Shown: in pieces, positions 1 to 36,098 of the stretch
Numbering within the stretch: position 1 is the first letter of the stretch
Layout of the letters: each line of letters opens with the position of its first letter
Assembly: GCF_002895485.1 (NCBI RefSeq)
Contig: NZ_AZRK01000046.1
Span: forward strand, 1-36,098
DNA: 36,098 nt
Direction of reading: 5' to 3'
Origin: Petrotoga sp. 9PWA.NaAc.5.4
GTDB taxonomy: Bacteria; Thermotogota; Thermotogae; Petrotogales; Petrotogaceae
Program-made: the position numbers and the translations under genes
Notes under the pieces: model-generated
Database searches by the model: none
What the model was told of the DNA's origin: nothing
Seen by the model: only the letters and a program-made list of their open reading frames with translations

Positions 1-1118
1 TCTGATGCTCCTTTTATAGAACGTATCGATTTCCTTAACTCTTTGCACATCTCTGATGGTGCATTCGCCATCTGTCCTATCTCATCTTTGCTTTTGCTTT
101 CAAAGTCTACTGTTAGATCTCCTTCTTTGAATTGGTTTATTTTGTTTCTGAACTCTGTCAATGGTTTTGTTATGCTTCTTATGAGATATATGACCATGAT
201 TATTGATACTACAAACGCTATTACTGTTAATATTATTGTTAGCATTATGGCTGTGTTGTTTTCTTCTATGAGTGTCGGTCCTAATGTGTCTTGTTGTACT
301 TTTAACTCCGCTCTTTGTTCATCTAATAGGTTTAATATTTCTACTCTCATTTCTTCCATCTGTTGTATTATTGGTTCTTGTGATTCTATTGTCTCAACTA
401 TTTGGATGAAGGTATTTTTAAGTTTAGAATAGCTATTTTTTATCATTTCATACCCTTTTTCTAACTCCTCGGTAAAAACGTATTTTAGGGTCGAAAGGCG
501 ATAATTAAGATTATCTAATTCTTTCAAAACAGTTTCTTTGTCACCTTCAGATTTGGATACAAAATATCTATATGATAAATTAATTAAGTTTTCTAGTAAC
601 TGAATAGAAGTATCTGCATAAAAAGTTGCTGCAGAAATAATCGATGAGACCTCAGAACTTTCTAATAAAATTAGATAATCTGAGATAAAATTTCTTAGTT
701 CTTGAGAAGATAAATTGAAATCCTTTATAATCAGAGATTTCTTATTGTTCAATTGTTCAATATAATTATAGAAAAGTTCATAATTTTCTATATAACCTTT
801 TAAAGTTTGAATAGATTTAACATCATCAATCTCAAAAGTTATTAGAATATTTTTTATAAGGCCGAAATTTTGTAAAATAATATCTTTTGCTTTTTCATTA
901 TAATCTATAATATAATCTTTTGTGAATAAAGAAGTTTCATAAAAAATCCTTTCTATCTCAGAAATTTGACTAGTTTGATCCGATAAAGTCTTATAATTCA
1001 TTAATCCTTTATTAGAAAAAATAAGTGAATAAATATTAAAAAGTATAGCGGTTCCGAAAATCAATAAAACTATGGAAATTATTATAATAATCCGTAGCTT
1101 AATACTTTTTAAAAGCAT
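1..1118 (-). CDS. Methyl-accepting chemotaxis protein, N-terminal part (truncated by window edge)
   Basis: Membrane chemoreceptor that would bind a ligand outside the cell and signal to CheA/CheW. Reading the minus strand from the ATG at 1118 gives 372 codons open to the window edge. Residues about 8-28 form a first membrane segment, followed by a helical extracytoplasmic region of some 260 residues. A second membrane segment spans about 289-313, and a HAMP linker follows. The HAMP ends with DEIGQMANA, the usual entry into the signalling coiled coil. The signalling hairpin lies beyond the window. A GGGGGT ribosome site lies just upstream of the start. The long all-helical sensor suggests a four-helix-bundle or helical-bimodular type; the ligand cannot be read. 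The assignment is firm from the TM-HAMP architecture. Confidence 0.88.
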   Translation of the reverse strand, partial: MLLKSIKLRIIIIISIVLLIFGTAILFNIYSLIFSNKGLMNYKTLSDQTSQISEIERIFYETSLFTKDYIIDYNEKAKDIILQNFGLIKNILITFEIDDVKSIQTLKGYIENYELFYNYIEQLNNKKSLIIKDFNLSSQELRNFISDYLILLESSEVSSIISAATFYADTSIQLLENLINLSYRYFVSKSEGDKETVLKELDNLNYRLSTLKYVFTEELEKGYEMIKNSYSKLKNTFIQIVETIESQEPIIQQMEEMRVEILNLLDEQRAELKVQQDTLGPTLIEENNTAIMLTIILTVIAFVVSIIMVIYLIRSITKPLTEFRNKINQFKEGDLTVDFESKSKDEIGQMANAPSEMCKELRKSIRSIKGAS

Positions 1119-1270
1119 AATAAATTACCCCCTATCCACCTTATGAAAATAATAGATGAAATTTCTAATTATCAGATTTTGTTCCTACGAAAAGGCTCCT
1201 TAATATAATGTATAGTCACTTTAGAAATACTAAAACGAATAATTTAAAGTATTTTTAAACCTTCATATTG

Positions 1271-1335
1271 TTGACATTTACCTCCTTACGATATAATCTC
1301 TTTGACAACATTAATTTACTAAATCGTAAGGAGGT
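1271..1335 (+). promoter_or_regulatory. Transposase promoter and ribosome-site-masking inverted repeat
   Basis: TTGACA at 1271-1276 and TATAAT at 1292-1297 (15-base spacer) form a promoter-like pair. A perfect 13-base inverted repeat, ACCTCCTTACGAT (1280-1292) and ATCGTAAGGAGGT (1323-1335), contains the ribosome site in its second arm. The first arm lies upstream of the predicted transcript start (about 1304). Only transcripts entering from outside could therefore fold the repeat and hide the ribosome site. The same arrangement is kept at 7954-8018. Confidence 0.7.
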
Positions 1336-1342
1336 TTTACAA

Positions 1343-2162
1343 ATGTCTTACTACTCTACTGCTTCTCAACTCTATTTCGATTTCGTTTATGATCATTATC
1401 TTAATGAACATTCTGATTTTAAATATCTTCTTGATTTAATCAATGTTATCGATTGGTCTGTTGTTCCTAATTTTATCCATAAGCACAGTAGACTCGGTTA
1501 TTATAATCAGTCTATCCTTAAAGCTTTTGTTCGTACAAAAGGTTAAAGAGTTTAATACTAGAGAATTGATTTATTTCCTTAGAACTAATCCTCAATTCGC
1601 TCAAGCTATTGGATTTGATCTTATCAATAACTTTGTCCCTTCTGAGGCTACTTTCTCTGTCTTTAAAAAGAAATTTGATACTTCTTTTTTGTTTGAGATT
1701 ATTGCTCAGTCTATTCAAAAGGGTATTGATGAGGACATTTTTGATCCTAATAATCTGTGTATCGATTCTTATCCTATTTCTTTTCGTTCTTTCTTTAACA
1801 ACAAAAAGAGTATTATTCTCGTCCTATCCACGCTAACTTTGGCGTTAAACCTGTTTCTAACTCTAAACCTGTTTACGATAAACACGGTAATCAAAAGCAA
1901 TCTATTTCTTATTTCGACTTTAAAGCTCATACGCTTTCTTTTTTTAATGTTACTGTTTTTACTTTAATTTCTTCCGCTAGTCATCACGATAAGAATTATG
2001 CTTTCCCTTCATAACTTCTTTGAGATTTATCAATGCTGTTGAAGTTGAATGTAATCTTTCTAACCTTTATCCTATTGCTTCAGCTTTCTTAGCTCATAAT
2101 ATGGGTAGAGATGATTTGCTTGGCTCATCTAAAACATTAATGTATGAAACAGCTTACTTATA
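1343..2162 (+). pseudogene. Transposase, IS4/IS5/IS1182-like (frameshifted)
   Basis: The frame opening at the ATG at 1343 (MSYYSTASQLYFDF) runs to a stop at 1546. The protein resumes in another frame as VKEFNTRELIYFLRTNPQFA and continues through an ATFSVFKKKFD segment to NNLCIDSYPI, which looks like the first catalytic-Asp region of a DDE transposase. From about 1820 a third frame carries NFGVKPVSNSKPVYDKHGNQ. From about 2020 there is a degraded C-terminal stretch with LAHNMGRDDLLG. At least three frame breaks make this inactive. The start is supported by AAGGAGG ten bases upstream. The family is inferred from the N-terminal LRTNPxFAxAIGF pattern typical of transposases with a DUF772-like N-terminus. 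Confidence 0.8.
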
Positions 2163-2437
2163 ATTGACATTCTCAGTTAATTTATTTCTTTTTAATAAAT
2201 AGTTATTCATTAATTGTATCGTTTTTATTCCTGCTTTTCTTTCAAAATTCTTTACTTCTTTTAATTTTTACCTTTTCTTCATCTTTTTTGTAGTTTTCAA
2301 AGAGCTTCTTTGATTCTAAACATTTATTTTAATACTTCTTCCTTTTTATTTACTTCTTTTACACTTTTTTATCCTGGATTTTTTGTCATTTCTAAAGTGG
2401 GGAATAATGTAAAAATTAGGAAATCTTTATATTTTTC

Positions 2438-3385
2438 TTAATCTTTTTTTGAACCAATTGCTACTGCAAACACAATTACCAAACCTCTAACAACCATCTG
2501 TTGACTAACATCTAATCCTGCAATAATTAAACCATTATTAATAATTCCCATAATTAAAGAACCTACAAAAGTACCTATAATAGTACCTTTACCACCATTA
2601 AGGCTTGTTCCTCCTAGTATAACCGCCGCAATTACTGATAATTCATCACCATCTCCAAAAGTAAATCTCCCTGCTTGCATTCTAGCTGCATATAACATAC
2701 CAGCAAATCCAGCAAGAACACCAGAAATTAAAAAAGTTATTAATTTAATTTTAGATGTGTTAATTCCACTATATTTAGCTGCTTCCTCATTACCTCCGGT
2801 AGCTAAAACGTACACTCCAAGGGGAGTATGATTGAAAACAATATATCCAATTATAACTATAAATATTGTCCATATAAATATAATTGGAATGCCACCTATA
2901 TTTCCTAAACCAAAAAGATTATTGTATTTTTGATTTATTATTGGAATAGGAGCATTATGTGTAATCCACATAGCTAAACCTCTCACTACTTCCATCATTC
3001 CGAGAGTAACAAGAAATGGAGGTATTTTAAATTTAGTAGTAATTAATCCATTTGCCAACCCTACTAATAATCCTGTTCCTAATCCTACTACAGAAGCTAA
3101 TATTATTCCTAAATTACTTCTTAAAACCATTGCCGTAGTTATAGATGAGAGGGCAGTTATTGAACCTACAGATAAATCAATTTGACCAGTTGAGATTACA
3201 AATGTCATTCCAACACCCATGATAGTAATCATAGCTGTTTGACGAAAAATATTTAAAATGTTCGTTGTGGTTAAAAAACCTTTATCAAATAATAGTATAG
3301 AAAAGAAAGCGAATATTATTATGAATACAACATATACTATATTTTTTCTCCAGTCAAAATTCATTTCACGCTGTTTGGATTGCAC
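2438..3385 (-). CDS. CUT2 sugar ABC transporter permease (RbsC-like)
   Basis: Inner-membrane channel subunit of a ribose/galactose-type uptake system, BPD_transp_2 family. The 315 residues contain about eight to ten hydrophobic segments. They carry family landmarks VGMTFVISTGQIDLSVGS near the N-terminus and IAAVILGGTSLNGGKGTIIG near residues 250-270, the cytoplasmic loop that contacts the ATPase. The GTG start at 3385 has AGGAGG about nine bases upstream and overlaps the ATPase gene by 20 bases. An ATG at 3364 lacks a ribosome site, so GTG is preferred. It is the last gene of the operon that begins at 9416. The substrate is not readable; the GH35-like neighbour suggests a galactoside or its product. 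Confidence 0.92.
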   Translation of the reverse strand: MQSKQREMNFDWRKNIVYVVFIIIFAFFSILLFDKGFLTTTNILNIFRQTAMITIMGVGMTFVISTGQIDLSVGSITALSSITTAMVLRSNLGIILASVVGLGTGLLVGLANGLITTKFKIPPFLVTLGMMEVVRGLAMWITHNAPIPIINQKYNNLFGLGNIGGIPIIFIWTIFIVIIGYIVFNHTPLGVYVLATGGNEEAAKYSGINTSKIKLITFLISGVLAGFAGMLYAARMQAGRFTFGDGDELSVIAAVILGGTSLNGGKGTIIGTFVGSLIMGIINNGLIIAGLDVSQQMVVRGLVIVFAVAIGSKKD

Positions 3386-4871
3386 GTTGAAGTTCCTCCT
3401 CGTTTTCTATTTCTTCTCTTTGAAGTTCTTTTACCATTTTTCCTCTTGACATAATAATGATCCTATCACTGACAGCTAATAGTTCATTTAATTCCGACGA
3501 AATAACAATAACGCCTTTCCCTTCTTCTGCCATTTTTTTTATAATTTCTATGATTTCAAATTTTGCTCCTATATCCACTCCTATTGTAGGTTCATCCATA
3601 ATCAAAATATCCGGATCGTATATAAGCCATTTTCCAATCACCACTTTTTGCTGGTTTCCGCCGGATAAAAATCTGACTTCTTCATTTAAACTTTTTGATT
3701 TTATTTTGAGTTGTCTAATAATTCCTTTAATAGTATTTACAACTTCCTTTTCTCTAATTATAAAAAAATTACAAAATCTTTTTAGAGAAGGTAACACTGC
3801 GTTTGTTTTAATGCTCTGATTTAAGATAAGTCCTTGTGTTCTTCTATTTTCAGGTATTAAACCTATTCCATAAGTCATAGCATCTTTAGGTGACTTTATC
3901 TTAGCAATATTTCCCTTAATGATTATTTCTCCAACTTCTTTTTTCTCAATTCCAAATATCGTTTGAGCTAATTCTGTTTTTCCAGAACCAAGTAACCCAG
4001 TTATACCTAAAACTTCTCCTGGAAATAAGTTAAAGTTAACAGAAGAAAAATTATTACTGGAGCTTAAATTCTTAACTTCAAGTAATGGAGTTTTTGATTG
4101 TTTATTTAAAGCTTTCGTTCCTTCTCTTAATACTTCAATCTTTTTATTTTTACCTGTCATGTTTCTTATTATATCTTGAAGAGATGTGTCTTTAATTTCT
4201 GAAGTTAATACTTTTTTGCCATCTCTCAGAACAGTTATTCGATCACATATTTGAAATATTTCTTTCATTCTATGAGTAATGTATATAATAGAAGTACCTT
4301 TTTCCTTCAAAAGATTAATTATATTAAATAATTTTTCAGTTTCAGCTTCAGTTAAAGCAGATGTAGGTTCATCCATAATTAATATCTTAGAATTTTCTAA
4401 AATTGCTTTTGCAATTTCGACTTGTTGCATATTTCCTGTACTTAAGTCTCCAACAACACGTTCTGGCTTCAAATTTAATCCAATCTTTTCTAACACCTTC
4501 TTAGCCTCAAGCACCATTTTTCCCCGATCTATTATTCCAAATCTATTCTTAGGTTCTTTTCCTAAAAAAATGTTATAACTAATACTTAAAGTAGGAATTA
4601 AACTAAATTCTTGATAAATTATTGATATACCTCTATGTTTTGCTTCTATAGGATTACGTAATTTGACTTCTTCATTGTTAATAAATATTTTTCCACTATC
4701 AGGTAGGTAAACACCCGCTAATATCTTCATAAGAGTCGACTTACCCGCTCCATTTTCGCCAACTAAAGCATGGACTTCACCTTTTCTCATATCAAAATCA
4801 ACATTTTCTAATACTCTCACTTGATTAAACGATTTTGTAATATTAACCATTCTTAAAATTTCTTCCTTCAT
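3366..4871 (-). CDS. CUT2 sugar ABC transporter double ATPase (RbsA/MglA-like)
   Basis: Cytoplasmic ATPase of the sugar uptake system; 501 residues with two nucleotide-binding domains, the usual length. Domain 1 has Walker A GENGAGKST (38-46), signature LSTGNMQQVEIAKAI, Walker B LIMDEPTSAL and switch YITHR. Domain 2 has GLLGSGKTELA, the good signature LSGGNQQKVVIGKWL, and LIMDEPTIGVD. Domain 2 ends with VISSELNELLAVSDRI, lacking the switch histidine, which is common in the second domain of this family. The ATG at 4871 has only a weak AAGGA upstream. It overlaps the permease gene, so the two are co-transcribed. Its first domain is the closest visible relative of the degenerate ATPase domain in the kinase at 10048. 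Confidence 0.95.
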   Translation of the reverse strand: MKEEILRMVNITKSFNQVRVLENVDFDMRKGEVHALVGENGAGKSTLMKILAGVYLPDSGKIFINNEEVKLRNPIEAKHRGISIIYQEFSLIPTLSISYNIFLGKEPKNRFGIIDRGKMVLEAKKVLEKIGLNLKPERVVGDLSTGNMQQVEIAKAILENSKILIMDEPTSALTEAETEKLFNIINLLKEKGTSIIYITHRMKEIFQICDRITVLRDGKKVLTSEIKDTSLQDIIRNMTGKNKKIEVLREGTKALNKQSKTPLLEVKNLSSSNNFSSVNFNLFPGEVLGITGLLGSGKTELAQTIFGIEKKEVGEIIIKGNIAKIKSPKDAMTYGIGLIPENRRTQGLILNQSIKTNAVLPSLKRFCNFFIIREKEVVNTIKGIIRQLKIKSKSLNEEVRFLSGGNQQKVVIGKWLIYDPDILIMDEPTIGVDIGAKFEIIEIIKKMAEEGKGVIVISSELNELLAVSDRIIIMSRGKMVKELQREEIENEEELQRAIQTA

Positions 4872-4903
4872 CTCTATTAAAGCATCCTTTCTTAATATAT
4901 TAT

Positions 4904-5728
4904 TTATGTTAAATCGTGAAGTTTATATTTTTTAACTATAGATTGTAAGGGTTTGGGAAAAGGATCTACAATAATCTCTCTATTTAAGATAGCATTAAAA
5001 ATACTTTCTTCCAAACTTTGATTTTTCATTATACAATCCAAGGTAGGTTTATTCATGAAAATTCCTAAGTCACATTTCCAAAAACTCTCATCGATCCAAG
5101 ATAGCACTTTTGAATATTCTTTTCTCCAATCATTACTTATAATTTCTTGATTTACACTAGTAACAAGAGATATCTTTTTATGATCGTCAATACCTAATAT
5201 TAAACTAGTAAAGATCTTTGAGTTATCTTCAAATACACAAAAAACTATAGTTGATCCGCTTGAAACAACAAATTGAACAACCTTGAAAATCATATCATAG
5301 AGACCTTTACTCTGTAGCCCTGCTTGTTTAGAAGAAGGACCTGGATATATTATAATGTCTGGATAATATTTATCTAACAACTTATACATTTTTATAACAT
5401 ATTCATCTAAGTCCATTTCAGTTGTCCAATAACTGAATGCTTCATTATAATATTTTTCAAGAGCTAAACGATCTATCATTATCACTAAATCAGTATTTTG
5501 TTTATTTTTTTCATATATAATTTTGGTATCATATACAGGATCGATTATTTTTTGTAAATAATCTATTTCAACAGTCTTTCCTAAAGAATGTGATATATTT
5601 AATATCTTCCCCTTTTCATGAATTACAGTTATTCTTTCCTTTGATCTAATCGGTTTCAAAAACAAGGAATGTAAATTTCTCCATTGATTTATGTTTAAAT
5701 CAATTATTAAAGGATTTTTTGATAACAT
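4904..5728 (-). CDS. Protein of unknown function in the sugar operon
   Basis: A 274-residue protein I do not recognise. The ATG at 5728 has AGGAGG eight bases upstream. No signal peptide or membrane span is evident, so it is probably cytoplasmic. It mixes alpha and beta segments: DLVIMIDRLALEKYY in the first half, a PDIIIYPGPSSKQAG turn near the middle, then a hydrophobic stretch around FKVVQFVVSSGSTIVFCVFE. No catalytic signature stands out. It sits between the GH35-like enzyme and the ATPase with small gaps, so it likely serves the same sugar pathway. A sugar-modifying or regulatory role would be a guess. Confidence 0.75.
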   Translation of the reverse strand: MLSKNPLIIDLNINQWRNLHSLFLKPIRSKERITVIHEKGKILNISHSLGKTVEIDYLQKIIDPVYDTKIIYEKNKQNTDLVIMIDRLALEKYYNEAFSYWTTEMDLDEYVIKMYKLLDKYYPDIIIYPGPSSKQAGLQSKGLYDMIFKVVQFVVSSGSTIVFCVFEDNSKIFTSLILGIDDHKKISLVTSVNQEIISNDWRKEYSKVLSWIDESFWKCDLGIFMNKPTLDCIMKNQSLEESIFNAILNREIIVDPFPKPLQSIVKKYKLHDLT

Positions 5729-5769
5729 TTTTTAGCCTCCTAAAGTTAGATTTTATTTGTTTCTTAATC

Positions 5770-7863
5770 TCAATTAACTTTTATATCAAAAATCTTGATT
5801 GTGTAAGGTTCCAAGTTCAATCTTAATACTCCTTTGTATAACTTATATTCGATATTATCCCAAATTTCATAGCATGATATTGATTTTTCAGAAAGTATAA
5901 CCTCTGTGTCAACAGTTTCTGAACTTGGATTACATAAAAATAAAATATTTTCCCCATTAACTGATTCATATAAAATCGCGTCCACTTGTTTAGGTTTCTT
6001 GTTTATCTTATAAACATCGAGCTCTTTAAATATGTTTGAAAGATTTTTTTGTATTGTTTTTAAATCAGGAACCAAAATTATTGAGCCATTTGATCTATTA
6101 TCAAAATATTTTGTTCCAACAATTTCCATACCATTTTCTGAGCATATGTCAATTTTTTTTATTAATTCAATAAAATTTTTGAAATCATTAGAAGGAGTCA
6201 TTAATTCATTGAAAGATGGAACATTAGGTCCAATTATTAAATTTCCACCATCCTTAACATACTCAATTAACTTTCTCGTTAGTTCTTCAGATAGATATTC
6301 AAAAGTTGATATTATAACTATCTTGTATTCCTTCATTTTTGAAACGGTTAGTTCACTATCACCGATTTCAAAAGTATACCCTTCACTTGATAAATAATTA
6401 TAATACTCTTCAAACCAATGTGTTTTATTTATCTGAATGGGTTCTTTAAAATCAAATGAATTATTTGAAATATAAGAAGTATTTGGATATTCAGAAAATC
6501 CTAATATTGGATCCAAAAAATCTCCATATACAGGTATGAGGGCGGTAGCAGCTTCCAATCTATCGTAATCTCTATTTGTTAATAACATGATGTCGCACTT
6601 TTTTTCCATATTTTCTATGGGTAGCTTATTCAAAAGATCTTGAACTTTATTATGCAATTCATAAGATTTTTTATTTTTTATTCCTTCACGATTAATGGGT
6701 GAACCTAACCATTTATTTCTATCTACAATCATATACCTGTTAAAACCTTTAATACCATGCATTAATACAGCTTTTGTATCAAAAATTTCATCTTCAACAT
6801 CTCCTGGATTAATATACCAAGGCCAGACCCCTGTTATAAATTCAGGAATGAAAGGATAACGACTACATCCAGAAACATAAGAAGATATAGTTTTTACGTG
6901 ATCATAGAGTTCTTTCCTAGAATAAATATCAAAACCCACAAAATCAATTTTTTCCTCTAATTTAGGTATATTAAAAGGCGTTGAAGGAGCTCCTGTTGCC
7001 CCACCGGGACCTAATGGATGTGGATAATTATGATAAATCGGTACATCTATACCTCTATCCTTTAGCAAGTTACTCAGTATTTCAAGAGAGTGTATTAAAT
7101 AATATTCTCTATATTCAATCCAATCAAGATAATAAGGTAAGTCATTCTTAGAAGTACCTTCAAATCTAACCGGAGGAACAATTTCGTGAAAATTATTATA
7201 ATTACATTTATAAATTTTGTTTAAATTTTCGAGAGTTCCATATTTTTCATATATAAATCTTCTATACAATTCTATTGATGCGGTACTATAATCGCAAGTA
7301 TATGGATTGACATTAAAAAAATATCCTAGTTCATTATCAACTTGTACTCCAATAATATTTCCTCTTGGAAATAAATGATTCTTTAAAATTGGACAAATTG
7401 CGTCATACCATGTTTCGACTTCTTTAAAAAATTCTGGTGAAGCATAGCTTAGAGCAGGTATGGGTTTTGGAACTTGAGTGAGAATTACTTTTCCTCCAAA
7501 AGGATTTTTAGCTTGTAAATCAGGATTTTCTAATATTCTCTCTGGAAACCCAAACCAAGTCATCTCAGAATTGATTTGAGGCCCTGGACGTACCATAATG
7601 TTAAAACCTTTTTTTGAACATAAAGACAAAAATGCGTCTACATTTTTTGATCCCCCGAAGTCAAATACGTTTTCTTTGACTTCGTGAATTTCCCAGGGTA
7701 TGTAGGTAGTAATCAGATTAATTCCAAGTTTTTTTACTTCTTCCAAAATTTTTTCCCAGTTTTCTGGCCTACTTCTCCAGTAATGTACAGATCCTCCATA
7801 ATTTTTCAATGTTTTTTTTTCAATAACCATTTGTTTACCTTTTATCTCAATATTATTTTGCAT
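5770..7863 (-). CDS. GH35-like beta-galactosidase family glycoside hydrolase
   Basis: Predicted retaining glycosidase, 697 residues. The N-terminal barrel opens with GGSVHYWRSRPENWEKIL, the glycosyl hydrolase 35 entry motif, followed by the MVRPGPQINSE strand. The probable acid/base is E178 in GVQVDNELGY and the probable nucleophile is E341 in FIPEFITGVWPWY. Residues about 480-600 resemble the beta-galactosidase trimerisation-like domain (IEYVKDGGNLIIGP). A small beta domain closes the protein. No signal peptide is seen, so it likely acts in the cytoplasm on imported oligosaccharide. The reading frame extends to a GTG at 7902 inside the insertion-sequence end. The ATG at 7863 has GAGGAGGAG six bases upstream and is the better start. 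Exact specificity is unresolved (GH35 versus GH42-like). Confidence 0.88.
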   Translation of the reverse strand: MQNNIEIKGKQMVIEKKTLKNYGGSVHYWRSRPENWEKILEEVKKLGINLITTYIPWEIHEVKENVFDFGGSKNVDAFLSLCSKKGFNIMVRPGPQINSEMTWFGFPERILENPDLQAKNPFGGKVILTQVPKPIPALSYASPEFFKEVETWYDAICPILKNHLFPRGNIIGVQVDNELGYFFNVNPYTCDYSTASIELYRRFIYEKYGTLENLNKIYKCNYNNFHEIVPPVRFEGTSKNDLPYYLDWIEYREYYLIHSLEILSNLLKDRGIDVPIYHNYPHPLGPGGATGAPSTPFNIPKLEEKIDFVGFDIYSRKELYDHVKTISSYVSGCSRYPFIPEFITGVWPWYINPGDVEDEIFDTKAVLMHGIKGFNRYMIVDRNKWLGSPINREGIKNKKSYELHNKVQDLLNKLPIENMEKKCDIMLLTNRDYDRLEAATALIPVYGDFLDPILGFSEYPNTSYISNNSFDFKEPIQINKTHWFEEYYNYLSSEGYTFEIGDSELTVSKMKEYKIVIISTFEYLSEELTRKLIEYVKDGGNLIIGPNVPSFNELMTPSNDFKNFIELIKKIDICSENGMEIVGTKYFDNRSNGSIILVPDLKTIQKNLSNIFKELDVYKINKKPKQVDAILYESVNGENILFLCNPSSETVDTEVILSEKSISCYEIWDNIEYKLYKGVLRLNLEPYTIKIFDIKVN

Positions 7864-7899
7864 TTGATACTCCTCCTCATGTAATATAGTTACTTTACT

Positions 7900-8265
7900 C
7901 ACTTTAGAAATTCTAAAACGAACAATTTAACGTATGTTTAATCCTTCCTGTTGTTGACATTTACCTCCTTACGATATAATCTCTTTGACATTATTAATTC
8001 ACTAAATCGTAAGGAGGTTTTACAAATGTCTTACTACTCTAATGCTTCTTATCTTTACTTCAATTTTGGTTGATCTGCCGTTCACAATTATAATCATAAA
8101 CTTTTGAAGGTATAATACTAGAAAATTGATCTGTTTTCTTAAAACTAATTCTCACTTTGCTCCAGCAATTATTTCTGTTCCATATAATAACTATACACAT
8201 TCTTAAGTAAATTTTTCTATCTTTAAAAAAATTTGACACTTCTTATTTGTTTGAGATTATTTGTT
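7900..8265 (+). mobile_element. Insertion sequence remnant, copy 2 (inside the sugar operon)
   Basis: The left inverted end CACTTTAGAAAT (7900-7911) and the following ~140 bases match copy 1 closely, including the promoter, the 13-base inverted repeat and the transposase start. The coding part is reduced to MSYYSNASYLYFNFG at 8026-8073 followed by a stop. Scattered similarity to copy 1 (actagaaaattgatctg, tttgacacttcttatttg) continues to about 8265. No right end is visible. It lies antiparallel within a 452-base gap between the binding-protein and GH35-like genes, so it may affect expression of the downstream sugar genes. Confidence 0.78.
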
Positions 8266-8315
8266 CCTTTAAATAAGAAAATTATGTTTGAAAGGATAAG
8301 TAAAATTATAAAAGG

Positions 8316-9416
8316 TTATTTATAATATTGTTTCAATATAGATGGAGCTTCTTCATGATATACTAATTTCCAACTTTCTAATAAATTACTTCTTGTAACT
8401 TTTACAGCAGGTAAAGCATAATAACTAGAGGAAACTTCCTTACCAAGCAATGCATACCCTGCTAAAATAGCTTCAGCTACACCTTGATCATAGGGTAATT
8501 GTGCTCCTAAACCTTTTATCATGCCTCCTTGAGCTATATTAAGGGCAACATTCAATCCTAAATCAATAGTAGTTATTACTAAATTTTTTATATTACTATA
8601 TCTAGCTGCAGCTAAAACACCTTCTGCAGGAACATCCCAATTTACCCATACACCATCTATCTTTGGATACCTTGTAAACATAGCCGAAGCTACTCTTTCA
8701 GCTTCATAAGGTTCAACAAAGCCTCCTTTCGACACTATTTCTATATTAGGATAATTTTCCCTTATTGTTTTTTCGAAAGCTTCAGCCCTTTGATTTGTAA
8801 CAAAATAATCTGCATCATGATAGATCATTCCTATAGTACCTTTACCATTTAACTCTTCAGCCATAATTTCAGCAGATACTACACCATTTCCATAGTTATC
8901 TGCTGAAACGACTGCAACATAATCTTTTCCTGGTACTAAATTATAAGGAACATTATCCATAAAAACTATTTTTATGCCTGCATCTGCAGCTTTTCTAAAT
9001 GCTGGAGCTGAAGAAATTGGATCAACTGGTATACTCACTAATACGTCGGGTTTCATGGCTATAATAGTTTCAATATCAGAAATCTGCTTTTCGGGCTTAA
9101 ACTGAGCATCGGTTACTGCTAAGATCTTGATCCCCATTTTTTCAAAGGTGTCTCTTAAAGCTTTCAATTGAGCTGCTGACCAATCATCACCAGAATAGTG
9201 AAAAGAGATTGCCGCTGTAAAATTACCTTCTTTTAACTTTTCGATTTCTGAATCGGTAAGTATAAGTTCCTTCGCAGATGTAGCCTTTTCCCCTCTAGGT
9301 CCACTACTCATAACTGGTAAATCTGGAATATCTGGATTGATAGTTATAACACCATATACAAAAATGCTTAAAAAACAAATTACACAGAGAATAATCCCTT
9401 TTAAAAGCTGTTTCAT
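8316..9416 (-). CDS. CUT2 ABC transporter sugar-binding protein (Peripla_BP_4)
   Basis: Extracytoplasmic solute receptor, 366 residues from the ATG at 9416. A positively charged start and a hydrophobic stretch (LLKGIILCVICFLSIFVYG) form a signal peptide or N-terminal anchor. No lipobox cysteine is placed convincingly. The mature part follows the two-lobed ribose-binding fold: AAISFHYSGDDWSAAQL, then KPDVLVSIPVDPISSAPAFR, VFMDNVPYNL, GTIGMIYHDADYF and DGVWVNWDVPAEGVLAAA. A GTG three bases upstream of the ATG is too close to the AAGGAGGAG site. This is the first gene of the operon. Its upstream 440 bases contain a promoter and terminator. Transporter architecture is clear; ligand unknown. Confidence 0.92.
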   Translation of the reverse strand: MKQLLKGIILCVICFLSIFVYGVITINPDIPDLPVMSSGPRGEKATSAKELILTDSEIEKLKEGNFTAAISFHYSGDDWSAAQLKALRDTFEKMGIKILAVTDAQFKPEKQISDIETIIAMKPDVLVSIPVDPISSAPAFRKAADAGIKIVFMDNVPYNLVPGKDYVAVVSADNYGNGVVSAEIMAEELNGKGTIGMIYHDADYFVTNQRAEAFEKTIRENYPNIEIVSKGGFVEPYEAERVASAMFTRYPKIDGVWVNWDVPAEGVLAAARYSNIKNLVITTIDLGLNVALNIAQGGMIKGLGAQLPYDQGVAEAILAGYALLGKEVSSSYYALPAVKVTRSNLLESWKLVYHEEAPSILKQYYK

Positions 9417-9749
9417 CACAAACTCCTCCTTATAAAATAGTTTTAAGTAACTTTAAACTTCTATCATACACGGTCTTTCTTGTTTTTTACATAATTCATT
9501 CAAGATATATATTTTTTATTACAAAACAATTTATCAACAACTTATTAATATATTTAATGTTAATATTTTTAATTTTCTTGTTGGTATTTCATTTTTATAT
9601 ATTTAAAATTTTATATTTTTTACTGTTCTTAATATAATAGATTAATTTTATTCCTTCTTTAAAATATTCTATTAATAGGATTTTTGATCTTTATATTTGC
9701 GATTTTCTCTAAACAATATTAAAATAATAATGATTATAAAATAAACGGC

Positions 9750-9855
9750 TAAAAAGTAAAAATGCCTTACATCAACTTTTCAGTTGTTGTAAGGCATTCA
9801 TGACCTTATATGTTTAAGCTTATCTTCCATAGATAAACTCTTATTCCTCTTACTG
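9750..9855 (-). ncRNA. Short structured leader or small RNA, candidate ANTAR-controlled attenuator
   Basis: A predicted ~105-nt transcript runs from the promoter at 9861-9889 to the terminator at 9751-9798, toward the sugar operon. It can form a first hairpin (GTTTATCT pairing AGATAAGC, loop ATGGA). A second short hairpin, TAAGG pairing CCTTA, uses bases belonging to the 5' arm of the terminator and so is mutually exclusive with it. This hairpin, antiterminator, terminator order is what ANTAR proteins such as EutV act on, and an ANTAR gene lies next door. The loops do not match the published hexaloop rule (A at 1, G at 4) cleanly. A 10-codon frame (MEDKLKHIRS) is also present. It could instead be an independent small RNA. 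Confidence 0.45.
9751..9798 (-). terminator. Rho-independent terminator facing the sugar operon
   Basis: AATGCCTTACA (9761-9771) pairs with TGTAAGGCATT (9788-9798). An inner CAACT-GAAA-AGTTG forms after one mismatch, closing with a GAAA tetraloop. Read on the minus strand the hairpin is followed by TTTTTACTTTTT. No gene ends just upstream on that strand, so it terminates a short leader rather than a coding transcript. Confidence 0.75.
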
Positions 9856-9860
9856 GTAAT

Positions 9861-9889
9861 AATATAACACAATGTCATCATAAATTCAA
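9861..9889 (-). promoter_or_regulatory. Promoter for the sugar-operon leader
   Basis: On the minus strand TTGAAT (9884-9889), a 17-base spacer, and TATATT (9861-9866). Predicted transcription start is near 9855. The match to a sigma-70-type promoter is good at both boxes and in spacing. Confidence 0.5.
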
Positions 9890-10047
9890 GTATCGTAATT
9901 CCTATTTACAAACAATTATTTCAAAATAAAGACAAATATTTACAATTACAGCTAAAAATCTTAGTTTTTGTGTTTTTTTTAAAGAAACCAAAAATGTTAT
10001 AATCTAAGCAATTATCGTTTATAATAATTAAAAAAGAGGGTTAAATT

Positions 10048-11934
10048 ATGGAAACAATAAACTCTTTCTCTTCAGAGTTCATTAAAGATGAACAACAAAA
10101 AGAACTTATTTTGGAAGTTCATAGAGGTGAAGTTCATGTGGTTATTTTTTTAAATTCGCCAGAGAGAAAAATCTTCAATGATTTTTTAAAAAAGGGTGAA
10201 AAAGGGAAAATATTTTTTGAAAATAAAATTATTAACCTTGAACCATATTTTGCTCTTAATAAAAAAGTGGGTATTTTATTAGATGAAACTTATCTATTAG
10301 AAAATCTAACAATTGCTGAAAATCTGCTTATTGTAACTTTAAATAATACTAACAAAAAAAGTTTTTTTAATCTTAAACCCTTTTTAAGAAAAAAACATAT
10401 TGAAATGAAGAGTAAAAAAATGCTTAAAAATTATGAGATTGATTTAGATCCTCATAAAAAAGTATCAGATATTTCTTTAGAAGAAAAAAGGCTCCTTATG
10501 ATAACAAAAATATTTTTCCTTAAACCTGAAATAGTAGTATTATTTGAGCCTACTACTCATTTGAGTTTAGATTCTATAAAGCTAGTAGATTCTATGATTA
10601 AAAATCATAAAAATATGGGCAAGGGTATTTTGTATATCACTAGAAGTTGGGAAGAAGCATTGAGGATTGGCGATAAAATATCTGTGATTATTAATGGGGA
10701 GTTGGAACATACATTTGAATCTTCAGTTATAAGAAATAATCCTAAAATACTTTTACAGTATATTGTTGGAACTGATAATAGTAATAAGGATTTGTATCTA
10801 TTTCCTAATTATCAAGAAGACAATCAACTGATTGATTCTGTCTTTGAAGCTACAGAATACTTGACTTCAGAATATGAATTAAATGATATCTTAAATTTTT
10901 TGGCAGAAAATACTGCAAAAGCAACAAGAGCAGATGCATGTGAAATATCTTTAATTGATGAAGAAACTTCTACCATAATAGATAAATCTATTTATAAAAA
11001 TAGTGAAACTATTGAATTTATTCCTAATGAAGCTGAAATATTAAAATTAATTGATGAGGAAAAGGTTTATTATTTTACGAAAAGAGATAAAGGCTTTGAA
11101 AGATTTTTTAAACTAACTAACGATATTTGTAGTCTAATTTGCGTTCCATTTTATATAAGATCACGATTAGGTGGAATTATTCAAATTTATTATAAAGATT
11201 ATCATTTGTATACTGAAGAAGAAATAAAGTATTTAGAAACAATCGCTCATCAAACTGCTTTGGCTATTCATAACACCAAATTAATGGGGAATTCAGTCTT
11301 ATTAAAAGAAAGCCATCATAGAATAAAGAATAATTTACAATCAATCATTAGCTTAATGTCGATATATAAAATGTCTTTTGAAAAAAACTCTCAAAAAGAA
11401 GTAAGTGAAATGCTTGATGATCTAATTTCCAAAATTAAAAGTATAGCAGCTGTTCATGATTTGCTATCGAAGGATAAGTTGGGAAGAAGTATTATTAATT
11501 TAAATGAAATGATAATTCAGATTATAAAATTTATGAGACGAACTAAAGATAAAATTGAGTTTGAATATGATTTAGATAATATTTTTGTTTCATACAGCAA
11601 AGCTTCGGCTATTGCGCTTGTGGTAAATGAAATTGTAACTAATAGTTTAAAGTACGCTTTTCTTGAAAAAGATAAAGGGAAAATTTCGATTATTTGTAAG
11701 CAAAGCAACGAAAGCATAAGCATAGAAGTCTCAGACAACGGTAAAGGGTTTCCAAAAAATTTTCAGATTACAAAAAATAAGGGGATAGGACTATCAATTG
11801 TATATTCAATAGTCACCAAACAATTAGGCGGAAAAATAAGAACAGAAAATGATCATGGAGCTAAAGTTTACATAGAGATACCTTTTAAACAAGATAAAGC
11901 AACTATTTTTGAAGAAACAATCGAAAAAGTTTGA
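10048..11934 (+). CDS. Soluble histidine kinase with degenerate RbsA-like ATPase domain, GAF and HisKA_2 domains
   Basis: A 628-residue cytoplasmic sensor kinase without membrane spans. Residues ~15-245 align by eye with the first domain of the ATPase at 3366-4871 but have lost the catalytic parts. The Walker A position reads FLNSPERKIFNDFL, the Q-loop is DETYLLENLTI, the signature is SDISLEEKRLL, Walker B is IVVLFEPTTHLS, and the switch region is YITRSWEEALRIGDKI. Residues ~265-412 form a GAF domain (RADACEISLIDE; LGGIIQIYYKD; AHQTALAIHN). ESHHRIKNNLQSI at 421-433 is the HisKA_2 phospho-acceptor motif. The ATPase core has N528 (VNEIVTNSLKYAF), DNGKGF and GIGLSIV. GAGGG lies upstream of the start. 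Its partner is the ANTAR regulator 19 bases downstream. The ruined domain may dock on the CUT2 permease or bind nucleotide without hydrolysis (inference). Confidence 0.88.
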   Translation: METINSFSSEFIKDEQQKELILEVHRGEVHVVIFLNSPERKIFNDFLKKGEKGKIFFENKIINLEPYFALNKKVGILLDETYLLENLTIAENLLIVTLNNTNKKSFFNLKPFLRKKHIEMKSKKMLKNYEIDLDPHKKVSDISLEEKRLLMITKIFFLKPEIVVLFEPTTHLSLDSIKLVDSMIKNHKNMGKGILYITRSWEEALRIGDKISVIINGELEHTFESSVIRNNPKILLQYIVGTDNSNKDLYLFPNYQEDNQLIDSVFEATEYLTSEYELNDILNFLAENTAKATRADACEISLIDEETSTIIDKSIYKNSETIEFIPNEAEILKLIDEEKVYYFTKRDKGFERFFKLTNDICSLICVPFYIRSRLGGIIQIYYKDYHLYTEEEIKYLETIAHQTALAIHNTKLMGNSVLLKESHHRIKNNLQSIISLMSIYKMSFEKNSQKEVSEMLDDLISKIKSIAAVHDLLSKDKLGRSIINLNEMIIQIIKFMRRTKDKIEFEYDLDNIFVSYSKASAIALVVNEIVTNSLKYAFLEKDKGKISIICKQSNESISIEVSDNGKGFPKNFQITKNKGIGLSIVYSIVTKQLGGKIRTENDHGAKVYIEIPFKQDKATIFEETIEKV

Positions 11935-11953
11935 AAATATTGGGGGTTATTTC

Positions 11954-12541
11954 ATGAAAGAATTAAAAATAGTAATAGCTGAAGATGAGACCCTTATACT
12001 AATGGGACTAAAAAGTAATTTAGAAAGTTTAGGTCATAAAGTCGTTGGGGAAGCATCAAATGGCAAGGAACTAATTGATATTGTTTTAGAGCGAAAACCT
12101 GACTTAATAATTGCTGACATTAATTTACCAATATTAGGTGGACTAGAAGCATTAGAAATAATAAATCAAAAGATGGATGTACCTTCTTTAATTGTAAGTG
12201 GATACGATGATGAAGAATTAATTCAAAGAGCCACAGAAATTGGAGTTTTGGGATATCTTATAAAACCTATAGACGAATCAGACTTAAAAGCTGCAATAGA
12301 AATTGTAATTTCAAGATTTGAGGATATTAAGAAATTGAAAGAAGAACTTGATGAAACCAAAGAAGCTTTAGAATCTCGAAAAATAATGGAAAGGGCGAAA
12401 GGAATAGTTATGGAACGATTGCAATTAAAAGAAGATGAAGCAATGAGATTCTTACAGAAAAAAAGCAGAAATTCAAATAAAAAGTTAGTAGAAGTTGCAA
12501 ATGAAATTATTGAGGCTGATAAGGCTTTTAGATTGGAATAA
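11954..12541 (+). CDS. ANTAR-domain response regulator (EutV/AmiR-like antiterminator)
   Basis: A 195-residue two-domain regulator. The receiver has acidic pocket E10-D11, phospho-acceptor D55 in LIIADINLPILGG, and the conserved lysine in GYLIKPI. A coiled-coil linker (about 115-135) precedes a C-terminal ANTAR domain: MERAKGIVMERLQLKEDEAM, then the SRNSNKKLVEVANEII helices, with the aromatic position partly replaced. ANTAR proteins bind paired RNA hairpins and prevent transcription termination when phosphorylated. The ATG at 11954 (GGGGGT site) is preferred over an upstream start at 11909 inside the kinase gene. HisKA_2 kinases and ANTAR regulators are a known pairing, as in EutW/EutV. The likely target is the leader at 9750-9855. 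Confidence 0.92.
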   Translation: MKELKIVIAEDETLILMGLKSNLESLGHKVVGEASNGKELIDIVLERKPDLIIADINLPILGGLEALEIINQKMDVPSLIVSGYDDEELIQRATEIGVLGYLIKPIDESDLKAAIEIVISRFEDIKKLKEELDETKEALESRKIMERAKGIVMERLQLKEDEAMRFLQKKSRNSNKKLVEVANEIIEADKAFRLE

Positions 12542-12562
12542 AAATACTTCTTTCTTATTATT

Positions 12563-12597
12563 AATAACGTCAAAGGCAATAAGTCTTTGACGTTATT
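12563..12597. terminator. Hairpin between convergent genes
   Basis: A perfect 13-base stem, AATAACGTCAAAG and CTTTGACGTTATT, with a nine-base loop, sits between the ends of the ANTAR gene and the CUT1 permease gene. Neither side has a clear T-run, so it is a bidirectional terminator or 3'-end stabiliser of uncertain efficiency. Confidence 0.55.
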
Positions 12598-12610
12598 AGG
12601 TAAAATATAA

Positions 12611-13435
12611 TTATTTCCCACTTCCAACTGTTAACCCTTTAACCAAATTATTTTGTACTAAAAGCCCAAATAATATCATTGGTATAACAGTTATTAAGGC
12701 TGCTGCACTCATTACACCCCAATCCACATTTTTTTCACTTACAAACATATTAACAAGAACCGGTAAAGTACGTGTTTCTTGACCCGTCAATACTAAAGCA
12801 AATAAAAATTCATTCCAAGATATCAGAGCACATAGAATAGATGTTGCTGAAATTCCTGGTAAAACTAAAGGAAGAACAATTTTTCTCAAGGCTTCAAATC
12901 TTGTACATCCATCTATTCTTGCTGCTTCTTCTAAAGATTCTGGGATTTCCGAGAAGAATCCTTGCATCATCCAAATAGCAAAAGGTACACTGAAAAAAGA
13001 ACAAGCAATAATAATTGGTATATATGTTCCTGAAAGGTTAAGGTAACGTGATATCAAGAAAAAAGGCAAAACCATAACAACTGGTGGTGTCATACGAGCC
13101 AATAATATAATAAAAGACAAAAGATTGGCATGTTTCCATTTAAATCTTGCAAGTCCATAAGCAGCAGGAATTCCAAGAATTAAAGCTAAAATTGTCGAAG
13201 ATGTTGTAACTAATACACTATTGAAAAATGTTCTGACAAATTCAGTGTTACTGAAAAAGATCTTGTAATTTCTTAAAGTAAAATTTTCCGGGATCCATTT
13301 TGGAGGTATTGTAAATTGTTCTAAAGGTGCTTTGAAGGATGAAAAAATAATCCATATAAGAGGATAAAGAGTCCAAATTAAGGCTATGATTACAATTATC
13401 AATGATACGATCTTTATAATTATGTTTTTATTCAT
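12611..13435 (-). CDS. CUT1 ABC transporter permease (MalG-like)
   Basis: Second membrane subunit of a carbohydrate-type ABC importer, 274 residues. It has about six hydrophobic segments and the ATPase-contact EAA loop as LEEAARIDGCTRFEALRKIV, followed by LPLVLPGISA. The N-terminal WTLYPLIWIIFSSFK and the C-terminal NNLVKGLTVGSGK are typical of MalG/UgpE proteins. Its ATG at 13435 overlaps the end of the upstream permease gene by eight bases, indicating translational coupling. Last gene of the operon. Confidence 0.93.
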   Translation of the reverse strand: MNKNIIIKIVSLIIVIIALIWTLYPLIWIIFSSFKAPLEQFTIPPKWIPENFTLRNYKIFFSNTEFVRTFFNSVLVTTSSTILALILGIPAAYGLARFKWKHANLLSFIILLARMTPPVVMVLPFFLISRYLNLSGTYIPIIIACSFFSVPFAIWMMQGFFSEIPESLEEAARIDGCTRFEALRKIVLPLVLPGISATSILCALISWNEFLFALVLTGQETRTLPVLVNMFVSEKNVDWGVMSAAALITVIPMILFGLLVQNNLVKGLTVGSGK

Positions 13436-14312
13436 TGCTATCCCATCCTATCAATTTCATATAAATTAAAGTAAAAATTATTGCGAGAAAAAAAGAAATC
13501 AAATTGATTGTTGAAGAATATCCCATTTGATAAGATTGAAAAGCTAATCTATAACCATAAAAAGACAAAGTTTCTGTGGTTGAGCCCGGACCGCCGCCGG
13601 TCATAATAAAAATAGTATCAAATACCCTAAGTGATGTTAAAGTCCTTATTACAACAGCTACCATTATGGAAGATCTAAGTAATGGTAAAGTTATATAGAA
13701 AAACCTTTGTATGGCTGAAGCTCCATCCACATATGCTGCTTCATAAGGTTCTTGTGGAAGTGCTTTTAAACCAGCTAATAAGACTAAAGTTACAAAGGGT
13801 GTGTATTCCCAAACATCTGCCAGGATTATCATAAACATTGCTGTTGTTGGATTAGCTAATAAAGGGTTTTCAGTTATTGATGTTAAACCAAGGTTGATTA
13901 AAAGATGAGGTAAAGGTCCGTAATCATTATTCACAATAAATTTCCACGTAAAGCCTACAACAACAGGAGCTATCATAAAAGGTATCAGTATTATCGACTG
14001 AACAATCTTCCATCCTTTAAATTCGGTGTTTAGGGAGAGAGCTAATGAAAAACCAAAAATTAGTTCCAAAAGAACAGAAATAATTACAAAGTAAAAAGTC
14101 CTTCCAATGGTTTCCCAGGTAAAGGGATTTTTTAAAGCTTGTAAGTAATTTTGAAATCCTACAAATTTTATTCCCAAATCTGGTCTCAAAAGGTTCCAAG
14201 AGAAAAATGAAATTACTAAAGTGTATACAATTGGTATCAAAAAAATTAGTAATATAAAAAGAAGAGACGGTAGAATATATTGTATATGATTAAAATTTTT
14301 TCTTTCTGACAA
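13428..14312 (-). CDS. CUT1 ABC transporter permease (MalF/UgpA-like)
   Basis: First membrane subunit of the CUT1 importer, 294 residues. It has about six membrane segments starting at YILPSLLFILLIFLIPIVYT, and the EAA loop PYEAAYVDGASAIQRFFYIT followed by LPLL. The start is TTG at 14312, with AAGGAGG eight bases upstream and no competing ATG nearby. No MalK-type ATPase gene is in this operon or window, so the system must borrow an ATPase encoded elsewhere, as many CUT1 systems do. The gene lies behind the hairpin at 14336-14361. Confidence 0.93.
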   Translation of the reverse strand: MSERKNFNHIQYILPSLLFILLIFLIPIVYTLVISFFSWNLLRPDLGIKFVGFQNYLQALKNPFTWETIGRTFYFVIISVLLELIFGFSLALSLNTEFKGWKIVQSIILIPFMIAPVVVGFTWKFIVNNDYGPLPHLLINLGLTSITENPLLANPTTAMFMIILADVWEYTPFVTLVLLAGLKALPQEPYEAAYVDGASAIQRFFYITLPLLRSSIMVAVVIRTLTSLRVFDTIFIMTGGGPGSTTETLSFYGYRLAFQSYQMGYSSTINLISFFLAIIFTLIYMKLIGWDSNE

Positions 14313-14335
14313 ATTGAGAATCCTCCTTTTGAACT

Positions 14336-14361
14336 AAAAGCCCCGAACCAGCGGGGCTTTT
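14336..14361 (-). terminator. Intra-operon terminator/attenuator
   Basis: GCCCCG (14340-14345) and CGGGGC (14352-14357) form a GC stem flanked by AAAA and TTTT, with a six-base loop. It lies immediately after the binding-protein stop codon and before the permease genes. Partial termination here would give more binding protein than permease, a common arrangement. Confidence 0.75.
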
Positions 14362-14363
14362 AT

Positions 14364-15650
14364 TCAATAATAACCGTGTTCTTTCATTAATTTATATACC
14401 CCATCAGCAGCGTCATTTAGAGCTCTTTCAGCAGTTTTTGAGCCACTTAAATATTCAGAAACAGCAGGAGCAATGTAATCATTTATAATAGCATTACCTT
14501 CCGGAATTAGGGGCACCATAGGTGTAGGAATAGAATTTTCCATAGCTTCTGAAAACCCTTCTAACCAAGGAAATTTTGCTCTTAATTCTTCGTCATTTAT
14601 TGAAGAAAATCTTGCTGGTATATTACCATAAGGTGCTGCTTTAACTTCATTTTTAGTATCTGTTACAAACTTTATCCATTCTAGTGCTTGATCCTTGTTT
14701 TTACTTGCTGAGCTAACAGTGAACCCCCATGAAATATACAACATTGGCAATTTTTCATCTTTCAATTCTTCTGGCCTTGGGAATCCAACAAAAGAAGCTT
14801 TACCAACAACTCTTGAGGTTTCTGGATTTTCAGTATACAACATTGCTGTAGTCCAAATCTCAGCCATTGCACTTCTACCTTGAGTAAATTCTGTCAAAGC
14901 GTCTTGAAAAACATAAGTTTTAGCTGAAGGATTTGCATATTTAAACATTTCTCCAACCTCTTGCAATGCTTCAATTCCTTCCTTCGAATTAAAGATGGGT
15001 TTCATTTCCGAATCTAATAGATTCCCACCTCTTGCCCATAATCGTTGTAAAAAGTGTGTTGCAAGGAATATGCTTCTTTGTCCCATCAGTGTTACTCCAT
15101 ACAATTCTGGGGGACGATAGAAAAACTCAGCAATATCTCTATATTGTTCGAGAGTTTTAGGGGGAGCAAGCTCATATCCATATTTTTCTTGAAAAGCTGT
15201 TTTTTCTTTAGGATCATTGAACAGATCTGTACGATACACTATTCCTCCCAGTTCATTCATATAAGGAATATAGTACAAATTACCATTTTGCCAACCATTG
15301 TCTATTCCTGAAATATCTTCTAAATTTAATTCTTCATATCCTGAAAGCTTGTTTATTGGATAAATGTAACCTGCTGTGGCAAGTGCTGGATACCAAAGCA
15401 TAGAAATGTATGGTACATCAAAATCAACTCTTCCAGATGTAAAAGTTAGCATTAGTTGATCAAAGTAGTTTGCATACGGGAATTGCTGGATTGTGGCTTT
15501 TATTCCTGTTTCCTTCTGAAAGTCATTCATGACAGTTTTCCAAGCTTCGGTGTGAATTCCTACTTCGCTCACCAATTTCACTTGCGAAAAGATACTTGAA
15601 ACAATTAGCAAACATGTGAGCATTAACACAAAAACTTTTCTTTTAACCAT
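14364..15650 (-). CDS. CUT1 ABC transporter solute-binding protein
   Basis: Extracytoplasmic binding protein of SBP_bac_1 type, 428 residues from the ATG at 15650 (AGGAGG eight bases upstream; a GTG at 15659 overlaps that site). Residues 1-22 form a signal peptide (RKVFVLMLTCLLIVSSIFS). The mature protein has the family pattern: WKTVMNDFQKETGIKA, then the hinge segments GIVYRTDLF and RSAMAEIWTTA, and SWGFTVSSASKNKDQALEWI. The C-terminal helices include YLSGSKTAERALNDAADGVY. The ligand is not readable. The GntR regulator and uridine-phosphorylase-like gene upstream raise the possibility of a nucleoside or a related sugar. Confidence 0.92.
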   Translation of the reverse strand: MVKRKVFVLMLTCLLIVSSIFSQVKLVSEVGIHTEAWKTVMNDFQKETGIKATIQQFPYANYFDQLMLTFTSGRVDFDVPYISMLWYPALATAGYIYPINKLSGYEELNLEDISGIDNGWQNGNLYYIPYMNELGGIVYRTDLFNDPKEKTAFQEKYGYELAPPKTLEQYRDIAEFFYRPPELYGVTLMGQRSIFLATHFLQRLWARGGNLLDSEMKPIFNSKEGIEALQEVGEMFKYANPSAKTYVFQDALTEFTQGRSAMAEIWTTAMLYTENPETSRVVGKASFVGFPRPEELKDEKLPMLYISWGFTVSSASKNKDQALEWIKFVTDTKNEVKAAPYGNIPARFSSINDEELRAKFPWLEGFSEAMENSIPTPMVPLIPEGNAIINDYIAPAVSEYLSGSKTAERALNDAADGVYKLMKEHGYY

Positions 15651-15685
15651 TTTTAACACCTCCTAATAAAGATTCACTTTGTACT

Positions 15686-15887
15686 TACTTTAGAAATTCC
15701 AAAACTTAAGTTTTGCCCATTTTTTGGTTTTAAATTTATTCAAAAACTCCTCATCACTTCTAATCCTCATTAACTATGAATTTCTTTAACCTTTTCGATA
15801 CTTTTACCGAGGAAGAGGTGAGGGCTCTGCCCTGGACCTGTCATAAATTCAAATGCTTATTTTCTGAAAATTTTCCATTCCAAAGTC
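15686..15887. repeat. MITE-like element, single copy
   Basis: About 202 bases between TACTTTAGAAAT (15686-15697) and ATTCCAAAGTC (15877-15887). These ends resemble those of the insertion sequence at 1217-2399. The core contains the shared motif ctctgccctggacc, matching the GGGCTCCGCCCTGGACC core of the tandem array at 19545-20052. It has no coding capacity. Its last ~31 bases overlap the 3' end of the neighbouring phosphorylase gene, and its other end lies 36 bases upstream of the binding-protein start. Confidence 0.7.
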
Positions 15888-16678
15888 TCTAAAGATTCAT
15901 CTTGATACAATTTTTTAACCGTTTTTAAAGTAATGTTTATAGCGTTACTTGTTGCTTCTTTTATTAGATCTCTTGCAGTATCAGGAACACTTAAATCAAC
16001 TTTTTCTTTCTTCGATTGCTTGAATCTATTAGCGTAACAAATTCCTATAAATCCAGATTTTATTCCTCTTAAGCTTGATACAACAAAAAGTGCTGAAGCT
16101 TCCATGTCCATAGAAATAACTCTACATCTACCCCATCTTTGAAAATATTCCGGATCTCTGTTGTAAAAGCAAGAATGGCTCCAATTTATTCCAGTCTTAT
16201 AATTTATTTTTAACTCTTTTGAACTTAATGTGAGATTTAAATAAACCTCTGGTGAAGCTGCCGCGGGAAAATTTTCATCTACATAATAATTGCTTGCACC
16301 GTCGTCTCTAACAGAAGCGTAAGGAATTACGATATCTCCTTCCTCAATTTCTTCTTGCAATCCAGCAACACTCCCAATTCTAATCAATACCTTTGCTCCT
16401 ATGTTTATTAGTTCTTCATAAACTATACTTGCCGATGGACCTCCCATTCCTGTTGAAGTTACAGATACAGGGTAACCTTCATAATTTCCTGTATATGTTA
16501 TCAAACCTCTATTTTCAGCAATTTTTTTAGGATTATCTATTTTTTCAACTATGCTTTGTACTCTCCCTTGATCCCCAGGAACTATAACAATTGGTGCAAT
16601 GTCTCCAGGACCACACTTTATATGGTATTGTCTTTGGTTTTCTAAACCATTTGGAAGTCTGAAATCTTGCTTAAACAC
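15857..16678 (-). CDS. Nucleoside phosphorylase, uridine-phosphorylase-like
   Basis: Cytoplasmic enzyme of the PNP/UDP phosphorylase family, 273 residues, close in pattern to enterobacterial Udp. It shows VIVPGDQGRVQSIVEKID near residue 32, the phosphate loop STGMGGPSASIVYEEL, LIRIGSVAGLQ, YASVRDDGASNYY, and the nucleoside-binding ISMDMEASALFVVSSL. It would split a nucleoside with phosphate into base and ribose-1-phosphate. The GTG start at 16678 has AAGGAGG eight bases upstream. It follows the GntR gene by 21 bases, so it is likely under that regulator. The last ~10 codons and the stop are made of repeat-element sequence (see 15686-15887), so the native C-terminus may have been replaced. Confidence 0.9.
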   Translation of the reverse strand: MFKQDFRLPNGLENQRQYHIKCGPGDIAPIVIVPGDQGRVQSIVEKIDNPKKIAENRGLITYTGNYEGYPVSVTSTGMGGPSASIVYEELINIGAKVLIRIGSVAGLQEEIEEGDIVIPYASVRDDGASNYYVDENFPAAASPEVYLNLTLSSKELKINYKTGINWSHSCFYNRDPEYFQRWGRCRVISMDMEASALFVVSSLRGIKSGFIGICYANRFKQSKKEKVDLSVPDTARDLIKEATSNAINITLKTVKKLYQDESLETLEWKIFRK

Positions 16679-16699
16679 TATTTTTCCTCCTTTTAAAAA

Positions 16700-17449
16700 T
16701 TAGATTTTTCTTCTGAATACACTTAGTTTGAAAACAGAGGTATTTATATAATCCAAAGAATAAAGTAAAGGGATGTTATTCTCATCATAATGAACTTCTA
16801 AAAGAAGTGTTATAGCTTTTTTCTCAGGTACTTTTAAAAGAGCAGAAAGATATTTATTTGCTTCTATTGCTTCTATTTCTGCAATGGCATGTTTTATAGG
16901 TCTCATAAAATACTTATCTAAAAAAGAAAAAATTTCTTCTTCTCTTGATTTTTCATTTTTTAAAACCGAAAGAATCGCTTCTCTTCCTCCCGGTATTCTA
17001 TTAACTACCATGTATGTTTCTGCATATATTACTGGTATATCATCAGCGGTATAGAGCCTTTTAATTTTTATTAAAGGTTCATTTTTGTCTATTTTCAATG
17101 TTTTAGAAATAGGAGGAGTTGCTTTCACTTCTTCAAATTCATTTAAAATAAGCTTAGGAGTTCTTCCAGAAGTGGATATAATGTTATATACCCCCCTCAA
17201 ATAGTCCAACCCTGTTTGAACAATACCTTCCTTTTTTACTACGAACGTACCTAATCCCTGTTTTCTAATAATTAAACCTTCTCTCTCCAAACTTACCAAA
17301 ACTTCTCTAATTAATGTTCTGCTTACCCCAAAATTATTACACAGTTCTTGCTGAGAAGGAATTTTGTATCCTTCTGGGAGCTGCAAAATCTCTTTCCTTA
17401 GTTCGCTCAAAACTTCCTTAAATAATGATCTCCCTGCTTTTGAAAACAT
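16700..17449 (-). CDS. GntR-family transcriptional regulator (HutC/UTRA type)
   Basis: A 249-residue DNA-binding repressor or activator. The N-terminal winged helix (about 8-72) has IPSQQELCNNFGVSRTLIRE and LEREGLIIRKQGLGTFV. The C-terminal UTRA ligand domain (about 95-240) includes LIKIKRLYTADDIPVIYAET. The ATG at 17449 has AGGAGG eight bases upstream. It heads the phosphorylase and CUT1 transporter genes and is presumably autoregulated. The effector is unknown, most likely a pathway metabolite. Upstream (17466-17500) is an AT-rich run with TTAATATTAATA repeats that could include promoter or operator sequence. Confidence 0.92.
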   Translation of the reverse strand: MFSKAGRSLFKEVLSELRKEILQLPEGYKIPSQQELCNNFGVSRTLIREVLVSLEREGLIIRKQGLGTFVVKKEGIVQTGLDYLRGVYNIISTSGRTPKLILNEFEEVKATPPISKTLKIDKNEPLIKIKRLYTADDIPVIYAETYMVVNRIPGGREAILSVLKNEKSREEEIFSFLDKYFMRPIKHAIAEIEAIEANKYLSALLKVPEKKAITLLLEVHYDENNIPLLYSLDYINTSVFKLSVFRRKI

Positions 17450-17684
17450 TTATCAACCTCCTCGTATTAATATTAATAAAATATATATATTATATTAAAA
17501 TTAAACAACATATCATACGTCATATCTTTCATTTTATTATAACTTTTTCTTCTTTATTTAGCAAATTTGACTATCTGTAATCTGAAACGATTAAAGTAAA
17601 TTAAAGTTTTCTAATAACAATTATGATAAAATTTCTTAAGAATAGCCTTTCTTATAATTAATTAACTCTTTTTAAAAATATTTA

Positions 17685-17693
17685 TGCTATAAT
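17685..17693 (+). promoter_or_regulatory. Extended -10 promoter for the FAH-family gene
   Basis: TGC followed by TATAAT (17688-17693) forms an extended -10 element 57 bases before the ATG. No good -35 box is seen at 17 bases. The rest of the intergenic stretch 17450-17749 is AT-rich with no gene. Confidence 0.5.
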
Positions 17694-17749
17694 GAATAAA
17701 AAAATAATCTTCAGAATTGAAAAAATTAGCAATTATGGAGGTAATGTAC

Positions 17750-18502
17750 ATGAAATTAGTTAGATTTAAAACAAATGATAAGATAAGTTTTGGATCATTA
17801 GAAGGTAGTAAAATTCAGGTTATTCATGGCGATATTTTTGGTGATTTTGAAATAACTAATGAAGAATATAATCTTTCAGAAGTAAAATTATTGTCTCCTT
17901 GTACTCCAAGCAAAATAGTTTGTGTTGGCTTAAATTATCGTGATCATGCTGAAGAAATGAAAGACAACCTCCCAACGGAACCGATTATTTTTATAAAACC
18001 TTCGACCGCTGTTATAGGACCCAATGAAAATATAAAATATCCATCGATGAGTAAGCAAGTTGATTATGAAGCAGAACTGGGTATAGTAATTAAAGACAAA
18101 ATAAGAAATTTAAAAATAGAAGAGGTTAATAAACACGTTTTGGGTTACACATGCTTCAATGATGTAACTGCTCGGGATTTACAGAAAAAAGACGGGCAAT
18201 GGACACGAGCAAAATCTTTTGATACTTTTGCACCTTTTGGGCCAGCTATTGTAACTAATATAGATGCAAGTAACTTAAATATACAACTTTTATTAAATGG
18301 AGAAATAAAACAAAATTCTAATACTAACAAGTTGATATTTTCTATAGAAACCCTTGTCAGTTTTATTTCAAAAATAATGACTCTTTTGCCAGGTGATATA
18401 ATAGCAACTGGAACACCTTCAGGTGTAGGCCCCATGAAAGTTGGAGACAAAATAGAAGTTAGAATAGAAAATATTGGTATTTTAGAAAATTATGTTGTAT
18501 AA
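17750..18502 (+). CDS. Fumarylacetoacetate hydrolase (FAH) family protein
   Basis: A 250-residue metal-dependent hydrolase or isomerase of the FAH superfamily (fumarylpyruvate hydrolase / acylpyruvase-like). Landmarks are VGLNYRDHAEEMK (59-71), IFIKPSTAVIGPNE, the metal ligands in VDYEAELGIVI (E107, E109), FNDVTARDLQ (D138) with FDTFAPFGP, and the C-terminal PGDIIATGTPSGVGPM. The start at 17750 has GGAGG eight bases upstream; an in-frame TTG at 17717 is less likely. It converges on era with 11 bases between stops. The length fits the short single-domain members. The substrate cannot be deduced; proximity to the CoA-thioester operon is not close enough to link them. Confidence 0.9.
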   Translation: MKLVRFKTNDKISFGSLEGSKIQVIHGDIFGDFEITNEEYNLSEVKLLSPCTPSKIVCVGLNYRDHAEEMKDNLPTEPIIFIKPSTAVIGPNENIKYPSMSKQVDYEAELGIVIKDKIRNLKIEEVNKHVLGYTCFNDVTARDLQKKDGQWTRAKSFDTFAPFGPAIVTNIDASNLNIQLLLNGEIKQNSNTNKLIFSIETLVSFISKIMTLLPGDIIATGTPSGVGPMKVGDKIEVRIENIGILENYVV

Positions 18503-18513
18503 TTTTTTGTTTA

Positions 18514-19437
18514 TTATCTTTCTTTTGTAAATTCTGTTTTGTATTCCATGATATTGTTCAATATACTTTCGTTATCTCGCCATTTTTCTTTAACTCTTAC
18601 GTAAAGATCGAGATAGACCTTTTGTTCAAATAATTCCTCAATATCTTTTCTTGCCAATTCTCCTATTTTTTTTATCATAGCTCCATTTTTACCAATTATT
18701 ATAGGTTTTTGGCTTTTTCTTTCAACGTATATCTCTGCTCTTACATATAAAACACCGTTTTCTCTTTCTTTTAGTTCTTCAACAACAACACCTGTTGAAT
18801 GTGGAACTTCTTCTTTTGTTAAAAGGAAGATTTTTTCTCTTATCAATTCGGAAATAATGAATCGTGAAGGCTTATCAGTTATCATATCTTCGGGATAATA
18901 TTGCGGACCATAAGGTAAATGATCTATTATAATTTGCTTTAGTAAGCTTAAATTCTCACCTGTTAAAGCTGAAACACCTAAACTTTCAAAAATATTACCA
19001 CATATGTTTCTTAATTCTTCTGATATTTTTTGAATTTTACCTCTATCTTTCAACTGATCTATCTTGTTAATGACTAATATAGTAGGAACCTTGGAAGCAT
19101 TAATTACTTCCGCTGCTCTTAGATCGGAATCTCTTATACCTTCTTTGGCATCAACAACAAAAAGTATTAAATCAATTCCTCTTAAGGCATTAACTGCTAT
19201 ATTTAACATATATTCGCCTATTTTTCTAAGTGGTTTGTGAATACCTGGTGTATCAACAAAAACTATTTGGTAGTTATCTTCTGTCAAAATACAATTTATT
19301 CTATTTCTTGTAGTTTGTGGTTTTTCAGAGACAATGACAACCTTTTGACCCATTAAAGCATTTATTAATGTCGATTTTCCAACATTAGGTTTTCCTGCTA
19401 CAGTAACAAAGCCGCTTTTAAAGGTGTTTTCTTGCAT
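18514..19437 (-). CDS. era: GTPase Era, 16S rRNA-binding ribosome maturation factor
   Basis: Essential GTPase for 30S subunit assembly; 307 residues, close to the family norm. G1 AGKPNVGKST (14-23), an effector-region TTRNR, G3 DTPGIHKPL, G4 NKID and G5 SAL are all present. The C-terminal KH domain has PIIIGKNGAMIKKIGELARK, which binds the 3' end of 16S rRNA. The ATG at 19437 with AGGAGG is chosen over an upstream in-frame start that would run into the repeat element. It is a lone gene here, with the repeat element end 34 bases upstream of its start. Confidence 0.97.
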   Translation of the reverse strand: MQENTFKSGFVTVAGKPNVGKSTLINALMGQKVVIVSEKPQTTRNRINCILTEDNYQIVFVDTPGIHKPLRKIGEYMLNIAVNALRGIDLILFVVDAKEGIRDSDLRAAEVINASKVPTILVINKIDQLKDRGKIQKISEELRNICGNIFESLGVSALTGENLSLLKQIIIDHLPYGPQYYPEDMITDKPSRFIISELIREKIFLLTKEEVPHSTGVVVEELKERENGVLYVRAEIYVERKSQKPIIIGKNGAMIKKIGELARKDIEELFEQKVYLDLYVRVKEKWRDNESILNNIMEYKTEFTKER

Positions 19438-19470
19438 GTTTCCTCCTATAATTATTTTATATTTTTTACT

Positions 19471-19673
19471 CACTTTAAAAATTCTAAAAAGCTTTTTTAT
19501 GTATATTTTATCGTTTAACTCTTTATAAAATACCTCTTATAACTCTAATCCTTACTAACTATGAATCCATTTAACTTCTTTGCTCCGTGTAGCGAAAGAG
19601 AGAGGGAGGGCTCCGCCCGGGACCCGTTTTAAATTCAAATACTTATTTTTAGAAAATTATCATTTCTAAAGTC
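19471..19673. repeat. MITE-like element, first unit of the array
   Basis: CACTTTAAAAAT (19471-19482) and ATTTCTAAAGTC (19662-19673) bound 203 bases, the same size and layout as the copies at 15686 and 33263. The inner part contains TGTAGCGAAAG and GGGCTCCGCCCGGGACC. The outer end is 34 bases upstream of the era start. Confidence 0.7.
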
Positions 19674-20052
19674 CTTATCTAATCCTTACTAACTATGAAT
19701 CCATTTAACTTCTTTGCTACGTGTAGCTAAAAGGGGGATAGGGCTCCGCCCTGGACCCATTATAAATTCGAATACTTATTTTCAGAAAATTCTCATTTCT
19801 AAAGTCCTTATCTAATTCTTACTAACTATGAATTCTTTAACTTCTTCGCTACGTGTAGCTAAAAGGAGAGAAGAGGGCTCCGCCCTGAACTCACTTTAAA
19901 TTCAAAAGCCTATTTTTAAAAAATTATCATTTCTAAAGTCCTTATCTAATCCTTACTAACTATGAAACCCTTTAACTTTTTCGCTACGTGTAGCGAAAGA
20001 GAGGGGAGGGCTCCGCCCTGGACCTATTATAAATTCGAATACTTATTTTATT
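19545..20052. repeat. Tandem ~134-bp repeat array, 3.8 units
   Basis: Units begin at 19545, 19679, 19812 and 19946 with CTAATCCTTACTAACTATGA or near variants; spacings are 134, 133 and 134. The fourth unit ends early near 20052. Three of the units carry GCTACGTGTAGC (first unit: GCTCCGTGTAGC), which in the last unit extends to a TTTCGCTAC / GTAGCGAAA hairpin. Each unit also has a GGGCTCCGCCC hairpin, and the first three keep the TTTCTAAAGTCC end. The array is non-coding and fills most of the era-his gap. Confidence 0.85.
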
Positions 20053-20198
20053 GGTTAATTTTTCAACTTTAAAAATGTGTTATATAAGTTATATAAACTT
20101 TAAGGTTAGCTAAATCTAAATTAGTAAAATATTTTATCGTTGTATATTTTAATATTTTATTATCTAAAAGTCAAATTTATTGTATATAATATGTAAGA

Positions 20199-20227
20199 TT
20201 GACAAATCTATTTTTTTAATGTATAAT
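20199..20227 (+). promoter_or_regulatory. Histidine operon promoter
   Basis: TTGACA (20199-20204), a 17-base spacer, and TATAAT (20222-20227) give an exact sigma-70-type consensus. Transcription should begin near 20234, about 27 bases before the leader peptide start. Confidence 0.85.
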
Positions 20228-20260
20228 AAAAAAAATAATAAGTTTTAAGGAGCTATTCCT

Positions 20261-20368
20261 GTGAAAAGTTGTGTTTTAATTAATAATATATACAAATTAA
20301 ATTTAAATATTCATCATCATACCTGGCGTGGCCGTTGTAGTTCATGCCAAGTATGTTGTTATTTTTAA
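20261..20368 (+). CDS. hisL: Histidine operon leader peptide (candidate)
   Basis: A 35-codon frame with a GTG start and AAGGAG eight bases upstream. It sits directly behind a consensus promoter and before a strong terminator and the his genes. The middle reads NIHHHTWRGRC: three adjacent CAT codons at 20312-20320, as expected for a ribosome that stalls when charged tRNA-His is scarce. The tail, SSCQVCCYF, is unusually rich in cysteine. The nucleotides of HTWRGRC and CQVC form the arms of an RNA hairpin, so the peptide sequence is probably constrained by RNA pairing. It is analogous to enterobacterial HisL in role but not in sequence. Function is inferred from position and His codons. Confidence 0.75.
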   Translation: MKSCVLINNIYKLNLNIHHHTWRGRCSSCQVCCYF

Positions 20369-20430
20369 AAGAACTCATACAAGGCGAATTATAACCGGTC
20401 ACGTTTAACTCGTGACCGGTTTTTTATTTT
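20319..20430 (+). promoter_or_regulatory. Histidine operon attenuator
   Basis: Arm 1 ATACCTGGCGTG (20319-20330) pairs arm 2 CATGCCAAGTAT (20343-20354) with one mismatch and one G-U. Arm 2 can instead pair arm 3 (GCCAAGTATG 20346-20355 with CATACAAGGC 20376-20385). The terminator is AACCGGTCACG (20393-20403) with CGTGACCGGTT (20411-20421) followed by a T-rich run. CGTGGCCG (20327-20334) in the leader codons can also pair CGGTCACG (20396-20403) of the terminator, a possible direct antiterminator. Stalling at the His codons would cover arm 1. Which pairing actually blocks termination is not resolved, because the arm 2-3 helix does not overlap the terminator stem. Confidence 0.72.
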
Positions 20431-20439
20431 TAATAAAAA

Positions 20440-20499
20440 TAAGCTTTGAATTTAAAGCTAAAAAATTGGCAAAGTTTAAGTTTTAAAATTTCTAAAGTG
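20440..20499. repeat. Repeat-element end fragment between attenuator and hisZ
   Basis: The segment ending in ATTTCTAAAGTG (20488-20499) matches the reverse complement of the outer end of the 15686 element (shared aatttaaa, ggcaaa, tttaagtttt blocks). It places the repeat terminus 36 bases before the hisZ start, downstream of the attenuator. Confidence 0.6.
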
Positions 20500-20534
20500 G
20501 ATAATAATAAAAAACAAGGGAGGATCCTTAAATA

Positions 20535-21320
20535 ATGAAAAAAAACATTTTTGCTGAATCTAAAAATATTTCGAATATTGTAAATTTAATGAGAGACAGC
20601 TTAATAAAAAACGGGTTTTATGAGCTTTTTCCTTCTTCTATAACTAAATATTCTCAAAATTTAAAAAAAGGATTAAAATTTTCTGATGGAAAAAATTTTT
20701 ATCTTATAAAACCGGATGTTACTTCCTGGCTTATAGAAATGGACAAAGTTGAAGGGAAGGAAAAATTGTTCTATGTTGATGAAGTACTCGATGAAAATTT
20801 GAATAGTACCTGGCAATTAGGTTTTGAAATTTTAAACGGTGAAGAGTTAGAAATAGAAAAAGAACTTTTGAAACTTACTATAGATCTTCTTTCACAAATT
20901 GGTATTAAAAATTTTTATATTGATATTAGCTCCATGAAAGTTTGGCAAAATATCTTAAATATGGTTCCCGATTTTAAAGAAGATATTTTAAAAGCAATTG
21001 AACTTAGAAATTTTGAAATTGTTGAAAATCTTCAAATAGATCAAAAAATAAAAAATTACATAGAAGAACTTTTTAATTATAGAGGGAAAAAAACTAACAT
21101 AGAAAAATTAAGAAAAATAATGGATGATGTTAAAGATGAAAGAATATTTGTAGATCTGGGTACGATAAAATATATGGACTACTATGAAGAAGTAGTTTTT
21201 GAAGTATATTCACCTGATAATGGATATCTTTTAGGCAACGGCGGGCAATATAGAATCAACGATAAATATTCTTGTGGAATAGCTTTTAATATCGATGTAT
21301 TAAAGGAGATGAAGAAATGA
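20535..21320 (+). CDS. hisZ: ATP phosphoribosyltransferase regulatory subunit HisZ
   Basis: Catalytically inactive relative of histidyl-tRNA synthetase that forms a complex with short-form HisG and confers histidine feedback on the first pathway step. At 261 residues it is much shorter than the ~390 of many HisZ proteins. The synthetase-like core is seen as IVNLMRDSLIKNGFYELFPS, the motif-2-like YLIKPDVTSWLIEM, and the C-terminal GYLLGNGGQYRIND and SCGIAFNID. Synthetase catalytic residues are not evident. GGGAGG lies upstream of the ATG. The stop overlaps the hisG start (ATGA). The assignment rests on the fold pattern plus the obligatory pairing with the 204-residue HisG that follows. Confidence 0.85.
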   Translation: MKKNIFAESKNISNIVNLMRDSLIKNGFYELFPSSITKYSQNLKKGLKFSDGKNFYLIKPDVTSWLIEMDKVEGKEKLFYVDEVLDENLNSTWQLGFEILNGEELEIEKELLKLTIDLLSQIGIKNFYIDISSMKVWQNILNMVPDFKEDILKAIELRNFEIVENLQIDQKIKNYIEELFNYRGKKTNIEKLRKIMDDVKDERIFVDLGTIKYMDYYEEVVFEVYSPDNGYLLGNGGQYRINDKYSCGIAFNIDVLKEMKK

Positions 21321-21931
21321 GTAACATATCTATAGCTCTGCCTTCCGGAAGACTGTTAAACGATACAAAAAAATTTTTGGAAAAAATAGGAATAAGAATA
21401 CAAACACCAAATTCAAGAGAACTTATTTCATCTTTAGATGGATTCCGTTTTTATTTTCCACGTGTATTTGATGTACCAGTATATGTTGAGAATGGTGTAG
21501 ATTTAGGTATTTGCGGAAGCGACGTTGTCCTTGAAAGAAATAATGATGTATATGTTCCTATAGATTTACCTTTTGGTAAATGCAGAATGAGTGTTATTTT
21601 TCCCCAAGAAAAGGAAGTCCCTTTGGAAGATATGGAGGGTTATAAAATTGCGACTAAGTATCCAGAGATAACAAAATCTTTTTTCTCAAAAAACGGCATA
21701 AAAGTAAAGGTTTTAAAGTTAAATGGCGCTGTGGAATTAGCTGCTAAAACAGGAATAGCTGATGCTATAGTTGATATTGTTGACACAGGAAATACAATTA
21801 AAGCAAACAATCTCAAAGAATCTTATAAAATTATGGATATTTCAGCCGTGTTGTTAGTTAACAGAATCACTCAAAAAACTAAATTTGAAACAATAAATGA
21901 CATTATAAGAAGGATTAAAAAAATAAAATAA
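21317..21931 (+). CDS. hisG: ATP phosphoribosyltransferase, short form
   Basis: Catalyses ATP + PRPP to phosphoribosyl-ATP, the first step of histidine synthesis. The 204 residues are the short form, lacking the C-terminal regulatory domain, and so need HisZ. Recognisable are [35 protein letters not shown], the RMSVIFP strand, and the PRPP loop region [20 protein letters not shown] followed by [12 protein letters not shown]. It is translationally coupled to hisZ and followed 11 bases later by hisD. Confidence 0.95.
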
Positions 21932-21942
21932 GGGGGAAAACA

Positions 21943-23070
21943 ATGAATTTACAAGTATATGTTTCGGAAATATTGGATGACATAAGAAGTAATGGAATAT
22001 CGGCACTAAAAAAATATTCCCAGCAATTTGATAATTATAAAGGACCTTTTGAATTAGAGGAGAAAGAATGGAACATAGACGATGAAATTCTTCAAGAAGA
22101 TAAAAACATAATTGACAGGATAATTAAAAGATTGGAAAATTATCACTCTAAACAAATAAAAGAAGATATAACATACACAAATGAATATGGTTCAATGTAT
22201 GGCTTAATAAAAAGGCCCATAAACCGCATTGGTATTTATGTTCCAGGAGGCAGGCCATTACCGTCGAGTTTGCTAATGGTTGCAATTCCTGCTAAAATTG
22301 CGGGTGTAAAAGATATGATAATAACTTCTTCTCCAAAGAATGGAAAAATTAATCCTTATATTTTATACATAGCTAAAAAATTAAACATTAAAGAAGTATA
22401 TAAAATTGGTGGAATACAAGCTATTGGCGCTATGGCATATGGTATAGGTATGAAAAAAGTCGACAAAATCTTTGGACCAGGTAATCAATATGTAAATGAA
22501 GCGAAAAGACAGGTCTTTGGAGACGTTGGCATAGACAGTCTGGCAGGACCTTCTGAAATCTGCTTAATTGCCGATGAGACTGCAAATAAAGAATATGTTT
22601 TGAATGATCTTCTTTCTCAATTAGAACACGGTTTAGAATCTAAATCTTTCTTATTAACTACCTCAAAACAATTATATGACTATTGTGATAAAAACAGAAT
22701 AGAAAGGTATCTCTTTGATACGTTAGATGAATGTGCTGAAAAAGCAAATGAAATTGCACCAGAACACTTAGAAATAATTACACGAGAACCAGAAAAAATT
22801 GTCCCTTTAATCCAAAATGCCGGAGCTGTTTATTTAGGCGAATATACTCCTGTACCTGCTGCCGATTATTTTTTAGGAGTGAACCATGTTTTACCTACAG
22901 GTAAGGCAGCAAGGTTTTCGTCCGTTTTAAACGTATCAGATTTTATGAAAGAAATGACTATTGCTAAAATAAGTAAAGAAGAATTATTAACAGAAAGATA
23001 TTTAGGCATACGAATGGCAGAAATTGAAGGCATGAACCAGCATAAAAAATCTATGGAGGTACGAAAATGA
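21943..23070 (+). CDS. hisD: Histidinol dehydrogenase
   Basis: Zinc- and NAD-dependent enzyme converting histidinol to histidine, the last two steps. The 375 residues are shorter than the usual ~430. The N-terminus and the loop after [15 protein letters not shown] are trimmed, but the catalytic core is intact: [51 protein letters not shown], the zinc region SQLEHG, the catalytic pair in APEHLEI, and [20 protein letters not shown] site precedes the ATG, and the stop overlaps hisB (ATGA). Confidence 0.95.
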
Positions 23071-23603
23071 TAAGAAAAACAAATGAAACTTACATAGAGA
23101 TAAATAGTTCAGAAAATTTAGTTGTAGATACTAACGATACAGTGCTAAATCACTTATTAAAAACGCTTTTTTATTATATGGAGAAAAATGTAACTATTAA
23201 AGCAAAGTTTGATTTAAAACATCATCTTTGGGAAGATATTGGAATCACGATAGGACAATTTTTGAAAGAAGATATAAAAGATAAAAACATTAGAAGATTT
23301 GGTACTTCTATATTGCCAATGGATGATGCTCTAATTTTAGTTTCTGTAGATATTTCAAGAGTTTATACTAATATAGATATAAATATAGGAACTCAAGAAG
23401 AAGGATTTGAATTAGGAAACTTCAAAGAATTGGTATTCGGTTTATGTAGATCCCTTTCTGCTACTATTCATATAAAACAAATAAATGGAGAAAACGCACA
23501 TCATATAATTGAAGCATCTTTTAAAGCTCTGGGAAATTCGTTAAAACAAGCTTTAGAACTAAGCGAAAAGCTTGAGAGTACCAATAAAGTATATAAGGTA
23601 TAG
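23067..23603 (+). CDS. hisB: Imidazoleglycerol-phosphate dehydratase (divergent)
   Basis: Dehydrates imidazoleglycerol phosphate to imidazole-acetol phosphate. This is the monofunctional type at 178 residues; no phosphatase domain is fused. Metal-site motifs are present as [13 protein letters not shown] and [18 protein letters not shown]. The first motif is unusual: the common LDHML...xHG reads [12 protein letters not shown], keeping the first His but losing the second. PMDDALI matches the PMDEAL segment. The protein as a whole is divergent, but its position between hisD and hisH supports the call. It overlaps hisD by four bases. Confidence 0.88.
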
Positions 23604-23614
23604 GAGTGTTTAAA

Positions 23615-24205
23615 TTGCAGAAGATCGTAATTCTAAATGGAGGTGTAGGAAACTTTTCCAATGTACAAAAAGCCATTAATGGCATAATAAGTAATAATAT
23701 AGAAGATATAAAAACAGCAGATAAACTCATATTACCAGGAGTAGGATCCTTTGGAGCTGTATCAAAAAATATTTCACATTTAAAAGAATATATTTTAGAA
23801 CATATCGACAAAAATAAACCTTTTCTTGGAATCTGTTTAGGAATGCAAATGCTTTTTGAAAGTAGCGAAGAGGATGAAGGAGAAGGTCTTTCATATTTAC
23901 CTGGAAAAGTAGTGAAATTTAAAAATATGAAAGTCCCTCACATAGGATGGAACGATGTAGAAATTATTAAAGAATCTCCCATTTTTAAAGGTATATCAAG
24001 TGAAAGTTTCTTCTATTTTGTTCATTCCTATTATGTAGTAACAGAAGAAAAATTTGTAATTTCTTATACCAATTACGAAAGTAAAGGAAATATTTGTAAA
24101 TTTGTCTCAAGTATACAAAAAGGCTACGTCTTTGGAGTTCAATTCCATCCAGAAAAATCAAGTGAAAATGGAATAAAATTGCTGGATAATTTTAAAAAAC
24201 TTTAA
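23615..24205 (+). CDS. hisH: Imidazole glycerol phosphate synthase, glutaminase subunit HisH
   Basis: Class I glutamine amidotransferase that feeds ammonia to HisF. The 196 residues have the catalytic Cys in GICLGMQMLFE and His/Glu in VQFHPEKSS, with the oxyanion-region LPGVGSFGAV and the family motif KVPHIGWNDV. A GTG at 23606 overlaps the TAGGAGTG ribosome site. The TTG at 23615 (MQKIVILNGGVGNFSNV) gives proper spacing and a standard HisH N-terminus, so I chose it. Confidence 0.93.
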   Translation: MQKIVILNGGVGNFSNVQKAINGIISNNIEDIKTADKLILPGVGSFGAVSKNISHLKEYILEHIDKNKPFLGICLGMQMLFESSEEDEGEGLSYLPGKVVKFKNMKVPHIGWNDVEIIKESPIFKGISSESFFYFVHSYYVVTEEKFVISYTNYESKGNICKFVSSIQKGYVFGVQFHPEKSSENGIKLLDNFKKL

Positions 24206-24252
24206 AGAAGTCTCTCAAAATTTATCTTCTAAAAGAAACGGAGGTGACTTGT

Positions 24253-24939
24253 ATAATAAAAGTTATTCCTGCTATAGATTTAATGAATGGTAAAGCCGTA
24301 AGACTTTACAAAGGAGATAAAAATAACAAAAAGGAATATGGAGATCCACTAAAAATAGCTAAAGATTTCTCAAAATATGTAGATTTAATACATATTGTAG
24401 ATTTAGATGGGGCTTTTGAAGGTGAACCTAAAAACCTGCAAACAATTAAGAAAATAATCGAAGAAACAGATGTAAAAGTAGAAGTAGGAGGAGGGTACAG
24501 AACATACGATAGTATAAAAAAAGCATATGACATAGGTGTAAGTTACGTAATAATTGGTACTGCAGCTTTTGATTTAAATTTCTTAGAAAAAGTAACTTCC
24601 TCCTTTTCTAATGTCACTATTAGTTTAGATGTGGAAAACGGTAAATTAAAAACAAAAGGTTGGTTAGAAGAATCTGATATTGATGTAATAGAAGCTTTCA
24701 AAACCTTTAAAAAATATACCAAAAGGTTTATTTACACTGATACCAAAAGAGACGGAACTTTAGAAGGTGTTTCACAAAATATAAAAAGATTTTGGAATGA
24801 TGAAGAATTTGTATATGCAGGTGGAGTAACCAATAAAAAAGATTTAAAAATATTGGAAAACATAGGTTTCAAAGGAGCTATAATGGGTAAAGCGTTATAT
24901 GAAGGTAAAGCAAATATAGAAGAATTGGTGGAGGAATAA
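24253..24939 (+). CDS. hisA: Phosphoribosylformimino-AICAR-phosphate isomerase HisA
   Basis: Half-barrel-duplicated TIM-barrel isomerase of the fourth histidine step. KVIPAIDLMNGKAVRLYKGD is the N-terminal strand with the catalytic Asp. VEVGGGYRTYDSIKKA and the second-half FIYTDTKRDGTLEGVS (second catalytic Asp) follow, with VYAGGVTNKKDL and KGAIMGKALYEG as phosphate loops. The start is uncertain. The strong site GGAGGTGA at 24240-24247 would place initiation at an ATA codon at 24253 or 24256; the only in-frame GTG (24244) lies inside that site, and no ATG is available. Length from 24253 is about 228 residues, slightly under the usual ~240. A sequencing error is the alternative. Confidence 0.93.
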   Translation: MIKVIPAIDLMNGKAVRLYKGDKNNKKEYGDPLKIAKDFSKYVDLIHIVDLDGAFEGEPKNLQTIKKIIEETDVKVEVGGGYRTYDSIKKAYDIGVSYVIIGTAAFDLNFLEKVTSSFSNVTISLDVENGKLKTKGWLEESDIDVIEAFKTFKKYTKRFIYTDTKRDGTLEGVSQNIKRFWNDEEFVYAGGVTNKKDLKILENIGFKGAIMGKALYEGKANIEELVEE

Positions 24940-24941
24940 AA

Positions 24942-25700
24942 ATGCTTACTAAAAGAATAATAGCTGCTCTTGATATAAAAGATGGAAAAGTTGTAAAAGG
25001 AGTGAAGTTTGAAAATATAAAACAAGCTGGAGATCCCATAGAACTTGCAAAGAAATATGAAAAAGATGGGATAGATGAAATAGTTTTCTTAGACATAACA
25101 GCCTCAAAAGAAAAAAGGAAAATTATTAAAGATCTTGTAGAAAAAATATCAAAAGAACTTTTTATTCCATTCACAGTTGGTGGCGGATTGCATACAGTAG
25201 AAGAAATGTTAGAAATAATAAAAAGTGGTGCAGATAAAGTATTCATAAACACAGCAGCAGTAGAAAATCCAAGTCTTATAAAAGAATCTTCAAAAATTAT
25301 TGGAAGTTCTAACGTCGTTGTAGCTATAGATGCTAAAAAAGATATAACCCTCAACAAATATATAGTTTACACTCACGGCGGAAGTAAAAGAACAACCTTA
25401 GATGCCATAGAATGGGCCAAAAAATGTCAAGAACTTGGCGCGGGAGAACTGCTTGTAACGTCTATGGATACAGATGGAGTTAAAAAAGGATATGATCTGG
25501 AATTGATTAAAAATATAGCACAATGTGTAGAAATACCTGTTATTGCTTCAGGTGGAGCAGGAAATGTAAAAGATTTTTGCGATGTTTTTCAAGTCGGTGC
25601 AGATGCTGCTTTGGCCGCTTCAATTTTCCATTATGGTACATATACACCTTATCAACTTAAAACAGAATTGAAGGAGTTGGGAATAAATGTTAGACTTTAA
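24942..25700 (+). CDS. hisF: Imidazole glycerol phosphate synthase, cyclase subunit HisF
   Basis: TIM-barrel cyclase that partners HisH to make imidazoleglycerol phosphate and AICAR. The 252 residues match family length. Catalytic Asp in RIIAALDIKDGKVVKG (usually CLDVKDG; the Cys is Ala here) and the second Asp in VVVAIDAKK are present. FTVGGGLHTVEEM, VTSMDTDGVKKGYD and VIASGGAGNVKDF are the phosphate-binding loops. It starts two bases after the hisA stop, with GGAGG in the hisA end, and overlaps hisIE by 14 bases. Confidence 0.96.
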   Translation: MLTKRIIAALDIKDGKVVKGVKFENIKQAGDPIELAKKYEKDGIDEIVFLDITASKEKRKIIKDLVEKISKELFIPFTVGGGLHTVEEMLEIIKSGADKVFINTAAVENPSLIKESSKIIGSSNVVVAIDAKKDITLNKYIVYTHGGSKRTTLDAIEWAKKCQELGAGELLVTSMDTDGVKKGYDLELIKNIAQCVEIPVIASGGAGNVKDFCDVFQVGADAALAASIFHYGTYTPYQLKTELKELGINVRL

Positions 25701-26331
25701 TGAAGATTTGTTAAACAAAATAGATTGGAAAAAAAATGACGGCTTAGTACCCGTAATAGTTCAAAATTCAGATGGAGAAGTGTTAACCTTAGGATATATG
25801 AATAAAGAAGCCTTAAATAAAACGCTACAAACAAAATTAGTACATTATTATTCACGAAGCAAAAATAGAATAAGAATGAAAGGAGAAACAAGTGGTAACT
25901 ATCAAAAATTAAACCAAGTATACATAGATTGTGACAACGATACTTTATTGTTAAAGGTAGAACAAGTTGGCGTAGCTTGCCATCTTGGAACAAAGAGTTG
26001 TTTCAGAGAGATTGAAAAACTAAACGATTTTCAAGAATCAAACATCGATTATTCACTTGATATATTGAATGAACTCAAAGAAGTAATAAAAGATAGAAAA
26101 AATAACCCAAAAGATGGTTCTTACACGTCTTATCTCTTTAAAGAAGGGAAAGAAAAGATATATAAAAAATTTGGAGAAGAAGCAGTTGAAGTTTTGGTAG
26201 CACCTAATAAAGAAAGGATTATATATGAAACGGCTGATATGATCTACCACTTACTTGTTTTATTAACATATGAAAATATTGAACTTGGAGAAATAATGCA
26301 AGAACTAAAAAAGCGTCACAAAGAAGATTAG
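25687..26331 (+). CDS. hisI: Bifunctional phosphoribosyl-AMP cyclohydrolase / phosphoribosyl-ATP pyrophosphatase
   Basis: Fused HisI-HisE enzyme for steps two and three, 214 residues. The N-terminal cyclohydrolase has LTLGYMNKEALNKTL, HYYSRSKNRIRMKGETSG, and the zinc ligands in DCDNDTLLLKV and GVACHLGTKSCF. The C-terminal MazG-like pyrophosphatase begins near residue 118 and has SYTSYLFKEGKEKIYKKFGE, the EEAVEVL metal site and ETADMIYHLLVLL. The ATG lies inside the end of hisF, an overlap that implies coupling. Confidence 0.96.
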   Translation: MLDFNEDLLNKIDWKKNDGLVPVIVQNSDGEVLTLGYMNKEALNKTLQTKLVHYYSRSKNRIRMKGETSGNYQKLNQVYIDCDNDTLLLKVEQVGVACHLGTKSCFREIEKLNDFQESNIDYSLDILNELKEVIKDRKNNPKDGSYTSYLFKEGKEKIYKKFGEEAVEVLVAPNKERIIYETADMIYHLLVLLTYENIELGEIMQELKKRHKED

Positions 26332-26359
26332 CAAACAAACTCTTGAAGGAGGAACTTGA

Positions 26360-27457
26360 ATGTTTAATTTTAATCCGCTCTTAAATGAATTCCCAGAGTA
26401 TAAACCATCATATTCAAAAGATTTAAAAAATATGATAAATTTAAGCAAAAATGAAAATCCTTTTGACATTCCAGACGAAATAAAAAATATCTTTTTCAAG
26501 AAGATACAAGAGATAAATTTAAATAGATACCCCGAACTAACATCCGATACTATTCGACAAAAAATCGCGGATTTTTTTAATTATTATTTTAGGAATTACG
26601 AGATAACTCTGGATAAAAACAATATAATCGTTGGAAACGGTAGTGATGAATTAATCTCCTATACAATTAAAATATTTAATGGAGACCATGTAATTGTTTG
26701 CCCACCTACTTTTGAAATGTATGAATTTTATTCAACATTAAATAATGTAGGCATAAAAAAAGTTCCTCTCAACAATAACTTTGAAATTTCAGAGGTTGAA
26801 AAAAAAGTAGATGAAAATACACGTCTTGTTTTTATTTGTTCTCCCAACAATCCAACTGGAAACCTGCAACCAGAAGAAGAAATATTAAAAGTATTAAAAA
26901 CAGGTGTTCCTGTTGTTATGGATGAAGCTTATGCAGACTTTTCCAAAACGAGCATGATAAAATATTTAGAAGAATACCCAAATTTAATAATTTTAAAAAC
27001 ATTTTCCAAAGCTTTTGGTCTTGCCGGAATAAGAGCAGGTACTTTGATAGCTAATCAATCAATCGTAAATCAAATAATGAAAATAAAATCACCATATAGT
27101 TTCAATGTTTTATCGGAAAAAATGGTTGAAACAATAATAGAAAATTATGATTATGTAAGAAAAAACATAGATTACATTATTCACGAAAGAGAGTTATTAA
27201 GCCAAGATCTAAAAGCCTACACAATGAAAAGCGATTCAAACTTTTTACTTTTAGACTTAAGCAAAATAAAAGATATCACCGCAGATTCTGCATATGAGTT
27301 TTTTTTACAAAATAATATAATCGTCAGAAAGTATGAAGGTGTTTTAGAAAATAAAATAAGAGTTACTATAGGAACAAAAGAAGAAAATCAAATATTTTTA
27401 GAGTGTTTTAACGAGCTACTGAACTACCATAACTTACGTTTCACTAAGGAGTTGTAG
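26360..27457 (+). CDS. hisC: Histidinol-phosphate aminotransferase
   Basis: PLP-dependent class I/II aminotransferase giving histidinol phosphate; 365 residues. INLSKNENPFDIP, IVGNGSDELISY, CPPTFEMYEFY, SPNNPTGN, VVMDEAYADFS, and the PLP-lysine segment TFSKAFGLAGIRAG are all present. The C-terminal Arg is in NKIRVTIGTKEEN. GGAGG precedes the ATG. It is the last gene of the operon. No histidinol-phosphatase gene is present, so that step must be encoded elsewhere. Confidence 0.96.
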   Translation: MFNFNPLLNEFPEYKPSYSKDLKNMINLSKNENPFDIPDEIKNIFFKKIQEINLNRYPELTSDTIRQKIADFFNYYFRNYEITLDKNNIIVGNGSDELISYTIKIFNGDHVIVCPPTFEMYEFYSTLNNVGIKKVPLNNNFEISEVEKKVDENTRLVFICSPNNPTGNLQPEEEILKVLKTGVPVVMDEAYADFSKTSMIKYLEEYPNLIILKTFSKAFGLAGIRAGTLIANQSIVNQIMKIKSPYSFNVLSEKMVETIIENYDYVRKNIDYIIHERELLSQDLKAYTMKSDSNFLLLDLSKIKDITADSAYEFFLQNNIIVRKYEGVLENKIRVTIGTKEENQIFLECFNELLNYHNLRFTKEL

Positions 27458-27513
27458 CTTCCTGTTTCAACCTATGATGATTTGTTGATGAGATTAGTGC
27501 TTTATCAAATTTA

Positions 27514-27542
27514 TCTCCAACTTATAAGTTGGAGACTTTTTT
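27514..27542 (+). terminator. Histidine operon terminator
   Basis: A perfect 22-base palindrome, TCTCCAACTTA / TAAGTTGGAGA (27514-27535), followed by CTTTTTT at 27536-27542. It lies 57 bases after the hisC stop and between convergent genes; the minus-strand side has a poorer T-run. Confidence 0.85.
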
Positions 27543-27616
27543 GACGTAGCACGATAAACAATAAGACTTTACGCATATTATCTCTCCTTCTTTACTTAAA
27601 ATAGTAGTTCAGAAAG

Positions 27617-27997
27617 CTACACAGGTCTAAACGCAACAACAATCTTATCATTCTTCAACAAAGGTTCAAACTTTACTTTCATCCCTATTTTTATATTTTC
27701 TGGATTATTAGGATCAACTTCAAGAAGTCTCCCTAAAATTGAGCCTCCTCCATCATTGAGACTAACAATTGCAACAATATAGGGTGATTCCTCTTTAAAC
27801 TGCTCAGGTGGAATATAAATAATTGTAAAACTTTTTACCTCACCTTCACTTTTTATTTCAAATAGGTCCATTTCAAAATTTCCACAATCTGGGCAAACGG
27901 GATGTGGAGGAATTGTAACACTCCCACATTTGTTACATTTGGAGCCGAAAATTTTGCCTTTTTTCAGTGCATTTATATAGTCTTGAATTATAATCAT
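27617..27997 (-). CDS. DUF35-type zinc-ribbon/OB-fold partner of thiolase
   Basis: A 126-residue acyl-CoA-associated protein. The N-terminal zinc ribbon has four cysteines in GSKCNKCGSVTIPPHPVCP and DCG. The C-terminal OB fold includes EGEVKSFTIIYIPPEQF and KIGMKVKFEPLL. Such proteins form complexes with SCP2-type thiolases in archaea and some bacteria, channelling acyl-CoA substrates. It starts 11 bases after the thiolase-like gene, the standard pairing. GAGGTG precedes the ATG. Last gene of the catabolic operon. Confidence 0.9.
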   Translation of the reverse strand: MIIIQDYINALKKGKIFGSKCNKCGSVTIPPHPVCPDCGNFEMDLFEIKSEGEVKSFTIIYIPPEQFKEESPYIVAIVSLNDGGGSILGRLLEVDPNNPENIKIGMKVKFEPLLKNDKIVVAFRPV

Positions 27998-28008
27998 TCT
28001 TCACCTCG

Positions 28009-29235
28009 CTAAATCTCTAATATAAACACAAATGAACTTGCTGAAGATCCTCCCACATTACAAGTTAAACCAATTTTAGGAACTTGTTTTATTTGTCTTT
28101 TACCTGCTTCCCCTCTTAACTGAAGCCATATTTCATGCATCATAGCTATTCCCGTTGCACCAACAGGATGCCCTTTACTTTTAAGACCTCCATCTGTATT
28201 TATGGGTTTGTCACCATTTAAAGAAGTCCTCCCTTCTTTTGCTGCAGCGAGGCCGCATCCTTTTTTAAAAAAACCTACTTCCTCTGATAAAAGTATCTCA
28301 TTTATCGAAAAACAATCGTGTAATTGAGCTATATCAATTTTTTCTGGCCATATCCCAGCCATTTTGTATGCTGATTGTACTGAGTTTATAACCGCAACGG
28401 ATGTTGTCAAATCATGTCTGTTAGCAAGAGCTAATGTATCCGTTCCCATTCCAAAACCAATAATATGCATAGGCTTATCTGTGAATCGTTTCGAAATTTT
28501 ACTATTAGATAAAAAGGCAATTGCAGCTCCATCAGAAATAGGCGCACAATCATATAGACGCAAAGGATATGCTACAAGCGGATTAAATTGAGAATTCAAA
28601 AAATCCATATCGTCTTTAAATGAAACTCCTTTTTTCAACGCCGTTTTTCTTGCAATTGAAGAAATACTTTCTTGAAATTGTGCTTTAGGATTTAGAGACC
28701 CATTATAATGATTTTTAATCGTTATTGTCTGAAGGTCTTCCCAATTTCCTCCATATTTATGAAAGTATTCTTGAGCCATTAAAGCAAACAATCCGGGGAA
28801 AGTTATCCCTGTATTGAGATCGAAAATATCATCAGCAGCAACAGATAGTGCGTCTGTTGTTCTAGAAGTGTCTAAAGTAGTCATCTTTTCTACTCCTACT
28901 ACCATTACGACATCATACATTCCCGAAGCTACTGCAAAATATCCTGCAGCCAAAGCTGCAGAACTTGAGGCACACGCACTCTCCGTTCTAAATGCAGGAA
29001 TTCCCTGAATTCCTAACCATTCTGTAACTAACGGTCCATAATGAGCCTGATGTTCATATAAGGTGGGAGTAAAATCTCCAACAAAAAGAGCTTTTATTTC
29101 TTTTTTTATATTGATACCTTTATCAACATTTTTAATAGTTTCTAAAAATGCTTCCAAAACCAAATCTCTTCCAGTTTTATCTGGATGCTTACCAAACTTA
29201 GTCATTCCTACACTTATAACATCAACTTTTTCCAT
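28009..29235 (-). CDS. Thiolase-family protein, SCP2-type
   Basis: A 408-residue acyl-CoA thiolase or aldolase-like enzyme. The nucleophile is C88 in RTESACASSSAALAAGY. VGVEKMTTLDTSRTTDALSV follows. The later catalytic blocks are AQLHDCFSINEILL, GGLKSKGHPVGATG (His) and CNVGGSSASSFVF. The protein resembles the SCP2/archaeal thiolases that work with DUF35 partners rather than the classical FadA type, and the next gene is such a partner. It would split a 3-ketoacyl-CoA or act in a retro-aldol step; the substrate is unknown. AAGGAGGGG precedes the ATG. Confidence 0.9.
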   Translation of the reverse strand: MEKVDVISVGMTKFGKHPDKTGRDLVLEAFLETIKNVDKGINIKKEIKALFVGDFTPTLYEHQAHYGPLVTEWLGIQGIPAFRTESACASSSAALAAGYFAVASGMYDVVMVVGVEKMTTLDTSRTTDALSVAADDIFDLNTGITFPGLFALMAQEYFHKYGGNWEDLQTITIKNHYNGSLNPKAQFQESISSIARKTALKKGVSFKDDMDFLNSQFNPLVAYPLRLYDCAPISDGAAIAFLSNSKISKRFTDKPMHIIGFGMGTDTLALANRHDLTTSVAVINSVQSAYKMAGIWPEKIDIAQLHDCFSINEILLSEEVGFFKKGCGLAAAKEGRTSLNGDKPINTDGGLKSKGHPVGATGIAMMHEIWLQLRGEAGKRQIKQVPKIGLTCNVGGSSASSFVFILEI

Positions 29236-29245
29236 TTTCCCCTCC

Positions 29246-30025
29246 TTAAACAGCCTCTTTACCTATTATTAATTTTAAAGGATCCACTTCATCTCTCAGC
29301 ACCCTAAGTTCTTCTTTTGTTGGAGGCTCAGTTGATGGTATTTTCCCTTTTATTAACAATTCAAAACCTGTGTTTACCTTAATATCATCTAACGTAATTC
29401 CTCGATGAATTGACTCTATCATCATCCTTTTAGTTTCTTCATCATATCCCAATACTGCAAGATTTGTGACAACCTTATAAGGTCCAGTTCCAGGGGGTAA
29501 CCCAGATTTTTCTCTTGCTCCAGGACCCGTGAGATAACCTGGAGTTGTTATGAAATCAATCTTTTGAACAAATCTACGAGAACTTTGAGGAGTCATAACA
29601 ATGGTTCTCCATGCAAGAGAGCCAAAATCATTTGCCCCACCACTTCCTGGAAGTCTAACCTTTGGATGTCTATAATCTGACCCAATTAGTGTCGAATTCA
29701 AATTTCCATACATATCAATTTGTGCTCCACCAAGGAAACAATAATCAACCATTCCTCTTTGAAGTGATTCCATAATTTCCGACATAGACGTTGTTTGAAT
29801 AGCTTTGAACATAGTCCGAGAATCCCCTACTGACACTGGCATAGAAGGTAGCAAAGGAGCAACAGCTCCTGCCTCAAAAGTTATTAACAAATTTGGAGAA
29901 TATAATTTTTGAGCCACCATAGCAGCTGCACATGGACCACCCGTTCCAACAGAAATTACTGACCCATCTTCCAACAACCTTGAAGAAATACATATCATGA
30001 GTTCCATTTCGTTATATTCTTCCAT
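29246..30025 (-). CDS. CoA-transferase beta subunit (glutaconate CoA-transferase B-like)
   Basis: Small subunit of a family I CoA-transferase, 259 residues from the ATG at 30025 (AAGGGG site); an upstream in-frame start lies inside the alpha gene. The N-terminal SVISVGTGGPCAAAMVAQ and the probable catalytic Glu in LLITFEAGAVAPL are typical. DYCFLGGAQIDMYGNLNSTL and LPGSGGANDFGSLAWRTIV follow. It forms an enzyme with the protein encoded just upstream, moving CoA onto an imported or derived carboxylate. The lineage also includes IpdAB-type ring hydrolases, so transferase activity is probable, not certain. Confidence 0.88.
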   Translation of the reverse strand: MEEYNEMELMICISSRLLEDGSVISVGTGGPCAAAMVAQKLYSPNLLITFEAGAVAPLLPSMPVSVGDSRTMFKAIQTTSMSEIMESLQRGMVDYCFLGGAQIDMYGNLNSTLIGSDYRHPKVRLPGSGGANDFGSLAWRTIVMTPQSSRRFVQKIDFITTPGYLTGPGAREKSGLPPGTGPYKVVTNLAVLGYDEETKRMMIESIHRGITLDDIKVNTGFELLIKGKIPSTEPPTKEELRVLRDEVDPLKLIIGKEAV

Positions 30026-30026
30026 T

Positions 30027-31007
30027 TTAATTCCCCTTTTTATTATCAATCATATATTCAATATTTCGTAACATTTTCATTTTTTCAAAGCCTCCATTTA
30101 CATTTAAGTAATCATAAAAATTTTTACATTCGAAAATGTTCTTATTAATGAATGTTTTGTATTCCTCAACATCTTTCTCAGCTTCAATCCAATTTCGAAT
30201 GTAGTCGGAATCTAAGAAATATTCATAGGGCATATTCCCAGGATAACTACCGAATGGAACCTCTATTACAGCGTCTACTAAGTAAAATGGAATTGTAGTG
30301 TTCTCAGGATTGTTTCTAAAAAATTCTGTTGGAAGGATTCTTTCTGATGTTATAATCACTCTTTTAGCTGCACGAGCCAAATCTTGATCAGAAACAGTTA
30401 TCCCGCGTATGTGACTATTCCCATATATATCAGCTTCATGAACATGAATTATAGCTACATCTGGGTATAACGCAGGAACAGCCAGATATTTCTTATCTGT
30501 GAACGGGCAAGTAATTTCTTTTGCTGCACTATATTTTGCTGTATCTGTTCCCATCATTGTCCTTATGGGAATAAAGGAAAGTCCCATTGCTGCAGCTTTA
30601 TATCTCCATGCTAATGCCGCGTTTGTCCATTCAGTATAATTTACTTCTGTCTCGAAATATTTTCGAGTTTGTTTTGGAATGCCGAATGCTTCAAGCCCTA
30701 TCACATAAGATATGTCACACTTATTAAAAGTTTTACCAGCTACAAGTATCGCACAATCAAGTGTAGCAGTATGACCTGAAAAACCTAAATTTTTCTTTTT
30801 TTGCCTGACAATTTCAAGAAGAACTGCTGTGGGTAATCTTACCATCCCGAAACCACCAACTGCTATATAATTTCCATCATTAATTAACTCTGAAACGGCT
30901 TTTGACACAGTAGTTAGTTTGTTTACCAAATTCTTCGTTTTTTTTCTAAAGAAATCCCTCATTTCATCAGGATCAGGGCCTGTAAATAGTTCTCCTTCAC
31001 TCAGCAT
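30027..31007 (-). CDS. CoA-transferase alpha subunit (glutaconate CoA-transferase A-like)
   Basis: Large subunit of the same enzyme, 326 residues. AVSELINDGNYIAVGGFGMV near residue 45 is the glycine-rich CoA-binding entry. Further family segments are LGFSGHTATLDCAIL, FIPIRTMMGTDTAKY, YPDVAIIHVHEADIYGNSHI and AKRVIITSERILPT. GGGGAGG lies seven bases upstream of the ATG at 31007. One base separates its stop from the beta-subunit ATG, consistent with coupled synthesis. Confidence 0.88.
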   Translation of the reverse strand: MLSEGELFTGPDPDEMRDFFRKKTKNLVNKLTTVSKAVSELINDGNYIAVGGFGMVRLPTAVLLEIVRQKKKNLGFSGHTATLDCAILVAGKTFNKCDISYVIGLEAFGIPKQTRKYFETEVNYTEWTNAALAWRYKAAAMGLSFIPIRTMMGTDTAKYSAAKEITCPFTDKKYLAVPALYPDVAIIHVHEADIYGNSHIRGITVSDQDLARAAKRVIITSERILPTEFFRNNPENTTIPFYLVDAVIEVPFGSYPGNMPYEYFLDSDYIRNWIEAEKDVEEYKTFINKNIFECKNFYDYLNVNGGFEKMKMLRNIEYMIDNKKGN

Positions 31008-31085
31008 AATTAATCCTCCCCTTCAAAAGTATCTAAAAAGTTAAGAGAGGAATACCCAAAATTAATGGGTAATCCTCCTTTCTCA

Positions 31086-32345
31086 TCATTTAATTATTTC
31101 TTCAATAATTTTATTGATAGTATCTTCTGGAAGAACACTCTTAAGAATTATCCCTGTCTCCTTTATTTTTTGAAGAATTTCTTCAACCTGCTCTTTTGTA
31201 GCGGATACCCCTTTATTATTCAGCACATATTCAACAAAGGATCTTCCACTTTTCTTACCCGCTACGTATTTAGACTGGCGATTAAAAATTGTAGGTGAAT
31301 AAGGATAAAAACTGTCTTTCAGTCCTAATTTATTTTCAAGTTTAATATTGGCATCTACTATGATACCTGACTCGCTGTCAAAAATAGCTTCTCCTACTAT
31401 GGGTTTCAATTTAGAAACTTTTAATTTTGATACCTCTTCTATTATTTTTGATACTCTATAAATTTCTTTTAAATTGATGTTGGTATTAATATCCATAAGC
31501 AGTTCAAGAGCAGCAACTATTTCTTCAGTTGCGACATTCCCGGCTCTTTCTCCTAAACCATTGAAAGAGCACTCTATAGCTTCTGCACCACTCACTATTG
31601 CCATTAGTGCAGAACCAGTAGCAAACCCAAAATCATTGTGAATATGGAATGATAACGGAACTTCAGGTATCCATTCTTTCATTTTGCGAACCAAATATTG
31701 AACTGCTACAGGATGTGCCTGATTAAAAGTATCAGAAATACCAATTTGGTCCACTTCAACGTTTTTTACTACCTCGGTAAAAATTTTTCTTAAGACGTCT
31801 AAATTACTAACCCTAAAAGTCTCCCAACCACAAAACTCAACAAAAAGGCCAGCTTCTTTAGCCATTTTGGCACATTTAATAACTTTTTGAATTAAGTCAT
31901 CAACACTCATTCCTAAGACATGTCTTAAGAAATAGGGATTAACACTAGTCTCTAAAAATATTCCATCAGCTTTGTTTTCAATTGCTAATTCAACATCTTT
32001 TTCTGTTATTCTTGAAAGTGCAAGGGTTTTTGCTTTTAGATTCATTTCAGATAATCTTTTAAAAACTCTTTTATCATCATCTGATACGGCTGGTGTTCCA
32101 ACTTCAATTAAAGGAACCCCTATTTTATCAAGCTCTTGTGCAATGAAAACTTTTTCATCTTCGGTAAAAACTATTCCTGCCGTTTGCTCCCCGTCTCTTA
32201 AAGTAACGTCATGGATAATTACCTTTTCAGGTATTTTCATTTGAGATCTAACTTCATCAATATAATTTAAATGAGTTATCCATTTTTCGTCTGTAAAATA
32301 AGGTTCTTTCAAAGTACAATTTTCGATCGGTTCTATGTTTTTCAT
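31086..32345 (-). CDS. DRE-TIM metallolyase family protein (isopropylmalate/homocitrate synthase-like)
   Basis: A 419-residue TIM-barrel enzyme from the ATG at 32345 (GGAGG eight bases upstream). The active-site entry is HDVTLRDGEQTAGIVFT (R50-D51). IDKIGVPLIEVG-type strands follow as LDKIGVPLIEVGTPAVS, then the metal site FHIHNDFGFATGSALM and NGLGERAGNVATEEI. These favour the synthase branch (acetyl-CoA plus 2-oxo acid) over HMG-CoA lyase. The C-terminal extension is short and no LeuA allosteric domain is apparent, as in homocitrate synthase or NifV-like enzymes. In this catabolic setting it might run as a lyase. Substrate unknown. Confidence 0.88.
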   Translation of the reverse strand: MKNIEPIENCTLKEPYFTDEKWITHLNYIDEVRSQMKIPEKVIIHDVTLRDGEQTAGIVFTEDEKVFIAQELDKIGVPLIEVGTPAVSDDDKRVFKRLSEMNLKAKTLALSRITEKDVELAIENKADGIFLETSVNPYFLRHVLGMSVDDLIQKVIKCAKMAKEAGLFVEFCGWETFRVSNLDVLRKIFTEVVKNVEVDQIGISDTFNQAHPVAVQYLVRKMKEWIPEVPLSFHIHNDFGFATGSALMAIVSGAEAIECSFNGLGERAGNVATEEIVAALELLMDINTNINLKEIYRVSKIIEEVSKLKVSKLKPIVGEAIFDSESGIIVDANIKLENKLGLKDSFYPYSPTIFNRQSKYVAGKKSGRSFVEYVLNNKGVSATKEQVEEILQKIKETGIILKSVLPEDTINKIIEEIIK

Positions 32346-32460
32346 ACTATATGCCTCCTCACATAATAGTAACAGGTTTTTGTTGGAAACCACGCACAAT
32401 CCAATTTCGAATTTCTAAATAATAAAGCTAATTACATACTAGCCTCGCACTCGATAGTCA

Positions 32461-33228
32461 TCATACTTCAACAATAGCAACGGGTCTAATCCAAGCTGCA
32501 CTAGCTTTAGCCAATTTTATTGGAAAACATGCCACTTTAAAACCATGAGGTTTTGGAATGAGATCAAGATTTGCTAATTTTTCTATATGACAATATTCTT
32601 TTTCGATTCCAGCAAAATGAGCAGGCCAAATTTTATGTCCATCTCCAGTTTCTTTGTAATCATTTGCCATATCTTTGAATGCTCTATCATAACCATATGC
32701 ATCGATTCCTATAATCTTCACCCCTTGATCAAGAATCCAAAGTGTCGCATCTCTACTCATGCCTGGTTGTAAGAAATAGTCAGGACTCTCTATTTTTTTA
32801 TCACATCCCGTTTCAATTAGGACTATGTCTAAGGGTTTAATCGTATAATTTATATTATTAAGTGCTTTTTTTATGTCATCTACTGCAATCTCTTCACCAG
32901 CTTTTTTATGGCGCATATCTAATACCACCCCATCCGAAAAACACCATTCAAGAGGTATTTCGTCAATAGTTTTGGCGAGTTTCCCTTCAGCCATGGGATA
33001 AAAATGCCAAGGAGCATCAAGATGCGTCCCACAATGGGTCATAATAGTGAGCCATTCATATGCCCATCCCAGTCCTGAAGAATATACCAAATCTCTCTGC
33101 TTAACTCCAAATTTATTTCTCATCTCAACTGCTCCTGCCCTATGGTCAAAATAATCAATTTTTGCTGGCCAAGGTTCCGAAGAAGATTCACTTTCTATCA
33201 AAACACTTAAATCAATTATTTTTATCAT
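32461..33228 (-). CDS. Cyclase-family metal-dependent hydrolase (kynurenine formamidase-like fold)
   Basis: A 255-residue member of the cyclase/KynB superfamily. The zinc motif THCGTHLDAPWHFYP (64-78) is complete. DIVLIETGCDKK, the LIGIDAYGYD-type segment (KIIGIDAYGYDRAF), and the C-terminal PHGFKVACFPIKLAKASAAW agree with the family. It would hydrolyse an amide, lactone or enol-type ring bond on the imported substrate. AAGGAGG precedes the ATG. The repeat-element end lies 35 bases upstream. Confidence 0.9.
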   Translation of the reverse strand: MIKIIDLSVLIESESSSEPWPAKIDYFDHRAGAVEMRNKFGVKQRDLVYSSGLGWAYEWLTIMTHCGTHLDAPWHFYPMAEGKLAKTIDEIPLEWCFSDGVVLDMRHKKAGEEIAVDDIKKALNNINYTIKPLDIVLIETGCDKKIESPDYFLQPGMSRDATLWILDQGVKIIGIDAYGYDRAFKDMANDYKETGDGHKIWPAHFAGIEKEYCHIEKLANLDLIPKPHGFKVACFPIKLAKASAAWIRPVAIVEV

Positions 33229-33262
33229 AATTTTTTTACCTCCTTTTTATATTATTTTTACT

Positions 33263-33461
33263 CACTTTAGAAATTCCAAAATCCTTATTATATATGTTTT
33301 AGAACTGATTTTTTTACAAAATACTTCCTCAATTCTAATCTTTACTAATTCTTAATTTTTTAACCTTTTCGGTACTTGTATTGAAGGAGAAGGAAGGACT
33401 CTGCCCTGGACCCACTTTAAATCAAATGCTTATTCTCCGAAAAATTATCATTTTTTAAATC
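33263..33461. repeat. MITE-like element, single copy (33.3 kb)
   Basis: CACTTTAGAAAT (33263-33274) opens a ~199-base element ending at a decayed right end near 33448-33461. The core ctctgccctggaccc matches the 15.7-kb copy. It fills most of the 363-base gap between the cyclase and symporter genes; the remaining bases to 33591 show nothing recognisable. Confidence 0.65.
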
Positions 33462-33591
33462 CCCGAGAACTTTATTAATGTTTTAACAAAATTATTTTCC
33501 TATTTTTATGCCCTTCCCCATGCTCCATAACTATTTCCTTTTAGTGCGAGTCTATTAACTTTGCATTTATTAGTTATTTTATAAAAGTTTA

Positions 33592-35568
33592 TTAAATCTC
33601 ATAATTTAGAAGTTTCTTATACTTCTCTACTACTCCTTTTCCTTTATCACTGATTCTTAGTTTTCTTCTTATTAAGCCTCCTTCTATTACATATCCTTGT
33701 CTAATTAAATTTTGAATAATTGCAGAGATAGAAAGTGGCTCTAATTTTGTGATTTCCACCAAATCGTCTACCACTATATTCTTATGATTGGAAATATACG
33801 CCAATATGGTGAAAGCGACTGAACTTAATCCATCTTGAAAAAGAATTTCGTCTTCCTTAGTCAGCTGTGGTAAAAATTCTCTACCTTTTTCCGTTACTTC
33901 AAAAAGATAATAATCCATTCCACCTTGGGATTTTCTTCTTATAAGTCCATATTCTTCTAACTTCAGTATTGCTTTATTGCTTACATTTGAGTCAACGTTT
34001 AAAATGTCAGATATATCGCATAGTACGTTACTTCCTTTGCTTATGAGGTCCAATGTCTTCGTTTCTAATTCATTTAGCTTAATTTTTTCTTTCATTACTT
34101 CTAGTTTTGTAGCTTTTTTGGGTGTTAATAAACTAATAATAATGGTTATTATAAATGTTAAAAGGAAACCTGGAATTGCCATATGCCCAAATCTTTCTGT
34201 CATTGGATATATCTTTGTTAAGTCAAGGATAGTCCAAACTGATAATAACAATATTCCTGAGAAAACGCCCCAAAATGTACCTGTTGAAGAAGCTCTTTTC
34301 CAGTACATGCCTAATAATAAAGCTACTCCTGAAGGTAGCAACCACGCAGTACTGAAAGCAAAAAGAAAAACCGGTCCTCCAGGATAAAAACATAAAACTA
34401 ATGTAATAACTCCAAACAAAAGAGTAATTATTCGAGAAGGTGTTATTAATTCTTTAGAAGTTGCTTTTGGCTTGAAAAATCTTTGATAAAAATCTCTTAT
34501 AAGCATAGAACTTCCAGCAATGTGAGTAGCAGTTGCAGTAGAAATCGAAGCTGCAATAGTAGAAATTAATAAATAAGAGGCAATAACGGGATTTAATTCT
34601 TGAAGTAGAATGCCAAATGCACTTGCTGTTGGAGTTGAACCTATAGGTTGAAATGCAGTTGGATGTGCTGCCCCAGCATAACTACCAACAAGTACATAGA
34701 CAATACCGTTTGCCAAAAAAAGTATCAATGCTGCCCACAAAAATGAATTTCTTGCAATTCTCTCACTCCTTACAGAACTGCAGCGAATCCAGTAGTGGTT
34801 TGATCCCCATACAAGTGCAAATCCATATAAGAACAAAGCTACTAAAAAGCTCGGATATTTTAAAGAAAACCACGGGAAAGTTCCACCAGTAATCCCTGAT
34901 GTTAACCAACTTCCTCCACCTGGCCAGTTGTTAGCTATAAAATTAAAACCCCCATATTTTATTAGCAAAGTTACTATTAAAAGTGGCATACCTATTATAC
35001 ATAAAAAACCCATAAAGAAATCTGTAATAGCAACACCCCATAATCCAGAAGCAAAAACATACCCCAAGAAAAGCAAAAATGCTATTACTATTAAAAGTAA
35101 TAAATTCCAATTTGTAAAACCAGCTAATATATACGCTACTGAAACTATGTTATTAGCTGTTATACCTATCATTGAGATAATTGCTGTTATTGCCACAACT
35201 ATTCTTACTCGTTTATCATATCTAATTTCCATCCATTCTGGTAATGTATGTGCGCCGCTTCTTCTGGCAAGTGGTGCTACTAAGAGACCGTAACCCCCGA
35301 TGCCTATCACAGAATAGGCTATTCCCAACATAGCTACGCCTTTCCAGAATCCGCCCATTAAAGCAAAGGAAGGAGATAAAGTTAAGGTAGTACCAGCATA
35401 TCCAATTGCCGCAACACCAAATACATTCACAAGTAAATTTACTTCTCTTCCAGCAATTATATAATCGCTACCTCCTTTTATTAATCTTCTTGCTCTGACA
35501 CCTAACCAATTTACGATAACTCCAAAAATAACCAAAAATATTAAAAAGATTAATATACTACTGCTCAT
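33592..35568 (-). CDS. Sodium/solute symporter with C-terminal tandem winged-helix domains
   Basis: A 658-residue membrane protein. Residues 1 to about 480 are an SSS-family symporter with roughly 12-13 hydrophobic segments and the family patterns LAPLARRSGAHTLPEWMEIR-type (LVAPLARRSGAHTLPEWMEI) and ATATHIAGSSMLIRDFYQRF. From residue ~485 a 174-residue soluble tail follows. It contains two predicted winged-helix-like modules: ILKLEEYGLIRRKSQGG with FEVTEKGREFL, and IIQNLIRQGYVIEGG with LRISDKGKGVVEKY. Such DNA-binding-type folds are not a normal part of this family. AAGGAGG precedes the ATG. It is the first gene of the operon and likely imports its carboxylate or related substrate. Confidence 0.88.
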   Translation of the reverse strand: MSSSILIFLIFLVIFGVIVNWLGVRARRLIKGGSDYIIAGREVNLLVNVFGVAAIGYAGTTLTLSPSFALMGGFWKGVAMLGIAYSVIGIGGYGLLVAPLARRSGAHTLPEWMEIRYDKRVRIVVAITAIISMIGITANNIVSVAYILAGFTNWNLLLLIVIAFLLFLGYVFASGLWGVAITDFFMGFLCIIGMPLLIVTLLIKYGGFNFIANNWPGGGSWLTSGITGGTFPWFSLKYPSFLVALFLYGFALVWGSNHYWIRCSSVRSERIARNSFLWAALILFLANGIVYVLVGSYAGAAHPTAFQPIGSTPTASAFGILLQELNPVIASYLLISTIAASISTATATHIAGSSMLIRDFYQRFFKPKATSKELITPSRIITLLFGVITLVLCFYPGGPVFLFAFSTAWLLPSGVALLLGMYWKRASSTGTFWGVFSGILLLSVWTILDLTKIYPMTERFGHMAIPGFLLTFIITIIISLLTPKKATKLEVMKEKIKLNELETKTLDLISKGSNVLCDISDILNVDSNVSNKAILKLEEYGLIRRKSQGGMDYYLFEVTEKGREFLPQLTKEDEILFQDGLSSVAFTILAYISNHKNIVVDDLVEITKLEPLSISAIIQNLIRQGYVIEGGLIRRKLRISDKGKGVVEKYKKLLNYEI

Positions 35569-35782
35569 ACCTTTACACCTCCTTAAACTAATATGCCTAC
35601 TGAAAATCTTCAGTTGCCTGTTCTTTTTTAAGGAAAAATGTTTTAAAACTGTCTTATAACTTTCCTGACTAAACCTTACCTTTGCTCACTAAGGTTCAAC
35701 CATTCTTCTATAGCCCCATTCTCACCACCTTTTATAATCATGAAAATAATTGCAGCAAAAAATTCGAAATTCTTTTAAAGAT

Positions 35783-35811
35783 ATCTTACATCTTATTTGA
35801 AAAAATGTCAA
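35783..35811 (-). promoter_or_regulatory. Promoter of the symporter operon
   Basis: On the minus strand TTGACA (35806-35811), a 17-base spacer and TAAGAT (35783-35788). The predicted start near 35776 gives a ~208-base untranslated leader. That leader includes a hairpin with AACCTTA (35672-35678) and TAAGGTT (35690-35696), and a ribosome-site-poor 21-codon frame at 35676-35741. The stretch 35812-36098 is AT-rich with no gene seen. Confidence 0.7.
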
Positions 35812-36098
35812 ACTTGAAAAAATAAGATTAAAATGATTTGTAGTCATTAAAAGGTAACTATTAAAGAATATATAAATATTTCTTAGTGTTTATTAAAATA
35901 TAGAATTATTAGTTAACTTTTCTGTGCACTGATATAATCTTTCAAATTTATCCAATAACTTAATATATTCCTTATGTATAGATTCTATGGGAAAAATTAA
36001 TAAATAGAGTTTTTTTCAACCACTAAAAATAATTGTAATATTTGTTTTTTTATGTTTTTTAGTCTTGCTAATTTTTACTAATTCTCTTCGAAAATAAA

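Follow-up and report, generated by a model that had tools for sequence, protein, structure and literature searches.

The sensor kinase encoded at positions 10,048 to 11,934 of the window (the whole stretch of DNA analysed, 36,098 nucleotides of Petrotoga sp. 9PWA.NaAc.5.4 contig NZ_AZRK01000046.1) begins with a relative of a sugar transporter ATPase, and its gene stands next to a CUT2 sugar transport operon. This raises the question of what such a domain does in front of a kinase, and whether the kinase controls the operon beside it. The kinase and its partner lie on the plus strand, divergent from the operon on the minus strand:

10048..11934, plus strand: sensor kinase gene, 628 aa, in the order pseudo-ABC nucleotide-binding domain (NBD), GAF, HisKA_2, HATPase_c (profile searches, alignment, AlphaFold2 model)
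10048..10806, plus strand: pseudo-ATPase domain like CUT2 sugar ATPase domain 1 (profiles, alignment, Foldseek, DNA comparison)
10876..11271, plus strand: GAF domain, residues 277-408 (GAF_2 match)
11308..11532, plus strand: HisKA_2 dimerization and phosphoacceptor domain, ESHHRIKNN (52.7 bits; alignment)
11605..11889, plus strand: HATPase_c domain (56 bits)
11954..12541, plus strand: REC-ANTAR response regulator (REC 88.1 bits, ANTAR 72.3 bits)
8316..9419, minus strand: CUT2 substrate-binding protein (Peripla_BP_4; Pfam/NCBIfam)
5770..7902, minus strand: GH35/GLMA-like glycoside hydrolase, in the operon (Pfam/NCBIfam)
4904..5728, minus strand: operon protein without a Pfam or NCBIfam match, both searched
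3366..4871, minus strand: RbsA-like CUT2 ATPase with two domains (profiles, alignment)
2438..3385, minus strand: CUT2 permease (BPD_transp_2; Pfam/NCBIfam)

The kinase and its ATPase-like domain

The original prediction described an N-terminus like domain 1 of RbsA-type ATPases, followed by GAF, HisKA_2 and HATPase domains, an ANTAR response regulator as partner and a divergent CUT2 operon, and all of these were recovered. Residues 20-253 of the kinase matched NCBIfam AraG (6.4e-21) over profile positions 26-252, which is domain 1; the N-terminus also matched AlsA (2.3e-20) and Pfam ABC_tran (28.4 bits, cut-off 25). Structure prediction, which had been proposed as a check of the fold, gave an AlphaFold2 model with a mean pLDDT of 69.5 (76-92 in the C-terminal half of the ABC domain). 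Foldseek assigned its N-terminus to ABC NBDs, e.g. LptB (TM by target length about 0.7), and found the remainder to resemble HisKA_2-type kinases, of which the protein has both the phosphoacceptor His (in ESHHRIKNN) and the HATPase_c domain. Residues 1 to about 250 are an ABC nucleotide-binding domain, nearest to domain 1 of the CUT2 sugar ATPases. Fold and sequence family are those of RbsA, AraG and XylG domain 1; unlike these, the kinase domain is single, fused to a kinase and devoid of the hydrolysis residues.

It had further been claimed that the ATPase motifs, including the catalytic Glu context, were replaced. Alignment confirmed this for Walker A, the Q-loop, the signature and the switch His of the window kinase. 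The catalytic Glu is kept (LFEP, E167), and the Walker B Asp is lost instead. The Walker B Asp is changed (to F, Y, H, Q or N) in every one of the 23 aligned kinases, as are the switch His (to K, N or R) and the signature (usually to L-x-x-E-E/N-K-K/R); the catalytic Glu is present in 22. These three losses are family-wide. The P-loop is intact (GxxGxGKTT) in three relatives (L091, L092 and L096, Halanaerobiales/Halothermothrix), partial in the other Thermotogota, and fully gone in the window copy and the Bacillaceae. ATP hydrolysis by the ABC domain is unlikely anywhere in the family because Walker B Asp, switch His and signature are replaced throughout, and nucleotide binding seems possible in some relatives. 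An ABC fold and similarity without the functional motifs imply that the window domain is a pseudo-ATPase and not a transporter ATPase. In ABC importers the stretch after the Q-loop lies near the permease. This stretch (residues 91-140 of the ATPase) retains the largest share of the CUT2 pattern, 0.64 versus 0.32-0.35 for the Q-loop and Walker A in a comparison with an uneven alignment and a modest signal; as the part best kept in comparison with working ATPases it may be a modest hint of permease contact.

Besides the regulator, no ANTAR protein was found in the genome. The start of the regulator is most likely the ATG at 11954; a TTG at 11909 is disfavoured because relatives measure 195 aa. 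In the operon, an inverted repeat (ACCTCCTTACGAT...ATCGTAAGGAGGT, about 7963-8018) with Shine-Dalgarno-like arms lies between the binding-protein and glycosidase genes.

Leader RNA of the CUT2 operon

The decisive part of the case, absent from the original prediction, is the RNA leader of the operon (9840-9751, minus strand). It contains two hairpins, the second (P2) mutually exclusive with a strong terminator:

9861..9889, minus strand: promoter-like TTGAAT-17-TATATT with TG before the second hexamer, directly upstream of P1 (consensus scan, weak)
9816..9840, minus strand: P1 hairpin, 9 bp, loop UAUGGAA (folding, covariation, covariance model)
9790..9808, minus strand: P2 hairpin UAAGGU[CAUGAAU]GCCUUA, antiterminator half (folding, covariance model)
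9751..9798, minus strand: intrinsic terminator AAUGCCUUACA...UGUAAGGCAUU, stem 9798-9761 plus U-rich tail (folding)

Folding yielded P1 and P2 when the 3' arm of the terminator was left out, and P1 with the terminator (-22.7 kcal/mol, z -8.5) when the arm was present. A simple terminator scan missed this structure because its stem is bulged. The promoter consensus scan returned 8 matches where 6.5 were expected. An Rfam search of the window gave no family at the leader.

The order P1, P2, terminator was also found in the other leaders examined. A strict rule for this layout, formulated after the motif had been seen, was obeyed by 19 of 22 leaders, where dinucleotide shuffles gave an expectation of 0.06; no reverse strand obeyed it. 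The P1 pairs were formed in 100%, with two-sided changes in 4/5. Across the leader alignment 96% of the cells were paired and six pairs showed two-sided changes; the covariation score was 0.355 versus 0.213 for shuffled alignments (reached by 0/500 shuffles), and slid versions scored at most 0.163. The leader, with these compensatory changes, is an antiterminator of the ANTAR type. With the EutV/EutW type it shares two tandem hairpins, the second exclusive with the terminator, and a loop G at position 4. Unlike that type, whose published loop rule (6 nt, A at 1, G at 4) the leaders do not follow, their loops are mostly of 7 nt with A at 2, and of 6 nt in two Halanaerobiales leaders. A2, G4 and R5 belonged to the search rule; a U-G closing pair (20/23) and a final U in the seven-nt P1 loops (20/21) did not. 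At L094, L098, L099 and L102 an extra P1-like hairpin lies upstream, making three in tandem with P2.

Distribution of the kinase and the leader

Because a degenerate pattern with two mismatches performed at background level (17 matches versus 16 in the control), only exact matches and a covariance model were used for finding further leaders. The P2 site is the genome's single exact match to the family pattern. The model, R1, was built from 18 leaders with those of the window and L026 held out, and it recovered the window leader (E 2.5e-4). In 103 Thermotogota genomes it found 14 sites, distributed over 11 genomes: the nine with this kinase, and G028 and G033, in which the contig ends near the operon. 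Downstream of 13 of the 14 sites lies a CUT2-type operon. Three sister-family genomes have two sites, about 8.8 kb apart, the second lying at L085 4243 in G027, L090 10105 in G025 and L089 3217 in G029. In G025 and G027 this second site stands in front of another operon, which has DhaK-like genes and CUT2 components, and both operons may be under the control of a single ANTAR protein; in G029 the stretch retrieved after the site contained no CUT2 gene. A pattern match in G037 (L087) was rejected, its genes being unrelated, and those in G038, G039, G041 and G053 were not R1 matches.

The kinase was found at 25 loci, nine in Thermotogota, counting that of the window, and 16 outside this phylum, a lower bound from a search of relatives and GTDB species genomes with two short peptide patterns. 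The other hosts are Bacillaceae (Bacillus, Fredinandcohnia, Halalkalibacter, Evansella, Gracilibacillus, Compostibacillus), Halanaerobium, Halothermothrix, Orenia, Halanaerobiales/Bacillota MAGs and one Fusobacteriales MAG. No full-length relative was found in the plasmid collection, and L107 (Rhodothermus) was rejected as an ordinary ABC protein. The ANTAR regulator adjoins the kinase at all 25 loci. Homologues had been predicted to occur beside CUT2 operons, and at 23/23 loci with enough flank, related to each other and not independent, they do; at L095, on a contig edge, just the CUT2 permease is visible, and at L096 and L101 the contig ends first. This is the genetic linkage of kinase and transporter expected of Bce-type systems. 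In G008 a frameshift, either a sequencing error or recent decay, splits the kinase gene within the ABC domain (L025 9276-11148); leader and operon are intact.

Comparison within the genus provided the reciprocal case. A 9.35-kb block of G003 (L026 893-10245), consisting of the CUT2 operon, the leader and the ABC domain of the kinase, is missing in G009 with both flanks kept. Its counterpart there is L030 6481-6657, with the break at the ABC/GAF junction; the GAF-kinase and the ANTAR gene are kept, and model R1 finds no leader site. The pseudo-ATPase module of the window ends where its homology to G009 starts (10807). The kinase of G012 is a shorter remnant, and G018 has the ANTAR gene alone, near a contig end; both lack a leader site, the ABC domain and an adjoining CUT2 operon. 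Operon, leader RNA and ABC domain are thus jointly absent in three genomes. Between the window and L026 the ABC domain is 30% and the GAF domain 92% identical at the protein level, which indicates that the ABC part was exchanged or evolved very fast. The window GAF region (about 10800-11280) has 91-98% DNA identity to G009 over most of its length, and the kinase core about 70%, so the gene looks like a mosaic with signs of recombination.

By architecture and RNA layout, the module is an ANTAR antitermination system. As in EutV/EutW and other systems of this kind, a kinase is combined with a REC-ANTAR regulator, and in these the phosphorylated regulator dimerizes, binds the hairpins and gives read-through (PMC3369931, PMC8934654). 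Kinase, ANTAR partner and leader very probably form an antitermination module dedicated to CUT2 transport. Control of the adjoining operon by antitermination, which the original prediction had put forward, is strongly supported by the leader RNA, the 23/23 testable neighbourhoods and the joint absence.

What the kinase may sense

In the mechanism that we favour, the phosphorylated ANTAR regulator would dimerize and bind P1/P2, and RNA polymerase would read into the CUT2 operon. The hydrolysis-dead ABC domain would imitate a transporter part, docking on the permease of the CUT2 system or pairing with its ATPase. Kinase activity would then follow the presence or state of the transporter and not one particular sugar, and the GAF domain may supply a second signal. 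This explanation as a whole, antitermination together with docking or pairing, is considered somewhat probable. For the domain itself, the best explanation is a pseudo-ATPase that would dock and so report transporter state, and it has about an even chance of being right. The original prediction had likewise proposed docking on the permease, or sensing of nucleotide or of the transporter state; this has indirect support from the joint absence of ABC domain, leader and operon and from the use of one kinase with different CUT2 operons. Slightly below this we place the proposal of a sensor class in which the kinase would dock like an ATPase, read the transporter state and tune the operon by RNA antitermination.

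The nature of the signal is narrowed by three loci, L027, L028 and L029, in which response regulator, kinase and leader have about 90% DNA identity up to the terminator. Beyond it the CUT2 operons differ at all three loci, and their substrate-binding proteins are 20-30% identical. The GAF domains in front of these operons are 96-97% identical. Since a nearly unchanged kinase serves different operons, the GAF domain is unlikely to track one sugar through a single ligand, and a better fit would be either a property that CUT2 transporters share or a general carbon signal. A match of the ABC domain to the CUT2 type was not supported: L027 and L028 have nearly identical ABC domains and different operons, and between L028 and the window, whose operons are of one type, the ABC domains are 33% identical.

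The general signal is the basis of a second explanation, in which the same antitermination module operates, the ABC domain is a nucleotide or energy sensor or a dimerization scaffold, the GAF domain responds to a metabolite that signals general carbon status and the transporter is merely the target. The well-conserved GAF domain agrees with this, as does its service to operons with unrelated binding proteins, and the P-loop retained in some relatives would allow nucleotide sensing. However, the loss of the P-loop in the window and the Bacillaceae implies that such sensing is not general. A transporter feature is favoured over a carbon signal because the input domain is derived from a CUT2 ATPase and is absent together with the operon, which a general sensor leaves unexplained. 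We regard this second explanation as unlikely.

Loss of the catalytic motifs with retention of the fold would also suit a kinase that also, or mainly, acts back: its pseudo-NBD would occupy the permease or pair with the ATPase and inhibit transport, and free kinase would drive synthesis until the docking sites are filled, a form of homeostatic counting. A precedent is KdpD, which according to PMC11018627 controls its own pump at both the transcriptional and the post-translational level. Sequence does not reveal in which direction the signal runs, however, and this version appears quite improbable. A chance fusion or decaying gene without a transporter-specific role could account for the high divergence of the window ABC domain (28% identity to outsiders), the frameshift in G008 and the absence of the domain from three genomes, but is contradicted by the architecture in several phyla, the constant CUT2 and ANTAR neighbours and the conserved leader RNA, and is hardly credible.

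The favoured mechanism, reading of the transporter through a docked pseudo-ATPase, has relatives, and by analogy the module may work like the transporter-sensing systems of the Bce type, MalK-MalT and KdpD. In MalK-MalT a transporter ATPase reports transport to gene expression. MalK is a working ATPase that sequesters a DNA-binding activator, whereas the domain joined to the present kinase is a dead paralogue. The sensor part of mycobacterial PdtaS is GAF-PAS, and it is not known to have an ABC domain or a transporter partner. PdtaS/PdtaR is likewise a cytosolic HisKA_2 kinase with an ANTAR regulator (PMC5676007). In BceS-BceAB and other transporter-sensing kinases kinase activity is tied to an ABC transporter under control of the same system (PMC10314905). 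In the Bce type a membrane kinase binds the real transporter, whereas the kinase described here appears soluble, contains an ATPase-like domain and has an RNA-binding output. It differs from EutV/EutW systems in its pseudo-ABC sensor domain, and from the emphasis of the published ANTAR survey on nitrogen metabolism in that the module would control CUT2 sugar uptake.

No description of a kinase with a fused ABC domain and an ANTAR partner was found in the open-licence literature. ANTAR antitermination itself is already known; the system would be categorically new if docking were proved. One domain architecture would connect the field of ANTAR antitermination with that of transporter-sensing two-component systems. 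Its recurrence in several phyla suggests that an imitation of a transporter part can tell the cell what state the transporter is in. Any CUT2 operon behind the leader would then come under control without a new sugar sensor. ANTAR targets would extend to sugar uptake, with a distinct loop that would tend to escape motif searches of the published kind (6-nt, A1/G4). Natural controls are provided by the genomes in which operon, RNA and domain are jointly absent and by the species with one regulator and leader for three transporters.

Elsewhere in the window, the ORF at 1443-1967 resembles a transposase fragment, judged by reading its sequence. A sub-threshold match to Rfam Termite-leu (20390-20462, 25.9 bits, cut-off 51) lies upstream of the gene at 20535. 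A 134-bp tandem repeat is present in 3.8 copies at 19544-20049, with related single copies at 33230-33463, at 15679-15887 and in G009.
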